A DNA stretch of 64,000 nt, taken from assembly GCA_016192135.1 (NCBI GenBank), contig JACPUR010000041.1, positions 285,164 to 349,163 on the forward strand. The letters run 5' to 3'. Under the pieces are notes generated by a model, which worked only from the letters and a program-made list of their open reading frames with translations, ran no database searches and was not told where the DNA came from. This DNA is from Candidatus Tectomicrobia bacterium (GTDB lineage Bacteria; UBA8248). Numbering within the stretch: position 1 is the stretch's first letter; every line of letters begins with the position of its first letter. A program made the position numbers and the translations under genes. Positions 1 to 64,000 of the stretch are shown one piece after another.

Positions 1-167
1 CATTTGGGTTCCTCCAGACACTTCGCCTAGTTGGCCTTCCCTCCTCTTTCATCCTTGCCGGCGCTTGCCATTGATCGGCTCGGGTGTATCACGTTCTTTC
101 CGCAGGTCAAATCCCCTCATATGAGCTGTCCCTTGCTGAAAGAGTATCAAAAATGTGTTGATTTAGC

Positions 168-413
168 TTGGTCTCGTCTAAGGGAAGCACGTCACTTGAG
201 AAGGCAGATTTGAGGCAAAGAACCATTTGCCAAACAAGGCGCACCTTCGCCAGCCTGATGATTTCGTCAGGAGAGGACATCAACTGGGTTGCGAGGATGA
301 TGGGGGACAGGGTGGAGACAGTGCTGAGGCATTACCATCGCTACCTGTCGGATAAGGAAAGGCGGGATGGGGCGAGGTTTTTGGAGAAGTACCAAGTTTC
401 CCGTAATACGTAA
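168..413 (+). pseudogene. Tyrosine recombinase (phage integrase) C-terminal remnant
   Basis: An 81-codon open stretch beginning at a TTG matches only the last part of a tyrosine recombinase. It has the TRRTFASLMISSGED block that carries the box II arginine, then MMGDRVETVLRHYHRYLSD, which holds the catalytic-tyrosine region. The N-terminal core-binding domain is absent, and an in-frame TGA lies at 159-161 just upstream, so this is a truncated remnant rather than a working enzyme. It probably marks the edge of an integrated element whose cargo is the defence cluster to its right. No attachment site could be identified. Confidence 0.75.
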
Positions 414-494
414 AATAGTGAAGTTGCCGAAATTGAAAGTGGCGGTTAATCTTCTCGAATCATTTCTGAGTGAAAGCCCGTAGGGGGATTCCTG

Positions 495-1343
495 TTGAGC
501 TGGCGGACCGAATGGAAGGCAATTTCAGATCGTATCCAAGGGCTTTTAAATGCGGGGCGCTTTTTTCTCGAAACGCAACGAGTTAGTTCAAGCGATGACT
601 ATGGGGTAGCAGATAAACAGCTTCTGCCACAATCGCGAGACATTTTCCAGAACCTTGATCAGTTCCGTGCCAAATACGGGCCGACGCTCCCCAATGCGGC
701 CGTAGAATGTCTTAATAGGTTTGTCGAAACTTACCGTAGCAACTTTAATAAGCCTGAAAAGAACTCTCAGGGCATGATTCAGTTCAGATTTACCGCTTTG
801 GCTGCGTTGTCTTCAGAATTCTCTTACAAAATTGCCGAATCAGCAGAGATAGCCAAACGGCTTTCCGAACGTGCTTTTCTTCATCTGCAAAGAGTGATTG
901 TCGCTAACTCCGCAGAGCGCGAAAGATGGCGTGCCGCGTTTGAAGAAGGGGAGCTAGCTTGTGAAAGGCTTGGAGCTTCTCATCTTCTCCTGCATGGCAT
1001 CTGGGCTTTCAAGGTCAACGCTGAAGGAGAACGAACAGACCTTGTTTTTGGTGAGCCGCTGCGAGACCTCGAAGAAGTAGAAAGCAGCGCTGAAGCTCTT
1101 GTTCTCATCGAGTGGAAAGTTGTCAGAAAGGGCTCCGAACTTGATGGTCAAGTAGCAAGAGCTAAAGAGCAAGCGGAGAGATATGCGTCTGGTTCCCTTG
1201 GCGGGCTAGAACTAGCTCAATATCGATACATCATTATCGTTTCCGAAAAAAGATTGTTGATGCCGACGGATGGGCACAGAGGCGGCATTATCTACCGGCA
1301 CGTCAATATTGCTGTTAGCCCAGACCCTCCATCGAGAAAATGA
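495..1343 (+). CDS. Hypothetical protein with PD-(D/E)XK-like nuclease motif
   Basis: This 282-residue protein starts with TTG, preceded by a G-rich Shine-Dalgarno-like stretch (positions 482-487). I do not recognise a named family. Residues about 1-170 look alpha-helical. Near residues 180-207 the order is an aspartate (RTDLVF), about 24 residues, then LVLIEWKVV. A D...E-x-K arrangement on predicted beta strands is the hallmark of the PD-(D/E)XK nuclease fold. The following QVARAKEQAERYA helix and YRYIIIVSEKR strand fit that fold. It lies 121 bp upstream of, and on the same strand as, the NACHT-type NTPase, so the two may form one defence unit. Nuclease activity is an inference from the motif alone. 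Confidence 0.6.
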   Translation: MSWRTEWKAISDRIQGLLNAGRFFLETQRVSSSDDYGVADKQLLPQSRDIFQNLDQFRAKYGPTLPNAAVECLNRFVETYRSNFNKPEKNSQGMIQFRFTALAALSSEFSYKIAESAEIAKRLSERAFLHLQRVIVANSAERERWRAAFEEGELACERLGASHLLLHGIWAFKVNAEGERTDLVFGEPLRDLEEVESSAEALVLIEWKVVRKGSELDGQVARAKEQAERYASGSLGGLELAQYRYIIIVSEKRLLMPTDGHRGGIIYRHVNIAVSPDPPSRK

Positions 1344-1464
1344 GCAGAGGCGCATGGCCACTATGTTACATTTCATCCATTCGTAAACCGGCAAGGAAAA
1401 TATTGGTTCAAGGGAGTAGACCAGTAGCGTCACAGAATCCTCACTAGGCGGGAAAACCATAAAG

Positions 1465-4400
1465 ATGGCGGTAGATAGGGGCGAAATCGAAAGAGCCTTG
1501 GACGAACTCTCCTCTTATGAGGAATGGTTCAGATTTCAGACTCTGGCTGTAATCCTCGCTAAGCAGAAATGGCCAGACCTCATAGCCAATGAACCGCACA
1601 AGGATCGCGGACTCGACGCGTATTCTCCACGAATTCTTGCAACAGATCATGAGGGAAAGGGCCTAGCATGTTCTTTAACTCCAACTTTCGAGAAAATCAA
1701 AGGTGATGCAACGACTTTTCACGCCAATTACCCTGACATTAGTAAATATATATTTTACACTCCTCGTAGCATCTCTCAAGAAACAATTCAAAAATGGGCC
1801 ACAAAGGTAAGACAGGAATTAGGCTATGAATTAATCGTAGTTTCCCGCGAAGATATAATCACATCCTTGTTGAATCCCTCCAATGTGGGGCTCTGCCGCA
1901 GTATCCTGAAGACTCCAGTCTCCTTTGATAGAGCAACCGAGGGCATTCTCGACAGAGTGCGTGACGCGACTCGAGATGAGGTTAGAAATTGGTTGTCGCA
2001 TCCGCGCTTGGTGGGACAGCCCTTGATTTCCCTTAAAGCAGGCGAGCTCGACGAGGAAGGCAAGGGAACAGAAGAGATCCATGACCTCGCAAGCATTCAG
2101 GATTCTCTGTTGAATGGGCGTCGGATAATACTCGAAGGTCCTGGCGGGGCTGGGAAGACGACAACGCTTATCCAGCTTGCCAATCAACAGATCAAAGAAA
2201 GCAGGTTGGGTTTTGTCATTGACTTTCCTGCCTGGATTAGGTCGCACCAGGAGATACTTGAATTCATCACCCGCGCGCCGGCATTCCGGTCTCGAAGCAT
2301 CGGACCCGGAGATCTCGCGGCGCTTTACATGAAAGACCACTTTTCATTTCTATTAAATGGGTGGAATGAAATTTCGGAGATTCACTCTGAGGACGCTGTG
2401 CGGGCACTGGCAGAATTAGAAAGAACCTTTCCCGCGGCTGGTATCATCATCGCAACTCGACCACACCACATTAGACCTCCCTTGCCTGGATCGTTTCGCC
2501 TCAAATTGCTGCCGCTGAATCAAGCGCAAAGGAAAGAATACCTTGAGCAGGCGCTTGCAGATCGGGCGGGGGAATTTATTTCACAAATTGAGAGAGATCG
2601 GGCACTCGACGAGTTAACTCGCACGCCTTTGATCCTATCCGGAGTAACTAATCTGTTCAATTCAGGCCGATCAATACCTGCGACACAGTTAGGCATACTG
2701 AGCGCTGTGATGCAGAAGCTTGAGGATTCTGACGAACACCGCGATCATTTGCAGCGCCCACCTCTGTCGGCTCGGGTGGAGGACTATCTAACCGACCTCG
2801 CTCATGAGATGACAGTGCAGGGGCATGTTGATATTCCCGAGGGGGAAGCCTGTAGAATTGTATCGACAACGAGTCAGGGATTGAGAGACGCTGGCCAAAT
2901 TGCATTGGTGCCAGAGCCGGCCTCGATTCTTCATGCGCTATGTGAGCATCATGTTCTGGAACGGTTGGAATACCAATCGGTTGCATTCCGGTTCCAACAT
3001 CAACGATTTCAGGAGTTCTATTCCTCCTTGCGATTGGTTTTTATTCTTGGGACCCTTGTCGCGGACGAAAATCCAGACAGAATTCGAGTTTTCCAAGCTG
3101 AGTATCTGAACAAGCCGATTTGGGCGGAGCCTCTGTCCATGATCGCTGAGGGGATAGGAACGGGCGATATTGAATTTGGTGACGCGGTCGAAGCAGTTAC
3201 AGTTGGGAGATGCCTGGTTATATGGTCGATTCCAGTTGATCCGATATTTGCCAGTGAACTTTCTCGGCACTGTGGCTCTAAGGTTTGGCGGGAAATTCAA
3301 ACCCCGCTAGGAGAGCGACTCCGCCGATGGTACGGCGTTGAGGATGAGCACCACAAGCAATGTGCTTTGGCTGGCATGCTCGCGACAGGCTCTGACGACT
3401 TCTGTAACATAATTCTTCCACTTCTAACCGACAACGATCAGCAGGTTCGCTTGCGAACCTATCGGGCATTGGGTGAGTTCTATGTGTCGTCACTAGGCGC
3501 GGACTGGCGAGGCCTAGTGGCGGGATGGGAGGAAGAACGGCGGATCGAGTTTTTGCACGAGATGACTGGAAAGGGAGGAAAGGAGGCTGTGCAAGTGGTG
3601 GAAAGCTTCGCAGCAGTCGATCCGAGCCAAAGGGTAAAGGTGGAGGGCCTTCGCACCCTAAGTTGGCTTGGCGCTGACGAATCTGTTGAACAGATTCTTC
3701 GCGATTTTGATGGAGTGGATTTCACGGCGGCCCTGCGCCACGACCGAATTGTCGAAGAGCTACCCCCCTCTCTGCATTCTAGGGCCATCGGGGCCTACCA
3801 GAGCGTTCTAAGCGAGCTTACTGATGTGGGTGAACGTCTCCGATTTCTAATTAGTATCGCGGTAATGGGGGATCTGGCTGTTGTTGAAGACCTGAAGGAA
3901 GAACTGGGGCGGATGCCATCGGATCGAATTAGTGACAATCTCGAGCGTTTAGTTAAATCTGCATCGGATTTGGTTCGAGTGACTGAGCCGGAATGGGTCA
4001 GCCATTGGGTTGCGGTTCGGATCGCAAATGGCATGCTTTGGGGCAAGCCTTGGACTGATCTCATCACAAGTGTTCCAAGTGAACTGGCCAGTGCTTTGCT
4101 TCAACGGATCAGCGCGGAAGAGCTCCCACATCCGGATGCTCAAAGAACCATTTCTGTTTTGGCAGCAATAAATGATCCCTCTTTCGCCGCCCAGGTCTTC
4201 TCAAGGCTGTGCGCCCTCAGAGCAAGGATTCTTGAAAGCACGAGAGAGGACAGCCAGGTGATGTGGAGGATATACAGGCAGTTGAAAGAACTATTCCGAG
4301 CGCTTTCCCCAGAGTTGGTCATTTCTGGAATCTCGGATTCTTTGTCTGGAGAGATAGTCCTGGTCGAATTTCTCGTTATTTCTGAACGCTTTGGACATAT

Positions 4401-6048
4401 CGCTTTTGAGGAATCCGATATCAGAAGTCGGGTGCCAAATGAGTTGCGCCAAGAGTTACGTGCGTATCTCAAGAATTGCGTCTCATTTGTTTCAGGTCAG
4501 GATGATTCCAGAGGTCAAATGAAGGCGGACTTGGCCATAGTCTTGGGGAGCGCTGGAGATCCTGAGGATATGGTTTATTTGCGCCGACTCATTCGGAGCG
4601 ACATTGAACGAGTTCGGAGATTCCGAGAGGCTTGGAGAAGAGGTGACCGTGAGGCTCGGGCTGCTGGCGCTGTGATGGGCCAGAGTGGGTGGCATGTTCG
4701 GGCGGTGTCTGAGTTGGCCCCCGAGAGCGCTGATGAGGTCCTGCTTGAGGTATTCAATGAACCGGAATACGAGATAGATGCTGGCTGGGCCTTGACCCGG
4801 TTGGCCCTGAGACAAGGTGCTGAGGAGCGATTTCAGCATTGGAAACCCGACTTTAGGGATGTGTGGGAGGCGCGTGAGGGGAACAGGCAAAGTGTCTTCG
4901 ATGAGGATCGTCGGGTCCGTTACGCCAATAAGATTAGGACCCAGCTGGATGTGCTCATAAAACAGCGCAGGCACGCGGAGAATCCCGACTCTTTCAATGG
5001 ACGGCTCAAAGAACTGGTAAAAATGATCGCCTATTTGGATGGAGGCAATTCGGCTTCACTCGTAATGGAAATTGTGAGCCTCTCCGGTGAGTGGGATGGT
5101 TGGACACGGGTTGAAGCCCTCGAATCCCTTCTTCAAAGTGGTGTCGTATTGTTCACAGATGTGACTTTTGAGGTCCTCAACCCAACGATTGAACACACAC
5201 TCGCCCAAGGGATTTATAATAATCAAAACAGTTGGCTTCTCAAACGATGTCTGTGCCTCCTTCCATTCGTTGACGACCCGTCGAGGGGTATCCACCGGAT
5301 CGGGGAGATACTGTCTCAGGTGAATTTTCCAGTTCATGAGTTGCGAGACATAGTGACCGCGCTCGGACAGAGCCGATCTCACGATGCATTAACTCTCCTT
5401 CTTGAGTTAGCCGGTGCACCTCAAGGCAGATCGCGAGTGTTTGCTCAGGAATGGATTGAAGCCATCGCCAATCTCGGTTTCCCCGAGTCAAAAAAAGTTT
5501 TGGTGAGTTTCATCGAGCCAACGATGACGGAACCTGGCATCGACCTATCGAACGAGTATCATATTTACGAACTTTTAGCTTCGCATATAGTTGCCTTAGC
5601 GAGGGAGGAGACAGGGGTAAAGGAACGCATTTATCGGCTGTGCAATACTAACCTACCGCCTGATAAGCGTACCATCATTTCGAATGCCATTGCGAAGTTG
5701 GGAACGCCCGAGGCCATTTTGGCGGGTCTGAATCTTATTCGAGATGGTGCGAGCCCGCCCGTACCTTTTGATTTAAATCAGGCAATTGAAACCTTCCTCG
5801 TCGAACGGAAACCATACGGAGAAGCGGGATACGGGTATACACTTGAGCCCCGTAGCTACAACGTAATCCGGGGCCGACTATTTGAGATGGTTTTGAATGA
5901 CGGGGCACGGAGGAAAACTGCTTTTGCCCTGCTCGGAGAGATTGAAATCTGGCGACTGCGTTACGGTAAACCGAGCGAAGAGCCACGTCATCCGGGCATT
6001 GAAACTGGCAACCCCTGGCCACCTCTTGAGGTGATGGAGGCGATCTAA
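1465..6048 (+). CDS. NACHT-type STAND NTPase with nuclease-like N-terminus and HEAT-like C-terminus
   Basis: A 1527-residue protein, the largest in the window. Residues about 15-150 resemble the Mrr/PD-(D/E)XK-like region found at the front of bacterial NACHT proteins (HKDRGLDAY, then GLACSLT and EKIKGD), although a canonical E-x-K is not obvious. A P-loop, EGPGGAGKTTTLIQLA, lies near residues 222-240. A Walker B-type strand, FSFLLNGWNEI, lies near residue 292, and the downstream IIIATRPHH has the usual NACHT spacing. The remaining roughly 1000 residues are repeated helix pairs, consistent with a HEAT-type sensor array. Known relatives (bacterial NACHT/Avs proteins) sense phage proteins and then activate their N-terminal effector to abort infection. 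The trigger and the effector chemistry here are inferred. The translation-initiation site is weak. Confidence 0.8.
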   Translation: MAVDRGEIERALDELSSYEEWFRFQTLAVILAKQKWPDLIANEPHKDRGLDAYSPRILATDHEGKGLACSLTPTFEKIKGDATTFHANYPDISKYIFYTPRSISQETIQKWATKVRQELGYELIVVSREDIITSLLNPSNVGLCRSILKTPVSFDRATEGILDRVRDATRDEVRNWLSHPRLVGQPLISLKAGELDEEGKGTEEIHDLASIQDSLLNGRRIILEGPGGAGKTTTLIQLANQQIKESRLGFVIDFPAWIRSHQEILEFITRAPAFRSRSIGPGDLAALYMKDHFSFLLNGWNEISEIHSEDAVRALAELERTFPAAGIIIATRPHHIRPPLPGSFRLKLLPLNQAQRKEYLEQALADRAGEFISQIERDRALDELTRTPLILSGVTNLFNSGRSIPATQLGILSAVMQKLEDSDEHRDHLQRPPLSARVEDYLTDLAHEMTVQGHVDIPEGEACRIVSTTSQGLRDAGQIALVPEPASILHALCEHHVLERLEYQSVAFRFQHQRFQEFYSSLRLVFILGTLVADENPDRIRVFQAEYLNKPIWAEPLSMIAEGIGTGDIEFGDAVEAVTVGRCLVIWSIPVDPIFASELSRHCGSKVWREIQTPLGERLRRWYGVEDEHHKQCALAGMLATGSDDFCNIILPLLTDNDQQVRLRTYRALGEFYVSSLGADWRGLVAGWEEERRIEFLHEMTGKGGKEAVQVVESFAAVDPSQRVKVEGLRTLSWLGADESVEQILRDFDGVDFTAALRHDRIVEELPPSLHSRAIGAYQSVLSELTDVGERLRFLISIAVMGDLAVVEDLKEELGRMPSDRISDNLERLVKSASDLVRVTEPEWVSHWVAVRIANGMLWGKPWTDLITSVPSELASALLQRISAEELPHPDAQRTISVLAAINDPSFAAQVFSRLCALRARILESTREDSQVMWRIYRQLKELFRALSPELVISGISDSLSGEIVLVEFLVISERFGHIAFEESDIRSRVPNELRQELRAYLKNCVSFVSGQDDSRGQMKADLAIVLGSAGDPEDMVYLRRLIRSDIERVRRFREAWRRGDREARAAGAVMGQSGWHVRAVSELAPESADEVLLEVFNEPEYEIDAGWALTRLALRQGAEERFQHWKPDFRDVWEAREGNRQSVFDEDRRVRYANKIRTQLDVLIKQRRHAENPDSFNGRLKELVKMIAYLDGGNSASLVMEIVSLSGEWDGWTRVEALESLLQSGVVLFTDVTFEVLNPTIEHTLAQGIYNNQNSWLLKRCLCLLPFVDDPSRGIHRIGEILSQVNFPVHELRDIVTALGQSRSHDALTLLLELAGAPQGRSRVFAQEWIEAIANLGFPESKKVLVSFIEPTMTEPGIDLSNEYHIYELLASHIVALAREETGVKERIYRLCNTNLPPDKRTIISNAIAKLGTPEAILAGLNLIRDGASPPVPFDLNQAIETFLVERKPYGEAGYGYTLEPRSYNVIRGRLFEMVLNDGARRKTAFALLGEIEIWRLRYGKPSEEPRHPGIETGNPWPPLEVMEAI

Positions 6049-6445
6049 ACAAGCAAATAAGGGAATTTATCTCATATGTTGAATAAAAACTCATTTGACT
6101 TTCTTGCTAGCAAACGACGTTCCACCGCTGCTCACCTAGGTTGAGCCCCTTGGGTCACCGGAGGAGGAGTGAAGACCTTTGAAGGAAAGTCCTTTATACT
6201 GAATGCTAAGGAGAAGAGCGATGATAAATGAGTCTGCAATTCAACGCCTCCACGACATTCTCGAAAATATGATGAAGAACACAAATGAACCAACCAATAA
6301 AACGGCTGCTCAAATCCGTGATGCAAAGTAATCAGTTATACGCCAATATCGCCCCATGTTCCTTGAAAACGATCAACGGGATATTACCAAGGATTCCTTT
6401 CTGGGTTTTCTTCTCGAGAGTGTCCCACTCTTAGTTGAGATTTGA

Positions 6446-6512
6446 GGTGGCTCCGTCCCCTGTGGTTGTTTGGTGTCGCCAGACGCCAACCACCCAGAAG
6501 GGAGGAGCCACC
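6446..6512 (+). promoter_or_regulatory. Stem-loop covering the transposase ribosome-binding site
   Basis: GGTGGCTCC at 6446-6454 is perfectly complementary to GGAGCCACC at 6504-6512, and an inner TGGTTG/CAACCA pair extends the structure. The right arm contains part of the GGAGGAG site, two bases before the ATG at 6514. In a transcript entering from outside the element the hairpin would hide the translation start, a common way for insertion sequences to block impinging transcription. The pairing is seen; the function is inferred. Confidence 0.55.
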
Positions 6513-6513
6513 G

Positions 6514-7804
6514 ATGGAGAGCATTCTACAGGCAGTCGCAAGACGCAAGAAGGGCCGCCGGATGGGCGAGCCCCGGGTGGTGAGCCGGGAGGAGGTCGAG
6601 GGCTTGGAGCTCGATTCCCGGGTCGAGCTCATCCGGGCGCTCATCCCGCTGGGGCTTCTCGGGGTTCATGAGATGCTCAAGGCCGAACTGGAGGAGCTGG
6701 CAGGCGCCCGCTACGCCCGCAAGGTCCGTGGGCTGCGCCGGCACGGGAGCAATCCGGGTTCGGTGCGTCTGGCGGGCCAGTGGGTGCCGGTGCGGGTTCC
6801 CCGGGTGCGGGGGGAGGAGGGCGAGGTCCCCCTGCGGAGCTACCGGGCGCTTCGCGAGCGGGATGGGGCCGTGGACGAGCGGCTGCTGCGGGGCGTGCTC
6901 TACGGGCTCAGCTGCCGCAACTACGAGCGGGCGGCACTGGAGGTTCCAGGGGCACTGGGGCTCACGAGGTCCTCGGTCTCGCGCGCCTTCGTCGAGGCGA
7001 GCGCCGCGAGGCTGCGGGGGTTCCAGGAGCGCGGCCTCTCGGGGGAGGACTTCCCGGTCCTCTTCCTCGACGGCAAGCGGCTTCGCCGACGATGGGATGG
7101 TGATCGCCCTGGGGGTGACGATGGAGGGCCGGAAGCGCCTTCTGGGCTTCGTTCAGTCGGACACCGAGAACTCCCAAGTGCTGGCCCCCTTCCTGAGGGG
7201 CCTCCTGGAGCGGGGCCTGGACATCTCGCGGGGGGTGCTGGTGGTCGTTGACGGAGGCAAGGGTCTGCGCAAGGCGGTCGAGGCGGCCTTCAATCGGGGG
7301 GCCAGGCGGGCCCTCGTGCAACGGTGCCAGTGGCACAAGCGCGAGAACGTGGTCAGGCCTCTGCCCAAGGGCGAGCAGAGGACGTGGCGGGGGCGCCTGG
7401 CGCGGGCCTGGGAGCGGCCCACCTACGGCGAGGCCCGCTCGGCGGTGCTTGAGCTTCATGGGGAGCTTGAGGAGCGCAACCTCTCGGCTGCGGGGAGCCT
7501 GGAGGAGGGCTTCGAGGAGACGCTGACGCTCCACCGCCTGGGGGTGTTCGCCCTCCTGGGCCGCAGCCTCAAGACCACCAACGTCATCGAGTCGGTCCTC
7601 TCCCAGGTGGAGGGCCACTGCGCGAAGGTGGACGCCTGGAGGAACTCGGGCCAGAAGCACCGCTGGCTCGCGGCCTCGCTCCTCGACACCGAGCCCAGGC
7701 TCAGGCGCATCAAGGGCTACCGCCACCTGCCGAAGCTGCGCGAGGCGTTGCAGCGGGAGCTCAAGATCGAAGACGAAGGGAAGGCTTCAAGGGAGGCGGC
7801 ATAA
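6514..7804 (+). pseudogene. IS256-family transposase, frameshifted
   Basis: The gene starts at ATG 6514 behind GGAGGAG and encodes a mutator-type transposase of about 430 residues. The first frame is clear through FPVLFLDGKR near 7080, then breaks. The protein continues one base out of frame as FADDGMVIALGVTMEGRKR, followed by VVVDGGKGLRKAV, RCQWHKRENV and LKTTNVIESV, all typical IS256 blocks. A single extra C in AAGCGGCTTCGCC (near 7081) explains the shift. The IS256 family is not known to use programmed frameshifting, so this copy is probably inactive unless the base is an assembly error. Confidence 0.85.
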
Positions 7805-8000
7805 AACGCCACGGGGCGGCGCCGCCTCAAATGCAACTAAAGTTGGGATTGACTCATTCTTCTCTTCAAGAATAACCAGCACTGGGACAGCCTCCACCGC
7901 CAGGGAAGCCCCATGACGGCGGACATGGACCGGCTGCGCGAGGCCGTCCGTATTCTGGTGGATGAAGGTCGTCCCCTTAAAGATAGATTAAACCGACTCC

Positions 8001-8077
8001 TGGTCTGCTCCCCGGATCTGAGTCCAACCTGAGTGCGACTTATCCGGCTGCTGGACTCAGAATCGGGGAGCAGACCA
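8001..8077. repeat. 77-bp palindromic element (MITE-like or paired IS ends)
   Basis: A 26-bp arm, TGGTCTGCTCCCC followed by GGATCTGAGTCCA (8001-8026), is repeated in inverse orientation at 8052-8077 with two mismatches, leaving a 25-bp spacer. It ends the plus-strand broken gene (stop 8030-8032) and supplies the last codons and stop of the minus-strand gene starting at 8485. A half copy, including the spacer start, lies at 22589-22633. That structure suggests a small non-autonomous mobile element or two abutting ends of a lost IS. Confidence 0.75.
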
Positions 8078-8485
8078 ACCGGCACCACGGGCAAGCGCTT
8101 TATTGATATCGCGCTCTACCTTGTCGCGATATTTCCGGGCGATCTCGTGCCACTGCCCTTGCGAAAATCTGTACGTTTCACCGCCGACAGAAATCGCCGC
8201 CGGGTTGTTGTAATTGGCGCGCCAGGCAGGGCTGCCGATGGCCAGGAGCGTCATGCCGTCCATCGCCATGCCCTTCCCTGCCCTGCCGTCCGGGCCGGTG
8301 CCCTCACCACTGGTATAGCGGCGCATTTTCAGATCCGCGCCGGACAGTTCGAGGTAAATATCACGGCGGATTTCGGCGCTGCGGCGCTCGGCCTCCCGCG
8401 CCCAGAGCATTTCTTTGGCCGGTCGTTTGCCGGAGAGAGCGTGCCGATTCCAGATGTCTGTCAGTGTTGCGGCCATAAAATTCAT
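8057..8485 (-). CDS. Hypothetical protein, C-terminus formed by the palindromic element
   Basis: A 142-residue protein with an ATG behind TAGGGGG. I do not recognise the family. It is basic and mostly helical at the N-terminus (TDIWNRHALSGKRPAKEML, AREAERRSAEIRRDIYLEL), with a central Gly-rich turn and a C-terminal amphipathic helix (WHEIARKYRDKVERDIN). The last residues, GWSAPRF and the stop, are encoded by the right arm of the 77-bp element, so the original C-terminus has probably been lost. It lies upstream-to-downstream in the same direction as the GrlR-like gene. Confidence 0.5.
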   Translation of the reverse strand: MNFMAATLTDIWNRHALSGKRPAKEMLWAREAERRSAEIRRDIYLELSGADLKMRRYTSGEGTGPDGRAGKGMAMDGMTLLAIGSPAWRANYNNPAAISVGGETYRFSQGQWHEIARKYRDKVERDINKALARGAGWSAPRF

Positions 8486-8651
8486 CCCCCTACATTTTAT
8501 TACTCAATGGTTAAAGAGTGGTTAGTTTTCCGTAAGGCACCTTCTCGGAAGGCATGTCGGACATGATGCGATGCAGGGAAACGAGGTTTTAATTGGGGAG
8601 CAAACTTGCGAGGGCGTGAAGGGACAAACCTGTTGCTAGGGGCAGCGCGCT

Positions 8652-8681
8652 GCCGGGCGGCCATGAGCGAGGCCGCCCGGC
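8652..8681. terminator. Hairpin terminator next to the GrlR-like gene
   Basis: GCCGGGCGGCC (8652-8662) pairs perfectly with GGCCGCCCGGC (8671-8681) across an 8-base loop. It lies 36 bp past the stop of the minus-strand GrlR-like gene. A T-rich run follows on the plus strand only, so its use by the minus-strand transcript would rely on the stem. Confidence 0.5.
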
Positions 8682-8716
8682 TCCGAGTTTTCTTTCCTCT
8701 TGCGTTTCCGTTTCAG

Positions 8717-9043
8717 CTAATCGCCAATCCTGGTCATTGCGGCGTGAAAAGAAACATTCGCCGCTTCACGGGCCTTTCCGCTCATCTGCGCGGAGTCCCC
8801 GTTCGTTTTTCCTGTCAGCTTGATGTGAACATTATCCAGACCGAAAACGGACCCTATGCCCGGCGTCCTCGTATGCACGCCCGTCTCCACGTCAGCCGTA
8901 AAATCGTCTCCGTTCTGTTGATATGTTCCAATGTAATACATGCCGGAATCTCCTCCACGGAGTTTTCCTCCCTGGAGGATGACCACACCCGCACCTTCGC
9001 CCCGCTGGGTCTTGAAGTGCACCTTATAGATGCCGTCTCTCAT
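8717..9043 (-). CDS. GrlR-family regulatory protein
   Basis: A 108-residue protein behind a strong AGGAGG site. The pattern MRDGIYKVHFKTQRGEGAG, VVILQGGKLRGGDSGMYYIG, then DNVHIKLTGKTNGD is that of the GrlR small beta-barrel family. The family is named after the negative regulator of the enteropathogenic E. coli type III secretion locus, which works by binding its activator GrlA. Most members, like this one, are found far from any secretion system, commonly on mobile elements, and their role there is unknown. No GrlA partner is visible in the window. Confidence 0.8.
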   Translation of the reverse strand: MRDGIYKVHFKTQRGEGAGVVILQGGKLRGGDSGMYYIGTYQQNGDDFTADVETGVHTRTPGIGSVFGLDNVHIKLTGKTNGDSAQMSGKAREAANVSFHAAMTRIGD

Positions 9044-9365
9044 GGATTTGCCTCCTGAACGAGCAGAGACTTACAAAGGGGGAATCCGGGGGAATGGATA
9101 AACCCCTCCCCCTGCCGGGCGGTGGGTACTCAGGATAACATAGGATGGCGTAGTGCAGATGTATTTATGCGTTTTTCACGTCCGGCGTGGGCTGCCGGGT
9201 CCCTTTCCCCCCTTCCAAGACAGCCGAAAATGGCCGCAGACTCCACCCTGTCAAAGTCAGGGTCTTTGCACCAGGTCTTGACAATGGAACCGGGCCGGAG
9301 GCTATAACCGTCGTGAAATTGACGACCTAAAAAAAGTAACCGCAAAGGGCAGAGAGGACAAGAGA
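9044..9365. other. Gene-free interval
   Basis: About 320 bp between divergently oriented genes. Both flanking genes begin at its edges, so it must hold their promoters, but no convincing -35/-10 pair stands out. Short open stretches here have no recognisable protein character. Confidence 0.5.
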
Positions 9366-9851
9366 ATGAGCAGGGAAAAGAAGACACAAGTTGTGACATT
9401 AGCAGACCCCTCCGATGAGTATTTATTGGAGCTCGGGAGACTTGCGAACAGGTTCGGCCAACTTGAACACCTGCTCAAATTAGTTATTAAGAGAAAGGAC
9501 AAGAGGCCATTTTGGGAAGTCTTTAAGGAATTCAAGACAGCAGGTATAGGAGGATTGCTGTCAGGACTTTCAGAATGGGCGGCAACAAAGAAATTTGCCG
9601 GTCTAATTAATATTGCTAAAGGAGAGGCAAGCCTTCAGCCGATAAAGCAAGAATTAGAACAGGCTAAAGGCTTAGTTCCGATCAGAAACCAGTATTTACA
9701 CAACGGCCTGGGAAAGAATAAAGACGGAAAACTCCAGTGGCTAAGCATTGAAGAACAGTTTGACGAGAAAAAGGCATTGACCTTACTCAAGGACACGTCT
9801 CAGAAAATCTCAAAACTAAATGTGGACATCAATAAAAAATTTCCTCCCTAA
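9366..9851 (+). CDS. Hypothetical protein with HEPN-like Rx4H motif
   Basis: A 161-residue, lysine-rich, mostly helical protein, clearly lower in GC than its neighbours, starting at ATG behind GAGGACA. Near residue 118 the sequence LVPIRNQYLHNG contains R-NQYL-H, the Rx4H spacing that forms the active site of HEPN ribonucleases. The helix before it (SLQPIKQELEQAKGL) and the one after it would fit a four-helix bundle. No antitoxin-like gene adjoins it. The family is not recognised; a HEPN ribonuclease is a reasonable but unproven reading. Its 3' end overlaps the end of the opposing ardC remnant by four bases. Confidence 0.5.
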   Translation: MSREKKTQVVTLADPSDEYLLELGRLANRFGQLEHLLKLVIKRKDKRPFWEVFKEFKTAGIGGLLSGLSEWAATKKFAGLINIAKGEASLQPIKQELEQAKGLVPIRNQYLHNGLGKNKDGKLQWLSIEEQFDEKKALTLLKDTSQKISKLNVDINKKFPP

Positions 9852-10754
9852 GCCGCCGACTCCCTCTCTCCCCTGCCCTGCAAGCCGTTGAGATAATCCG
9901 CCGCGCGTTGCGCATACACCGCCGCCGTGAAGATCGCCCGCTTGTCGTCCTTCAAGGCCTTGAGCCATGAGGCGATATAGGCGGCGTGGTCCTCCCTTGG
10001 CTCCGGTGTCAGGTCCAGGTCAGCCGACAGGAAAGCCGCGCCCAATTCCGCAACCAGTTCCTCCATGGCGTAGCCTTCATCCCCTCATTTCTTCCGGCCA
10101 AAGTCACGGTCCAGGCGCGAAGGGTGCCGCGTCCAGTGCGCGCATTCATGCGCCAGCGTGGCGTAATAGGTTCGACATCCCGAAAAGTTTCAAAGGGCGG
10201 CATCTGCACCCGGTCATCCGTGACGCTGTAATACGCCCGATTGCCGCCATGCCGAACATCCGCGCCCGTTCCGGCAAAGAACGATTCCGCATGTTCGATG
10301 CGCTGCACCGGATCCAGCCGGGGCTCGGCAAGCGCGTAATAATTCGCGGGCAAGCCCTCGATCTGCTCCACATTAAAAACGGTATATCCCTTCATGAAGG
10401 GGATTTCCCGCTCCTCCTCCTCGCCCGTCACCTCATCCGTTTCGGTCTTCGTAATGGTGTTGGCATACACCACAAGATAGCCCTTCTCCCCTTTCCGCAC
10501 ATGCGCGCCAAGTTCCTGGGTCTGGCGGAAGGTCATCCAGATGGGCGCCGCGTAGCCACAGGCCACAGAAACCGACCACAGCACAATGACGTTGATGCCC
10601 TGTACGGGGTGCCGTTATGGCGCAGCGGCTTCGTGATGCGGCCCGCCGCATGTTCCGCATTCCAGGGCTTAAGCCACGGGCGGGCCCCCTTCTCCAGATT
10701 GGCCACAATGCGGTCGGTGATGCGGACGTAAATGTCTTGCTTCTGCTGTGTCAT
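9848..10754 (-). pseudogene. ardC: ArdC-like antirestriction protein, multiply frameshifted
   Basis: The expected protein is split over three frames. The N-terminus (MTQQKQDIYVRITDRIVANL, then RPWLKPWNAEHAAGRITKPL) is read from 10754. It shifts near 10590 to YAAPIWMTFRQTQELGAHVR through YYSVTDDRVQMPPFETFRD. The region that should hold the HExxH-type zinc site (normally ATLAHECTHW) is out of frame near 10180-10080. The C-terminus (MEELVAELGAAFLSADLDL to GLQGRGERESAA) is in another frame from 10066. ArdC proteins are plasmid and ICE-borne antirestriction factors with an N-terminal ssDNA-binding domain and a metalloprotease-like domain. At least three indels make this copy non-functional. The start has a good GGAGGAC site. 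Confidence 0.88.
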
Positions 10755-11468
10755 TTCCTTGTCCTCCAATAAAAAACCGGGTTGCGCGCCGCCTTCGCGG
10801 CTGCCGCAACCCGATGGAGGCCGGAATTGAACAGCGGGGGTGGGCCGTCACAGGCCGCCGGCGGGTGAGGGGTATCACCCGGCCTGCACGGAACGACTTG
10901 TCCGCCGAAGCCTCGGCGGAGGCGAAAGTGGAGGAAGGCAGGGGAAACGCCCCGCCGGCGCTCGCTTTGGCCTTGACGGCCCGGGGGCCGCAGGCCCCTA
11001 AAAAATAAGAGAGGCCGCAGGCCCCAAGAGATGTGATGGAGTGCGGCCGCACGGCCGCCCGACAGAAAAGGAAAAGCCGCCCTCGGCCTTCGCCGGGCGG
11101 CCTTACGCGCGCGGGTGTCCCCGCCTTCGCGGTGATCTACCTGCGCACGGTATTCCCCGCCTTCCTTCTTCGCCCTGCGGCTTCGCAGGAGGCGTGGGGA
11201 CAGGCTTTACGGATGGCCTCGACGCCGCTCCCGGTTCCGGGATCTGCGGCGGCTCGGGGAGCCTGACTGCCCGTTCAGGCGAGTAGAACCCGTTTCCGGC
11301 CCATCGGCCGGACGCGCCCCAAAAAGGAAGGTTTGGTTTTCAATTGGGGAGGACAAGCAGGATGCGGGTGGAAGGAGACAAAAACACAGCGCCCCGCCCT
11401 GTGCCCTCGGGCAGGGCAACGGGGCTGGAAATTTAGAAGTTTACAGCCTCAGTTTAAGCCGCAGCGGC
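10755..11468. other. Gene-free GC-rich interval with short repeats
   Basis: About 710 bp without a credible gene. It contains two copies of GGCCGCAGGCCCC (10986-10998 and 11013-11025), each able to form a small hairpin, and several other short GC-rich inverted repeats near 10900-10930 and 11080-11110. This is the kind of leader region that often precedes ardC on plasmids and ICEs. Nothing coding is supported. Confidence 0.5.
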
Positions 11469-11768
11469 TCAATTGCAATTCCAGGGATACGTGTCCCCCT
11501 TCCTCCGATTGTTGTCCCACTGAAGCGGCTGAAGATTATTGAGGTCGTCCGTACCGCCCTTAGCAACGGGCTTAATATGGTCCACTTCCCAGCCATGTTC
11601 GGAGTTGGTCTTGCCGTAATCGGAATTCTTCATCGGCTTCCCGCACATATCGTAGCGCCATATGTTCGGGTCATACCCTTCGATGGTTCTTCCTTTCTTC
11701 CAGACAGCGCCCACAGTCGTCTGACCAAACGGCTTACCATTTACATCGCTATTACGGTTACGAGCCAT
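11469..11768 (-). CDS. HNH endonuclease, small
   Basis: The ATG at 11768 sits behind AGAGGA and gives 99 residues. The C-terminal half carries a classic HNH motif: GWEVDHIKPVAKGGTDDLNN, then LQPLQWDNNRRKGD, with the DH pair, the central N and the final N-rich segment. CGKP near residue 42 contributes one cysteine, but a full zinc-knuckle set is not present. Proteins of this size with VDHI.P...GG.D...NLQPL are free-standing HNH nucleases, common on plasmids and prophages. An upstream extension in the same frame lacks protein character and was not used. Confidence 0.8.
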   Translation of the reverse strand: MARNRNSDVNGKPFGQTTVGAVWKKGRTIEGYDPNIWRYDMCGKPMKNSDYGKTNSEHGWEVDHIKPVAKGGTDDLNNLQPLQWDNNRRKGDTYPWNCN

Positions 11769-11914
11769 TCTCGAATTCCTCTTGTGAAACCTACGGTCCA
11801 AGTCGGTACTTCTCATACAACCCCGTTGGCCAACGCTCACGGGAACGGCGTCCCGGAAGAAGTCTCGCCGGGTGGCTGGTGCACTTTTCGCCTTTCGTGT
11901 CAGGGGCTCCGCCC

Positions 11915-12040
11915 CTACTTGCCCTTGTCGGACTTCTTGATGGTTTCGACGGTCGTCGTGCTCGGCCGCCGGACGGCCTCCTTCACAGGGATGAATTGGC
12001 CATTCTTCGCATCGCGTCCGATTTTCGTGGTCTTGCTCAT
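11915..12040 (-). CDS. Small basic conserved protein (41 aa)
   Basis: A 41-codon gene starting at ATG 12038-12040, eight bases after a clear AAGGAG. It encodes MSKTTKIGRDAKNGQFIPVK and a tail, EAVRRPSTTTVETIKKSDKGK, rich in lysine and threonine. The opening IGRDAKNGQFIPVKEA is a pattern I recall from small uncharacterised proteins next to HNH and beta-flower genes on mobile elements; that recollection was not checked. It lies between the beta-flower gene and the HNH gene on the same strand, so the three may be co-transcribed. Function unknown. Confidence 0.65.
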   Translation of the reverse strand: MSKTTKIGRDAKNGQFIPVKEAVRRPSTTTVETIKKSDKGK

Positions 12041-12067
12041 TTCTTTGACTCCTTTTGGTGTGGGGGG

Positions 12068-12418
12068 TTAAGACGCGAGCCTGTAACGGCTCCATGAAAG
12101 GCGATTGATCGGCCGTATCGGAGCAATGGAGGGGATTGGCCTCATGGACTCGATACTTGGGATGGGCGGAATTGGGGGTATTGAAGGGATCGGGAGAACA
12201 AGGCCAGCGCCACGAGCTCCCCGCCGCCAGACTACGACGCCGCCATCCGGACCACGCATGTGGTCATTACTCCACCAGCCAAGATGTCGGCCGCCGTAAT
12301 CGTAGACGCTGCCGGTACGATGAATCCAGGCAATGCCTTGTCCGCTTGTGTCGATGATGCGGCCGTTCTTGCCCAGGAAGGCAACAACCTGCCCATCGTG
12401 GTCGTAAAGAGGTTCCAT
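12068..12418 (-). CDS. 4-fold beta-flower domain protein
   Basis: A 116-residue protein with ATG behind AAGGAGAA. The first 70 residues are four short repeats of the type MEPLYDHDGQVVAFLGKNG, RIIDTSGQGIAWIHRTG, SVYDYGGRHLGWWSNDH and MRGPDGGVVVWRRGARG, the pattern of the 4-fold beta-flower family. The tail is a Pro-Ile repeat (VLPIPSIPPIPPIPSIESM) ending in SWSRY. Members are widespread on genomic islands and have no established function. It is first in a three-gene minus-strand run with the 41-aa protein and the HNH nuclease. Confidence 0.75.
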   Translation of the reverse strand: MEPLYDHDGQVVAFLGKNGRIIDTSGQGIAWIHRTGSVYDYGGRHLGWWSNDHMRGPDGGVVVWRRGARGAGLVLPIPSIPPIPPIPSIESMRPIPSIAPIRPINRLSWSRYRLAS

Positions 12419-12553
12419 AGTCTGCCGTTCTCCTTTTGCTTGATATTGCCGGTGCCGTCATGTAATACTTGTCGGTGCCGTCAACCCCGTTGGCCAATAA
12501 AAGGCCCCGAGGGGCTATTACGGGAACGTCATAACTAAGTATACGGAGGAGTC

Positions 12554-12907
12554 ATGAGAAAGTCAACCCCCTCAGAAATCTTCCCGGAGCGCCTGCGGGC
12601 GGCCCGGGAGATGAGGGAACTGAGCCAAGGAGCACTGGCGACACGGGCCGGTATGCAACCCTCAGCCATTTCGCACTTCGAGTCCGGAACCAGGAAACCA
12701 TCTTTCGAGAACTTACGCCGCCTCGCCGACGCTCTGGACGTTTCTACCGACTACTTGCTTGGACGGATCAAAGAAATTGCAGGGCCAGCAACGGCTGAGC
12801 AACTCCATCGGGACTTTGACCACATGTCTCAGGACGACAGGGAACTAGCCGAGAAAATTTTTGACGTTTTGAAGAATAGAGGCCAGACCCGAAATAAGAA
12901 AGGGTAG
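12554..12907 (+). CDS. XRE-family transcriptional regulator
   Basis: A 117-residue protein starting at ATG behind GGAGGAG. Residues about 12-65 form a Cro/C1-type helix-turn-helix: LRAAREMRELSQGALATRAG, then PSAISHFESGTRKPSFENLR. The YLLGR that follows is the usual end of the domain. It ends two bases before the ImmA/IrrE-type peptidase gene, so the pair is one transcript. Such pairs act as repressor plus anti-repressor protease in ICEs and phages, or as toxin-antitoxin-like modules. It probably controls its own promoter in the 130-bp gap upstream. Confidence 0.9.
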   Translation: MRKSTPSEIFPERLRAAREMRELSQGALATRAGMQPSAISHFESGTRKPSFENLRRLADALDVSTDYLLGRIKEIAGPATAEQLHRDFDHMSQDDRELAEKIFDVLKNRGQTRNKKG

Positions 12908-12909
12908 CG

Positions 12910-13788
12910 ATGGCCCTCGATGACTATGCTGCCAGGAAAGCAATGGGGATTGCGGAGCAGTTTGTCAAAGATAAGAAATTATCTGAACTGCCGATTGACC
13001 CCATCCACATTGCCAGCAATCTGCTGCATATCGAGGTCGTGGCCAAGGATTCCTCGAAGAAAGGCGTCTCAGGCATGTTGCTGCGCCTGGGAGACCAATA
13101 TGCAATTGCCTATGCGACCCACATCGAAAGTGATGGATTCCAGAGGTTCAGTGTAGCCCACGAAATTGGACATTTCTTGCTGCCGGGACATATGGACCAA
13201 GTTCTTCCGGCCGGGACGACAATGCACGAATCGAGAAGTGGCTTTGTTTCAGAAGACCGCTACGAACTTGAAGCTGACCATTTTGCAGCTGGCCTACTAA
13301 TGCCGGATCCCCTTTTTTCTAAGGCGATGAATAAGGCAGGTGAAGGACTTCGGGCTGTCGAGTCCCTTGCGGCACTCTGTCAGACTTCTCTCACTTCTAC
13401 CGCATTACGCCTTGTTCAATGCTCTGACGTGCCAGTGGCCATGGTCATGAGCGCCGGTGGCAGGATTGAATACTGTTTCATGTCCGGCCCGTTGAAAGAG
13501 ATGCGAGGCCTGGATTGGATTCGAAAAAATGTTCCCGTTCCCGCCGGGACCGCGACCCATCGCTTTAACCAGAACCCGAAAATGATCGCACAAGCCGCGC
13601 GCGTCGATGCCACCACAAGCATTCAGGACTGGTTTGGGGGCCATCGCAACCTGAATATGACGGAAGAAGTGGTTGGCCTCGGGAACTACGGGAAGGTGTT
13701 GACGATCCTTTCCCTCATAGACGACCCCGAAGAGTACGACGAAAAAGAAGACCTTGAAGAATCCTGGACACCGCGATTCCGCCGGTAA
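12910..13788 (+). CDS. ImmA/IrrE-family metallopeptidase
   Basis: A 292-residue protein. The zinc site is visible: FSVAHEIGHFLLPGH near residues 80-94 (HExxH) and YELEADHFAAGLLMP near 117-131, which supplies the third ligand. ImmA-type proteases cleave the partner XRE repressor on a stress signal, releasing element excision or stress genes. The XRE gene is immediately upstream, which fits. The roughly 100-residue C-terminal extension (SAGGRIEYCFMSGPLKEM to NYGKVLTILSLIDD) may be the sensor part. The gene is probably translated by coupling to the upstream stop codon. Confidence 0.9.
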   Translation: MALDDYAARKAMGIAEQFVKDKKLSELPIDPIHIASNLLHIEVVAKDSSKKGVSGMLLRLGDQYAIAYATHIESDGFQRFSVAHEIGHFLLPGHMDQVLPAGTTMHESRSGFVSEDRYELEADHFAAGLLMPDPLFSKAMNKAGEGLRAVESLAALCQTSLTSTALRLVQCSDVPVAMVMSAGGRIEYCFMSGPLKEMRGLDWIRKNVPVPAGTATHRFNQNPKMIAQAARVDATTSIQDWFGGHRNLNMTEEVVGLGNYGKVLTILSLIDDPEEYDEKEDLEESWTPRFRR

Positions 13789-14081
13789 TAGTCCGACATG
13801 AAGGGCTATAGGAAACCGGCCCGCAGGAACACGGAAAAGAACGGAAAACAGGGAACCGGCCCGCCGGGTGGCAATCGCCTGCCCGTGGACGGGCGGGAGC
13901 CTTCCGGACCGTTTGAAGCCGCGGGGGGACCGGTGGCGGCGTTCTCACCCTGTGTTTAACTGAACATGCCAAACCCGGCGCACGGGATTTCAGGACGGCG
14001 CGGACAAAGCATGGCCCGAAGGGGGCGGCCGGGAACGGCCCCCCCCTGCTTTGGTAGTGGCAGGGCTGCGCGCGAGGGACC
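13789..14081. other. Gene-free interval between convergent genes
   Basis: Nearly 300 bp. Two imperfect copies of GGAAACCGGCCCGC (near 13813 and 13852) and a GC-rich palindromic stretch around 14020-14050 could act as terminators for the converging transcripts. No gene is supported. Confidence 0.45.
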
Positions 14082-16598
14082 TTAACGCGGTAGATACTCT
14101 TTTTGCAGGAAGTTGATTTCGCCGCAGGCCTGCGTCATCGCTGCCGTGCTCGGCGGGGTATTGTCATGGCAGGCATGGTTGACGGTATCCTTGAAAGCCT
14201 GAAGTTTTCCGGGGTGGGACGGATCATGGCCCAGCAGCGGATCCACGCGCGGGCACAACCATTCCAAGACCTTGCAGTTATAATCCGTGATGGATGCAGT
14301 TCCATTGCCTTTGGCGCGGCGGTCATTGACCAGCATCTCCTTGCAAAAGCGCTCACCGGCGTCACGCAAAAGAAGACCACACTCTTTACGTGAATCGGGG
14401 TGACCGCCGCGCGCTAGGGACTTGGCGCGGCTGATCTTGGCTAGTAGAGCATCGCTGGTGTTTTCGATTACGCTGCCATCGCCAGGTGTTTCCACGAATA
14501 GCTGGGCGGTCGAAATAGCGAGATGACGGTAGCGGGTTTCCAATTCCTTCCATGTGTCGTGATCCTGGGTGAGGACTATCACTTGCATGGGCAGCCCGAG
14601 AAGTTCGGACAACACCGTCGCATTGAAATGGACCCGGTAATCTTCGTCACTCGCAAGCACGGGATCATCAAGAACGATGAAGCCCAGCCTATCGTGTTCG
14701 GCGCGAGCGAGAAACAAAGCGAGGCCGAGACAATGAAGCTGGGAATGACTGAATACAGCGATCACATCGCGCACTTTCGGAGCGGAACGGTTGGGATTGG
14801 CGGAAAGCCCGGCCTTGAAATCGATAGTCCGCTTAGCCCCCTTTCGCGGCTGAACAGCGGAGAAGAATGTGGGCTCATCAGGCCGCAGCCAGTTCCACCA
14901 TTTCTCGATCAGTCCGCTATAGTCCGAGAATTTATCGTCAAGAACCTGTTCCTTAGCTCGGTCGATCTGCTTGAGTGCTGAATCAAGCTCCTTGGCAACG
15001 GCGACGCGTGCTGCGCGCTCGACCAAAACGGTCCGTAACATCGCAGGCTCTCGGGCGATATTGATGAAGTCCTGCCAACCGGCGGAATCTGCCTGGGCAT
15101 CGAGCACTTCATTGAGAGCGGCTATGAGTTCGTCGGCGGGGGCACTATAGGAGTCAATGGCAGCCGCGAAACGGGCGCGCAGCGTGACGAGCTTTGCATA
15201 GGCAGGCTGGAGCATCCTCGGATCGAGGGTCACCATGTCCGCTGTCTGTTGTTCGACGAGCATGGCGGTAGCACGTCCGCCGCGGCGTAGTGCGGCCGCG
15301 GCCCGGACTAGAGGTCGGATCTGGGCAAGCCAGGGATCAACAAATCCCGTGGCGCGATCGCCAAGGAGTTCCCGGATGCGGGCGACAGTGAACCCCATTT
15401 TCCGTCGCGTGCCGGTCGTGGTTTTAAGATAACGCGGCAGCGAGTCGTCGGCGGCAGTTGCAAGCGATGTCGCCGAAGATGAAAGCTGTAACAGAGCAGA
15501 CTTGGCGGCCGTTTCCGCCGTTTTGAAGTCTCTCGTTTCCTCGACATGGCGGCGGATGAGTTGCACACGTTCCGGCGTCAATGTTGACTTCGCGCCGCAT
15601 AAAGAACAATCGATCGGTTCCGTGATCTCGGAGATGGTCGGGAGTTTCAGCGCCTCATCAAATAGTGCCGCGAGCCGGCGTGTTTCATCATCGATCTTCC
15701 CGCGTTCGTCAAGATAGGTATTAAGACAGGTCCAAATGGTGACCGCAGGCGAATTCCAGCCTGTCAACTCCTCACGTTCGAACCCGCGCACCGGAAATGT
15801 CTTGTTCCGGCGGTCGGCCAGAATCCTCTCGATAGCCGCAAGCTGGTCGTCGAGTCCTTCCGGAGCTTCTTCGTCGGCGGCTTTGAGGAGGACGCGTGCC
15901 ACCTCGGTTATTCGCGCGGTAAACGTCGGCAGGTCGGGAGGGGTGCGCCCGAGTTGGTCGAGGATCTCCTTAAAATCGGGAATAGTTGCACAGGTGTCAA
16001 ATTTCTGGAGCAACGGATCGTCTGGCAGTGTCAGTTCCTCTGCCAGCGCGGCGATGTCGCTACGGAGAAGGTCGAGATCAGTGATTTCAAGCAGGGTTTT
16101 GAAATAAGTGGCGCGGTCCTGTGGGCGGACAGAAAATATGTAGCTGAGCGTGTGCTGGGCGAGGACTGGTGCCTGCAGAGGCGGTTGTGACAGCGTAATT
16201 CCCAGATTTTCGAGGTCAGATTCGGCGGCCACTGTCCCGTCGATTTCGAGACGGGATGTGCAATCTTGTCTCTTGCCATAATCACTCGTGAGGACACGTC
16301 TAATCTCGTGGGGACTTCCATCTGCCGCTGTGACGCTGGCTGCGACGTATACGCCCACGTCGGGGGGAAGATGCGCATTTCGCAGGGCATCGGCGAACTC
16401 GTCCTGAGTGCTTGCCATCAATTCCCGCCGCGCGATGCGTCCGGTGAGCAGGAACTCGAAGGCTTCCGCCAGGCTGGTCTTGCCTTTGCTGTTCGGTCCC
16501 CAGATGGCGGCAATGTCTGCTGGCAGGTTGAGTGTCTGCTCGGTGGCCCCGTAGGCTCGGAAGCCTTTGACAGAGAATGATCTAATCCGTAGCGCCAT
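14082..16598 (-). CDS. SMC/Rad50-like AAA ATPase with CxxC hook
   Basis: An 838-residue ABC-type ATPase. Walker A is GPNSKGKTS (residues 34-42). The signature region is VFSHSQLHCLGLALFLA (about 615-631). Walker B is FIVLDDP (about 640-646), and LTQDHD (about 676-681) is the H-loop. Between them lie helical arms around a single CSLC pair (331-334), placed like the zinc hook of Rad50 and RloC. The last 140 residues form an extra helical domain with HACHDNTPPS. Related overcoming-lysogeny, RloC-type and SMC-like ATPases act in phage defence by sensing DNA ends and driving a nuclease. No known nuclease domain was recognised here, so the effector may be the C-terminal domain or a partner. It overlaps the 81-aa gene upstream by 17 bases. 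Confidence 0.8.
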   Translation of the reverse strand: MALRIRSFSVKGFRAYGATEQTLNLPADIAAIWGPNSKGKTSLAEAFEFLLTGRIARRELMASTQDEFADALRNAHLPPDVGVYVAASVTAADGSPHEIRRVLTSDYGKRQDCTSRLEIDGTVAAESDLENLGITLSQPPLQAPVLAQHTLSYIFSVRPQDRATYFKTLLEITDLDLLRSDIAALAEELTLPDDPLLQKFDTCATIPDFKEILDQLGRTPPDLPTFTARITEVARVLLKAADEEAPEGLDDQLAAIERILADRRNKTFPVRGFEREELTGWNSPAVTIWTCLNTYLDERGKIDDETRRLAALFDEALKLPTISEITEPIDCSLCGAKSTLTPERVQLIRRHVEETRDFKTAETAAKSALLQLSSSATSLATAADDSLPRYLKTTTGTRRKMGFTVARIRELLGDRATGFVDPWLAQIRPLVRAAAALRRGGRATAMLVEQQTADMVTLDPRMLQPAYAKLVTLRARFAAAIDSYSAPADELIAALNEVLDAQADSAGWQDFINIAREPAMLRTVLVERAARVAVAKELDSALKQIDRAKEQVLDDKFSDYSGLIEKWWNWLRPDEPTFFSAVQPRKGAKRTIDFKAGLSANPNRSAPKVRDVIAVFSHSQLHCLGLALFLARAEHDRLGFIVLDDPVLASDEDYRVHFNATVLSELLGLPMQVIVLTQDHDTWKELETRYRHLAISTAQLFVETPGDGSVIENTSDALLAKISRAKSLARGGHPDSRKECGLLLRDAGERFCKEMLVNDRRAKGNGTASITDYNCKVLEWLCPRVDPLLGHDPSHPGKLQAFKDTVNHACHDNTPPSTAAMTQACGEINFLQKEYLPR

Positions 16599-16827
16599 CG
16601 AGCTTCGCTCTCACCCGTTCAAGACGTTCCGTGAGTACCGCCTTCATGGACGCGACCCGATCGTTGTTCTTTTGAGGGGTATGGTGTGCATGGACCAGCC
16701 GGGCAGCCAGGGAATCGCCCTCCAGGTGCTTCAAAAGGCGAGCAACATTGTCCATCGGACCAGTTTCATCGGGCATTAGTCGTTTTTCTCTCTCGTCTAG
16801 TGTTTCGACCCATTGTTCGAAGGTCAT
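16582..16827 (-). CDS. Small helical protein coupled to the ATPase
   Basis: Using the ATG at 16825-16827 gives 81 residues, largely charged helices: MTFEQWVETLDEREKRLMPD, AARLVHAHHTPQKNNDR and KAVLTERLERVRAKLDGATD. A longer start near 16929 is possible but reads through the intergenic promoter region. Its stop (16582-16584) lies inside the ATPase gene, so the two are translationally coupled and probably work together. No family was recognised. It could be the partner or inhibitor of the ATPase. Confidence 0.55.
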   Translation of the reverse strand: MTFEQWVETLDEREKRLMPDETGPMDNVARLLKHLEGDSLAARLVHAHHTPQKNNDRVASMKAVLTERLERVRAKLDGATD

Positions 16828-16910
16828 TCTATACTGGAACAGTGGCCTTTGAGACGATATAGTAATCAGAGTGGCCTTCAAAGCGGCCATAATCGAGGCC
16901 AAACAAAGGC

Positions 16911-16946
16911 TTGAAAACACCCTAAGCATCTATTATTATTACGACT
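16911..16946 (+). promoter_or_regulatory. Sigma-70-type promoter of the fic operon, probably leaderless
   Basis: TTGAAA (16911-16916) and TATTAT (16934-16939) are separated by 17 bp. The expected start of transcription, 7-8 bases beyond the -10 box, falls on the ATG at 16947. No Shine-Dalgarno sequence precedes that ATG, so the mRNA is probably leaderless. The same short interval must also hold the promoter for the divergent ATPase operon. Confidence 0.6.
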
Positions 16947-18179
16947 ATGCGTGGCCGAGAAACGGACAAGAAACCGGACATCTTAGCGGCCGACCGGGAC
17001 GAGCCGGTCAGCCTGATGGAGCCGCTGCTGGTGAGCGAAAGCTCCAGGCACCGGGCGGCCCTGACGGACCTCGCGGTCGAACTGGCGGCCCGATCGGCGG
17101 GATTCCGGCGCAGCCTGCCGGAGGGTGTATTGACCGCGCTCGCCGATCTTGTCCGGGCGATGAACTGTTATTACAGCAACCTGATCGAGGGCCACGATAC
17201 CCATCCCGTCGATATCGAGCGCGCGCTCAAGGGCGACTACAGCGCCGACGCCAAGAAACGCAACCTCCAGCTCGAAGCCAAGGCTCATATCACCGTCCAG
17301 AAATGGATCGATGAAGGAGGTCTGCGGGGCCGCGCCGCGACAACTGAGGGCCTGTGCGAGATCCATCGGCGCTTCGGCGAATTGCTGCCTGAAGACCTCC
17401 TCTGGGTAGAAAACCCGGATACAGGAGAAAGGCTCAAGGTGGTCCCCGGTGCGCTCCGCCAGCGCCACGTCAAGGTGGGCCTCCATATTCCTGTGAGCTC
17501 CGGTGCCGTGCCGCGCTTTCTGGAGCGCTTCGAAACCGTCTACAGCCAGCTCGGCAAGACCGACGCCATCCTGGCGGCCGCCAGTGCGCATCATCGGCTG
17601 CTCTGGATTCACCCCTTCCTGGACGGCAACGGCCGCGTCGCCCGCCTGATGTCCTATGCGATGCTGCTGGGAACCCTCGATACGGGCGGGATCTGGTCCA
17701 TCGCGCGGGGCCTCGCCCGCAACCAAAGCACCTACAAAAGCCAGCTGATGGCCTGCGATACGGAACGCCGCAACGATCTCGACGGAAGAGGGCCGCTAAG
17801 CGAAGAGGCTTTGGCGGAATTCACGCACTTTTTCCTTTCCACCTGCCTCGACCAGGTGGCATTCATGGAAGGGCTCGTCCAGCCCGACCGGCTGCGCGAC
17901 CGCATCCTGATCTGGACGGAAGAAGAAATCCGGGCCGGTGCCCTGCCCCCGAAATCCGGCGCCGTCCTGGAAGCGGTGCTCTATCGCGGGGAATTGCCCA
18001 GGGGCGAAGTCGCCCGTCTGATCGACACCGGCGAGCGTCAGGCAAGGCGCGTGACCTCAGTGCTCATCGAGCGCGAAGTGCTGGTCTCGGAAAGCACGCG
18101 CGCGCCGCTACGCCTCGCCTTCCCCGCCAAACTCGCCTCCCGCTGGATGCCGGGGCTATTTCCGGAAAGGGCGGCATAG
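16947..18179 (+). CDS. Fic-domain protein
   Basis: A 410-residue protein. The Fic active site is HPFLDGNGRVAR near residues 225-236 (consensus HxFx(D/E)GNGRxxR), with the catalytic histidine present. Near residue 75, YYSNLIEGHDT matches the (S/T)xxxE(G/N) inhibitory helix of class II Fic proteins, where the glutamate blocks ATP gamma-phosphate binding. The C-terminal 120 residues (GAVLEAVLYRGELPRGEVAR to LIEREVLVSESTRAPLRL) look like a winged helix. Fic enzymes usually AMPylate a protein target. The stop codon touches the start of the next gene (TAG ATG), so this is the first gene of an operon with two restriction-type genes. Confidence 0.92.
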   Translation: MRGRETDKKPDILAADRDEPVSLMEPLLVSESSRHRAALTDLAVELAARSAGFRRSLPEGVLTALADLVRAMNCYYSNLIEGHDTHPVDIERALKGDYSADAKKRNLQLEAKAHITVQKWIDEGGLRGRAATTEGLCEIHRRFGELLPEDLLWVENPDTGERLKVVPGALRQRHVKVGLHIPVSSGAVPRFLERFETVYSQLGKTDAILAAASAHHRLLWIHPFLDGNGRVARLMSYAMLLGTLDTGGIWSIARGLARNQSTYKSQLMACDTERRNDLDGRGPLSEEALAEFTHFFLSTCLDQVAFMEGLVQPDRLRDRILIWTEEEIRAGALPPKSGAVLEAVLYRGELPRGEVARLIDTGERQARRVTSVLIEREVLVSESTRAPLRLAFPAKLASRWMPGLFPERAA

Positions 18180-19100
18180 ATGGCGCTGTCCCTGAAAGAA
18201 AGCCAAGCGCTGACTGAGTTAGCGGACCGTCTTTATCCGTTCCTGCCGGGCAAGCCGCATCCGTATGCGGACCAAAGCCTTTCCTTTCCGGGGGTGGCGG
18301 CAAAGCTTGGGCTTGCCGGGTACTGGCCGGCAGGAAGCAAGGGTCCCGCCATTACAAGACTCCTCACAGCAACGCTGGAAACGGAACGCGGGCGGTTTTG
18401 TCCGCTCATCCTTGCCATCGTGCAGCAGGGCATGGCCTACAGGATGAAGAAAGACCCCGTGACGCGCGAGGAGATTGAAGAGGTAAACGCGATAATCCTG
18501 CGCGTCGGATTTAAAATTCCGGAGCTGCTCGACCCAGAATTTCTAAACGGGTTGCCGAGAAAGGACAAGAGCAAGTCAGCAGATACGAGCGCACCTGATC
18601 CCAAGGCTATCGCTGATCTTCAAAAAAAGCTGACGGAGCTTCAAGCCGTAAATGCGGTGGAACGTGGATTTGCTTTCGAACGGCTCCTCTCGGAACTGTT
18701 CGGTCTGTATGGACTGACTCCTCGGGGCGCCTTTCGTCTGACTGGCGAACAGATTGATGGAAGCTTCGAACTGGAGAGCGATGTTTATCTCCTGGAAGCC
18801 CGCTGGCGAAACGAGCGGGCGACAAATGCTGACCTCCTGGTTTTCGCGGGAAAAATTGCTGGAAAGGCGCAATGGTCACGGGGGCTCTTCGTCAGCTACG
18901 CAGGATTTAGCGAAGACGGACTTCAGGCATTTGGCCAGGGGCGGCCGACCAACCTAATCGGTCTGGACGGCCTTGATCTCTATCACATCCTGTCCGGTAT
19001 GCTGGATTTGCGGGAGGTCCTCCGGCGCAAAGTGCGCCGCGCCGCCGAGACGAACCGCGTCTTCGTGCCGGCAAGAGAATTATTTGAGAATGTAACCTGA
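18180..19100 (+). CDS. Mrr-like restriction endonuclease-fold protein
   Basis: A 306-residue protein. Residues 1-120 are helical. The C-terminal half has the Mrr-type nuclease layout: RGFAFERLLSELFGLYGL, then GEQIDGSFELESDVYLLEARW, then GLFVSYAGFSEDGLQAF. The catalytic pattern is D (QIDGSF), about 13 residues, then E-A-R, so the usual lysine of E-x-K is arginine. That change could weaken cleavage or mark a DNA-binding-only version. It lies directly between Fic and the single-chain restriction-modification gene on the same strand, which points to a joint role in DNA targeting. Confidence 0.75.
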   Translation: MALSLKESQALTELADRLYPFLPGKPHPYADQSLSFPGVAAKLGLAGYWPAGSKGPAITRLLTATLETERGRFCPLILAIVQQGMAYRMKKDPVTREEIEEVNAIILRVGFKIPELLDPEFLNGLPRKDKSKSADTSAPDPKAIADLQKKLTELQAVNAVERGFAFERLLSELFGLYGLTPRGAFRLTGEQIDGSFELESDVYLLEARWRNERATNADLLVFAGKIAGKAQWSRGLFVSYAGFSEDGLQAFGQGRPTNLIGLDGLDLYHILSGMLDLREVLRRKVRRAAETNRVFVPARELFENVT

Positions 19101-19212
19101 CAATATTTTAGCAGTTCGGCGCACGGATTCACTCGCCCGGGCCGATTGTATGAAATCCTCTTCTTTGGCAAAGTGTCTCCCGCCCATGTAGAGCCACCGC
19201 CCCGGAGGCCCG

Positions 19213-22200
19213 ATGGACGCCGCCGAAGCCTATTTTCGCGATCTGCGCGAAATCCGCCGCACCGGCGCGGGCGTGGCCGAACTTTCCTACTATGGTCCTC
19301 TCCGCAACCTCCTGAACGAGATCGGGAAATCGCTCAAACCCCGGGTGAATTGCGTCATGCCCCTCGCTGACCAGGGGGCCGGGATGCCGGACGGCGGGCT
19401 GTTCACCCGGGACCAGTTTCAGCGCGGGAGGGGGGAACCTCTCCCCGGCCAGATACCCGCCCGGGGCGTGATCGAAGTAAAGTCCACCAAAGAGGACGCC
19501 TGGGTGACGGCGAGCGGGAAGCAGGTCTCCCGCTACTGGAAAAAGTACCGTCAGGTCCTGGTGACGAACTACCGGGATTTCGTTCTCATCGGCCAGGACC
19601 AGGAAGGCCGTCCCGCCAAGCTCGAGTCCCTCCGCCTCGCCGGGAGCGAGGCCGAATTCTGGGGGACGGCCTCCCGCACCATCGCGCAGAAGGAGGGCGA
19701 ACGCCTAACGGAATATCTCAAGCGCGCGATGCTCCATGCCGCCGCACTCGCCGACCCGCAGGACCTCGCCTACTTCCTCGCCTCCTACGCGAAGGAGGCC
19801 AAGGCCCGCATCGAGGGCTCTGATCTTCCCGCCCTCGGGGCCGTGCGCGAAGCGCTGGAGCAGGCCCTCGGCCTGAAATTCGAGGGTGAGAAGGGGGATC
19901 GCTTTTTCCGCTCTACCTTCATACAGACCCTCTTTTACGGCGTCTTTTCCGCCTGGGTGCTCTGGGCCAAGACCCATCCGCCCGGAAGCAAAGAGCGCTT
20001 CCACTGGCGCGAGGCGGCGTGGTCCCTCAAGGTTCCCATGATCCGCGCGCTCTTCGAGCAATTGGCGACTCCCACGCGGCTGGGGCCGCTTGGGCTGGAG
20101 GAGGTGCTGAACTGGACGGGGGCGGCGCTCGACCGCGTGGACCGCGCCTCCTTCTTCCAGCGCTTCGAAGAGGGGCACGCCGTCCAGTATTTTTACGAGC
20201 CCTTCCTCGCCGCCTTCGACCCGGAGTTACGGAAGGAACTCGGCGTCTGGTATACGCCTCCGGAAATCGTGCGCTACATGGTGGAGCGCGTGGACGCCGT
20301 GCTCCGCGCCGAACTCGATATTCCGGACGGCCTGGCCGACCGCCGCGTCTATGTTCTCGACCCTTGCGCGGGGACGGGCTCCTACCTCGTTGAGGCGCTG
20401 CGCAGGATCGCCGACACCCTGCGGGAAAAAGGCGGAGACGCCCTCCTCGGGGAGGACGTGAAGCGCGCGGCGATGGAACGCGTCTTCGGCTTCGAGATTC
20501 TGCCCGCCCCCTTCGTGGTTTCTCATCTCCAGCTTGGCCTCCTGCTCCAGAATCTCGGTGCACCTCTCGGGGATACCGAGCGCGCGGGGGTGTTCCTCAC
20601 GAATGCCCTCACGGGCTGGGAGCCACCGGAGGAACCCAAGACAAAGTTTCTATTTCCGGAGTTGGAAGCCGAGCATGACGCAGCGGGGAAGGTAAAACGG
20701 GAAGTGCCCATTTTGGTAATCTTGGGGAATCCTCCTTACAACAGTTTCGCCGGGGTGGCAGTCGGTGAGGAACGAGACCTCTCCACCGCATACCGCACCA
20801 CGCAACGAGCTCCAGCCCCTCAGGGACAGGGGCTCAATGACCTCTATGTTCGATTCTTCCGAATGGCGGAACGCAAGATCGTGGACAGAACAGGCAAAGG
20901 AATTGTCTGTCTTATCTCCAATTATTCCTGGCTTGATGGGCTGTCTTTTCCCGGCATGCGCGAGAGATACCTTGATGCGTTTGACCACATCTGGATCGAC
21001 TGCCTGAATGGGGACAAGTACAAGACAGGAAAGCTAACTCCTGAGGGCGAACCGGACCCCAGTGTCTTCTCGACCGAATTCAACCGGGAAGGTATCCAGG
21101 TGGGGACGGCCATCGCTTTGCTTGTCCGGGAGGGGAAGCCGAGAAAGACTGGTGAGGTCCGGTTCCGCCATTTATGGGGCAAGAACAAGCGCGCCCGACT
21201 TGTTGAGACCGCAGCACAGGATGGCAAGAGTCTATACCAAACGGCGACCAGCCCTGCTGAACTCGGTTTCCCCTTCATGCCTGTGCGGGCGCAATCCGCG
21301 TATTTTGGGTGGCCCCTTCTTCCAGAGGTATTCCCTGTCTCCTTCCCCGGGGTCAAAACCAGCCGGGATAATGTGGTGGTTGACATTGACCGGGAGCGGT
21401 TGGCCCGACGCATGGAGCAATATTTTGATCCGACGATCAGCCATGAAGAAATGCGGCGCATCGCCCCAGGGGTAATGGCGGCCACCGCACGGTTCAAACC
21501 AGAGGCAATCCGCGACCGACTTCTAAAGCGGGGCTTCTTGCCGAACAACATTGTTCGGTGCTGCTATCGCCCCATGGACGTGCGGTGGCTCTATTGGGAG
21601 CCCGAAACAAAGTTGTTGGATGAAAAACGAAGCGAATATTTTCCGCACGTCCGGGAAGGCAATATCTGGATGAGCGCGGGCCAGCGGAACCGGAAGGAAG
21701 CATTCTACCAACCGCAGGTTACCACTCTCCTAACCGACCATCATATCGTCGAATCGAATGTTAGCATGTTCCCCCTTTTTCTCTTTGATCCCATCTTTGC
21801 CGGGGACAAATCGGGTGGGCAAAAAGCCAATCTGAGCCGGGAGGCTGAGAACTACCTATTGAAGATCGGAGGGACTGAGCGGGATCTCTTCTTTCATGCC
21901 ATCGCAGTTCTTCACGCTCCAGCGTATAGCAGTGAGAATGTGAGTGCGTTGCGGCAAGACTGGCCGAGGGTGCCGCTTCCCGCTTCGAAGGAAACCCTCC
22001 TCGCCTCGGCGGAACTGGGCCGGAAGGTGGCGGCCCTCCTCGACACGGAGAGTCCCGTCCCAGGCGTCACGGCGGGGAAGCTGCGCCCCGAGATGCGCTC
22101 CATCGCTGTGGTTTCAGGATTTGGGGGCAAGAAACTGAGCGCGGCGGACCTGGCGGTCACGGCAGGCTGGGGCCACGCGGGAAAGGGGGGCGTCACCATG

Positions 22201-22620
22201 CCGGGCAGAGGGAAGGTTATGGCTCGGCCCTACGAACCCAGGGAGCGGGAAGCCATCGCCGAGGGGGCGGAGGTGCTGGGCCTCACGCCGAAAGAAGCTC
22301 TCAAGGGGCTGGGCGCGGATACACGGGACATTTACCTAAACGACACGGCGTATTGGAAGAATATCCCCGAAAGAGTGTGGGATTACCATATTGGGGGCTA
22401 TCAGGTCATCAAGAAATGGCTGAGCTACCGCGAGCGAGACCTCTTCGGCCGCGCCCTCACGGCAGATGAGGCGCGCGAGGTGACGGACATGGCCCGGCGG
22501 ATCGCGGGCATCCTCCTTCTGGAGCCTGCCCTTGATGCGAACTATCAGGCCATTAAGGGAGCGGCCTTCGTTTGGGGAAACGGCTCCTTGGTCTGCTCCC
22601 CGAATCTGAGTCCACCCTGA
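19213..22620 (+). CDS. Single-chain restriction-modification enzyme (Type ISP/IIG-like N6-adenine methyltransferase)
   Basis: An 1135-residue protein with ATG behind GGAGG. N-terminal residues 50-110 carry a PD-(D/E)XK pattern (MPDGGLF, then GVIEVKSTKED). A helical linker follows. The methyltransferase core has motif I VYVLDPCAGTGSYL (about 378-391) and motif IV ILGNPPYNSFAG (about 504-515), the NPPY of N6-adenine enzymes. The last 400 residues form the target-recognition part (FNREGIQVGTAIALLVREG; YQVIKKWLSYRERDLFGR). No helicase motifs were seen, so it is closer to Type IIG or a helicase-less Type ISP relative. The C-terminus LVCSPNLSPP and the stop come from the palindromic element, so a few native residues were replaced. 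Confidence 0.85.
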   Translation: MDAAEAYFRDLREIRRTGAGVAELSYYGPLRNLLNEIGKSLKPRVNCVMPLADQGAGMPDGGLFTRDQFQRGRGEPLPGQIPARGVIEVKSTKEDAWVTASGKQVSRYWKKYRQVLVTNYRDFVLIGQDQEGRPAKLESLRLAGSEAEFWGTASRTIAQKEGERLTEYLKRAMLHAAALADPQDLAYFLASYAKEAKARIEGSDLPALGAVREALEQALGLKFEGEKGDRFFRSTFIQTLFYGVFSAWVLWAKTHPPGSKERFHWREAAWSLKVPMIRALFEQLATPTRLGPLGLEEVLNWTGAALDRVDRASFFQRFEEGHAVQYFYEPFLAAFDPELRKELGVWYTPPEIVRYMVERVDAVLRAELDIPDGLADRRVYVLDPCAGTGSYLVEALRRIADTLREKGGDALLGEDVKRAAMERVFGFEILPAPFVVSHLQLGLLLQNLGAPLGDTERAGVFLTNALTGWEPPEEPKTKFLFPELEAEHDAAGKVKREVPILVILGNPPYNSFAGVAVGEERDLSTAYRTTQRAPAPQGQGLNDLYVRFFRMAERKIVDRTGKGIVCLISNYSWLDGLSFPGMRERYLDAFDHIWIDCLNGDKYKTGKLTPEGEPDPSVFSTEFNREGIQVGTAIALLVREGKPRKTGEVRFRHLWGKNKRARLVETAAQDGKSLYQTATSPAELGFPFMPVRAQSAYFGWPLLPEVFPVSFPGVKTSRDNVVVDIDRERLARRMEQYFDPTISHEEMRRIAPGVMAATARFKPEAIRDRLLKRGFLPNNIVRCCYRPMDVRWLYWEPETKLLDEKRSEYFPHVREGNIWMSAGQRNRKEAFYQPQVTTLLTDHHIVESNVSMFPLFLFDPIFAGDKSGGQKANLSREAENYLLKIGGTERDLFFHAIAVLHAPAYSSENVSALRQDWPRVPLPASKETLLASAELGRKVAALLDTESPVPGVTAGKLRPEMRSIAVVSGFGGKKLSAADLAVTAGWGHAGKGGVTMPGRGKVMARPYEPREREAIAEGAEVLGLTPKEALKGLGADTRDIYLNDTAYWKNIPERVWDYHIGGYQVIKKWLSYRERDLFGRALTADEAREVTDMARRIAGILLLEPALDANYQAIKGAAFVWGNGSLVCSPNLSPP

Positions 22621-22633
22621 ATGCGACTTATCT
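22589..22633 (+). repeat. Half copy of the 77-bp palindromic element
   Basis: TGGTCTGCTCCCC plus GAATCTGAGTCCACC and the following TGAATGCGACTTATC match the left arm and spacer of the element at 8001-8077. The right arm is missing; the IS3-type element begins 9 bp later. The copy replaces the last codons of the restriction-modification gene. Confidence 0.75.
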
Positions 22634-22641
22634 TGTCGTTG

Positions 22642-23541
22642 TGAGGGTCCCCCAAAACCTGGTCCGGGCAACGGGTGAGTTTTCTGGCCCCCAAGGGGGG
22701 CGGGTACCCGCCCCCCTTGGGCGAACTCGCTGGGCGTCCAGTTGCCCGGGGACGAATGCGGTCTGACCTCGTTGTAATCCCTTCGCCACGCCTCAATCTT
22801 GCCCCGGGCGTCTTCCAGGGACAAGAACCAGTTTACACTCAGGCATTCGTCCCGCAGCTTCCCATGGAAGGACTCGGCAAAGGCGTTGTCCGTGGGCTTT
22901 CCCGGCCGGGAGAAGTCCAGCGCCACCCCGTTCTCGTAGGCCCATCGATCCACGGTCTTCGAGTAGAACTCGGGGCCATTGTCACAGCAAATCCGCTTCG
23001 GCGCGCCGCGCCGGTCCTTGAGCCCGCCCAGAAGGGCGGCGACCTCCTCCCCGCGGATGCTTGGCGCCACCTCGACCCCCAGGCACTCCCGGCTAAAATT
23101 ATCGACCACCGTCAGGACCCTGAACCGCCGCCCGTCGAAGGGGACGTCCGACGTGAAGTCCATGCTCCAACATTCCGTTCAGGGCTCCGGCCTCGGGCTT
23201 CTCGCCCCGGACCTGGGTGCGGGGATGCCGCCGGGGGCGCTTGGCCCGCAGGTTCAGGCCCTCCTGGCGGTAGAGCCGCCAGACTCGCTTGTGGTTCACC
23301 CGCCAGCCCTCCCGGCGGAGGAGGACGTGGATCCGTTTGTAGCCCCACCGGACCCGGACGGCGGCCAGTTCCCGGATCCGCATCCTCAAGGCGGCCTGCG
23401 CGGAGGTTTTTCCCCGGTAGCGGTGGCTCGAGCGGGGGAAGCGAAGGGCCCGGCAGGCTCGCCGCTCCGAGACCCGGAAGCCCTCGGCCAGGAACTCCAC
23501 CAGGGGGCGCCGCTGCACAGGCCTTAGAATTTTTTTCGGAG
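22642..23541 (-). pseudogene. IS3-family OrfB transposase, frameshifted
   Basis: Read from the A7 slippery site, the N-terminal part (RPLVEFLAEGFRVSERRACR, YKRIHVLLRREGWRVNHKRV) is the HTH_21 region. An extra G in AACGGAATG near 23165 shifts the frame. The DDE catalytic core then continues in a second frame: SMDFTSDVPFDG, VVDNFSRECLG, CDNGPEFYSK and DNAFAESFHGKLRDECL, with the two aspartates and the glutamate all present. The frame has no stop inside the element and runs on antisense to the neighbouring gene. Confidence 0.82.
22690..22721. repeat. Perfect 32-bp palindrome
   Basis: The sequence is CCCAAGGGGGGCGGGT followed by its exact reverse complement, centred between 22705 and 22706. It lies at the 3' end of orfB, inside the IS3-type element. 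It would form a very stable hairpin in RNA and could serve as terminator or transcription shield. Confidence 0.85.
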
Positions 23542-23786
23542 GACCCCCTGGAGCATGTGCTTGTCCAGGCTCAGGTCGGCCACCATCTGCTTGAGCTTGC
23601 GGTTCTCCTCCTCCATCTGCCGCAGGCGCCTGAGCTCGCTGGGGCCCAGACCCCCGTACTTCTTCCAGCGGTAGAACGTCGCTCGGTGACCCCCAGCTGC
23701 CGGATCACCTCGGCCACCGAAACCCCCGTCTCGGCCTGCTTCAGCGCGAAGGCGATCTGCTCCTCGGTGTACTTCGACTTCCGCAT
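23524..23786 (-). pseudogene. IS3-family OrfA, frameshifted
   Basis: The helix-turn-helix N-terminus is clear (MRKSKYTEEQIAFALKQAE, then VAEVIRQLGVTE). It then breaks where GAGGCGACG would be expected but GAGCGACG is present near 23692. One base later in phase the protein continues as TFYRWKKYGGLGPSELRRL and ends with a stop at 23524-23526 just after an A7 run. Programmed -1 frameshifting at that run normally fuses OrfA to OrfB. The lost base makes this copy defective. Confidence 0.78.
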
Positions 23787-23845
23787 GGCAAAACCCTCCC
23801 CGCTTGGGTTGGAATTCTGCCAGAAACCCTCACTTTATCCCTGGC

Positions 23846-24274
23846 TCAAGATCTTGGGAGAACGTCATCCGAATAGCAGGGCCAGTAGCTCATCCCCTCG
23901 CCCAACTTGGCCGGATTCCCCGGGGCGATGCGGATCTTCGGGTTGATGAGGGCGGGCTCGGGGCGGCTCCATCCCGCGACGGCCGGCAGACCCGAACCGA
24001 CGTACAGAAAGCCCTTGGGGATGGAATACGGTCCAATCTTGACGGGGGTGTTGCGTCCCAGCCAGAGCCTGTCCGCCTGCTGGGCACTTTTCTCAGGGGT
24101 AAGACGGCTAGATGAGCTGTATCGTTGGGGACTGGAGATCTCGATGGAGAACTGCGGGGCGGCCTTTGGGGCGGCCCGCGTCGAGGTTGGCTTCGCTCTT
24201 GAAGCTGGGGTGATGGCAGCCTTCAGAACCTTGAAGACGACCCAGACCACCACGATGAAAATGATCCATTCCAT
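23846..24274 (-). pseudogene. TerB_N-domain protein, truncated
   Basis: A 142-residue fragment. It begins with a membrane segment (MEWIIFIVVVWVVFKVLKAA), then a Pro/Ala/Ser-rich linker, then the start of a TerB N-terminal domain: IPKGFLYVGSGLPAVAGWS, EPALINPKIRI and MSYWPCYSDDV. In full-length relatives the domain continues with SPxxRxxYLxWLAxGR and a TerB_C region, often 600-800 residues in all. Here the frame stops at 23846, 13 bp before the IS3-type element, so the rest has been lost. TerB_N proteins are linked to tellurite-type and phage-stress responses. Confidence 0.7.
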
Positions 24275-24752
24275 CGTCCGGGAGCCTCATTTCTGTGAAG
24301 CCCGAATTTGATCTAATCCATAAATTTTACGAAATTATTGAAACAAGGGCAATCGGTCGAGCGTCGTCTCGCCCAGAGCTTGATCTAGTAGTTCCTTACA
24401 GAAGTTCAGTCTGATTTTTGAGATCGAACTGCAGCTTTCCGCGTCCAGCATCTGGAGGAGGGATTAAAGAGGTCTAGCGGAATTGAACTCCCCGCGAGGC
24501 CTTTGGACCGTCATTCGGATCCTTCATTCTTTGCCGGAACTTTCCCTACCGGCCAGGTCGATGCGCTCGGTTTAGGGCCGGCAAGTCCACTTGTCCGCTT
24601 TCTCGGCTTCTCCAGGCGCATTCTTCACGCCATTCGTAATGGATTCGTCTTTCTTGTCCCTTGCTGCCTTTCGACCGTGACCCGAGCTTACTATGGTATG
24701 ATGACGAGTGGGAAAGACCCCGGATTCCTTGTCCATCCGCAGAGGAGGCCGG
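24275..24752. other. Gene-free interval
   Basis: About 480 bp at the right edge of the island. A TATGAT hexamer near 24696 could be the -10 box of the DUF6508 gene, but no matching -35 is evident. I see no gene or repeat. Confidence 0.45.
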
Positions 24753-25172
24753 ATGAGAGAAACGCCGCCGATCTCAGCGCCTGCGATGGACGCCATTCTC
24801 CGCTTCCTGCCCCTCTTCGAATCGGCGGACTTCCAATCGGGCCGGTGGGTGCTAAAAAAACCCGGGGGCGGCGGCGCGCTGACCTTTCCCTATTATGAGT
24901 ACGGGCGCGACGTCGGCGAGTTCCTCGGCGCCCTGAACGACAACGGCTGGATCATCCCCTTCGACTGGCTTGCCTGGCAGGAGGAGGCGGCGAAGTACGT
25001 CGATTCACCGGCGTTGCTCGAGACCGCGGACGCCGGGACCCTCCGCAGGCTCCTGACCACCCATGCCCGCATGGAGCGGTTCTGCGACGGCCACCTCGCC
25101 GACATGCTCGGGCGCGGCCACATCGCGGCCGTTCTCGGGCGCCTGGCCCGCCTGCGGGAAGATGCCCTCTGA
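24753..25172 (+). CDS. DUF6508-family protein
   Basis: The ATG at 24753 behind GAGGAGG gives 139 residues. The pattern ILRFLPLFESADFQSGRWVL, FPYYEYGRDVGEFLGALNDN, WIIPFDWLAW and RRLLTTHARMERFCDGHLAD, ending with RGHIAAVLGRLARLR, is that of DUF6508, a family of small, mostly helical proteins without known function. They are frequently found near genomic islands. It stands alone, and a GC hairpin begins at its stop codon. Confidence 0.75.
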   Translation: MRETPPISAPAMDAILRFLPLFESADFQSGRWVLKKPGGGGALTFPYYEYGRDVGEFLGALNDNGWIIPFDWLAWQEEAAKYVDSPALLETADAGTLRRLLTTHARMERFCDGHLADMLGRGHIAAVLGRLARLREDAL

Positions 25173-25195
25173 AGCGGGCTTCCCCGACCCGCTTC
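25171..25195 (+). terminator. Hairpin after the DUF6508 gene
   Basis: GAAGCGGG (25171-25178) pairs with CCCGCTTC (25188-25195) across a 9-base loop and overlaps the stop codon of the gene upstream. No strong T run follows. Confidence 0.45.
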
Positions 25196-25525
25196 GTCCG
25201 CGTTTTCGTGCCGAACCAGACCAGGATAGCTTCCTCGGGAGATCGACCGATCCCCAAGAAGAGAGAGACGTCTGTGTGCGTCCGGTCGAATGGTGGCGGG
25301 ATCACTTCAAACAGAAAGCCCGGCGCCTCGCCACCGGGCTCGGGCCCCGCATCCTACGAAGGGCCGCGAGGGCCTCGGTGCGGGATGCCAGGACCGGACA
25401 GTATCTCCTTCCTATAGGGGATCAACACCCTCCTTTTTCTCCCCCGGATGACTCCGAAAGAGCTCCCCGCTCGCTCAGCAGCTCTCCGATTCCTGGAAGA
25501 AAATTCCCCCACCGCCTATGGCGCA
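25196..25525. other. Gene-free interval between convergent genes
   Basis: About 330 bp separating the DUF6508 gene from the convergent phage-type pair. No gene or marked repeat was seen. Confidence 0.45.
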
Positions 25526-26503
25526 TCACGCATGCGGGCTGAGGGGCTGGGAATCTTCGCGGGGCACAGGCGGATTTCCCCGCCTCTTGGTCCTTCGGCG
25601 CATCATCTCCTCGACGCGCGACTCGACTTCCTGCGCCAGCCGTGACGGCCGGGGGGTTGTCTCCTTTAACCGAGAGAATTCGCTGGCGATGCGCCTCTCG
25701 AGTTCGCGCCGCGGGAGGCTCAGGCACTCCCTCATGAGCGCGTCCGCCTCACCTTCCTTCCAGCGACAGCGACGAGGCAGCTTTGCGTCATAGGTTTGGG
25801 CGCAGAACAGGTATCCGCAGATGGTTCTGCCTTCGTGCCGGACGGTGAACCCCTTGCCCGTTTTCTCGGCACGGGCCACCCACAGCAGGAGATGGTCGCG
25901 CAGCAGGACCAAATGATCGTAATGGAGCTTTTCTTCCGGGGACTTGGGCCCGTCGACGAAGGCCTCGCCGCTCTCCGGGTCCAGGACGATGTCGTCCGGG
26001 TGCGGCAGGAGATCCGGGTCCGGGAGGCCTTCGCGCCGGTGCTCGGCGAGCGCCTCTTCGCCTTTCTGCTTGAGGATCTTGAGATCGGCGTAACGCTCCG
26101 CCTTGAACCGCAGATGTTCCTCCTCGATGCGCGCGAGGCGCTCCAGGAACTGTTTTTGCGCGAGCCGATTCCCCTTGAGCGCCAGCATGATGGAGGCCCG
26201 GTAGACCGCCTGGGCCGCGGGCAGCTCGACCGTCCGCCCGTTCTCGAGCAGGGTGATGAGGCGGTAGGCCTCCTCCTGCAGGAAGCCGTCCGAGGGAGCG
26301 TCGGACAGGCGCTGCCGGCGCGCCTTCGGCTTGCGCGGCCGGCCGTTCGGGTTGCCCGACCGGCCCTTGGCGAAGCGGCTCGCGGCCGGAGGCTTCCTAT
26401 AGCCGACCTCGTAGCCACGCCCCGGAGCGGTCCGGCCGGGCTCCGCGGCCTCCGCCCCGGGCATTGTGCCTTCTGACTCATGAGGTTCGTGGATTTCGGT
26501 CAT
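25526..26503 (-). CDS. DUF5681-domain protein (phage terminase small-subunit-like)
   Basis: A 325-residue protein. Residues about 35-62 read GYRKPPAASRFAKGRSGNPN followed by GRPRKPKARR, the DUF5681 signature. That basic loop occurs at the front of phage and GTA proteins that precede the terminase large subunit. The rest is helical and charged (EEEHLRFKAERYADLKILKQ). Its ATG overlaps the stop of the ParB-methyltransferase gene by 4 bp (26500-26503), so both are one transcript. No terminase large subunit follows in the window, suggesting a prophage remnant or an isolated pair. Confidence 0.78.
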   Translation of the reverse strand: MTEIHEPHESEGTMPGAEAAEPGRTAPGRGYEVGYRKPPAASRFAKGRSGNPNGRPRKPKARRQRLSDAPSDGFLQEEAYRLITLLENGRTVELPAAQAVYRASIMLALKGNRLAQKQFLERLARIEEEHLRFKAERYADLKILKQKGEEALAEHRREGLPDPDLLPHPDDIVLDPESGEAFVDGPKSPEEKLHYDHLVLLRDHLLLWVARAEKTGKGFTVRHEGRTICGYLFCAQTYDAKLPRRCRWKEGEADALMRECLSLPRRELERRIASEFSRLKETTPRPSRLAQEVESRVEEMMRRRTKRRGNPPVPREDSQPLSPHA

Positions 26504-27858
26504 GCCACTTGGTCCTTCCCTACGGGCGCGTGCATACGGTGTTCCTCGGCTTCCTCGAAGCGCTCCCCCGTCGCAACCAGGGTCGCGTGCCGGCCGGTCA
26601 GGATCTCCCAGCGCCGGACGATGGTGTCGCAGTAGGCGGGGTCGTACTCCAGGAGCCGGGCGCGGCGGCCCGCCTGCTCGGCCGCGATCAGGGTCGTGCC
26701 CGAGCCCCCGAAGCCGTCCAGCACCATGTCCCCCCGCCGCGTACAGTCGCGGATGGCGTCGGCGACCAGGGCGACCGGCTTAACCGTGGGGTGCATGGCC
26801 AGCTCGGCGCTCCGGTCCGCCCCGAAGCTGTTCACGCCCGGGTAGTCCCAGACGTTGGTGCGGTAGCGCCCGGTCTCGCCGAGGCCGAAGGTGTTGAGGT
26901 GGGGGGCGTCTCCCACCTTGAACACGAAGACCAGCTCGTGCTTGGAGCGGTAGAAGGTCCCCATGCCGCCGTTGGTCTTGTTCCAGACGCAGAGGTTCTT
27001 GAGCTCGCTGAAGGCCCGCCTCCCCGCCGCCAGGAGCTCGCCCATGTGGCGCCAGTCCATGCAGACGAAGGCGATCGCCCCGTCGCGGCACGTCCCGGCG
27101 GCGGCGCCGAGCGTCTCCGCCAAGAAGGCCGTGAACGCCGGCTCGGACATCTCCCCGACGCCCATGGCGAACTCCCGGTGGCGCACACGGCCCAGGCCGC
27201 TCACGTGGCCGTCGATGGGGACGTTGTAGGGGGGATCGGTGAAGATCATGTCCGCCGTCTCGCCGCTCAGCAGGGTCGCGTAGTCGGAGGGAACTCGGGC
27301 GTCGCCGCAGAGCAGCCGGTGGCGGCCGCATTGCCAGAGGTCGCCGCGCCGGCTGACCGCCGCGGCGGGCGGGGGCGGAATCCGATCCGCCGGCCCGGTC
27401 GGGCCGGAGGGGTCGCGCTCGCCCGCCGCGTCCAGCACCAGGTCCACCTCGGCCAGGGAGAAGCCGGTCAGTTCCACGTCGAAGTCGAGGTCGACGAGGG
27501 CCTGCAGCTCGACCGCCAGGAGGTCCTGGTCCCAGCCGGCGTTCAGCGCCAGCTTGTTGTCCGCGATGACGTAGGCCCGCCGCTCGGCGGGCGTCAGGTG
27601 GGACAGGCGGACCGTGGGCACGTGGGTCATGCCGAGGAGCTCCGCCGCCGCCACCCGGCCGTGCCCGGCGAGGATGGTGCCGTCGTCGGCGACGAGGACG
27701 GGGTTGGTGAAGCCGAAACGGGCGATGCTGTCCGCGAGCTGCCGGACCTGGCGCTTCGAGTGCGTCCGGGCGTTGCCTTTGTAGGGCCGGAGGGCCGCGA
27801 CGGGCCGCTCCTCGATGCTCCGCGCCCGGTTCCTCGGATCGGATGGTTCCTCTCTCAT
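26500..27858 (-). CDS. ParB-domain DNA methyltransferase (phage type)
   Basis: A 452-residue fusion. Residues 20-130 are a ParB/sulfiredoxin-like domain (LRPYKGNARTHSKRQVRQLA, then GFTNPVLVADDGTILAGHGR). From about residue 175 a beta-class amino-methyltransferase follows, with DMIFTDPPYN (motif IV) near 210 and MVLDGFGGSGTTLIAAE (motif I) near 395, in the order typical of beta-class enzymes. Such proteins are common in prophages and GTA-like clusters, modifying adenine or cytosine amino groups to protect phage DNA. It precedes the DUF5681 gene, with a 4-bp overlap. Confidence 0.9.
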   Translation of the reverse strand: MREEPSDPRNRARSIEERPVAALRPYKGNARTHSKRQVRQLADSIARFGFTNPVLVADDGTILAGHGRVAAAELLGMTHVPTVRLSHLTPAERRAYVIADNKLALNAGWDQDLLAVELQALVDLDFDVELTGFSLAEVDLVLDAAGERDPSGPTGPADRIPPPPAAAVSRRGDLWQCGRHRLLCGDARVPSDYATLLSGETADMIFTDPPYNVPIDGHVSGLGRVRHREFAMGVGEMSEPAFTAFLAETLGAAAGTCRDGAIAFVCMDWRHMGELLAAGRRAFSELKNLCVWNKTNGGMGTFYRSKHELVFVFKVGDAPHLNTFGLGETGRYRTNVWDYPGVNSFGADRSAELAMHPTVKPVALVADAIRDCTRRGDMVLDGFGGSGTTLIAAEQAGRRARLLEYDPAYCDTIVRRWEILTGRHATLVATGERFEEAEEHRMHAPVGKDQVA

Positions 27859-28132
27859 GCAGGTCCTCGTCGGGCGGTGGTGTCGCGGTGATGATCCGGA
27901 TGCATCTGGGTGAGCTTCTCGGTGAGCTTCTTGGTGCGGTTCGAGGGAGATGATTCCCGGCTCGAGGGGGGGATGTCAAGAGGAAAGTAGGGGGACGGTG
28001 ATTTTTGTCAATCGTGAGATTTGGCGCGGGCTGCATCGAATCCCATCACGTTCCAGCTGCGGGATCGGAAGCGGGAGAATTATCCCTGATCGTTTCCGAT
28101 TTGCTCATGTCAATCCCATCTAAGTGCGCTCC

Positions 28133-28196
28133 GATCCCGCTTGCCGGATCGAAATTCCCACTTCGATCCCGCTTGGCGGGAGATTTTTCCCACTTC
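28133..28196. repeat. Tandem 32-bp repeat, two units and a partial third
   Basis: Unit 1 is 28133-28164 and unit 2 is 28165-28196. Both start GATCCCGCTTG and end TTCCCACTTC, with variation in the middle. A partial third unit follows (GCGTCCCGCC at 28197). An inverted copy of part of it (CCGTCGGGATC) lies near 28211. Confidence 0.8.
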
Positions 28197-28467
28197 GCGT
28201 CCCGCCAATCCCGTCGGGATCTCAAGAGGCTTGCGCGGTCGTGGATGCCGTCTTCCGTGTCATGGCCCTCCGCGCAGGCTGCGACCGGAGCCGGCAATGG
28301 CCCGAGCGAGCACCCCGCAAGCGCAGGATTGGCGGGTGATTTCATGACCGGTGTCCGGATGGCGATGTGGCGGCTGTGGCCGACAGGATGGAATCAGTGG
28401 GGTTGTCGGCGGGCCGGGATCTCGGTGGTTACAGGGGACTGGCGTCTTCCCTCTTCGCCGCCGGGCG

Positions 28468-28645
28468 TTACCCTGTTCCTTTGTGCAAATTCCCTGTTCT
28501 GCGTTGGAAGATTCCCTGTTTCCTCGCATAGGGAATTCGACGTAAAGTGCAAGAAAGCCGAGTGTTTCCAGGGGCAAAAGGCGCTGGGTGTGCCGTGGAC
28601 GGAGAGAAATTCCCTGTATTTTCCCTGTTTAACAGGGAATTGGGC
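28468..28645. repeat. Cluster of TTCCCTGTT repeats, direct and inverted
   Basis: Within about 180 bp the motif appears as ACCCTGTTCC, AATTCCCTGTTCTG, GATTCCCTGTTTCC, AATTCCCTGTATTTTCCCTG and, in the other orientation, as TAGGGAATTC and AACAGGGAATTG. The last direct and inverted copies form a hairpin, CCCTGTTTAACAGGG. Iterons of a binding protein, operator arrays or a structured RNA are all possible. Confidence 0.75.
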
Positions 28646-29238
28646 GGAGAAAGGTTCGCAGCGGACTGCACCCACAGCCAGTTTTTCCCAATAAAAATCC
28701 CGACGCCTTCAATGGCCGCCGCGCCGGCTGTGTGGGATTTGGCACGTGCTCCCTCTCGCGCCGTTCCTCTCTCCGGCGATCGCCGCCTTTACCTTCTCCT
28801 GAAGCCGACAAAGCCTTTTCGGATGTTTTGGTTTTTCGCTAAAACCATTTATGATCCGCTTCGATTAAAAGGCGTTTGGATGAGCCGTCCTCCGGATGTC
28901 AAAGGACATCCCCTGAATTCACCCGGGATCTCCGGACGCTGCCGTTCCGGGCGGGCGTTCCGCCGAGCCGCCTCCCTTCAATCTTGCCGCTTTCATCTTC
29001 CACCGTTCGTATGGGAGAGGCGTTCCCAAACGGGCGGCGCCGCGCGGTGCATCCCGGATGCGGCATCCAGGGCGGCTGGCGGAAAGCCGATGGAATCCAC
29101 CTGAGGAGAACCAAGGAATGTTGCCGCATCATTCCCGGCTGATAGATGCGCAGGCTCGTTCAAGCCGTTTCCGGGCTCGATCGGGGGGCAGCCTGCTCTC
29201 CCTCGGCGGGACAGATTTCCATGGAAAGGAGGGAAACC

Positions 29239-30252
29239 ATGCAGCCATATGATCCCGAGCAAGTGTTACGGGAGCTGCAGAATCGCTTCCGCGACTTCAA
29301 GGGCTTGAAGTTTCTCCCGATTGTCCTGGCCGGACTTCTCCTGCTCTTGCTTTGGACGGCTTGGTTCACGGTGCAGCCCGAGCAGACGGGCGTTGTTCAG
29401 CGTTTCGGAGCCGTGGTCCGGACGGTGGGCCCGGGCCTTCACTTCAAGCTACCGCTCGGCGTCGAGACAACCCGCTTGGTTCCCACGGCCCGCGTCCTCA
29501 AGGAGGAATTTGGATTCCAGACGGTGGCGCCGGTCGCCGGCCAGCGGACGCAGTACAGGGACAGCAGGGCGTTCAAGGACGTGTCCTTGATGCTGACGGG
29601 GGACCTGAACGTAATCGACGTCCAGTGGATCGTCCAGTACCGGATCGAAGATCCGATCCGGTACCTCTTCCGGGTCCGCGACACGGGGCAAACGATCCGG
29701 GACATCTCCGAAGCCGTCATGCGCCGGGTGGTGGGCAACCGGCTGGGCAGCGATGTGCTCACCGTCGGCCGCGTGGCCATTTCCACGGAGGTGAAGAAGG
29801 AGATGCAGGAGATTCTGAACACCTATGACACCGGCGTCCGCCTGGTTACCGTGGAACTCCAGGACGTGACCCCGCCGGATCCCGTGAAGCCGGCCTTCAA
29901 TGAGGTGAACGAGGCACGTCAGGACAGGGAGCGCACGATCAACCAGGCCGAGGAGCAGGCCAACCGGGAGATTCCCAGGGCCCGGGGAGAAGCTTTAAAA
30001 ACCATCAGCGAGGCCGAGGGATATGCGCTCGAACGTGTCAACCGGGCCACTGGAGAGGCCCATCGGTTCGAGGCGGTGCTGGAGGAATACCAACGCGTTC
30101 CGGAGGTCACCCGTCGGCGCCTCTACCTGGAAGCCATCAACGCCATTCTGCCCGCGGCCAGGGCTTTGTACGTTGTCGATAGTGATCAGAAGGCCCTGGT
30201 GCCGTGGCTCCCCCTGGAGTCGGGGCAGGCGCCCGCAGCGGGAGGAAAATAG
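29239..30252 (+). CDS. hflK: FtsH protease modulator HflK
   Basis: The ATG at 29239 follows AAAGGAGGG and gives 337 residues. A single membrane segment (LPIVLAGLLLLLLWTAWFTV, residues about 25-44) is followed by the SPFH/band-7 domain (VQPEQTGVVQRFGAVVRTVG to NVIDVQWIVQYRIEDP), then a long helical coiled region (EARQDRERTINQAEEQANRE). HflK forms a membrane complex with HflC around FtsH and restrains its proteolysis of membrane proteins. hflC starts three bases after the stop codon. The N-terminal Gly/Pro-rich cytoplasmic tail of enterobacterial HflK is short here. Confidence 0.93.
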   Translation: MQPYDPEQVLRELQNRFRDFKGLKFLPIVLAGLLLLLLWTAWFTVQPEQTGVVQRFGAVVRTVGPGLHFKLPLGVETTRLVPTARVLKEEFGFQTVAPVAGQRTQYRDSRAFKDVSLMLTGDLNVIDVQWIVQYRIEDPIRYLFRVRDTGQTIRDISEAVMRRVVGNRLGSDVLTVGRVAISTEVKKEMQEILNTYDTGVRLVTVELQDVTPPDPVKPAFNEVNEARQDRERTINQAEEQANREIPRARGEALKTISEAEGYALERVNRATGEAHRFEAVLEEYQRVPEVTRRRLYLEAINAILPAARALYVVDSDQKALVPWLPLESGQAPAAGGK

Positions 30253-30254
30253 CC

Positions 30255-31247
30255 ATGCCAAGAATTCTAACGGGTATATTCGGAGCCTTAGTGGTGGTGG
30301 GCCTTCTCGTTCTCTCCGGGACTTTCTACACGCTGGAGGAGGGCCAGCAGGCCATCGTCCTCCAGTTCGGCCGCCCCGTGGGCGAGCCCGTCACGAAGGC
30401 GGGCCTCCACGTCAAACTCCCCTTCATTCAGGAGGTGCGCCGCTTCGAGAAGCGCCTCCTCATCTGGGACGGGGACCCGAACCAGATCCCGACCAAGGGG
30501 CGGGAGTTCATCTGGATAGACACCACGGCGCGCTGGCGAATCGTCGACGCCAAGAAGTTTCTGGAGAGGGTGGCCACGGAGGCCGGGGCCCAATCCCGGC
30601 TGGACGACATCATCGATTCCGTGGTCAGGGACCAGGTTTCCTCCAGCGAGCTTGTGGAACTGGTCCGAAGCGCCACGTGGGAAGTTCCCCAGGGAGAGGC
30701 CCTGAAGGAAGTGCCGGCCGAGCAGGCGAAGGAGCTGGTGAAGGAGGTGGCGCGCGGGCGGGAGGAGATCACCCGGGCCGTCTTGACGGAAGCCCGGAAG
30801 GTCATTTCGGAGTATGGAATTGAACTGGTGGACGTGCGAATCAAGCGCTTGAATTACGTGGACAGCGTCCAAAAGAGGGTGTTCGACCGGATGATCTCGG
30901 AGCGCAAGCGTATTGCCGCCCAATTCCGGTCCGAGGGAGAGGGCCGGAGCGCCGAGATTCTGGGAAACATGGAGAAAGAACTCCGCCAGATCCGCTCCAC
31001 CGCCTACCGGCGGGTGCAGGAGATCCGGGGGAAGGCCGACGCCGAGGCCACGCGCGTGTACGGCGGCGCCTATGGCCGCGATCCGGAGTTCTTCGCCTTC
31101 TCGCGCACCCTGGAGACCTATAAGGACGGGCAGAACAAGAACTCGGTGATGATCCTCACCACGGACAGCGACTATTATCGGTATCTGAAGGAGGCCAAGC
31201 CCGGGGCCCAGCCGCCGACAGCGCCCCTCGACGCGCGCAAAAAATAA
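30255..31247 (+). CDS. hflC: FtsH protease modulator HflC
   Basis: A 330-residue protein with ATG behind GGGAGGAAAA. One N-terminal membrane segment (ILTGIFGALVVVGLLVLSGT) is followed by a band-7 domain (FYTLEEGQQAIVLQFGRPVG; GLHVKLPFIQEVRRFEKR; WIDTTARWRIVDAKKF). The C-terminal block, EFFAFSRTLETYKDG and MILTTDSDYYRYL, is characteristic of HflC. It is the second gene of the hflKC operon and forms a hetero-oligomer with HflK on the periplasmic face of the inner membrane. Confidence 0.94.
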   Translation: MPRILTGIFGALVVVGLLVLSGTFYTLEEGQQAIVLQFGRPVGEPVTKAGLHVKLPFIQEVRRFEKRLLIWDGDPNQIPTKGREFIWIDTTARWRIVDAKKFLERVATEAGAQSRLDDIIDSVVRDQVSSSELVELVRSATWEVPQGEALKEVPAEQAKELVKEVARGREEITRAVLTEARKVISEYGIELVDVRIKRLNYVDSVQKRVFDRMISERKRIAAQFRSEGEGRSAEILGNMEKELRQIRSTAYRRVQEIRGKADAEATRVYGGAYGRDPEFFAFSRTLETYKDGQNKNSVMILTTDSDYYRYLKEAKPGAQPPTAPLDARKK

Positions 31248-31451
31248 AGCCTCTGGCCGCCGAAGCGGCACGTGAGCGCGGCCTCCGGGACGGGCTGAGC
31301 CCCTGCGCGCGAGGGAAGCGGGCCATTCTCGGCGCTATCTACCGGCCGCCCAAAGGAAACATGCAGTTCGCTCGGCGGTAGCGCCAATGCCACGTCGCCG
31401 TTCCGCGTATTTCCGTGGGCGGCCGGGAAACCCACCTTGAGGTGACACTGC

Positions 31452-31841
31452 ATGGGATACTTCCACCGCTGGACGGACTTCCCGGCCCACCAGAACCTCC
31501 GGCCCGGCACCATGCGCCGCACGGTGGTACTCGACGGCCTGACCGCCCAGCGCGGCGAGATGGCCCCCGGCACGAAGTTCGACGAGCGCAGCACCCACCG
31601 CCACCCTGAGGACCAAATCATCGTCCTCCTCGAAGGGAAGATGCGCCTGCGGGTGGGGGACGAGGAGAGGTGGCTCGGGCCGGGGGAGCTGGCCGCCGTG
31701 CCGGGCGGGGTGTACCACACGGCCACCGGGGTGGGGCCCGAGGGCGCGGTCTACATCGAGGTCCTCTCCTCGGGGCGCATCGACTATCTCCCCGGCTACG
31801 CCGGCCCGCCCAAGAACGAGTTCCTGCACGGCAAGCCCTGA
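31452..31841 (+). CDS. Cupin-domain protein
   Basis: A 129-residue single-domain cupin. Motif 1 contains STHRHPEDQIIVLLEGKMRL, with H, H and E metal-ligand candidates. Motif 2 is PGELAAVPGGVYHTATGVG with the final histidine. No substrate can be assigned from the sequence. It lies alone, downstream of hflC on the same strand. A second, distinct cupin of the same length occurs at 34067. Confidence 0.82.
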   Translation: MGYFHRWTDFPAHQNLRPGTMRRTVVLDGLTAQRGEMAPGTKFDERSTHRHPEDQIIVLLEGKMRLRVGDEERWLGPGELAAVPGGVYHTATGVGPEGAVYIEVLSSGRIDYLPGYAGPPKNEFLHGKP

Positions 31842-31975
31842 GAAGTCCCGCCTCCCGCCGCCCGGCGGAAGGCGGCCTGCGTCGCCAAGGTGTCGGCGAT
31901 CGTGGAGAACTTCCGTCCGGAGCACTTCGGCCTTCGGGGCTAGCCCCGCCCGCCGGCCATCCCATGGGAGCACGC

Positions 31976-32491
31976 ATGAGCCGCCTCACACCCCTCTCCA
32001 CCGAGACGATGCCCGAGGAGCAGCGCAAGGTGTACGAGGACATCGCCGCGAACCAGCGCGGCGGGGTGCGCGGGCCGTTCAACGCCTGGGTGCGAAGCCC
32101 GGAGTTGGCCGCGCGCCTCCGCGGCCTCATCGACTTCCTCTCTCACCGCACCTCCCTGCCGGGGAGCGTGCGGGAGCTGGCCGTCCTGATGGTGGTGCGC
32201 GAGTGGCGGGCGGACTACGCCTGGAAGGCGCACGAGGCGCTGGCGCTTCAGAGCGGCCTGCCGGCGGAGGCGGTCGCCGCCGTCGCGGAGGGCCGCAGGC
32301 CCGGCGCCCTGGGGCCCGCCGAGGCCGCCGCCTATGATCTCGTGCACGGGCTCCTCGCGCGCAGGGAGGCGGAGGAGGCGGCCTACCGGGCGGCGGTTTT
32401 TCATCTCGGGGAAAAGGGCGTGGCCGAGCTCACCGCCCTCATCGGCTTCTACGTCATGGTGTCGGCGGCGGTCCGGGTATTCGACATCTGA
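31976..32491 (+). CDS. Carboxymuconolactone decarboxylase family protein
   Basis: The ATG at 31976 (GGGAG five bases before) gives 171 residues. The all-helical CMD fold is indicated by RGPFNAWVRSPELAARLRGL, VRELAVLMVVREWRADYAWK, AHEALALQSGLPAEAVAAV and ELTALIGFYVMVSAAVRVF. The CxxC redox pair of AhpD-type members is absent (EWRADYAWKAHE in its place), so a peroxidase partner role is unlikely. The actual substrate is unknown. It lies 134 bp after the first cupin gene and ends shortly before a perfect hairpin. Confidence 0.85.
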   Translation: MSRLTPLSTETMPEEQRKVYEDIAANQRGGVRGPFNAWVRSPELAARLRGLIDFLSHRTSLPGSVRELAVLMVVREWRADYAWKAHEALALQSGLPAEAVAAVAEGRRPGALGPAEAAAYDLVHGLLARREAEEAAYRAAVFHLGEKGVAELTALIGFYVMVSAAVRVFDI

Positions 32492-32519
32492 CTTTATCTT
32501 CCGGCATCCCCTCCGAACG

Positions 32520-32549
32520 GCGAAGCCCCCGCCTGGGCGGGGGCTTCGC
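32520..32549. terminator. Bidirectional hairpin terminator
   Basis: GCGAAGCCCCCGCC (32520-32533) pairs perfectly with GGCGGGGGCTTCGC (32536-32549), a 14-bp stem with a minimal loop. It lies midway between the convergent CMD and LVIVD genes, so it can end both transcripts. There is no T run, as is usual in very GC-rich genomes. Confidence 0.75.
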
Positions 32550-32572
32550 GCTGGCGCGAGACTCATTTGGGG

Positions 32573-33757
32573 CTAGCGCGGGCCGGTGTACTCCACGATG
32601 TCGAGGCCGCAACCCCAGCGGTCGGAGACGTAGACGAGCCCCCGGCCGTCCACGAACACGTCGTTGCTCTGGGGCGTGGCCTTGCCGTTGATGCCCGCGG
32701 GGACGTAGTAGCCCACCTCCCCGGGCCGGAAGGGGTCGGAGATGTCCACGATGCGGAGCCCCGCGTTGAACCAGGTGGTGTAGACGAAGTCCCTGGGCCC
32801 CATGAACTCCCACACGTTGTGGGCGCCGTAGCGCCCGCCCCGGGTCGTCCAGTCCCCTTCCTTCGGATAGAGCGTCTTGGGGTCCACCGGGTAGGGCATC
32901 CAGGTGGAGATGGGCACGGGGTTGCTGGGGAGCTTGGCGTCGTAAATGAAGATGAAGCCCGGCGGCTCCGACACGTCGAACGAGGTGGACTCGTGCGTCA
33001 CCACCAGGAGGTCCGTCTCCGGCACGGGCAGCACGGTGTGGCAGTGCCCCGGGTAGGGAGGGGTCGGGTTGAAGTGGGCGATCTGCCGGGGGCGCGCCGG
33101 GTCCTTCACGTCGAGGACCACGACGCCCCAGTCCGCGCAGCCCGCGTAGAGATAATCTCCCCGGCGGTTGGCCTGGTGGAACTGGAGCGTCTTCACCCCC
33201 GGCGGAAGCGGAGTGCCCTCCTTTTGGCCCTCGAGCGCGAACTGGCTCACCACCTTCGGGTTGGCCGGGTCATCGATATCCAGGATCCAGAGGATGTTCC
33301 CGCGGTAGCCCGGCGCCCCGCAGGAGCAGTAGAGCATGCGGTTCTTCTCGTCCAGGATGGGCCGGTGGACGCCCCGCCCGGGCATCGGGAAGGCCTTGAT
33401 GGGCTTAGGCCTCGCGGGGTCCGAGGCGTCGAACAGGCGGAGCCCCCCGACGAAGCCCTCCCCCTCCCAGCCGCGGATCTGTTCGGCGTTGACGATCATC
33501 ACGTCGTCCAGGAACAGGACCTTATGGGAGTGGGTACCGGTGGGCGCGGGGATCTGGTGGACCACCTTGGGGTTCTTCGGGTCCTCGACGTCGAGCACCG
33601 AGGTCCCCTCGTGGCCCTCCATGCCCGAGGCGGCGACGTAGCACCACTTGTTGTCCCGGACGATGACCTGGAAGGCGTCTCCCCAGCCGTTGATGCCGCT
33701 GTGGCCGACGCGCCTCACGTTCCTCGCTTCCTCGGGCTTCGCTTTCGACGGGCTCAT
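32573..33757 (-). CDS. LVIVD-repeat beta-propeller protein
   Basis: A 394-residue protein without a signal peptide. It contains repeated LVIVD-type blades: TSVLDVEDPKNPKVVHQIP, GLRLFDASDPARPKPIKAF, LWILDIDDPANPKVVSQFA, VVVLDVKDPARPRQIAHFN and LRIVDISDPFRPGEVGYYV. These form a beta-propeller. Histidines (GTHSHKVLF, GRGVHRPIL, PPYPGHCHTVLP) near the propeller centre recall selenium-binding-protein-type metal sites, but no catalytic role is established. It is transcribed alone, converging on the CMD gene. Confidence 0.85.
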   Translation of the reverse strand: MSPSKAKPEEARNVRRVGHSGINGWGDAFQVIVRDNKWCYVAASGMEGHEGTSVLDVEDPKNPKVVHQIPAPTGTHSHKVLFLDDVMIVNAEQIRGWEGEGFVGGLRLFDASDPARPKPIKAFPMPGRGVHRPILDEKNRMLYCSCGAPGYRGNILWILDIDDPANPKVVSQFALEGQKEGTPLPPGVKTLQFHQANRRGDYLYAGCADWGVVVLDVKDPARPRQIAHFNPTPPYPGHCHTVLPVPETDLLVVTHESTSFDVSEPPGFIFIYDAKLPSNPVPISTWMPYPVDPKTLYPKEGDWTTRGGRYGAHNVWEFMGPRDFVYTTWFNAGLRIVDISDPFRPGEVGYYVPAGINGKATPQSNDVFVDGRGLVYVSDRWGCGLDIVEYTGPR

Positions 33758-33936
33758 TCGATGCCTCTCCGGTTTCTCCGCGCACCCGCGGGATGAAGGA
33801 AAGACGCCTGCGGCTTTCGGCTGGAGAGGGGATTATGCGTCCAGCCCCCTCCGCCGGGCAAGGAGAACGCGCCTCCCGGAGCCGCGGGGCGCGGTGGTTA
33901 CAAGCCGCCCCCGGGGAGTGTATAAATAAGGCCGAA

Positions 33937-34010
33937 TGGGGGATCGTCTAGAGGCAGGACACGAGACTTTGGATCTCGTTACCCAGGTTCGAATCCTGGT
34001 CCCCCAGCCA
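33937..34010 (+). tRNA. tRNA-Gln (anticodon TTG)
   Basis: The 74-nt gene has a 7-bp acceptor stem TGGGGGA/TCCCCCA, an anticodon stem CGAGA/TCTCG around the loop CTTTGGA with anticodon TTG, and a T arm CCAGG-TTCGAAT-CCTGG. It has discriminator G and encoded CCA. All helices pair fully. No integrated element adjoins its 3' end, where a cupin gene begins 57 bp away. Confidence 0.97.
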
Positions 34011-34066
34011 CGACAACCCGCGGGGCGCGCGCGCCGGCCGCGCCTTTTGTCCAAAGGAGTTCCGCG

Positions 34067-34456
34067 ATGCCTTTCTTCCGCATTTCCGAGATGGAGTCGA
34101 AAAAGGCCAGCGTGAGCTCGGCGATGGAGAAGGGCGTCGCCGGGGAGCTCATCAAGGTCGGGATCGTCACCTACCAGGAGAACGAGGGCCCCATGCCCCA
34201 CTTCCACCCGAACGAGGAGCAGTTCATGCTCATGCTCGAGGGGAGGCTGCGCATGGTCCTGGGTGAGGAGGAGCGCATCATTGAGAAGGGGGACCTCATC
34301 CACATCCCGCGCAACACCCGGCACGGGGTGCGCGCCGTGGGCGGGCCGGCCACCTTCTTCGCGGCGAAGAGCCCCGTCGGCAACGGCGACATGGGCCAGG
34401 ACTACAACCGGGCCAAAGACGCCGACGAGGTCTGGGAGCGGCTCTCCGGCGCATGA
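34067..34456 (+). CDS. Cupin-domain protein
   Basis: A 129-residue cupin with ATG behind AAAGGAG. Motif 1 reads MPHFHPNEEQFMLMLEGRLR (H, H, E) and motif 2 reads EKGDLIHIPRNTRHGVRAVG (H). It is similar in size but not in detail to the cupin at 31452. The substrate is unknown. It follows tRNA-Gln by 57 bp and ends eight bases before the end of the convergent membrane-protein gene. Confidence 0.83.
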   Translation: MPFFRISEMESKKASVSSAMEKGVAGELIKVGIVTYQENEGPMPHFHPNEEQFMLMLEGRLRMVLGEEERIIEKGDLIHIPRNTRHGVRAVGGPATFFAAKSPVGNGDMGQDYNRAKDADEVWERLSGA

Positions 34457-34463
34457 GCGGCGC

Positions 34464-35027
34464 TCACATCTCCTCGGCCACCGACTTGCCCGCGCAGAAC
34501 ATCAGGAACAGCCCGAACAGGCCGAGGAGCCCCAGGCCGATGGCGTCCCAGCCGTAGGCGTCGAAGGGGGTGAAGAGCATCTCCTCCCCCCGGGCCATCG
34601 AGTACATCTTGACCTTGGGCCGATCGCCGCGCTGGTACTGCACCGGCGATCGGCCGTAGCCGGTGGCGACGGGACGGCTCAGGTGCTGCTCGTAGACGGC
34701 CTTCTCCACCTCCACCCGGTAGCAGCTCCCCGCCGCGACCTGGCTCACGAAGCCGTCCTGGACGAAGATCGCCCCGAGGGTGTGGTAGAAGACGGCGGCC
34801 TGGTTGCGGCCTTGAAGGTGGAGCTCCTTGGATGTCAGCGAAAAGCCCTTGCGGGAGCGCGTCGTGCGCTTGACGATGTCCATCGAGCGGACGCACAGGG
34901 AGGTCGTCACCAGCCCCTTCGGGATGACCACCCAAAGGCCGTAGCCGCTCCCCCCGGCCACTCCCAGCCCGAACAGGAACACGATCAGGATTCCCAGCGC
35001 GCTCTTCTTCTCTCCCCCCTGGCCCAC
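34464..35027 (-). CDS. Two-pass membrane protein, unknown
   Basis: The GTG at 35025-35027 follows GAGGAGGGGG and is preferred to farther upstream starts, giving 187 residues. An N-terminal membrane segment (ALGILIVFLFGLGVAGGSGY) and a C-terminal one (IGLGLLGLFGLFLMFCAGKS) flank a roughly 120-residue soluble region with beta-strand character (RNQAAVFYHTLGAIFVQDGF). The soluble part probably faces outside. No family was recognised and no operon partner is evident. Confidence 0.65.
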   Translation of the reverse strand: MGQGGEKKSALGILIVFLFGLGVAGGSGYGLWVVIPKGLVTTSLCVRSMDIVKRTTRSRKGFSLTSKELHLQGRNQAAVFYHTLGAIFVQDGFVSQVAAGSCYRVEVEKAVYEQHLSRPVATGYGRSPVQYQRGDRPKVKMYSMARGEEMLFTPFDAYGWDAIGLGLLGLFGLFLMFCAGKSVAEEM

Positions 35028-35289
35028 CGCCCCCCTCCTCTCGGTCGCTGGCAACGGCGAAATGCTTCCTCCGGACAGGCTCAGGCCCCTTTGTGCAATC
35101 CGCGGGCCCGGCCGGGCGGCCGGCCGCCGCGAATCCGGCGGATGAGTGTCCCTCGTCACTCGCCTGGCCCGGCGGCGCCCAGGAACTCCCGGCAAGGACA
35201 AGCCCAGCGCCCGCTTCCAGCCCGGCCCCGCCTTTTGTCAATACAAGTAAAGAGTGAAATGAACCGGACTCAGAGGGGGGCAGGCTGGG

Positions 35290-35994
35290 TCAGGTGGATT
35301 TCTTGACTTCAGGCGCCAGCTTTCCGCTGGTCCCGTTCGCGGAGGCGAGGAGGCCGCGCAGCCGGGAGACGGCGCTGTCCGGGCTGGTGAGGACCTTGAC
35401 CTCCACGCGCCTGGATACCGCCGGGAGCGCGCGGGCCATCGAGAACTGGGCGAGGAGGATGACGTCGCAGGGGCCGCCGTGGCGCGCGGCCTCCGCGATG
35501 AGGGCGTCGTGCAGCTCGGGGTTCTTGGACTCCAGCGCCTCGAGCGCCCCGGGGACGAAGCAGGGCTCGATCCGCACGTCCTTCCCGCGCAGGGCGGCCA
35601 GCTCGCGCAGCTCCTTCGCCATGGAGGGGATGGACTGCTCGAACGTGGCCATGAGGCGGACCCGCTTCCCCGCCTCGATCGCCTCCTCGAGCATGGCCTC
35701 GTTCGGCTTGAGGACCGGCACGTCCATCGAGGCGCGCGCGGCCTCGATGGAGACCCCGAACGCGGAGCAGGAGAAGAGGATGGCGTCCGCCCCCTGCGCC
35801 CGGCAGTCCCGGGCGAGGTCGGCGATGCGGGCGTGGATGCGGGGGGTCAGGCGGCCGGCCTCGGCCAGGTCGCGCGCCAGGGACTCGTCCAGGACGCCGA
35901 AGTGGCGGGCTTCGGGCCACAGCCGCTGGAAGGCTTCCTCCAATGGCGCGATCGCGAGACGCATCGCGTGGACGACGGCAATCCGGCGCGCCAT
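35290..35994 (-). CDS. Asp/Glu racemase-superfamily protein
   Basis: A 234-residue protein. The first active-site cysteine region is GADAILFSCSAFGVSIEAAR, and the N-terminal RRIAVVHAMRLAIAPLEEAF and KRVRLMATFEQSIPSMAKEL fit the aspartate/glutamate racemase or hydantoin-racemase fold. The second region, CDVILLAQFSMARALPAVS, has no cysteine at the usual place (C-x-G/A-x-A/S), so two-base racemisation is unlikely. A decarboxylase- or isomerase-type relative is possible. Confidence 0.75.
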   Translation of the reverse strand: MARRIAVVHAMRLAIAPLEEAFQRLWPEARHFGVLDESLARDLAEAGRLTPRIHARIADLARDCRAQGADAILFSCSAFGVSIEAARASMDVPVLKPNEAMLEEAIEAGKRVRLMATFEQSIPSMAKELRELAALRGKDVRIEPCFVPGALEALESKNPELHDALIAEAARHGGPCDVILLAQFSMARALPAVSRRVEVKVLTSPDSAVSRLRGLLASANGTSGKLAPEVKKST

Positions 35995-36141
35995 GATCGG
36001 GCGGAAGCCTCCAAAATCCGCTGGAAAGAAGCCGGCGGATTCTAATTCATATCGTCCGGGCGCCGCAACCTCTTGAGAAAATTCGCGGAACAGGCGCGCA
36101 AAGGGCCCGGAAGGCGAAAGCCCGCAATCTCGGTCGGAGGT

Positions 36142-37182
36142 TCAGCACTCCAGCACGACCTTGACGGCTCCGTCCTTCTTCCGCCGGAAGACCTCGAACG
36201 CCTCGGCGAACTGGTCGAGCCGGAAGACATGGGTGTTGATCGCGCTGCTGTCGATCCGGCCGCTGCGATAGGCCCGGATGGCGCGAGCGACCGCGCGGTC
36301 GCCCTCGCCGCGCACCCCGTAGATTGTGATCTGGTCGAGCGGCACGCGGTTGAGAGGCGCCGGGACGGGCTCTCCCCCCGCGATGCCCAGGAGGAGCACC
36401 CGGCCGCCGCGCCGCACCCGCTGGATCGATTCCGCCTGCAGGGACGGCAGCCCCGCCGCCTCCACCACCAGGTCGGGCCCTCCGCGCCAGCCCCGCGCCT
36501 CGAGCGCGGCGTCGAGATCTTCCGCGCCCGCCTGGACGGTCACTTCCGCCCCGAGCTTGCGGGCCAGATCGAGCCGCGAGGCCACGGGGTCCACGATGCA
36601 CACCTCCCCCGCCCCCAGGTGGCGTGCGAACTGCATGGTCAGCAGGCCGATCGCGCCCGCGCCGAACACCAGCACGCGATCCCCCGTCTCCACCCCGCAG
36701 CGCTCCAGCCCCACCACCGCCGTCCCCGCCGTGGTCATCAGGGTGCCCGCGGTGTAGCTCATCCCCTCGGGGAGGTGGTGCAGCACCTTGGCGGGCACCG
36801 CGCAGTACTGGGCGAAGCCCCCGTTCGAGGTGATGCCGATCTGCCGGTGGACCTGCCGGCGGCCGTAGTTCTCGCAGATGGTGTAGTAGCCCCGCAGGCA
36901 GTTCGTGCACTTCCCGCAGCCGGCGTGGCTCTCGGTGGCCACCCGGTCCCCGGGCTTGAACCCCTCGGCGCGCGCGCCCGCCCGCACCACCTCGCCCGTC
37001 CACTCATGCCCCGGGATCAGGGGATACACCACTCCCGGCATGTGGCCCTCGATGAGGTGGATGTCCGACCCGCAGAAGCTGCAGGCCCGCACCCGGACGA
37101 GCACCTCCTCGGTTCCCGGCTCGGGGTCGGGATGCTCCACCACCTGGAACGCATGAGGCTTCTCCACCCAGACCGCCCGCAT
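36142..37182 (-). CDS. Zinc-dependent medium-chain alcohol dehydrogenase
   Basis: A 346-residue MDR enzyme. Catalytic zinc ligands are at CSFCGSDIH and PGHEWTGEVV. The structural zinc loop CGKCTNCLRGYYTIC has four cysteines. The NAD(P)-binding motif is VLVFGAGAIGLL. The layout resembles L-threonine or sorbitol dehydrogenases, but the substrate cannot be fixed. It is transcribed away from the molybdopterin enzyme gene, with about 180 bp between their starts for divergent promoters. Confidence 0.9.
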   Translation of the reverse strand: MRAVWVEKPHAFQVVEHPDPEPGTEEVLVRVRACSFCGSDIHLIEGHMPGVVYPLIPGHEWTGEVVRAGARAEGFKPGDRVATESHAGCGKCTNCLRGYYTICENYGRRQVHRQIGITSNGGFAQYCAVPAKVLHHLPEGMSYTAGTLMTTAGTAVVGLERCGVETGDRVLVFGAGAIGLLTMQFARHLGAGEVCIVDPVASRLDLARKLGAEVTVQAGAEDLDAALEARGWRGGPDLVVEAAGLPSLQAESIQRVRRGGRVLLLGIAGGEPVPAPLNRVPLDQITIYGVRGEGDRAVARAIRAYRSGRIDSSAINTHVFRLDQFAEAFEVFRRKKDGAVKVVLEC

Positions 37183-37360
37183 CCTCCCTCCTCCTCACGA
37201 TAAGCCTTTAAAAACAGCCCTTTTCAGACTTTTCTGTCATTCACCGGGCTGAGCGTAATTACAAGAGTACAACATCCCTATATATTATATCCATTGGCCG
37301 CGCCACCGCGGCCCCCGGCCCGGGCGGGCGCGGAGAGGAACTTCCGTGGAGGCGGGCGAC

Positions 37361-39655
37361 ATGACTCTTAGGCACACCATCGGCAAGAGCTTCCCCCGGG
37401 CGAATGGTTCCCTGCTCGCCTCCGGATCGGCTCCCTACGTGGACGACCTCCGGCCGGCCGGCGTCCTCTACGGCGCCGTCCTCCGGGCCGGGCGCCCCCA
37501 CGCGCGCATCCTCCGCATTGACACCCGGCGGGCCGAGCGGGCCCCGGGGGTGGCCTGCGTCATCACGGGCCACGACATCCCCGTGAACGCCTACGGGCCC
37601 CACCTCCAGGACCAGCCCGTCCTGTGCACGGACAAAGTCCGCTACGAGGGAGACCCCGTCGGCGCCCTCTGCGCCGAGAGCTGGGAGGCGGCGGCCGAGG
37701 CCGTCCGCCTCATTCAGGTCGAGTACGAGGACCTCCCCGTCGTCACCGATCCCGAGGAGGCCATCCGCCCCGGCTGCACCCTGCTCCACGAGAACCACCC
37801 GACCGGGAACATCGTCCTGGAGTGGAGGGTGCGGCGCGGGGACGTGGGGGCGGGCTTCGCCGAGGCGGACTTCATCGTCGAGGAGCGCTACCAGAGCCGC
37901 ACCCAGGAGCACGTCTCGATGGAGACCCACATCTGCCTGGCCGAGACGGACGCCTCCGGAAAGCTCGCGATCCACGTCTCCTCCCAGACGCCCTACCAGA
38001 TGCGCTTCAGCATCGCCCGGGTCCTCAAGCTGCCCATCTCCCGGGTGCGGGTGCTCTGCCCCTCCACGGGCGGAGGGTTCGGCGGCAAGCACGAGAGCGT
38101 GATCGAGCCCCTCGCCGCGCTCTGCGCCATGAAGACCCGGCGGCCCGTCAAGTTCCGCATGACGCGCGAGGAGGAGTTCACCGCCTCGACGGTCCGCCAC
38201 TCCATCGTCATGGACTACAAGACGGGCGTCACCAAGGACGGGCGGATCACGGCGAGCCAAATCCTCCTCCTCCTCGACGGAGGCGCCTACTGCTCCTACG
38301 GCGAGACCACCGCCTCGAAGGCCGCCCTCATGGGGGCGGGCCCCTACCGGGTCCCCCACCTCCACGTGGACTCCACCCTCATCTACACCAACAACGGGGT
38401 CGCGGGGGCCGTGCGCGGCTTCGGGGTCACCCAGACGACCTACGCCTGCGAATGCCACATGGACACCATCGCCAAGCGGCTGGGGGTGGACCCCCTGGAG
38501 TTCCGCCGCCGCAACGCGATGGAGGCCGGGGACAAGGCCCACAGCGGCGACGTCATCCAAAGCTGCGGGTTCGCCGAGTCCCTGGAGGCCGCGGCGCGCG
38601 AGGTGAAGTGGGAGGCCATCGGGGGCGGGCGCCCCTCGGCCTGCGGCCGCAAGCGCCGGGGCCGCGGGCTGGCCGCGATGATCTATCCGGTGGGCTTCAC
38701 CGCCGCGCCCAACCCCAGCTCCGCCTTCGCCCGCGTGAACGAGGACGCCACCCTCACCATCTGGAGCGGCTGCGCCGACGTGGGCCAGGGCGCCCACATC
38801 ATCCTCCGCCAGATCGCCGCCGAGGAGCTGGGGGTGGGACTCGACAGCGTCCAGATCGTCACCGGCGACACGGACGCCGTCCCCTACGACCAGGGCTCGG
38901 TCGCGAGCCGCGTCACTCACATCGGGGGCAACGCCGTCCGCCAGGCCGTGGCCCGTGCCAAGGGCTTTCTCCTGCGGAAGGCCGCCCAGATGCTCGAGGC
39001 GGCGGAGGACGACCTCGAGATCGCGGAGGGCCGTATCTCCGTCAAGGGCGCCCCGGACCGCAGCCGCTCCCTGGCCGAGGTCGCGCTCAAGTGCCACCGC
39101 GACGGCGAGATGCCCATCGCCGAGGGCTCCTACACCCCGCCCGGCCAGTACCTCGACAAGAAGACGGGCCAGGGCAAGCCCTACGACTGCTACGTCTTCG
39201 CCGCCCACGCCGCCGAGGTCGAGGTGGACGTGGACACGGGCGAGTGCCGCGTCCTCCAGCTCGCCGCCGCGCACGACGTGGGCCAGGCGGTCAACCCGAT
39301 GAACGTGGAGGGCCAGATCGAGGGCGGCTCCCTCCAGGGCTACGGTTTCGGGATGATGGAGCGCATCGTCTACAAGCGCGGCATCGCCCAGAACCCGAAC
39401 CTCGACGACTACCTCATCCCCACCGCCCTGGACACCCCCGGCCGGATGAAGGCCATCATCGTCGAGGCCCCCGAGCCCACGGGGCCCTTCGGGGCGAAGG
39501 GCGTGGCCGAGCCCGCCCTGAATCCCACGACGCCCGCCATCCTGAACGCCATCTACGACGCCGTGGGGGCCCGCATCACCGATCTCCCCGCCACGCCCGA
39601 GGCCATCCTCCGGGCCATGGGGGGGCTCAACGGCAACGGAAACGGCAAGCACTAG
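37361..39655 (+). CDS. Xanthine dehydrogenase-family molybdopterin-binding subunit
   Basis: Starting from ATG 37361 (GGAGG eight bases before; a GTG at 37346 is the alternative), this is a 764-residue large subunit of the XDH/CoxL family. The N-terminal hammerhead domain is PYVDDLRPAGVLYGAVLRA. Molybdopterin-binding loops include TGGGFGGKHESVIEPLAALC and GAVRGFGVTQTTYACE. The C-terminal GAKGVAEPALNPTTPAI holds the catalytic glutamate. Such subunits normally work with an FAD subunit and a 2Fe-2S subunit, and neither is adjacent here. The oxidised substrate is unknown. The thiolase-like gene follows after about 140 bp. Confidence 0.9.
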   Translation: MTLRHTIGKSFPRANGSLLASGSAPYVDDLRPAGVLYGAVLRAGRPHARILRIDTRRAERAPGVACVITGHDIPVNAYGPHLQDQPVLCTDKVRYEGDPVGALCAESWEAAAEAVRLIQVEYEDLPVVTDPEEAIRPGCTLLHENHPTGNIVLEWRVRRGDVGAGFAEADFIVEERYQSRTQEHVSMETHICLAETDASGKLAIHVSSQTPYQMRFSIARVLKLPISRVRVLCPSTGGGFGGKHESVIEPLAALCAMKTRRPVKFRMTREEEFTASTVRHSIVMDYKTGVTKDGRITASQILLLLDGGAYCSYGETTASKAALMGAGPYRVPHLHVDSTLIYTNNGVAGAVRGFGVTQTTYACECHMDTIAKRLGVDPLEFRRRNAMEAGDKAHSGDVIQSCGFAESLEAAAREVKWEAIGGGRPSACGRKRRGRGLAAMIYPVGFTAAPNPSSAFARVNEDATLTIWSGCADVGQGAHIILRQIAAEELGVGLDSVQIVTGDTDAVPYDQGSVASRVTHIGGNAVRQAVARAKGFLLRKAAQMLEAAEDDLEIAEGRISVKGAPDRSRSLAEVALKCHRDGEMPIAEGSYTPPGQYLDKKTGQGKPYDCYVFAAHAAEVEVDVDTGECRVLQLAAAHDVGQAVNPMNVEGQIEGGSLQGYGFGMMERIVYKRGIAQNPNLDDYLIPTALDTPGRMKAIIVEAPEPTGPFGAKGVAEPALNPTTPAILNAIYDAVGARITDLPATPEAILRAMGGLNGNGNGKH

Positions 39656-39798
39656 CCTTCTTCTTCCCCCGCCCCCCGCCGGGGGCGGGGGGGCTCCTCC
39701 GCCCCGGTCCGTGCTAGAATTTTCCCGCGGTTGACGCTCATTCTCTTTCGCCGCGCGCGGCCGCCTTCCGCGCGGGGGCACCGGCCGGGGCGGACGCT

Positions 39799-41220
39799 TT
39801 GGACACCTACGTCGCCGGGGGCGGGCTCTCCCGCTTCGGCAAACGATCCGAATCCATGCAGCAGCTCATGGCCGAGGCCGCCGAGGTGGCCTTCGCCGAG
39901 GCCCGGGCCCACGGGGTGACCCGCGAGAGCGTGGAGGCCGTGGTCGTGGGCATCCTGAACCCGGCGGAGTTCCTCGACGAGGGCAACTCCGCCAGCCTCA
40001 TCACCGACTCCCTCGGGCTCGCCGGGGCCGCCGCCTGGCGGGTCGAGACCGCCTCCTCCACCGGGGCCGCCGCCCTCCACTCCGCCTGCCACGCCGTGGC
40101 CGCCGGGCGCTTCCGCACCGTGCTCGTGCTGGGGGGCGAGAAGAAGAGCCACCAGGACACCGCCCAGGTCACGGCGCGCCTCGCGCGCATGATCGACCGT
40201 TCCGAGCGGCGGATGGGCGCGACCATGACCTCCCTCGCCGCCCTCATCGCCGAGTACTACCGCCGCGCCCACCGCATCGGCCCCGAGGCCTTCGAGGTCA
40301 TGCGCGGGCGCGTCGCCGTGAAGAACCGCCGCAACGGCTGCGCGAACCCGAAGGCCCACTTCCGGCGCGAGCTCACCCTCGAGCAGTTCTCCGCGAGCCG
40401 CCACGTCTCCACCCCCCTCCGGCTCTTCGACTGCGGCCCCATCTCGGACGGCGCCGCCGCCCTGATCGTCACCTCCCGGCGCACCCCGCTCCGGGTGAGC
40501 GGCCTCGGCCACGCCACCGACACCCAGGCCCTCTCGCGCCGGAGCCACCTCGCCTTCTTCGCCTCGACGCGCCGGGCCGCCGCCCAGGCCTACCGGATGG
40601 CGGGGATCGGGCCCTCCGACATCGAGCTGGCCGAGGTGCACGACGCCTTCACCGCCATCGAGATCATGTCGGCCGAGGACCTGGGCCTCTTCCCGCCCGG
40701 CGCCTACGGCGCGGCCCTCCAGGCGGGGCGCGTGGACCCGGGCGGCGATCTGCCCGTCAACGCCTCCGGCGGGCTCCTCGCGCGCGGCCACCCCATCGGG
40801 GCCTCGGGCCTCGCCCAGGTGATCGAGCTCTCCCGGCGCCTCGGGCGGGAGGGCGTCCGGCGCGGGGGGCCGCCCCGGCGCGGGGTGGCCCTCAGCATGG
40901 GCGGCCTGGCGACGAACAACCTCGTCACCGTGCTGGAGCTGGAGGGGGCATCTCCGCCGGATGACGGCGCTCCCCTGCCCGCCGTCCCCGAGGCCCCCCA
41001 GGCGCCGCTCGATGCGCCCGACCCGGAGGGCGGGGTGGTGCGCGCCTCGACCACCCTCTTCTCGCCCCCCGCCGGCTTCGAGGGGCCGCTCCACTTCGCC
41101 CTGGTGGAGGGCCGGGCGGAGGGCCTCTCGCGCACCGTGCTCGCCCGCGCCCCCCGCCCGGTGGAGGCGGAGGAGAGGGTGCGGCTCGCGCGGACGGAGC
41201 GGGGCCTCTTCATCCTCTAG
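39799..41220 (+). CDS. SCP-x-type thiolase-fold protein fused to a C-terminal extension, nucleophile Cys absent
   Basis: A 473-residue protein starting at TTG. It has the thiolase fold: GGGLSRFGK at the N-terminus, then VETASSTGAAALHSACHAVA where the acyl-accepting cysteine is expected (typically N-C-S-T-G), replaced by S-S-T-G. The C-terminal sites VHDAFTAIEIM and VNASGGLLARGHPIGASGLA are kept. Residues from about 390 form an OB-fold-like tail (STTLFSPPAGFEGPLHFALV). Without the cysteine, normal Claisen chemistry is doubtful. Lipid-transfer or scaffolding roles are known for thiolase relatives. Confidence 0.8.
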   Translation: MDTYVAGGGLSRFGKRSESMQQLMAEAAEVAFAEARAHGVTRESVEAVVVGILNPAEFLDEGNSASLITDSLGLAGAAAWRVETASSTGAAALHSACHAVAAGRFRTVLVLGGEKKSHQDTAQVTARLARMIDRSERRMGATMTSLAALIAEYYRRAHRIGPEAFEVMRGRVAVKNRRNGCANPKAHFRRELTLEQFSASRHVSTPLRLFDCGPISDGAAALIVTSRRTPLRVSGLGHATDTQALSRRSHLAFFASTRRAAAQAYRMAGIGPSDIELAEVHDAFTAIEIMSAEDLGLFPPGAYGAALQAGRVDPGGDLPVNASGGLLARGHPIGASGLAQVIELSRRLGREGVRRGGPPRRGVALSMGGLATNNLVTVLELEGASPPDDGAPLPAVPEAPQAPLDAPDPEGGVVRASTTLFSPPAGFEGPLHFALVEGRAEGLSRTVLARAPRPVEAEERVRLARTERGLFIL

Positions 41221-41548
41221 CTGTGAAATCGAAGCAGGCCTGCGCCCATGTGCCTGTTCCTCAGCGTTCTCTCTGCAGGTTCTGCCCCCCTCTCCCCATG
41301 GGAGAGGGGTCGGGGGTGAGGGGCCGCGGCGCCGGGCCTCCCTCACCCGGAGCATCCAAGCGGCGGGCCGCCCGGATGCTCCACCCTCTCCCAAAGGGAG
41401 AGGGCCTTTGCCCTCCGCAGGGGGCTACGGCCTCCGACCTTCAGTCGGCCGTAGCCGACTTTCGGCCGGCGCAGGCCGAAGAAGATGAAGATCGCCCCAC
41501 GGAATGAACAACGTGGTTGGATTCCATATCTAGCCCCAAGGAGGACGC
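41221..41548. repeat. Gene-free interval with CCCTCTCCC-type inverted repeats
   Basis: Two hairpins of the type CTCTCCCC-ATG-GGAGAGGGG (near 41288) and CCCTCTCCC-AAA-GGGAGAGGG (near 41385-41405) occur. A GGCTACGGCC/GGCCGTAGCC pair and a GGCCGGCGCAGGCC repeat follow (41424-41480). They belong to the short dispersed inverted repeats seen elsewhere in the window. No gene. Confidence 0.65.
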
Positions 41549-42652
41549 ATGGCCGACGTCATCGTCGCGGGCGGAGGGGTGATGGGCCTCGCCTGCGCCC
41601 GGGAGCTGGCCCTCGCGGGGCGGGAGGTCCTTCTGCTGGAGAAGGGCCGCACGGGCTCGGGCGCCACCTGGGCCTCGGCGGGCATCGTCTCGACCCACGG
41701 CACGGCCGGGCGCGCGGACCGGGGCGGGGAGGCGGGGCTCAGGCTGCGCAGGGCCTCCTTTCCCCTCTGGCCCGGCTTCGCCCGCGCCCTCCAGGAAGAG
41801 AGCGGCCTCGACCCCGAGTTCCGCGAGACGGGCGTCCTCCTCCTCGCCCTGGACGAGGGGCAGGCGCGCGAGCTCCAGGCGGAGCCGGGGACGCATGCCC
41901 TCGGCGAGGGGCGCTGGCTCGGCGCCGCCGAGCTCCGGGAGGCCGAGCCCGCGCTCTCGGACCGCCTGCCGGGGGCGCTCCTCCTCCCGGGCGGGAGCGT
42001 GGACCCGCGCAAGCTCGCGCCCGCGCTCGCCCTCGCCTGCCGCCGCCTGGGGGTGGAGATACGGGAGGGCCAGCTCGTCCGGGAACTGCTCGTGGAGGGA
42101 GGCCGGGCGCGCGGGGTGCGCACCCTCGACGGCGAGGCCGGGGCCCCGGCCGTCCTCGTCTGCGCGGGAGTGGGGAGCCGGGAGCTGCCCGGGCTCGCGC
42201 CCGCGCCCCCCATCCTCCCCCAGCGGGGCCAGATCCTCTCCCTGGACGCGCGGGGCATCGGTCCGCGCCGCGTGCTCATCACCCCGGAGGACCCCTACTT
42301 CGTCCCCCGGGCGGACGGCCGCCTCGTGCTGGGGGCGACGCGGGAGCTCGCGGGGGAGGACCCGCGCCTGACCGCCGGGGGGCTCGCCTGGCTCCTCACC
42401 TCGGGCATCCGCGTCATCCCCGCCCTCGCCCATGCCCCCATCGAGGAGACCTGGACGGGCTTCCGGCCCCTCTCGGCGGACGGCCTCCCGCTCATCGGCC
42501 CGGGGCGCCTGGAGGGCCTCTTCTTCTGCGCCGGGCACGGCCCCACGGGCATCGGCCCCGCCCCGGCCAGCGCCCGGCTCGCCGCCGCCCTCCTCCTGGG
42601 CGAGGCGCCGCCCCTCGACCCCGCCCCTTACGACCCCCGGCGGTTCGGGTGA
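41549..42652 (+). CDS. FAD-dependent amine oxidase (glycine oxidase/ThiO-like)
   Basis: A 367-residue DAO-family flavoenzyme with ATG behind AAGGAGG. The ADP-binding fold is DVIVAGGGVMGLACARELAL, followed by TGSGATWASAGIVSTHG. Residues from about 130 form the substrate domain, with LLLPGGSVDPRKLAPAL. The C-terminal EETWTGFRPLSADGLPLIGP, then FFCAGHGPTGIGPAPASA, are characteristic of glycine oxidases. ThiO makes dehydroglycine for the thiazole of thiamine. No other thi gene adjoins, so another amine substrate is equally possible. Confidence 0.82.
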   Translation: MADVIVAGGGVMGLACARELALAGREVLLLEKGRTGSGATWASAGIVSTHGTAGRADRGGEAGLRLRRASFPLWPGFARALQEESGLDPEFRETGVLLLALDEGQARELQAEPGTHALGEGRWLGAAELREAEPALSDRLPGALLLPGGSVDPRKLAPALALACRRLGVEIREGQLVRELLVEGGRARGVRTLDGEAGAPAVLVCAGVGSRELPGLAPAPPILPQRGQILSLDARGIGPRRVLITPEDPYFVPRADGRLVLGATRELAGEDPRLTAGGLAWLLTSGIRVIPALAHAPIEETWTGFRPLSADGLPLIGPGRLEGLFFCAGHGPTGIGPAPASARLAAALLLGEAPPLDPAPYDPRRFG

Positions 42653-43242
42653 GGCCCTCGTCGAATCGTCGACCGGCCCACCCGAAAAAAAGGGGCTTTA
42701 TGCGTCAATATCCATGCTTTATCCGTCACTAGGCGAGACAAGCTGCCGGAGGGCGAACACGAGGTTCGCCCCTACGAAGGCCCGGGCGCGATGCCCCCGT
42801 GGGGAAGATACCTCCCTGGCGCCGAGGGGGCGTCACCGCAATTTCGCGCAGGTTCATGGTTGGAAAGAATTTTTTGGGGGGAGGCGGAATGTGACGCGGA
42901 ACAGCGGCGGCCTGGCCGCCCGCGTTTCGAATCTCCCTCCCCCTCCGGGGAGGCCCCAAGGGCCGGTGGGGTAAAGTGTCACCCATGTGCCCGGTCTGAT
43001 GTGTTACCCATGTAGCCGGTTGCACAGCGGGGGAAATGCCGCGAGCGGCCTCCCTCCCCCCTCGGGCCCGTGCGGGCCCGACCTCCCAAAGGGAGGGGGC
43101 AGACCAGTCATCCCGGCTGTGGTGTCCTCCTTCCCGGGGCAGGCACGGGGGCCTGCCCCTACGGTTTCCACCCATCGAATGCAAGGGGCGAGGCACGCCT
43201 CGCCCCTACGGACGGAAAGTCCCGCATCTCAGCCGCCGGCCA
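42653..43242. repeat. Gene-free interval with IS481-like end and palindromic repeats
   Basis: 590 bp without a gene. It contains three copies of a hairpin ending CGCCCCTACG-like (about 42751-42776, 43137-43163, 43184-43212), a CTCCCTTTGGGAGGT-like hairpin near 43080, and an IS481-like direct repeat at 42976-43020. It appears to be a collecting site for small repeats. Confidence 0.65.
42976..43020. repeat. IS481-type terminal direct repeat remnant
   Basis: GTGTCACCCATGTGCCCGGT (42976-42995) is repeated with three changes as GTGTTACCCATGTAGCCGGT (43001-43020), a 25-bp period. Paired TGTCACCCATGT / TGTTACCCATGT blocks are typical of IS481-family ends, as remembered from the family. No transposase is present, so this is a solo end. 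Confidence 0.55.
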
Positions 43243-43833
43243 TCACACCCCGAAATCCTTGACCTCGCTCTCCCCCAGCCCCAGGGCGTGGCCCATCTCG
43301 TGGAGGAGGAGCTCCCCGATGAGGCGGCGCCAGGCGCGGCGGTCCCGCCCGCACTCGTCCTTCACCAGGGCGGCGTAGATCTCGATGGCGTTCATGGCCG
43401 GGTGCCAGATGGCCGTGGGGAGGTAGCCCACGTCCTTCACCGTCTCGGGCGTGGGGAGGTCCATCAGGCGCACCGGGATGCCGCGTTTCTCGATCTCCCG
43501 GCGCATGTCCGGGTGGATGTCCTCGGCGAGCGAGCGCTCGAGGATGGCCTCCATCTCGTCGATCTCCTCCTCGGAGACCTCGGGCAGCTCCCTCTCCATC
43601 CAGCGCTGGATCTCGCGCACGTCCTCGGGGAGGGGCGGCTCGTCCCCCTCCTCCTCGGGGCCCCGCAGGGCCTCGCGGTAGTCCTGGAGCCTCGTGGTGC
43701 GCGCCGCGAGGAAGTAGAGCCCCGCCCCCACCGCCGCGAGCCCCGCCAGGGCCAGGAGCCCCAGCACGGGCGCCAGGATGGGCTCCCACCACCAGGGCTG
43801 CAGGAAATCCCAGTCGCCGAGAATGGAGGACAT
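43243..43833 (-). CDS. Membrane-anchored zincin-like metallopeptidase
   Basis: A 196-residue protein. A membrane segment lies at residues about 18-43 (PILAPVLGLLALAGLAAVGA), followed by a charged linker. The C-terminus contains LIGELLLHEMGHALGLGESE near residues 170-190, which is HExxHxxG followed by an acidic residue, as in the small zincin_1 metallopeptidases. IPVRLMDLPTPETVKDV and NAIEIYAALVKDECG fit the same family. It may act on surface proteins; the target is unknown. Confidence 0.8.
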   Translation of the reverse strand: MSSILGDWDFLQPWWWEPILAPVLGLLALAGLAAVGAGLYFLAARTTRLQDYREALRGPEEEGDEPPLPEDVREIQRWMERELPEVSEEEIDEMEAILERSLAEDIHPDMRREIEKRGIPVRLMDLPTPETVKDVGYLPTAIWHPAMNAIEIYAALVKDECGRDRRAWRRLIGELLLHEMGHALGLGESEVKDFGV

Positions 43834-43918
43834 GGGGAAACCTCGCCAGACGAGCGGCCCAGCCCGCTTGTCATCCTGAGCGTAGCGAAGGATCTGCGTA
43901 CTGCGCCACCTGCCTGAA

Positions 43919-44971
43919 TCAGGACTTGAAATGGTCTAAGAAGTGCTTAAGGCCGCATTTGTAGATATCTTCGTCAGGATTGATGAAAGGGCTCAGTGCC
44001 TTGCCTAAATTGTCTGGATCGCCATCGCAAACGATCTTGATCGTCTCCGGTTTCTTCTTCTGAAAGATACTCAACAACCACGACATCAAATACGTATCCG
44101 CTCGCGGAAGCCCACAGCCGATGAAAAACATTTTTTCAATCTCGTTATCGTAGAACCAATTCTTCGCGCTGGCCCAATGCCTTTGGAAAAGATATCCCCA
44201 TCGCTGGCCGAGCCACTCTTCCTTTTGATAGAAAAAGGGGATCAGGATAGGAGTATATACCCTACCGGTCCCGTTCTCCTTGTATACCCAATATCCACCT
44301 TTCTCCTTACAGGAAATATGTGTCTCATTACTGACATTCACAAAATCTAATTTGGCATCCGCAAGATCGTCCCTTACATACAAAGGCTCAACCCCAATCA
44401 GTTCCCTGTCTCCAACTCTTCGTTCCTCCATCCAATTAATTGAACCGTGAAGTTTATAGAGTGGAACCGCGTGTTCCTGGTGCGCCCTCTGTAGCGGAAT
44501 TTCAGGATATTCAAATTCAAGTCCTTGCCCCTCTTTCAATACATTTTCCGTAAAGAGATCATAATTTGTTGTCAGAATGACGACCTTGTCTTTTCCAGCA
44601 TCGCGAATGAAACGCCTTGCAAATTCGCAAGCCACATCCCATTTCTCCACTTTTTGAGCTATCATGTAATCTCTAATTGCACTGCGTAGATTGATGATTG
44701 CTTTCTTAGCCATCCCTTTGCTACTGGGCGTTGCGAGATTAGAATATGCAAGGTTGTGAAGGTGAGACATGCAGACTTCGATATCTCCAATTTTTCTTAT
44801 CCATGTCGGCAACGGCACACCATTAATCTTGTAAAAGCTGATCCTTGCCTCCCTGCCATCTCCCAATACGCTGTCGATAAAACTCCCTTCCTTCTGGGTG
44901 GGAATCCTTCCAATGCCTCGCGTAAACCCCGACCCCAAAAACAGCACCGTCACGCCTTTGCCGTCCGCCAT
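43919..44971 (-). CDS. SIR2-like domain protein (probable defence NADase)
   Basis: The ATG at 44969-44971 gives 350 residues; a longer frame upstream is GC-rich non-coding character. SIR2-like motifs are in order: VTVLFLGSGFTRGIG (residues 8-22), VVILTTNYDLFTENVL (about 130), YKLHGSINWMEE (about 170) and FFIGCGLPRADTYLMSWL (about 280). Members of this SIR2_2 type serve as NAD+-depleting effectors in several phage-defence systems (Thoeris ThsA, DSR, short-Argonaute partners). Base composition is far more AT-rich than the genes around it, a sign of recent transfer. No partner gene adjoins it. Confidence 0.78.
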   Translation of the reverse strand: MADGKGVTVLFLGSGFTRGIGRIPTQKEGSFIDSVLGDGREARISFYKINGVPLPTWIRKIGDIEVCMSHLHNLAYSNLATPSSKGMAKKAIINLRSAIRDYMIAQKVEKWDVACEFARRFIRDAGKDKVVILTTNYDLFTENVLKEGQGLEFEYPEIPLQRAHQEHAVPLYKLHGSINWMEERRVGDRELIGVEPLYVRDDLADAKLDFVNVSNETHISCKEKGGYWVYKENGTGRVYTPILIPFFYQKEEWLGQRWGYLFQRHWASAKNWFYDNEIEKMFFIGCGLPRADTYLMSWLLSIFQKKKPETIKIVCDGDPDNLGKALSPFINPDEDIYKCGLKHFLDHFKS

Positions 44972-45153
44972 GATGGGCCTCCGCGCGCAAGCCGGGCGTC
45001 CGCCTTCGTCCGTGATCCCTTCACTTTGGGGCCGGGCGCCCGGACCGCGCAAGCGGCCTACTCCCCTCCCCCCGCCTCCCCTATAATGGCCGACGGCACG
45101 CCCAGAACCCATCTTCCGGCTCTCATCTTCCGCGGCGAGGAGGAAGCGGCGCC

Positions 45154-46209
45154 ATGGCCAAGCGGCTGGTGGTCTGTTTCGACGGCACCTGGAACACCCC
45201 GGACGAGGACGGCGACATCGACGGCAACACGAGCACCAACGTCCACAAGTTCTACGAGGCGGTCCTGCCCCGGGACGCGGGCGGCACCGAGCAGGTCAAG
45301 CGGTACGACGAGGGGGTGGGGACCAAGTGGTACGAGAAGGTCCGGGGCGGGGCCTTCGGCGTCGGCCTCTCGGAGAACATCCAGGAGGGCTACCGCTTCC
45401 TCGTGGACCGCTACGAGGAGGGGGACGAGGTCTTCATCCTCGGCTTCAGCCGGGGCGGCTACACGGCCCGCAGCCTGGTGGGCATGATCCGCAACGCCGG
45501 CCTCCTCAAGCCCGCGCACAAGGACCTCACCTCCGAGGCCTACTCCCTCTACCGCACCCGGGACGGGAGCGCCGACACCGAGAACGCCGTGTTCTTCCGC
45601 CGCGAGTTCTCGCGGGAGATCCGCATCCACTTCCTCGGGGTGTGGGACACGGTGGGGGCGCTGGGCATCCCGCTCCAGTCGTTCGAGTGGTTCAACCGGG
45701 GCTTCTACCAGTTCCACGACACCGAGCTGAGCGGCATCGTCGCGAACGCCTACCACGCCGTGGCCATCGACGAGCACCGGGAGAACTACACGGCCACCCT
45801 CTGGGACCCGAAGGAGAAGCCCAACCAGACGGTCGAGCAGGTGTGGTTCGTGGGGGCGCACGCCAACGTGGGGGGCGGCTACCCCGACTGCGGGCTCTCG
45901 GACGTGACCCTCGACTGGATGATGAAGAAGACCTCGGGCTGCGGCCTGGCCCTCGACCCGGCCAAGGCGCCCCGGCCCGCGCCCGACGTGGCGGGACTCG
46001 CGGTGCGCGACTCCTACAAGGAGTTCCTGGGCGGGCTCTACGGCCTCGTCTCCCCGCGGCGCTACCGCACCATCGGCCACACCCTCTACGGCGCCGAGTC
46101 GCTGGACACGACGGTGTTCGAGCGGCTGAGCCGCGACCCGGACTACCGCCCCAAGAACCCCGTCGGGGAGCACGCGCGCGGCGCGCGGGCGGGGCGCCTG
46201 CGGGGGTGA
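45154..46209 (+). CDS. DUF2235 alpha/beta-hydrolase-like protein
   Basis: A 351-residue protein. The N-terminus MAKRLVVCFDGTWNTPDEDG and the nucleophile elbow VFILGFSRGGYTARSLVGMI (GxSxG) define DUF2235. WFVGAHANVGGGYPDCGLSD supplies the later acidic/His part. The family includes the Tle1-type phospholipase effectors of type VI secretion, but most free-standing members like this one have unknown substrates. No vgrG or T6SS gene is nearby. Confidence 0.87.
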   Translation: MAKRLVVCFDGTWNTPDEDGDIDGNTSTNVHKFYEAVLPRDAGGTEQVKRYDEGVGTKWYEKVRGGAFGVGLSENIQEGYRFLVDRYEEGDEVFILGFSRGGYTARSLVGMIRNAGLLKPAHKDLTSEAYSLYRTRDGSADTENAVFFRREFSREIRIHFLGVWDTVGALGIPLQSFEWFNRGFYQFHDTELSGIVANAYHAVAIDEHRENYTATLWDPKEKPNQTVEQVWFVGAHANVGGGYPDCGLSDVTLDWMMKKTSGCGLALDPAKAPRPAPDVAGLAVRDSYKEFLGGLYGLVSPRRYRTIGHTLYGAESLDTTVFERLSRDPDYRPKNPVGEHARGARAGRLRG

Positions 46210-46347
46210 GGGGCGCCGGGCTTCCCCTCCGGGCGGAAAGGCGGCTAGATTGGGGGCACGTCATTCTCCCGCCGGAGGCCGCATGAGGGCGCCACACGCA
46301 AGCCGGAGCACCGCCGGGCGCACGGCCCGCCGGGACACTCTCCCCTG

Positions 46348-47229
46348 ATGCCCGCGCCGGCCGCCGCCGCCCTCTTCGCGCTGGGCACCTCGTTCTTCTT
46401 CGGCGCCTTCAGCATCCTGGTGCGCCTGGGGCGCGAGCACGCCAACGCCATCACCGGGGTGTTCATCAGCCTCCTGGCGCCGCTCCCATTATTCATCGCC
46501 GCCGCCCTCTGGATGCGGGACGCCTCCTGGTGGGACGGGCGCGCCATCGGGTTCTTCATCCTGGCCGGGCTGTCGGGGCCCGCCTGCTCGCGGGTCTTCC
46601 TCTATCTCTCGCTGCACCACCTGGGCGTGGCGCGGACCATGCCGCTGACCTCGGTAACGCCGCTCTTCTCGACGATGCTGGCGGCCGCCGTCCTGGGGGA
46701 GCGGCCGGGGCCCTACGTCTGGGCGGGGACGCTCCTCATCGTGACGGGCTGCGCCGCCCTCTCCTACAAGAAGACCTCGGACACGAGCTGGTCCCGGCGC
46801 CACCTGTGGCTCATCGGGGTGAGCGTGCTGGCGGCGGCGTGGTCGTTCCTCTTCCGCAAGCTCGCCCTCACGGCGGTGAACGCCCCCGTGCTGGGGGTGA
46901 CGGTCTCGAGCCTGGCGGGGCTCTTCTTCCTCTCCCTCTTCCGGCCGCTCATGCCCGCCGCCGAGCGCCCCCGGCTCCCGAACGCCAAGGCGTGGGCCTT
47001 CTACGGGAGCTGCGGGCTGCTGAACGGGGCGGGCTTCTTGACCCAGTTCTACGCGCTGGGGCTGGGGGACGTCTCGATCGTCATCCCGCTGAGCTCGACG
47101 GCGCCCTTCTTCTCGCTCCTGCTGAGCCGCCTCCTCCTGCGCGGGACCGAGCGCGTGACGAAGCTCATCGTCTGGGGCACCGTCCTCATCGTGGCGGGCG
47201 CCGCCCTCATCGCGTGGAGGCTGCGGTAA
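46348..47229 (+). CDS. EamA/DMT-family transporter
   Basis: A 293-residue protein of about ten membrane segments arranged as two EamA repeats. The first spans AALFALGTSFFFGAFSILVR to ERPGPYVWAGTLLIVTGCAA, and the second LWLIGVSVLAAAWSFLFRKL to VTKLIVWGTVLIVAGAALIA. These drug/metabolite transporters export small metabolites or amino acids; the substrate is unknown. It precedes the SDR gene by about 60 bp on the same strand. Confidence 0.88.
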   Translation: MPAPAAAALFALGTSFFFGAFSILVRLGREHANAITGVFISLLAPLPLFIAAALWMRDASWWDGRAIGFFILAGLSGPACSRVFLYLSLHHLGVARTMPLTSVTPLFSTMLAAAVLGERPGPYVWAGTLLIVTGCAALSYKKTSDTSWSRRHLWLIGVSVLAAAWSFLFRKLALTAVNAPVLGVTVSSLAGLFFLSLFRPLMPAAERPRLPNAKAWAFYGSCGLLNGAGFLTQFYALGLGDVSIVIPLSSTAPFFSLLLSRLLLRGTERVTKLIVWGTVLIVAGAALIAWRLR

Positions 47230-47291
47230 CCCTGGCGCGCGGGCGGAAAAGGGAGATATCCTTGGGTCCCACACACTCACGAGGAGAGAGA

Positions 47292-48056
47292 ATGAACGCG
47301 CCGGGGGATTTCCAGGGCCAGTGCGCCGTGGTCACGGGGGCCGCGACCGGCATCGGGGAGGCGGCGGCCCGCGAGCTGGCGCGGCGGGGCTGCGCCGTCT
47401 GCGTGATGGACATCGACGCCGGAGGGGCCGGGCGGGTGGCGGGCGCCATCCGGGAAGCGGGCGGGGAGGCCTTCGACTCCGTCACCGATTTGATGGACTG
47501 GAAGGCCACGCGAAGAGGCGTCGAGGAGGCGCACGACAAGAAGGGCCGGCTCGACATCGTGGTGCACTGCGCGGGCGGCTTCCCCGAGTACGTGAGCCTG
47601 ATGGATTGCCCCGCCGAGGCGTGGGACGGGGTGGTGAACTCCAACCTGCGCTCGATGTTCTACCTGCTGAAGGCCGCGGCGCCGCTGATGATCCAGGCGC
47701 GCTACGGGCGCTTCGTCGCCCTCTCCAGCATGGCCGCCCGGAGCGGGGTGAACCCCAATCCCCCGCACTACACCGCCGCCAAGGGCGGCGTCCTCGCCCT
47801 GGCGCGCCAAGCGGCGCGGGAGCTCGCCCCCCATGGGATCACGGTGAACGCCGTCGCACCCGCCAACGTGCGCACCCCGCGCACCCTCGCCATCCGGAGC
47901 GAGGAGCGCATCCGCCACATCGAGCGGACCACCCCCGCCGGCCGCCTCTCCGAGCCCGGGGAGGTCGCCGCGGCCGTCGTCTTCCTCTGCAGCCCCGAGG
48001 CCGGCTACATCACCGGGGCGACGCTCGACGTGAACGGCGGGGCGACGATGGTGTGA
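47292..48056 (+). CDS. Short-chain dehydrogenase/reductase
   Basis: A 254-residue classical SDR with ATG behind GAGGAGA. The cofactor motif is VTGAATGIGEAAA, and the strand-end IVVHCAGG corresponds to NNAG. The catalytic set is FVALSSMAARSG (Ser) and HYTAAKGGVLALARQAA (Tyr-x3-Lys). C-terminal GYITGATLDVNGG is the usual SDR ending. The aspartate at VMDID after the second strand favours NAD(H). The substrate is unknown; it may form an operon with the EamA transporter. Confidence 0.92.
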   Translation: MNAPGDFQGQCAVVTGAATGIGEAAARELARRGCAVCVMDIDAGGAGRVAGAIREAGGEAFDSVTDLMDWKATRRGVEEAHDKKGRLDIVVHCAGGFPEYVSLMDCPAEAWDGVVNSNLRSMFYLLKAAAPLMIQARYGRFVALSSMAARSGVNPNPPHYTAAKGGVLALARQAARELAPHGITVNAVAPANVRTPRTLAIRSEERIRHIERTTPAGRLSEPGEVAAAVVFLCSPEAGYITGATLDVNGGATMV

Positions 48057-48087
48057 GGGAGGGCGTGGCCGACTGCCAAAGGCGAGA

Positions 48088-48429
48088 TTATTTCCTGAGA
48101 TCGCCCAGCGCCCGCTCGATGGCGAGCTTGAGCCCCGGCAGTTTTTCCTTGAGGGCGCTCCAGATAATGCTCCAGTTTGTCTGAAAATAACGATGAATCA
48201 GCGTGTCCCGCAACCCCGCCATGCCTTTCCAATCAATTTCCCTGCATATTTTCTTAAAGTCGGCAGATATGTTCTTGGCCGCTTCCCCTATGATCTCAAA
48301 GCTCCTTGCGCTCGCTCGCTTGATGACCTCATCCCCAAGGAACTGCTCGTAGGTCATGTCTTGCGTCTGCTGCAGAAGGAAATTGATCTCGTCGAGAATA
48401 TGCCGGAGGAATAGCTCATCCGACTTCAT
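48088..48429 (-). CDS. hepT: HepT-like toxin (HEPN ribonuclease)
   Basis: A 113-residue DUF86 protein. The active-site motif MAGLRDTLIHRYFQTNW contains Rx4HxY (R-DTLI-H-R-Y), as in HepT. EIIGEAAKNISADFK is the conserved preceding helix. In HepT-MntA systems the toxin is an mRNA/tRNA-targeting HEPN ribonuclease that the partner nucleotidyltransferase silences by AMPylating the tyrosine. The partner gene lies immediately upstream, overlapping by 14 bp. Confidence 0.9.
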   Translation of the reverse strand: MKSDELFLRHILDEINFLLQQTQDMTYEQFLGDEVIKRASARSFEIIGEAAKNISADFKKICREIDWKGMAGLRDTLIHRYFQTNWSIIWSALKEKLPGLKLAIERALGDLRK

Positions 48430-48787
48430 GCCACCGGACCTCTTTCTCCACGAAGGGCTTGAGATATTTGCTCAAGCCCTCCGGCGTGACAAGCTCGACT
48501 TTCCTGCCGGAAAGCTTCCTGAGCTGCTCATGAAGCTCCATGAAGCGGTCGAAATTGGGCTCGGAGAAATCGACGAGGAAATCCACGTCGCTCCTGGCGG
48601 TTTGCTCGTTTCGGACGAAGGAACCGAAGATGCCAATCCGCCTGACCTTGCATCTTCTCAGGAGGTCCCGGTTCGCGCGCAGGAGGGACAGCACCTCGCG
48701 CCGGGTCTGGACCTTGGCGCGCCGCGGACGGGCGACTTTCCGCTTCGCCAGGCGCTCGGGCGTCTTGGGGGCCGTCTTCCCGGGCAT
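48416..48787 (-). CDS. mntA: MntA-like nucleotidyltransferase antitoxin
   Basis: The ATG at 48787 behind AAGGAGGGG gives 123 residues. The nucleotidyltransferase motif is RRIGIFGSFVRNEQTARSDV then DFLVDF (GSFxRxExxxxSDxDxLV). ERLAKRKVARPRRAKVQTRR forms an unusually basic N-terminal extension. It neutralises the downstream HepT toxin by AMPylation. Overlap with hepT ensures coupled translation, with the antitoxin made first. Confidence 0.88.
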   Translation of the reverse strand: MPGKTAPKTPERLAKRKVARPRRAKVQTRREVLSLLRANRDLLRRCKVRRIGIFGSFVRNEQTARSDVDFLVDFSEPNFDRFMELHEQLRKLSGRKVELVTPEGLSKYLKPFVEKEVRWHEVG

Positions 48788-48850
48788 CTTCCCCTCCTTC
48801 CCCAAATCCGGTTCAGGTTAGCATGGATCAATGCTCCGGCGAACGCGCGC

Positions 48851-49750
48851 TTACCCCTCCCCCAGCGCCTCGCGTACCAGCGGAACAATCTCGCTGAATC
48901 TCTCCGCCACCCGCGCCCCCGCCCCGCGCAGGAGCCTCTTCTTGGCGGAGGGCGCGCCCACGCCTCGCTCGACGAGGGCGCCGGTGTGGCTCACGGCGGG
49001 GGGCTGGGGCATGCGCTCCATGAACTCGCCGGGGATCATGGCGACGAGGGGCTTGGTGAAGCCGCCCGAGCGGATGAAGGCGGCGGCCTCCTCCTCCCGG
49101 CCCGTGCCGGGCTCCCCGAAGAGGACGACGCACTTCGTCTCGGGGTCCTTCTCGAAGAGGGCGAGCATCTCGGCGAAGGCCGCGCCGATGAGGAGGTCCC
49201 CCCCGATGGCCACGTAGGTGCTCTGGCCGATCCCGGCCTTCGTCAGGAAGAGGCAGATCTCGGCCCCCATCCCCCCGCTCCGGCTCACGACCCCGACGGG
49301 CCCCGGGCGGAACATGAGGTGGGGCACCTCGCCCCCCGTCCCCCCCACCTTGGCCTTCCCGGGGCTCACCATCCCCTGGCTGTTCGGGCCGATGACGAGG
49401 GCCCCCGCCCGCCCCGCGCGGGCGAGGATCTCGGCCGCGTCGTGGTGGGGCACCCCCTCCGCCAGGATGTGCACGGACGGAACCCCGGCCTCGATGGCCT
49501 CCAGCGCCGCCGCCTTGGCGAAGCGCGCCGGGATGAAGAGAACCGAGAGATCGGCTTCGTGCTCCTTCAGCGCGTCCGCCACGGTGGAATAGATAGGAAT
49601 CCCCTCCACCCGCTCGCCCCCCTTGCCGGGGGAGACGCCCGCCACGATTCGCGTGCCGTAGGCCGTCATGGTGGGGATGAGGCGGCGGGCCTCGCCACCG
49701 GTCGCCCCCTGCACCAGCACCCGCGTCGAGCCGTCGAGGAGGATGCTCAC
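48851..49750 (-). CDS. sucD: Succinyl-CoA synthetase alpha-type CoA ligase
   Basis: The GTG at 49748-49750 overlaps the stop of the beta-subunit gene and gives 299 residues. The CoA-binding N-terminus is RVLVQGATGGEARRLIPTM then GTRIVAGVSPGKGGE. GVVSRSGGMGAEICLFLTKA is the ligase core, and PPAVSHTGALVERGVGAP carries the phosphohistidine (GHAGA-type site). Together with the next gene it forms an ADP-forming acyl-CoA ligase. No 2-oxoglutarate dehydrogenase genes are near, so the substrate may be succinate, malate or another acid. The symbol is by family. Confidence 0.82.
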   Translation of the reverse strand: MSILLDGSTRVLVQGATGGEARRLIPTMTAYGTRIVAGVSPGKGGERVEGIPIYSTVADALKEHEADLSVLFIPARFAKAAALEAIEAGVPSVHILAEGVPHHDAAEILARAGRAGALVIGPNSQGMVSPGKAKVGGTGGEVPHLMFRPGPVGVVSRSGGMGAEICLFLTKAGIGQSTYVAIGGDLLIGAAFAEMLALFEKDPETKCVVLFGEPGTGREEEAAAFIRSGGFTKPLVAMIPGEFMERMPQPPAVSHTGALVERGVGAPSAKKRLLRGAGARVAERFSEIVPLVREALGEG

Positions 49751-50958
49751 GCCCCGGTCCCATAGGCGCGCTTGGCGATGCGGCGGCAGACGTCCTCGAG
49801 CGAGAAGTCTTCCTCGTGCCACTCGACCCCCGGCACCTCGGCGATGAGCCGCCGCGCCTCCTCAGCCCCGGGCCCGGCGTAGCGCACGACCACGGGGAAC
49901 CTCGTGTAGTCGAGCCCCGCCTCCTTCAGGCCCTGGACGATGCCCGCCACGCGAACGTTCACCCGGGCGAAGTTGCTCACGTTCGAGGCGAGCACCAGGC
50001 CCTTGAGGCCCGGCTTCCGGAGGACGGCCTTCACCATCCGGCGCATCTTCTCCTCGTAGCGGCCCGGGGTGATGTCGAAGGTGCAGGCCGGGCGGCCCCC
50101 CCGGCGGAGGAACTCCTCCAGGCTGGTGAGGCCGTAGCCCCCTCCCGAGACCATGAAGCCGACGTCGCCCTCCATCTCGCTGAAGCGGATGGCCCCGACG
50201 TGCGGATCGATGGCGTCGATCTCCCGCACTTCCTTCTCCAGGGACGTGAGGGGCCGCCAGCCGTTCCCCTGCTCCTCCCCGAGGAGGGCCTCCAGCTCCG
50301 GATGGCGGAAGAGGGCCTGATCGTCCACCTCGAAGGCGCACGAGGCGGCGACCATCCGGCCGTCCCCGAGGACAGCCAGCGGGTTCACCTCCGCCAGGCG
50401 GCCGTCCGAGGCGCGGAAGGCGGCGTAGAGGCCGCACATCGCGCGCGCGGCGGCCTCGGCCTGGGGGCCGGCGAGCCTCCCCTCGCGGGCGAGATCGAGC
50501 GCATCGAGGTAGGAGAGCCCGTCCACGATGTCGATGGGGAGCTCGCGGAGGCGGTCCGGGCGGGAGGCCGCGATCTCCTCCACGTCCATCCCGCCCTCGG
50601 CGGAGAATAGGAGGAGGGGGGACTTCGTCCGCCAGTCGAAGGTGAGCGAGACGAAGCACTCGCGCCTCATGTCGAGGGCCTCCATCACCAGGAGGCGCCG
50701 CACCGGGAAGTTGCGCACCGTCATGCCCAGGATGCGCGCCGCCTCGGCATGGGCGTGCTCCGGCGAGGCGGCGAGCTTGACCGCCCCCGCCCGGCCCCGC
50801 TTCCCGACCGGCACCAGCGCCTTGAGCACGGCCCGCCCGCCCAGGCGCCTCACGGCCGAAGCGGCCTCCTCCGCCGAGGCGGCGAGGAGGTACGAGGGCA
50901 CGGGCACGCCGTGCCGCCTCAGCAGGTCGAGGGAGTCGTGCTCGAGGAGCCGGGCCAA
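49747..50958 (-). CDS. sucC: Succinyl-CoA synthetase beta-type (ATP-grasp) CoA ligase
   Basis: A 403-residue ATP-grasp subunit. The N-terminus MARLLEHDSLDLLRRHGVPV and RAVLKALVPVGKRGRAGAVK place the nucleotide-binding lysine. DGRLAEVNPLAVLGDGRMVA and AFEVDDQALFRHPE are the metal-binding region. GDVGFMVSGGGYGLTSLEEF and GLKGLVLASNVSNFARVNVR form the C-terminal CoA-ligase half. It is first in the operon, and its TGA overlaps the GTG start of the alpha subunit. Confidence 0.85.
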   Translation of the reverse strand: MARLLEHDSLDLLRRHGVPVPSYLLAASAEEAASAVRRLGGRAVLKALVPVGKRGRAGAVKLAASPEHAHAEAARILGMTVRNFPVRRLLVMEALDMRRECFVSLTFDWRTKSPLLLFSAEGGMDVEEIAASRPDRLRELPIDIVDGLSYLDALDLAREGRLAGPQAEAAARAMCGLYAAFRASDGRLAEVNPLAVLGDGRMVAASCAFEVDDQALFRHPELEALLGEEQGNGWRPLTSLEKEVREIDAIDPHVGAIRFSEMEGDVGFMVSGGGYGLTSLEEFLRRGGRPACTFDITPGRYEEKMRRMVKAVLRKPGLKGLVLASNVSNFARVNVRVAGIVQGLKEAGLDYTRFPVVVRYAGPGAEEARRLIAEVPGVEWHEEDFSLEDVCRRIAKRAYGTGA

Positions 50959-50990
50959 GGGGAGTCTCCAGGATTTAGCGATGGGCGACG

Positions 50991-51019
50991 CGTAGGGGCG
51001 TATTGCAATACGTCCCTAC
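50991..51019. repeat. Short dispersed palindrome
   Basis: CGTAGGGGCGTATTG and CAATACGTCCCTACA form a near-perfect inverted repeat with no loop. The same motif occurs at 59344-59372, and related ones at 42751-43212. A CCCTCCCGC-type hairpin follows at about 51050-51070. Confidence 0.75.
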
Positions 51020-51149
51020 AATCGATTCAGAGAGGGCATTGCTCTTCCCCCTCCCGCCGGGAGGGGGTGGGGGGAGGGAATGCACCAGAAACGTCCCCCA
51101 CCCTGCCCTCCCCCGGAGGGGGAGGGAGAAACCAAGCACGATCCATTTC

Positions 51150-52085
51150 CTACGGCAGCGACCGCCGGAGGCATTCCTTCAGCGTGCTCCCGCAGAAAGA
51201 GCGGGCGAAGTCCTCCCCGTGGGCGCGGGCCAGGCGCCCGGCGAAGGCGGGGACGCCCCACACCCCCTTCAGCTCGCCGAAGGTGCGGTTGCCGGCCGGG
51301 CCGGGGGTGTGCGTCCCGGCGAAGTCGGTCCCGAGGCACACCTGGGCGGGCGCCACCTCGGCCAGGAAATCGATCTCCTCCATGTACCGCCCGAAGGCGG
51401 CGTAGAAGCCCGGGTGGGGCGCCAGGCCGATGAGGCCCCCCGTCTCCAGGAGCCGCCGCGCGGCCGTCCGGGGCAGCCCCCGCTCGCCGAAGGCCGGGAC
51501 GGCGGCCTCGTCGAGGTGACCGTGGGAGTAATGGAGCGGGTTCCCGGTCACGAGGGCCAGGTCGATCAGGTCGTCTTTGGTCCGGTGGTTGGCGTGGGAG
51601 CAATCCACGAGAAAGCCCTTCTCCCAGGCGCGCAGGGCGAAGTCGCGGCCCAGGGGGGTGAGGCCCCGCGCAGGGTCGCCCTTGGCCCCGCCGCCCAGGG
51701 CGCTGTCCTCGTTGTAGAGGGGCCCCAGGCCGCGGAAGCCCTCATCCCACATCCAGTCGAGGAACTTGAAGTCCGCCTCGCGCTCGATGAAGTAGATGCC
51801 CTCGGCGTGGAGGACCTGGCGGCCCGTCCCCTCGAGGTCCGCCGCCCGGAGGACCAGCGTCAGCCCCGGGATCTGGCGAATGAGCCGGACGTCCTCCTCC
51901 AGGACCTTCAGCTGCTCGGCCTGGGGCGCGCCGGCCTTGCGCCCGGTGGCGCTGAATACCCCGCCCAGCCGCCGGGCGGCGGGGAGGTCGATCTGCTCGC
52001 TGAGGTAGGCCTTGTCCGGCGGGAGATTCACCATGTAGCGCAGGTCGGTGTGGAAATCCCAGATGTCGCCGAAAGCGATGGGCAT
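51150..52085 (-). CDS. Membrane dipeptidase (peptidase M19) family protein
   Basis: A 311-residue protein. The metal-binding HxD is in GDIWDFHTDLRYMVN. Later ligand regions are EKGFLVDCSHANHRT and GNPLHYSHGHLDEA, and VCLGTDFAGTH supplies the final aspartate. This is the renal-dipeptidase fold; bacterial members hydrolyse dipeptides, often with D-residues. No signal peptide is seen, so it is cytoplasmic. Its start overlaps the stop of the EEP-family gene. Confidence 0.8.
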   Translation of the reverse strand: MPIAFGDIWDFHTDLRYMVNLPPDKAYLSEQIDLPAARRLGGVFSATGRKAGAPQAEQLKVLEEDVRLIRQIPGLTLVLRAADLEGTGRQVLHAEGIYFIEREADFKFLDWMWDEGFRGLGPLYNEDSALGGGAKGDPARGLTPLGRDFALRAWEKGFLVDCSHANHRTKDDLIDLALVTGNPLHYSHGHLDEAAVPAFGERGLPRTAARRLLETGGLIGLAPHPGFYAAFGRYMEEIDFLAEVAPAQVCLGTDFAGTHTPGPAGNRTFGELKGVWGVPAFAGRLARAHGEDFARSFCGSTLKECLRRSLP

Positions 52086-53062
52086 CAGCGTTCCCTCCCG
52101 CTGGAGGGACCCGCCGTGATGATCTGATCGAGGCGCTCCCCCTCCACGTCCACGTCGAGCTGCATCCAGAGAGGCAGATGGTCGGAAAGCTGGTAGGTGA
52201 ACTCCGCCTTGGTCATCTGGACGCCCGGGAAGAGCGGCCCGTGGCCGCCCGCGTAGAAGTCCAGCACACCCGCATGATTCGTGAAAGACTTGGTGTGGAC
52301 CGGGTAGTGGAGGATCTGGTCGTAGCGCTTGTCCTTGGAGAGGTTGGAGCCGTGCTTCACCCCGCGCAGGGCCGCCGGCATCTCCAGGTCCTTGCTGGTG
52401 ATGGCCTGGAAGAGCTCATCGTCCACCTTGGGGATGTTGAAGTCGCCCATGAGGATGATGTCCTTGTCGTCCGTGTACTTCTCCTTGGACCGCCGGTCGA
52501 TCCACTCGGCCAGGAGCTTGAGGGGGGCGACCCGCGCCTTCTCCCCTGACCCCCAGCGGATGTGGGCGGTGATGAGCACGAAGTCGAAGTTGCCCGCGCG
52601 GAACGAGGCGATGTAGGGGCTCCTCCACCACGAGATGGCGGAGACGTACTCGCCCGATTTCGTCTTCTTCCTGGGCGGATCGGCCTCGGCCGCGAGGCCG
52701 GTGAAAACCGCCGCGCGCTTGTCGTAGACGTAGGCGATGCGCTCCCGGTTCCCCCCCGCGTCGACGATATAGTCCGAGAAGACGGCGCTCCAGTAAGGGC
52801 CCAGGATGCGGAGCACCTTCCCGAGGTCGCCGAGATTGTCCCGGACCTCGGTGACGGCGATGAGGTCGAACTGGCCCAGGATCTCCGCGATGAAATGGAG
52901 GGAGGCCTCTAGCCGCGGGGTCTTGCCGAACTCGCGGATGTTCCAGGTGGCGATGTTGAGGGCCTCGTCCAGCTTGGACGAGGGAATCTTGGCGGCCCCG
53001 ATCCTCTTCTGGAGCTCCTTCAGGCCCAGGGCGATCTGCGGGGATATGTCGCCGTGGTGCAT
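52085..53062 (-). CDS. Endonuclease/exonuclease/phosphatase (EEP) family protein
   Basis: The ATG at 53060-53062 behind GGGAGG gives 325 residues. EEP motifs are LNIATWNIREFGKTPRL (N, E region), FDLIAVTEVRDN (catalytic E), ERIAYVYDK, VLITAHIRWG (H), IILMGDFNIPK (DxN) and YQLSDHLPLWMQL (SDH). These DNase I-like enzymes cleave phosphodiesters in nucleic acids or lipids. The substrate is not determined. It lies between BCAT and dipeptidase genes in a three-gene run. Confidence 0.88.
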   Translation of the reverse strand: MHHGDISPQIALGLKELQKRIGAAKIPSSKLDEALNIATWNIREFGKTPRLEASLHFIAEILGQFDLIAVTEVRDNLGDLGKVLRILGPYWSAVFSDYIVDAGGNRERIAYVYDKRAAVFTGLAAEADPPRKKTKSGEYVSAISWWRSPYIASFRAGNFDFVLITAHIRWGSGEKARVAPLKLLAEWIDRRSKEKYTDDKDIILMGDFNIPKVDDELFQAITSKDLEMPAALRGVKHGSNLSKDKRYDQILHYPVHTKSFTNHAGVLDFYAGGHGPLFPGVQMTKAEFTYQLSDHLPLWMQLDVDVEGERLDQIITAGPSSGRER

Positions 53063-53079
53063 GACATCCGCCTCCCGGC

Positions 53080-54015
53080 CTAATACACCGCCACCAGGTC
53101 CCGCTCGTAGCTCTCGTCCTCGCCCCGGACGGCGGAGTAGAAGATGCCCTGGAGGCGCTTCGTGAGGGGGCCGGGCTTGCCGTCGCCGACGGCCACGCGG
53201 TCCACGCTCAGGATGGGCGTCACCTCCTCGGCCGAGCCGCACATGATGGCCTCGTCCGCGATGTAGAGCTCGGTGCGGTCCACGGGCCGCTCGGAGGCCG
53301 CGCCGATGGAGTTCCCGAACATCTCGAGGACGCACGAGCGCGTGACGCTCTCCAGGATGCTCTCCGTCACCGGGGGGGCGATGAGCGCTCCGTCCCGGAC
53401 GATGAGGACGCAGGCGCCCGAGGACTCCGACACCTTCCCCGCCTGGTTCAGGATGACGGCGTCGTCGTAGCCGTTCACCCGGGCCTCGACTCCGGCGAGG
53501 CGGCTGTTCTGGTAGTTGGCGGTGGCCTTGACGCGCGGAGGGATGGAGTCGTCCCCGATGCGGCGCCAGCTGCTCACGCACATGTGGATGCCCCGCTCCT
53601 GGCGGGCGCGGTCCCCCCGGGGGCCGCCCGCGATGAAGGCGCAGGTGTCCACCTCCTCGGGCTTGAAGGCCTTCATGTCGAGCCGGCCCGCGTCGTCGAA
53701 GTAGACGTTCAGGCGGAAGTGGATGTCCTCGCGGAAGCCGTTGGCGCGGACCCACTCCACGATGGCGCGGCGGAAGTCTTCCCGCGAGTAAGGGGACTCC
53801 ATGCGCATGATCTTCATGCTCTGCTCGAGGCGCTTGAGGTGAGGCTCGAGCTTCCAGAGGAAGAGGTTCTTCCGGCCCTCGTTCCAGTAGCCGCGGATGC
53901 CCTCGTACACGCACGAGCCTCGGAGGACGGCCTGGCTGAAGACGCTGACCTTGGCCTCCTCGCCCGCCACCACCTTCCCGTTGATCCAGACCTTGTTGTG
54001 CGGATATTTGGGCAC
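53080..54015 (-). CDS. Branched-chain aminotransferase family (class IV)
   Basis: The GTG at 54013-54015 behind GGGGAGG is preferred over a TTG eight codons earlier, giving 311 residues. The PLP fold-type IV layout is KVWINGKVVAGEEAKVSVFS, VLRGSCVYEGIRGYW, the lysine in PRVKATANYQNSRLAG, EVSESSGACVLIV-like GKVSESSGACVLIVRDGAL, and ELYIADEAIMCGSAEEVTPI. IlvE converts branched-chain amino acids and their keto acids; D-amino-acid aminotransferase or ADC lyase activity cannot be fully excluded. Confidence 0.87.
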   Translation of the reverse strand: MPKYPHNKVWINGKVVAGEEAKVSVFSQAVLRGSCVYEGIRGYWNEGRKNLFLWKLEPHLKRLEQSMKIMRMESPYSREDFRRAIVEWVRANGFREDIHFRLNVYFDDAGRLDMKAFKPEEVDTCAFIAGGPRGDRARQERGIHMCVSSWRRIGDDSIPPRVKATANYQNSRLAGVEARVNGYDDAVILNQAGKVSESSGACVLIVRDGALIAPPVTESILESVTRSCVLEMFGNSIGAASERPVDRTELYIADEAIMCGSAEEVTPILSVDRVAVGDGKPGPLTKRLQGIFYSAVRGEDESYERDLVAVY

Positions 54016-54112
54016 GCGCGCCTCCCCGTATGGTTCCAAGCCGCCATGATTGAAGGGGTTGCGCAGCGAGCCTAGAGGGCGCGGGCGGGGCTGTCAAGGC
54101 GGGGGCTTGTTG

Positions 54113-54193
54113 CGTCATTCCGAGGGAGCGCAGCGACCAAGGAATCTACGGGGGTGGCGACACGCGAAGATTCCTCGCTTCGCTCGGAATGAC
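54113..54193. repeat. Dispersed inverted repeat (CATTCCGAG type)
   Basis: GTCATTCCGAGGGAGCGCAG and GGAATCT are followed after a spacer by AGATTCC and CTTCGCTCGGAATGAC, an inverted pair. A single related unit, GTCATCCTGAGCGTAGCGAA then GGATCT, lies at 43870-43895. These are short intergenic repeats of the type common in several large GC-rich genomes. Confidence 0.75.
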
Positions 54194-54299
54194 GGCCGAA
54201 CCGTTAGGTTGGCTCTTACCCTTTCTTCTTGACGCACGCGCCCCCGCGGCGTAGCGTCAGCGGGATTCCATCCTTCACATCTTCCACGAGGAGGCCCCC

Positions 54300-55670
54300 A
54301 TGGCCCGGCCCGCCGCCCCGCCCAAGCTCGAGGACGCCTACGCCGAGGCCCTGCCCGCCTCGCGGGCCCTCTTCGAGCGCGCCCGCCGCCTCTTCCCGGA
54401 CGCCGTCACCCACGACGTGCGCCGGATGCAGCCCTTCCCCCTCTACGTCGAGCGGGCCGAGGGCGCCCTCAAGTGGGACGCGGACGGCAACCGCTACATC
54501 GATTACTGGATGGGCCACGGCGCCCTCCTCCACGGCCACAACCCGCCCCTCGTCCGGGACGCCGCCCGCGAGCAGCTCATGCGGGGCACCCACTACGGGG
54601 CCTCCCACGAGAAGGAGATCGAGTGGGCCGAGTGGGTGTGCCGGCTCGTCCCGAGCGCCGAGCGGGTGCGCTTCACCGCCTCGGGCACCGAGGCCACCCA
54701 CATGGCGCTGCGCCTGGTGCGCGCCTTCACCGGCAAGCGCCACATCGTCAAGTTCGCGGGCCACTTTCACGGCTGGCACGAGGGCCTGGAGATCGGCGTC
54801 CACCCGCCCTACGAGGCCGAGCCCGAGGCGGGCCAGCTCCCCGAGGTGGTGGCGCTGGTCACGGTGCTGCCCCCGAACGACCTGGCCGCGGTCCGGGCCC
54901 GGCTCTCGAAGGGCGACGTGGCCGCCGTCATCGCCGAGCCCACGGGGAGCCACTTCGGCGCCGTGCCCATGCCGGCCTCCTTCCTGCACGGGTTGCGCGA
55001 GGAGACCCGGAAGGCGGGCGCGCTCCTCATCTTCGACGAGGTGGTGACGGGCTTCCGGGTGGCCCCGGGCGGGGCCCAGGAGAAGATCGGGGTGAGGCCC
55101 GACGTGACCACCCTCGCCAAGATCCTCTCGGGGGGCCTCCCGGGCGGGGCCGTCTGCGGGCGCGAGGACGTGCTGGCTTATCTCGCCACCAAGCCCGACC
55201 CGGAGGAGAACCGCCGCAAGAAGATCTCCCACCACGGCACCTTCAACGGCAACCCCCTCTCGGCGGCGGCCGGCGCCGCCATGCTGGCCTCGGTGGCGGA
55301 CGGCTCGGCCATCCGCCTGGCGAACCAGCAAGCCGCCCGGCTGCGCCACGGGATGAACGAGGCCCTGGCCCGGGAGAAGGTGGCCTGGAAAGTGTACGGA
55401 GAGCACAGCGACTGGAAGATCTTCTTCGGCGCGGACGCCCCGCCCCGGGACGGCGCGGATCAGGACGTGAGCCGGGTGGACTGGCGCCGCCTGGACGCCC
55501 GCCATCCCGCCAAGAGCCGGGCGCTGCGCCAGGCCCTCATCCTGAACGGGGTGGACTTCAACGGGGGCCGCGCCCTGGTGAGCACCGCCCACACCGACGA
55601 GCTCATCCACGAGACCCTCGCCGCCTTCGAGGCCGCGATCAAGACGGTGAAGGAGGAGGGGCTGGCGTAG
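54300..55670 (+). CDS. Class III aminotransferase (glutamate-1-semialdehyde aminomutase-like)
   Basis: A 456-residue PLP enzyme. RYIDYWMGHGALLHGHNPP is the N-terminal block, and RFTASGTEATHMALRLVRA binds cofactor phosphate. AGALLIFDEVVTGFR holds the PLP-ring aspartate, and TTLAKILSGGLPGGAVCG has the Schiff-base lysine. The layout is nearest to HemL-type mutases and omega-transaminases. It stands alone, so haem synthesis is not implied. Confidence 0.88.
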   Translation: MARPAAPPKLEDAYAEALPASRALFERARRLFPDAVTHDVRRMQPFPLYVERAEGALKWDADGNRYIDYWMGHGALLHGHNPPLVRDAAREQLMRGTHYGASHEKEIEWAEWVCRLVPSAERVRFTASGTEATHMALRLVRAFTGKRHIVKFAGHFHGWHEGLEIGVHPPYEAEPEAGQLPEVVALVTVLPPNDLAAVRARLSKGDVAAVIAEPTGSHFGAVPMPASFLHGLREETRKAGALLIFDEVVTGFRVAPGGAQEKIGVRPDVTTLAKILSGGLPGGAVCGREDVLAYLATKPDPEENRRKKISHHGTFNGNPLSAAAGAAMLASVADGSAIRLANQQAARLRHGMNEALAREKVAWKVYGEHSDWKIFFGADAPPRDGADQDVSRVDWRRLDARHPAKSRALRQALILNGVDFNGGRALVSTAHTDELIHETLAAFEAAIKTVKEEGLA

Positions 55671-55695
55671 GGGATTTTGCTAGAGAGGGATTTGG

Positions 55696-56010
55696 TCAGC
55701 CCGCGCGCTTACCAGAATCCGCCGAGATGGCCCACCGCTTCGCCAGGGCCGCCATCGCCGCCTCGTGCTCCGACCAGTCGTGCAGGGTCGCGGGATCGAA
55801 GTCCGCCCCGTTGGGCCAGACCAGGGTGTGGACCTCTGGGTCCAGCGACACCGCGTTGAACACCCGGGGGTCCCGCAGCGGCCCGTAGAGCTCGCCTTCC
55901 AGGACCGGGCGGAAATCAATCGTGCGCGAGAGCCCGTCGGCAAACTCGACGCGGAGGCGGTACGGCCCGGCGATCTCGAACGACGTCACCTTGTGCACCG
56001 GATGGGTCAT
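55696..56010 (-). CDS. DUF2442-family protein
   Basis: A 104-residue protein with ATG behind GGAGG. The pattern is PVHKVTSFEIAGPYRLRVEF, LSRTIDFRPVLEGELYGPLR, RVFNAVSLDPEVHTLVWPN and ADFDPATLHDW, which defines DUF2442. These proteins usually follow a DUF4160 gene as a toxin-antitoxin-like pair, DUF2442 being the proposed antitoxin. Here the DUF4160 partner upstream is a pseudogene, leaving this gene an orphan. Confidence 0.88.
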   Translation of the reverse strand: MTHPVHKVTSFEIAGPYRLRVEFADGLSRTIDFRPVLEGELYGPLRDPRVFNAVSLDPEVHTLVWPNGADFDPATLHDWSEHEAAMAALAKRWAISADSGKRAG

Positions 56011-56021
56011 GGCTCCGCCTC

Positions 56022-56289
56022 CTAACGAAGCGGCTCTATTTTGAGTGGCGGACGGCCCTCCTGCAGCCGCTCCCAGTCATCGAGAAGCTACCGCCGATGA
56101 ATCTCGGCCCATGCCTCCACGCGCCGCGTTGCGTGCGCGGCAAATCCCCGCTGAGAAGTTCGATTACATCGACGGCGAAGATTCCCACCTCCTCCTGGTA
56201 ATGGCATGAAAATGCGGCCGATGATGCGGCGCCGCGGGCTCGGCGAACATGCGGATGATGATCCCGAAGAACCGGGCGATTTCCGACGC
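56022..56289 (-). pseudogene. DUF4160 gene, decayed
   Basis: The reading EIARFFGIIIRMFAEPAAPH, then HRPHFHA, matches the first half of DUF4160. A missing base after HFHA (GCCATTACC instead of GCCTATTACC, near 56205) shifts the frame to YQEEVGIFAVDVIELLSGDL. An extra base near 56125 shifts it again (VEAWAEIHRR), and a CAG-to-TAG change follows. The end, DDWERLQEGRPPLKIEPLR, is intact and the stop lies 12 bp before DUF2442. The expected ATG (ATGCCGGAAATC) reads GCGTCGGAAATC. The module is dead in this half. Confidence 0.85.
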
Positions 56290-56332
56290 CCCCCTAAGTG
56301 TAACATCCAAGGAATCGGGTAAAAATTCGCCC

Positions 56333-56362
56333 TTGACATGCAACCTTTCGGTTGCATATATT
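56333..56362 (+). promoter_or_regulatory. Promoter with ArsR operator, leaderless start
   Basis: TTGACA (56333-56338) and TATATT (56357-56362) are spaced 18 bp. The spacer is filled by a perfect palindrome, ATGCAACC-TTTC-GGTTGCAT (56338-56357), suited to a dimeric winged-helix repressor. Transcription would start at about 56368-56369, on the first base of the arsR-type ATG, with no Shine-Dalgarno between. This predicts autorepression by the gene product and a leaderless mRNA. Confidence 0.75.
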
Positions 56363-56368
56363 ACAAAA

Positions 56369-56704
56369 ATGATCAGAGTTACCGAGGCAACAGACAAGGT
56401 TTTCAAGGCGCTCGCCGATCCGAGCCGGAGGGAGTTGCTCGACCGCCTGCACGCGAACAACGGCCAAACTCTGAGCGAACTCTGCGCCGACCTGGACATG
56501 ACGCGGCAGGCGGTGGCCAAGCACCTCGCGCTGCTGGAGGCGGCCAACCTCGTCGCCACGGCATGGCGCGGCCGCGAGAAGCTGCACTACCTCAACCCGG
56601 TGCCCATCCACGAGATCTACGAGCGCTGGATCGGCAAGTACGAGCGCCACCGGCTGCGCGTACTCCATGAACTCAAAAAGGGCATCGAAGAGAAGGATGA
56701 ATAA
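56369..56704 (+). CDS. ArsR-family transcriptional regulator
   Basis: A 111-residue winged-helix protein: VFKALADPSRRELLDRLHAN, LSELCADLDMTRQAVAKHLA (recognition helix) and LLEAANLVATAWRGREKLHY. It has no cysteine pair of the metal-sensing type. This subgroup is typically followed by SRPBCC genes, as here (two in a row). The strong promoter with a central palindrome immediately upstream is probably its own operator. The stop overlaps the next gene's start by 8 bp. Confidence 0.92.
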   Translation: MIRVTEATDKVFKALADPSRRELLDRLHANNGQTLSELCADLDMTRQAVAKHLALLEAANLVATAWRGREKLHYLNPVPIHEIYERWIGKYERHRLRVLHELKKGIEEKDE

Positions 56705-57155
56705 GCTCGGCTTTGTCTATGTGACTTACATCGCGACCACCCCGGAGAAGCTGTGGGAGGCTTTGACCAGCGGCGACTTCACCCTTCTGTACTATTGGAG
56801 CGGGCGCCGCGTTCAGTCCGTATGGATGCCGGGTTCTCCCGTGAGGCATACCAAGGAAGACGGGTCGTTGGACTGGCAGGGGGAAGTGCTCCAGGCGGAT
56901 CCACCGAAGCTGCTGTCCTACACATTCGATGTCGCGATGGGTGGCGAGGGACGCCGCGAACGGCCGTCACGGGTAACCTTCGAAATCATTCCGTTCATGG
57001 GTCATGTGAAGCTGACACTCACGCACGGCGGCTTCGAGCCCGGGAGCAAGGTGCTCCCGGGAATCAGCCGGGGATGGCCCGCGATCCTGTCGAGCCTCAA
57101 GAGCCTGCTCGAAGGTGGGAAGGCACTCTTTCCTTTACTAACTAACTGTAGGTAA
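56697..57155 (+). CDS. SRPBCC (AHSA1-like) protein
   Basis: A 152-residue protein. VYVTYIATTPEKLWEALTSG and the beta strands around YTFDVAMGGEGRRERPSRVT, VKLTLTHGGFEPGSKVLPG and GWPAILSSLKSLLEGGKAL match the AHSA1/START-like fold, with a hydrophobic ligand pocket. It is co-transcribed with the ArsR regulator and followed by a paralogous SRPBCC gene. The substrate is unknown; ligand binding coupled to regulation is plausible. Confidence 0.87.
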   Translation: MNKLGFVYVTYIATTPEKLWEALTSGDFTLLYYWSGRRVQSVWMPGSPVRHTKEDGSLDWQGEVLQADPPKLLSYTFDVAMGGEGRRERPSRVTFEIIPFMGHVKLTLTHGGFEPGSKVLPGISRGWPAILSSLKSLLEGGKALFPLLTNCR

Positions 57156-57195
57156 TCCCAGGCGGGTTGAAGAGACGCGCCGAGAAGGACAACGC

Positions 57196-57651
57196 ATGAA
57201 TGCAGATCAACATAAGCCCAAGAGCATCTACGTCACCTACATCGGCACGACACCCGAGAAGCTATGGACGGCGCTGACCGGCGCCGAATTCACGAAACAG
57301 TATTTCTTCGGCGGGCGCATGGAGTCGGACTGGAAGGTGGGTTCGCTCTGGAGGCTATTGATGGAGGACGGCCGGGTGGCCTCGCAAGGCAAGGTGCTGG
57401 AATGTGATCCGCCACTCCGGCTCTCGATCTCCTGGCACGAGGAATTCGGGCACTTGCCCGAGGCGATCATCACGTTTCAGATCGATCCCCTGGGCGAGGT
57501 CGTGCGGCTCACGATGACCGAATCCAACCCAGAGCCCATCAACGACAAGCTCGTGGAGGGCGGGCACCGCAGCTGGCCGGTGATCTTGAGCGGGCTGAAG
57601 AACCTTCTGGAGACGGACCGCCCGCCGTCGAAGTTCGACATGTCGGCCTAG
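57196..57651 (+). CDS. SRPBCC (AHSA1-like) protein, paralogue
   Basis: A 151-residue protein with ATG behind GAGAAGGA. It shares the opening YVTYIGTTPEKLWTALTGAE with the preceding gene and keeps RSWPVILSGLKNLLETDRPP at the end, so it arose by duplication. The middle (GGRMESDWKVGSLWRLLMED) is closer to the family consensus than in its neighbour. Third gene of the arsR operon. Confidence 0.88.
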   Translation: MNADQHKPKSIYVTYIGTTPEKLWTALTGAEFTKQYFFGGRMESDWKVGSLWRLLMEDGRVASQGKVLECDPPLRLSISWHEEFGHLPEAIITFQIDPLGEVVRLTMTESNPEPINDKLVEGGHRSWPVILSGLKNLLETDRPPSKFDMSA

Positions 57652-57688
57652 CGGGAGCACCACCGCTATCCAAGCTGAATGCGCAGGT

Positions 57689-58555
57689 TCACTCCGCCAG
57701 CCGGTGGCGGCGATCCCGGCGGGAGCGGGTCTCGGGCGGAGGAACCGTCCCGTCGGGCGCGCGCCAGTAGTCCCGCTGCGCGCGGAAGGGCGCCAGCACC
57801 AGGCTCCAGAAGCGGTTGTCCTCGGGGCGCGCGTAGCCCGGCACCCCGATCACGAGGTTCGCCTGCGGGATGTCCAACCCGATGCTGCGGTGGAGGCGGT
57901 CCCACCACGAGAAGACGACGGAGTAGTTCGAGTTCGTCTCGCCGCGCACCTGGGAGTGGTGGATGCCGTGCATCCGCGGGGTGACGAGCACCCAGCTCAG
58001 GGCGCGCTCGATCCCGATGGGGAGCCGCACGTTGCTGTGGTGGAAGAGGGTGTTCGCCTGGAAGGCCAGCTCGTAGGCCAGGTAGGTCCAGGCCGAGAGG
58101 CCGATGGCCGTCACCTGCACCACCCGGAAGGCGGCCGAGAGGACCACCTCGCCGAAGTGGAAGCGGAAGCCCGTCGAGACGTCCAGGTCCGGGTCCAGGT
58201 GATGCACGTTGTGGAAGCGCCAGAGGAGGGGGACGCGGTGGTTCAGCACATGCCAGTAGTAGAAGCTCAGGTCCATCAGCAAAAACCCCAGGAGGGGACG
58301 GGCCCCCTCGGGGATGAAGGGGAAGTGGAGAAACCCGAAGGCGCGCTCGTCCGCCCACTGGAGCCACGAGGCCCCCGCGGGGCGCACGACGAGCGCCGCC
58401 GTCAGGAAGGCCAGGGCCGAGAACACCAGGTTCAGCGCGAGCCGCGGCAGGAGGGCCCGCATGGGCGGGCGCAGGGGGAACCGCCGCTCCACCAGCACCA
58501 GGATCAGGAACAGCCCGGCCACCCCGCCCGCGGTGTAGATGGGAATGTCAGGCAT
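57689..58555 (-). CDS. Sterol desaturase/fatty acid hydroxylase family protein
   Basis: A 288-residue membrane protein with about four membrane segments (IYTAGGVAGLFLILVLVERR; LALNLVFSALAFLTAALVV). The di-iron histidine clusters are visible: FYYWHVLNHRVPLLWRFHNV then HHLD, ANTLFHHSNV and RMHGIHHSQ. The family hydroxylates or desaturates lipid chains, using oxygen. The substrate is unknown. It is followed on the same strand by no obvious partner; the ZIP transporter gene ends 14 bp from its start. Confidence 0.9.
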   Translation of the reverse strand: MPDIPIYTAGGVAGLFLILVLVERRFPLRPPMRALLPRLALNLVFSALAFLTAALVVRPAGASWLQWADERAFGFLHFPFIPEGARPLLGFLLMDLSFYYWHVLNHRVPLLWRFHNVHHLDPDLDVSTGFRFHFGEVVLSAAFRVVQVTAIGLSAWTYLAYELAFQANTLFHHSNVRLPIGIERALSWVLVTPRMHGIHHSQVRGETNSNYSVVFSWWDRLHRSIGLDIPQANLVIGVPGYARPEDNRFWSLVLAPFRAQRDYWRAPDGTVPPPETRSRRDRRHRLAE

Positions 58556-58568
58556 CCGGCAGGCCTCC

Positions 58569-59309
58569 CTAGATATACCTCTGGAACAAAATCATCGCCC
58601 CGAGCGTGAGGCTCACGAGGAGGCCCACGGAGGGCCGGCTCGCCTGCTCGTAGGCCTCGGGCAGGAGCTCGAGGAAGACCATGAAGACCATGGCCCCCGC
58701 CGCGAACCCAAGGCCGTAGGGGAGCACGGGCCGGAAGGCCTCGACGAAGAGGAAGGCCGGCACGGCCATGAGGGGCTGGGGCAGCGAGGAGAAGACGCTC
58801 CAGAGGGCGCAGGAGAGGACGCTCGCCCCCTTGGGGCGCATGACGGCGCTGATGGCCAGGCCCTCGGGGATATTGTGGACCGCGATGGCGATGGTGATGA
58901 GGGCGGCCAGGGCCTCGCCGCCCCCGAAGGCCACGCCCACCGCCACCCCCTCGGAGAAGGAGTGGACGGTCATCACGGCGATGATGAGGAAGATCTGCTT
59001 CGCCCCCGCCCCCTTGACGGCGCCGAAGTCCATGTCGTGGTGGTGCAGCATCCGCCCCGCCACGAGGATGAAGACCACGCCGATGCCCGCCCCCGCCAGG
59101 GTCTGGACGGCCCCGTGCGCGGTGCCCTCGATGAGGAGGCCGAAGCTCGCGCCCAGCATGAGGCCCGCCGCCACGGCGTTGGCGTAGGCCACCACGCGGC
59201 CAGAGACGTTCCGCACGAAGAGGAAGGGCAGCGCCCCCAGCCCCGTCGCCACGGCGGTGACGGAGGCGTAGAGGAAGACGAGGAGCACCTGGTTCCAGTC
59301 CGGCATCAT
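58569..59309 (-). CDS. ZIP-family metal transporter
   Basis: A 246-residue protein of about eight membrane segments. Metal-site motifs are VMTVHSFSEGVAVGVAFG (HSxxEG) and IAVHNIPEGLAIS (HNxPEG) in the fourth and fifth segments. A histidine-rich loop, GRMLHHHDMDFG, precedes them, as expected of the variable cytoplasmic loop. ZIPs import zinc, iron or manganese. A second ZIP gene lies upstream on the same strand (59525), separated by a repeat. Confidence 0.9.
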   Translation of the reverse strand: MMPDWNQVLLVFLYASVTAVATGLGALPFLFVRNVSGRVVAYANAVAAGLMLGASFGLLIEGTAHGAVQTLAGAGIGVVFILVAGRMLHHHDMDFGAVKGAGAKQIFLIIAVMTVHSFSEGVAVGVAFGGGEALAALITIAIAVHNIPEGLAISAVMRPKGASVLSCALWSVFSSLPQPLMAVPAFLFVEAFRPVLPYGLGFAAGAMVFMVFLELLPEAYEQASRPSVGLLVSLTLGAMILFQRYI

Positions 59310-59343
59310 GGCCTCACACCGCAGGGATGGCCTGCATGCGTTC

Positions 59344-59372
59344 CGTAGGGGCGTATTGCGATACGCCCCTGC
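59344..59372. repeat. Short dispersed palindrome
   Basis: CGTAGGGGCGTATTG followed by CGATACGCCCCTGCG is the same element as at 50991-51019. A CCCCTCTCCC-AGG-GGGAGAGGG hairpin lies about 70 bp farther on (near 59440), again matching the repeats at 41288-41405. Confidence 0.75.
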
Positions 59373-59524
59373 GAAATCCTTCGGCGCGTCTATCGCAGGA
59401 GGTGCCCCCCTGCAGACCCGGCGCCGCGCGTTCTCCCCCCTCTCCCAGGGGGAGAGGGAGAACCGTGGGAGCGCACGGACTCTACGCTCCTGCCGAATCG
59501 CCTCCTTCCGCGAAATCCCCCCCC

Positions 59525-60334
59525 CTACGCGAAGAACCCCTTGAGGAGGATCACCATCCCCGTCGAGAAGCTCACGGCGGCGGCCACCCAGGTGTGGCTC
59601 GCCTGCCGGTAGGAGTCCGGGAGGAGCTCGGTCAGGACGAGGTAGGCCAGCGCCCCCGCCGCGAAGCCCAGCGCCCAGGGCAGCAGGCCCCGCGCGGCGC
59701 TCACCACGGCGAAGGCGGTCACCGCGAGGAGGATCTGGGGCACGTTCGTGATGACGCAGAGGAGCGCCGCCTCCCCCAGCCGGACCTCCCGCCTCAGGAG
59801 GACCGAGGTCAGCGTGACCGCCTCGGCGATGTTGTGCACGGCCAGCGAGAGGGCGAGGAAGACGCCCATCCGCGTGCTCAGCGCCATCCCCGCCCCGATG
59901 GCCACCCCCTCCGAGGCGGAGTGGAGGGCGTTCAGGAGCACGATCTTGTAGCCCAGCCCCGGCGGTATCTCCCCGGAGGGGATGCTCTCCATCTCTCCGG
60001 TCCGGGAGAACCAGTGGGTCCAGTAGGTGTAGAGCACCCCCAGCGCCGCCCCGCTCATCAGGACCACGGCGGAGTGGCCCTTATCCTTCAGGCCCGCCTC
60101 GAGGAGAAGATAGCCCGCCCCCAGCATGAGGCCCGAGGCCAGGGCGTAGGCCATCCCCAGGGTGCGCATCGGCACCCGGCCCAGGGCGAGGAAGGGCACC
60201 GCCCCGCCCGCGGCCGTGGCGGCCGCGACGGCCGAAAAGAGCAGGACGACCAGCACCGGATCGGAGGGAATGATGGCGGACCCTCGTTCGCTCGGGGCAT
60301 TCCGCGGGCCGAGAGGAAAATCTCCTCCCTTCAT
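59525..60334 (-). CDS. ZIP-family metal transporter, second
   Basis: Starting from ATG 60334 gives 269 residues; an ATG at 60397 is also possible. About eight membrane segments occur, with LLNALHSASEGVAIGAGMA and LAVHNIAEAVTLTSVLL in place of the HSxxEG / HNxPEG pair. The second motif has A for P and A for G, so the metal site is altered from its neighbour. EMESIPSGEIPPGLG forms the loop, without a histidine cluster. It probably transports a divalent metal with different preference. Confidence 0.82.
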   Translation of the reverse strand: MKGGDFPLGPRNAPSERGSAIIPSDPVLVVLLFSAVAAATAAGGAVPFLALGRVPMRTLGMAYALASGLMLGAGYLLLEAGLKDKGHSAVVLMSGAALGVLYTYWTHWFSRTGEMESIPSGEIPPGLGYKIVLLNALHSASEGVAIGAGMALSTRMGVFLALSLAVHNIAEAVTLTSVLLRREVRLGEAALLCVITNVPQILLAVTAFAVVSAARGLLPWALGFAAGALAYLVLTELLPDSYRQASHTWVAAAVSFSTGMVILLKGFFA

Positions 60335-60536
60335 ACCCTTTCGGGAGGCGGGCCGCCACCCCGGCCCCCTTCCCCCCCGGCCGCATTCCCCCTCCATGCA
60401 ATACGAATCGACTTTAAGCGTAATTAGCTAAGTAACTAAAATCACCTTCGAATCCATTTCAGATCAACTTCGCTCTTGTCTTTCGTTTTTTATTCGCCTA
60501 AACTGGATTCGACCGCCCCCCATCGGAGACGCGCCC

Positions 60537-61841
60537 ATGCTCACCCAGAAGACACTCCACAAGCTCGCCGTCCTCGGCGGCCAGTCCTTCGACGACCGCG
60601 AGGGCCTCCCCCGCGCCGGCTTGCCCCGCCACTTCCCCGGCTCGGACACCCCCGCTATCTTCCCCATCGTCCTCTCGGGCCAAGTCATGCCGCTGCTCTC
60701 GACCATGATGACGAACGCCTGTAGCTACGACTGCGCCTACTGCCCCATGCGCGCCTCGCGCGACATGCCCCGCTACGCCTTCTCCCCCGAGGAGCTGGCC
60801 GGGGCCTTCACGGCCCTCCGCCAGGACGGGCGGGCCGAGGCCCTCTTCCTCACGAGCGGGGTGCCCGGCAGCGGGGTAAAGGGGGTGGACCGCATGATCG
60901 CGGCGGCCGAGATCCTCCGCGGGAAGCACGGCTTCGAGGGCTACATCCACCTCAAGATGCTCCCCGGCGCCGAGCCCGCCCAGATCGAGCGCGCCGCCCG
61001 GCTCGCCACCCGCCTCTCGATCAATCTCGAGGCCGCCACCGAGCCGGGCCTCCGCGCCATGGCCCCCGAGAAGGAGCTGGCGGAGGACCTCCTCCCCGCC
61101 CTCCGGCGCATGGGGGCGATGGCCCGCGAGCGCCGCCTGGAGGCGCGGGAGCGGCGCCCGGGGGGCGCCCCCCTCTCCCGGGGTCCCCAGGCGGCGGGCC
61201 GCCTGGGGTGGCCCGGCGGGAGCGCCCTCGCCGCGGGCGTCACCACCCAGTTCATCGTGGGGGCGAGCGGGGAGAGCGACGCCCAGGTGCTCCGGGCCTC
61301 CCACGCCCTCCAGCGCGAGGGCCTGCTGCACCACTCCCACTTCAGCGCCTTCGTGCCCGTCGAGCAGACCCCGATGGAGGGGGCGCCCGCCGAGCCCAAG
61401 CTCCGCGAGCACCGCCTCTACCAGGCGGAGCACCTCCTGCGCGAGTACCGCTTCCCCTTCGAGGAGCTCCCCCTCGGGGAGACAGGGGACCTTCCCCTGG
61501 ACGAGGACCCCAAGCTGGCCTGGGCGCGGCGCCACCCGGAGTTCTTCCCGGTCGAGATCACGACGGCGGGCCTGGAGGCCCTCCTGCGGGTGCCGGGGGT
61601 GGGGCCGGTCTGGGCGAAGCGGCTGGTCGAGGCGCGGCGGAGGGTGCATCTCAGGGGCTTCGAGGACCTGGCGCGGCTGGGCAAGATCCGCCGGAGCGCG
61701 GCCGGCTGGCTCACCCTCCGCGGCAGGCGCCTGGGCCCGGCCCCGGCGCGGGAGTCCCAGATGCCGCTCCTCCTCCCGCGCGAGCCCAAGCGCCCGAGCC
61801 GGCCCTCCCAGCGGGACCTGCCGCCCTGCGCGTTCCGGTGA
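60537..61841 (+). CDS. Radical SAM protein with HhH domain (DNA modification/repair type)
   Basis: A 434-residue protein. The iron-sulfur motif is MMTNACSYDCAYCPMR (CxxxCxxC). LFLTSGVPGSGVKGVDRMIA and LSINLEAATEPGLRAMAP follow the radical SAM barrel. The C-terminus has a helix-hairpin-helix (LLRVPGVGPVWAKRLVEARR, LARLGKIRRSAAGWLTLRG). This corresponds to the family annotated as putative DNA modification/repair radical SAM proteins, usually paired with a uracil-DNA glycosylase-like gene. No such partner follows here. Confidence 0.9.
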   Translation: MLTQKTLHKLAVLGGQSFDDREGLPRAGLPRHFPGSDTPAIFPIVLSGQVMPLLSTMMTNACSYDCAYCPMRASRDMPRYAFSPEELAGAFTALRQDGRAEALFLTSGVPGSGVKGVDRMIAAAEILRGKHGFEGYIHLKMLPGAEPAQIERAARLATRLSINLEAATEPGLRAMAPEKELAEDLLPALRRMGAMARERRLEARERRPGGAPLSRGPQAAGRLGWPGGSALAAGVTTQFIVGASGESDAQVLRASHALQREGLLHHSHFSAFVPVEQTPMEGAPAEPKLREHRLYQAEHLLREYRFPFEELPLGETGDLPLDEDPKLAWARRHPEFFPVEITTAGLEALLRVPGVGPVWAKRLVEARRRVHLRGFEDLARLGKIRRSAAGWLTLRGRRLGPAPARESQMPLLLPREPKRPSRPSQRDLPPCAFR

Positions 61842-61939
61842 GGAGAAAGGACGGGTTTGAGGCCTCCGTCCGGCGCCGGGTGCCGGGCGCGGCGGTATAA
61901 TAGGAGAAGCGATTTTTCCCGAACCCAGGAGGCACCGCC

Positions 61940-62149
61940 ATGAAGAAGATCGACCGGATCATCCTCGCCGTGATCGCCGCCGCCCTGACAGTGATTGCCA
62001 TGAATCCGTGGGTGGCGCCGGGGTATGTGAGCGCGCAGGGGGGGAAGGTTGACGTGAATATCGCAGAATTCGGCCTAAAAGCTTTGGATCCCCCCGACAT
62101 TGGAGGTCGCCGTCTGCCGGGCATTCCGGTGATCATCTTGAACAAGTAG
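61940..62149 (+). CDS. Small membrane-anchored protein, copy 1
   Basis: A 69-residue protein with ATG behind AGGAGG. A membrane segment (RIILAVIAAALTVIAMNPWV) is followed by APGYVSAQGGKVDVNI, a short variable part (AEFGLKALDPPDIGGR) and a fixed end, RLPGIPVIILNK. A cleavage site after VSAQ is possible. TATAAT lies at 61896-61901, 39 bp upstream. A paralogue follows at 62401 with the same start, signal and ending. Family unknown. Confidence 0.75.
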   Translation: MKKIDRIILAVIAAALTVIAMNPWVAPGYVSAQGGKVDVNIAEFGLKALDPPDIGGRRLPGIPVIILNK

Positions 62150-62400
62150 GGAATCGAGGAGGGAAATTCTTGCCGGGCCGTCGCATCCGGACCGGGCCAG
62201 CGGGTCGCCTTGAGCCAGGGCCGGAGGCCCTCCCCCTCGCCGCCTGAAAATTTCCTCCCTGAGCATGAACCTGCGTGAAATTGCCGCAAATTGCGGTAAA
62301 TGGTCTTTACCCCCGCCAGCTTATATTTCCCTCCGTCCGGCGCCGGGCGCGGCGGTAGAATAGGGGAAGCGATTTTCCCCAATCCCAAGGAGGTACCGCC

Positions 62401-62607
62401 GTGCAGAAGATCGACCGGGTCATCCTCGCTGTGATCGCCGCCGCCCTGACCGTGATCGCCGTGAATCCGTGGATTGCGCCGGGGTATGTGAGCGCGCAGG
62501 GGGGAAGGATGGATGTGAATATAGTTGAAGTTAGTGGAAAACCTTTGGCTTATCATGATGTTGTGGGCCGTCTGCCGGGCATTCCGGTGATCATCTTGAA
62601 CAAGTAG
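62401..62607 (+). CDS. Small membrane-anchored protein, copy 2
   Basis: A 68-residue paralogue of the gene at 61940, starting with GTG behind AAGGAGG. The signal/anchor (RVILAVIAAALTVIAVNPWI), APGYVSAQGG and the ending RLPGIPVIILNK are nearly identical. The middle, MDVNIVEVSGKPLAYHDVVG, differs. A TAGAAT hexamer at 62356-62361 occupies the same place as TATAAT in copy 1. It lies 20 bp before the tape-measure-like gene. Confidence 0.75.
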   Translation: MQKIDRVILAVIAAALTVIAVNPWIAPGYVSAQGGRMDVNIVEVSGKPLAYHDVVGRLPGIPVIILNK

Positions 62608-62627
62608 AGAATCGAAGGAGTCCCCCC

Positions 62628-64000
62628 ATGGCCTCGCAGCAGAACCGGATCGATATCGACATCCAGATCCAGGGCAACGCGCAGCTGCAAGTCAAGCAGC
62701 TGGGCGGCGTCATGGCGCAGATGGAAAGGGATGTGAAGAGAGCCCAGGCGAGCCTGGACAGCTACGATGCCGAGCTCCAAAAGCTCGCGAAGACGTACCA
62801 GGAGGCCATCGGGAAGATCAAGCCCTCCGCCCTGGAGAGGATGCGTCTCGCCATCCAGGAGTTGCAGGCCGGCTACGTGGAAGGCATGGGGGAGATGACG
62901 GAGGAAACCCTCACCTTCGCCGAGGTCCTGGAGCGGGCGCGCCTACATAGTGAAGATGTTGCTTTTTCGATGGGAAGAGCATGGGAGGGATTCAGCGAAA
63001 AATTCAAAAAGACTTTTACTGATCAGGCCGAGTTTGCGTTAAAAGCTGGGGAAAAAGCTTTCGACAATCTCCATAAAACCCTCGACGAGGGCCTCACCAA
63101 GGTCTTCACCACCGCCTTCACCAAGAACACCGACAAGACCCTCAAGGCCTGGGACAAGTTCGTCGAGCAGATGGAGGGCTCCTTCTACGCGTCCCTGGGC
63201 CGCATGGCCTCGGCCATCGTCCAGGAGAACCTCCTCGCCCCCGCCTTCAAGCTGGCCCAGGATTCTGTGAGCACCCTCCTCGGCGCAGGCAAGAACCTCC
63301 TGGGCCTCGCCCAGGGGGGCCTCGTCACCAAGCCCACCCTGGCCGTGGTGGGGGAGGCGGGGCCCGAGCTCGTGATTCCCCTCAAGGCGGCCGGGGAGTT
63401 CGTGAAGGATGCCCTGGTCGAGGCGGCCGGGCGGGAAGCCGTCAAGGACATCGCCGCCGAGGCCGGGCTGGCCGAGGGCCTCGAGGCCGCCGCCTCGGCC
63501 GGGACGGCCGCCGCCGCCGCGACCTCGGCCACGCTGTTCGTCTTCGTGGACGCCATGAACCAGGGCGCCGCCACCCGGCTGGCCGGGGACCTCCTCTTCG
63601 GCCAGAGGGGCAGCCCGGGAATCGTCAACCAGGGCCTCGCCGCCATCGGCCTCAAGGCCTTCGGCAAGAAAAACGTCTCCCCCGAGGAACACGGGCGGGC
63701 AAACCTCGAGTCCATCCGCCAGATGACGCGGGACTTCCCGGGCTTCTACGAGGCCGAGACCCTGATCGCCGTGACGGGCGGGAACCCCTTCCTGGCGCGC
63801 GAGCTCATGGGGGCGGCCGGGGCCTTCCGGGACCTCGACGTGGGGGGCGACGCCGCGGGGCGCTTCATCACCGGGCCCTCCCTCAGGCTCCTGGGCGAGA
63901 GGGGGCCCGAGCATGTCTTGAACGTGGACTCCGAGCCCTCGGTGCGGGCGCTCAGGGAGGGCCTCCGGCCGGTCATACGCGAGCTCTTCGAGGAGGAGCG
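62628..64000 (+). CDS. Phage tail tape-measure-like protein, runs off the window
   Basis: The ATG at 62628 behind GAAGGAG opens a frame that stays open for at least 457 codons to the window end. It starts ASQQNRIDIDIQIQGNAQ, with long helical stretches (MAQMERDVKRAQASLDSYDA; KAFDNLHKTLDEGLTKVFTT). GGLVTKPTLAVVGEAGPELV, then IPL, near residue 235 is the motif seen at the end of phage tape-measure proteins, and a second related stretch, ITGPSLRLLGERGPEHVLN, comes near residue 420. It may belong to a prophage or a tail-derived particle that continues to the right. The two small anchored proteins lie directly upstream. Confidence 0.75.
   Translation, partial: MASQQNRIDIDIQIQGNAQLQVKQLGGVMAQMERDVKRAQASLDSYDAELQKLAKTYQEAIGKIKPSALERMRLAIQELQAGYVEGMGEMTEETLTFAEVLERARLHSEDVAFSMGRAWEGFSEKFKKTFTDQAEFALKAGEKAFDNLHKTLDEGLTKVFTTAFTKNTDKTLKAWDKFVEQMEGSFYASLGRMASAIVQENLLAPAFKLAQDSVSTLLGAGKNLLGLAQGGLVTKPTLAVVGEAGPELVIPLKAAGEFVKDALVEAAGREAVKDIAAEAGLAEGLEAAASAGTAAAAATSATLFVFVDAMNQGAATRLAGDLLFGQRGSPGIVNQGLAAIGLKAFGKKNVSPEEHGRANLESIRQMTRDFPGFYEAETLIAVTGGNPFLARELMGAAGAFRDLDVGGDAAGRFITGPSLRLLGERGPEHVLNVDSEPSVRALREGLRPVIRELFEEE

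Follow-up and report, generated by a model that had tools for sequence, protein, structure and literature searches.

The integrases of phiC31 and Bxb1 are large serine recombinases (LSRs) with Resolvase and Recombinase domains. Their attP and attB sites share a short identity, integration leaves hybrid sites at the two ends, and the crossover falls at a central dinucleotide. LSR sites are usually simple, about 40-50 bp long, and as a rule do not lie at tRNA 3' ends, which are the classic sites of tyrosine integrases. Islands and prophages of the tyrosine type insert at the tRNA 3' end, restore the tRNA and leave a tRNA-like mark at their far end, and their sites usually share a block longer than 6 bp. 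SCCmec cassettes (CcrA/CcrB) build up in tandem at re-created sites.

Among phages, Paracoccus phage vB_PamS_Pami6 has a serine recombinase and is predicted to lie in tRNA-Met, while for the largest cluster of Paracoccus prophages, with 11/15 serine recombinases, no integration site was identified (PMC6536676). Variants of Wolbachia phage WO (Symbioviridae) integrate in a magnesium chelatase gene or at intergenic sites (PMC9203015). A ParB-methylase at a phage end and a DUF2924 gene adjacent to the recombinase have been reported (PMC10299305), and a large LSR survey described multi-targeting enzymes and left tRNA unmentioned (PMC10083194). In the literature that we searched, which covered few subscription journals, we found no description of the arm-core motif reported here or of a serine integrase that combines many tRNA targets with a conserved repeat arm.

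The locus studied here lies in a 64-kb window (the whole stretch of DNA that was analysed, 64,000 nt), where a first-pass annotation had marked a gene-free block as a possible undescribed non-coding element. That label was misleading. The block very probably does not stand alone but forms one end of an island integrated at a tRNA gene, namely the attR of a 31,054-bp integrative element inserted by an LSR at the 3' end of a tRNA-Gln(CTG) gene. This reading is built on sequence comparisons, which establish both ends of the island, their spacing, six nt of identity with the tRNA, a common anatomy of five islands from four genomes, an empty site in four Xanthobacter congeners and the linkage of one LSR class to tRNA 3' ends. 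Two of the options that the annotation had offered, a mobile element and a site array, were thus right in kind, as the block is the attachment site of a mobile element and holds an array of presumptive protein-binding sites.

The island resembles the phiC31 and Bxb1 systems in its Resolvase-Recombinase LSR, its short attP/attB identity and its hybrid end sites, and the crossover would likewise fall at a central dinucleotide. It differs from them in its conserved arm of ~200 bp and in a family range of at least six tRNA types. With tyrosine-type tRNA islands and prophages it shares the insertion at a tRNA 3' end, the restored tRNA and the tRNA-like mark at the far end, but its recombinase is of the serine type and its identity block is only 6 nt. 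The combination of serine recombinase and tRNA target recalls Pami6. Phage WO is among the closest phage records of the LSR (33-35% over most of its length), although its target sites are not tRNA genes and no TTCCCTGTT arm was seen in the one WO record examined; Acidithiobacillus phage AcaML1 matched at 49% over 57%. The LSR also bears a family resemblance to the SCCmec recombinases (135 bits against NCBIfam CcrB), and the probable tandem build-up described below is a further likeness. This score falls well short of the 900-bit CcrB cut-off, however, and the SCCmec target is a protein gene, not a tRNA.

Table 1. Features of the island, its attachment site and related loci (window positions unless a contig or locus is named)
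Feature	Position	Strand	Basis or remark
Island left end: tRNA-Gln, LSR and DUF2924 genes	G000:C41:282716-284899		Outside the window
Island interior	1-28464		G+C mostly below that of the chromosome on the right
ArdC antirestriction gene	10009-10614		Window island
SMC-like ATPase gene	14082-16610		Window island
Fic gene	16926-18179		Window island
Type-ISP methylase/specificity protein	19192-22620		Window island
DUF5681 gene of island	25526-26503	-	Pfam PF18932; same neighbour elsewhere
DNA methylase gene of island, adjoining attR	26500-27858	-	Pfam N6_N4_Mtase; same neighbour in other islands
Two 32-bp units of the first-pass annotation	28129-28192	+	23/32 identical; outside the conserved element
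Whole conserved element, very probable attR (element-side arm and core)	28465-28680	+	Alignment of family copies, 63 other loci, far-end partner
TTCCCTGTT-type direct repeats, left part of arm	28469-28520	+	28469 (one mismatch), 28490, 28512
Exact TTCCCTGTT sites in block (n = 4)	28490, 28512, 28621, 28631	+, +, +, -	
One-mismatch TTCCCTGTT sites (n = 3)	28447, 28469, 28610		
TTCCCTGTA then palindrome TTCCCTGTTTAACAGGGAA	28610-28639	+	Near-invariant across copies, without covariation
Palindrome TTCCCTGTTTAACAGGGAA	28621-28639		
34-bp core GAGAAAGGTTCGCAGCGGACTGCACCCACAGCCA, putative LSR half-site that ends like a tRNA	28647-28680	+	Column counts, alignment
CAGCCA, matching the last 6 nt of the target tRNA-Gln	28675-28680	+	
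Chromosomal right flank B'	28681-29145	+	By analogy with the Xanthobacter empty site
SPFH/Band-7 gene pair, HflK/HflC-like	29146-31247		Right of the flank
Island at tRNA-Gln	G085		~35 kb
Island at tRNA-Tyr	G085		~38 kb
Island at tRNA-Tyr	G100		24 kb
Core-only GAGACTGGTTCGCATnnGTCTGnCAGCACCGCCA loci	L189:5593-5626, L191:5620-5653, L192:5886-5919, L193:6306-6339, L194:5948-5981		

The near end of the island lies outside the window on contig C41, 31 kb left of the block. There, a tRNA-Gln(CTG) gene (282716-282789) is followed by P' (TGCAGTC...), then by an LSR gene with Pfam Resolvase and Recombinase domains, and then by a DUF2924 gene, all in the same orientation as the block. The LSR gene adjoins the other att site, and the 6 nt CAGCCA are common to both ends. 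The element ends at C41:313843, and window positions 1-28680 are the right part of the island. G+C content was 0.48-0.66 over most of the island, compared to ~0.66-0.75 over most of the chromosome side, with the methylase stretch (0.71) as an exception inside the island. A second tRNA-Gln gene, with anticodon TTG, lies at 33937-34010 of the window, 5.3 kb right of the attachment site, and is not the target of this island.

The type-ISP methylase/specificity, Fic, SMC-like and ArdC genes between window positions 10009 and 22620 are likely defence and counter-defence cargo. Further families in the window part of the island are a Mutator transposase, an M78 peptidase, DUF6508, DUF5681 and the methylase, whose relatives have a ParB-like N-terminus. 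The large ORFs of the window that were tested gave no capsid or tail families, which makes 'integrative island' a safer label than 'prophage'; a terminase-like gene was present in a related viral contig.

The first-pass annotation had drawn the block from 27990 to 28700. Its extent held for 28465-28680, while 27990-28460 lies outside the conserved element. The two 32-bp tandem units that it described fared less well: they agree at 23/32 positions, gave no TRF call and have no counterpart in other copies. The TTCCCTGTT repeats, in contrast, are real and occur on both strands, albeit with four exact copies in the block, not the six or more first counted. Five copies were found in the 64-kb window against 0.31 expected, and none of 100 shuffles reached five. 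The reported hairpin is present as the palindrome TTCCCTGTTTAACAGGGAA. In the aligned copies the order is an arm of ~200 bp with TTCCCTGTT repeats, then the palindrome, then the 34-bp core GAGACnGGTTCGCnnnnGACTGCnnnCACCGCCA, after which the copies diverge; the left edge of the ~200-bp unit is not sharply common to the copies.

Could the block be a structured non-coding RNA gene, as the annotation had also allowed? The hairpin CCCTGTTTAACAGGG is conserved, as is the block as a whole outside coding DNA. However, the covariance check that the annotation had suggested gave no compensatory changes in any of 10 predicted pairs over 48 copies, no Rfam family matched at threshold, and the boundary of the element is a recombination junction. 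The helix bases are invariant, which fits DNA-binding sites and not RNA. We consider an RNA gene extremely improbable. The TTCCCTGTA-palindrome stretch is, from its conservation, a likely protein-binding site, and the TTCCCTGTT array presumptively consists of such sites.

The statement in the first-pass annotation that the block and the stretch after it recur in Alphaproteobacteria was correct. When 84,980 species genomes were scanned once with a pattern, 63 loci were found, which lie in Alpha-, Beta- and Gammaproteobacteria, Nitrospinota/Tectomicrobia, Acidobacteria and Pirellulales. The element occurs in 10 of 18 genomes of the family, with 1-6 matches each, and the source genome has two further, partial copies. 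Plasmid and phage records searched with the element DNA gave no significant match, and a pattern scan of viral contigs gave no matches with a strict pattern and two with a looser one.

Such dispersal could also be that of a small, self-mobile repeat, MITE-like or REP-like, that lies beside recombinase genes by chance. Up to six copies occur in one draft genome, about 50 of the 63 loci have no LSR or methylase gene inside the fetched flanks, and many Tectomicrobia copies lie near the palindromic TGCATGGCGAATTACTAATT. Most of the genomes are drafts, with contigs that often stop at the element. Against the attR reading, many copies have no partner tRNA or LSR in view; these may be decayed, or their partners may lie on other contigs or further away. 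No partner tRNA was found for several other copies (the left 40-60 kb were read for some), and in the family drafts no island was found to have a copy of the 34-bp core on each side. What speaks against a free-standing repeat is its edges and its setting. An IS or MITE would have terminal inverted repeats and a target duplication around the ~200-bp unit; here the left edge is not sharply common to the copies, and on the right nearly all of them stop at one CCA, that of a tRNA 3' end. Moreover, a tRNA gene and an LSR gene lie 24-38 kb left of the element in five islands from four genomes, the window island included (tRNA-Gln and tRNA-Tyr), and the empty site is a tRNA gene.

The empty site was found with the flanks of the Xanthobacter AM3 island. 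In AM3, a tRNA-Gln gene lies 32.4 kb from the element, with an LSR remnant after it; the end of the element reads ...GTCAGCCA/TTAC... (junction at the slash). In four congeners of AM3, the tRNA-Gln gene ends with ...CAGCCA and the right flank comes immediately after, without an element; the junction in one of them reads ...CCAGGCGCCCCAGCCA/TTAC.... The relatives of the window genome, searched from the side of the SPFH genes, were too diverged there for an empty site to be recognised. With this evidence the free-standing repeat is largely refuted, and we give it very little credence.

Several other repeats were seen near the copies. In the Tectomicrobia/Nitrospinota family a dispersed palindromic repeat has the half-site TGCATGGCGAATTACTAATT (for example L038:68-4306, L045:3255 and L048:5636) and is found either alone or as a near-perfect palindrome of 29 bp, in many cases <300 bp from the attachment element. 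We considered TGCATGGCGAATTACTAATT as the terminal repeats of the element and rejected this, as these are common palindromic repeats of the clade that lie near some copies only. Left of the AM3 copy (L106 left flank) is a dispersed repeat of ~250 bp with a very common core of 32-48 bp, found in many Xanthobacteraceae genomes. Five Rhodobacteraceae genomes have the 34-bp core as GAGACTGGTTCGCATnnGTCTGnCAGCACCGCCA, lacking the TTCCCTGTT arm; these loci are possibly the far ends of a subfamily that targets tRNA-Ser.

Which recombinase made the island? An all-versus-all comparison of reading frames around the copies showed that the recurrent neighbours on the right are LSR genes with DUF2924, pointing toward the element, while those on the left are a ParB-like DNA methylase with DUF5681, pointing away from it. 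LSR genes were collected from two alphaproteobacterial samples, one with 100 genomes of a single family and the other with 61 genomes. Long-form LSRs, which have 490 aa or more counted from the catalytic start, ended beside a tRNA 3' end or an element copy in 21 of the 24 loci that had enough downstream DNA (18 tRNA, 3 element), at a distance of 133-411 bp; neither was in view for the other three. Only 1 of 32 other LSR loci did so, a truncated LSR (Fisher p = 3e-11, a descriptive value as the class cut-off was chosen after two length groups had been seen). The targets were tRNA-Ser, Gln, Met, Tyr, Ala and Asn. DUF3489 follows this class and separates the two better than DUF2924 does, being present at 23/27 long LSR loci compared to 2/32 others. 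DUF2924 was rejected as a marker of the tRNA-targeting class, since it accompanies 27/27 long and 30/32 other LSR loci. A single open frame at L101:3961-5895 fuses DUF2924 to a serine recombinase, which suggests that the two work together. The second, shorter LSR class (~427 aa after the catalytic start, for example L262, L266 and L288) is common in Alphaproteobacteria; it has DUF2924, mostly lacks DUF3489 and is not found beside tRNA genes.

A tyrosine integrase, with the LSR as a passenger, could in principle also have made this attR. tRNA 3' ends are the usual place for that class, and the TTCCCTGTT array resembles its arm-type sites; an arm of ~200 bp is unexpected for LSR sites and counts against the LSR. 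Nevertheless, no Phage_integrase (PF00589) gene was found near the elements in ten genomes, nor was a tyrosine integrase found beside the tRNA in the window genome, where the neighbour of the tRNA is the LSR. The tRNA and the element also have only 6 bp in common. We therefore regard a tyrosine integrase as most unlikely and retain the LSR as the enzyme that very probably inserted the island.

The position of the crossover is indicated by two features. In all five tRNA-element pairs, exactly the 6 terminal nt are common (CAGCCA or CCACCA), beyond which the sequences differ. In addition, AGTC is found at +3 after the CCA on the LSR side in 13 of 63 loci, against 0.25 expected, and forms a dyad with the GACT of the core, the centre of which is the first two of the six common bases. 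The start of the identity run and the centre of the dyad are independent observations, and they point to the same dinucleotide, as LSR chemistry would need. We infer that the crossover dinucleotide is at tRNA positions 71-72.

In a circular form of the island, the attachment site would read P arm (with the TTCCCTGTT array), core, CAGCCA, P' and LSR gene. Recombination with a tRNA that ends with ...N-CCA, presumably performed by the LSR, would keep the tRNA whole at one end, with P' and the LSR gene after it, and would place the arm and core next to the chromosomal flank at the opposite end. The TTCCCTGTT array may bind an accessory or directionality factor, for which DUF2924 or DUF3489 are candidates.

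Some copies are flanked by an LSR gene without a tRNA. In two Boseongicola species, one locus aligns at 97% over 3.7 kb and the alignment splits exactly at the CCA, after which one species continues into P' and an LSR gene and the other into unrelated DNA. On the complete chromosome G043, two directly oriented copies are separated by 22 kb, in the order DUF5681-methylase-element-LSR-DUF2924-DUF3489 ... DUF5681-methylase-element. At L149, an LSR fragment and a long MFS/acyltransferase/AMP-ligase gene lie between two elements that are 5.1 kb apart. These arrangements probably arose when later elements inserted at an older attR that mimics a tRNA end, and then decayed. A first model, with direct-repeat copies at both ends and an element-bearing target, fits the tandem cases but not the tRNA-LSR ends, and was replaced by the tRNA model. 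More broadly, we suggest tentatively, and with the balance a little against it, that these are a distinct class of serine recombinases, an exception to the rule of simple sites, that recognise the 3' end which many tRNA genes have in common and cross over at positions 71-72, with a TTCCCTGTT arm, bound by DUF3489 or DUF2924 as a partner, setting direction as arm sites do for tyrosine integrases, and tRNA-mimicking attR sites serving as landing pads, which would lead to tandem islands.

Prophages and islands with serine recombinases often lack a mapped integration site. An identity of 6 bp is below what repeat-based methods can use, and repeat-based island finders would miss the far end, for which the arm-core motif provides a search handle; for the near end, the rule is an LSR gene that ends ~130-410 bp from a tRNA. 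A serine integrase for many tRNA genes could serve as a tool for DNA insertion, and its repeat arm offers a testable departure from the view that serine integrases work without accessory sites. The element marks entry points of islands at tRNA genes in several bacterial phyla.
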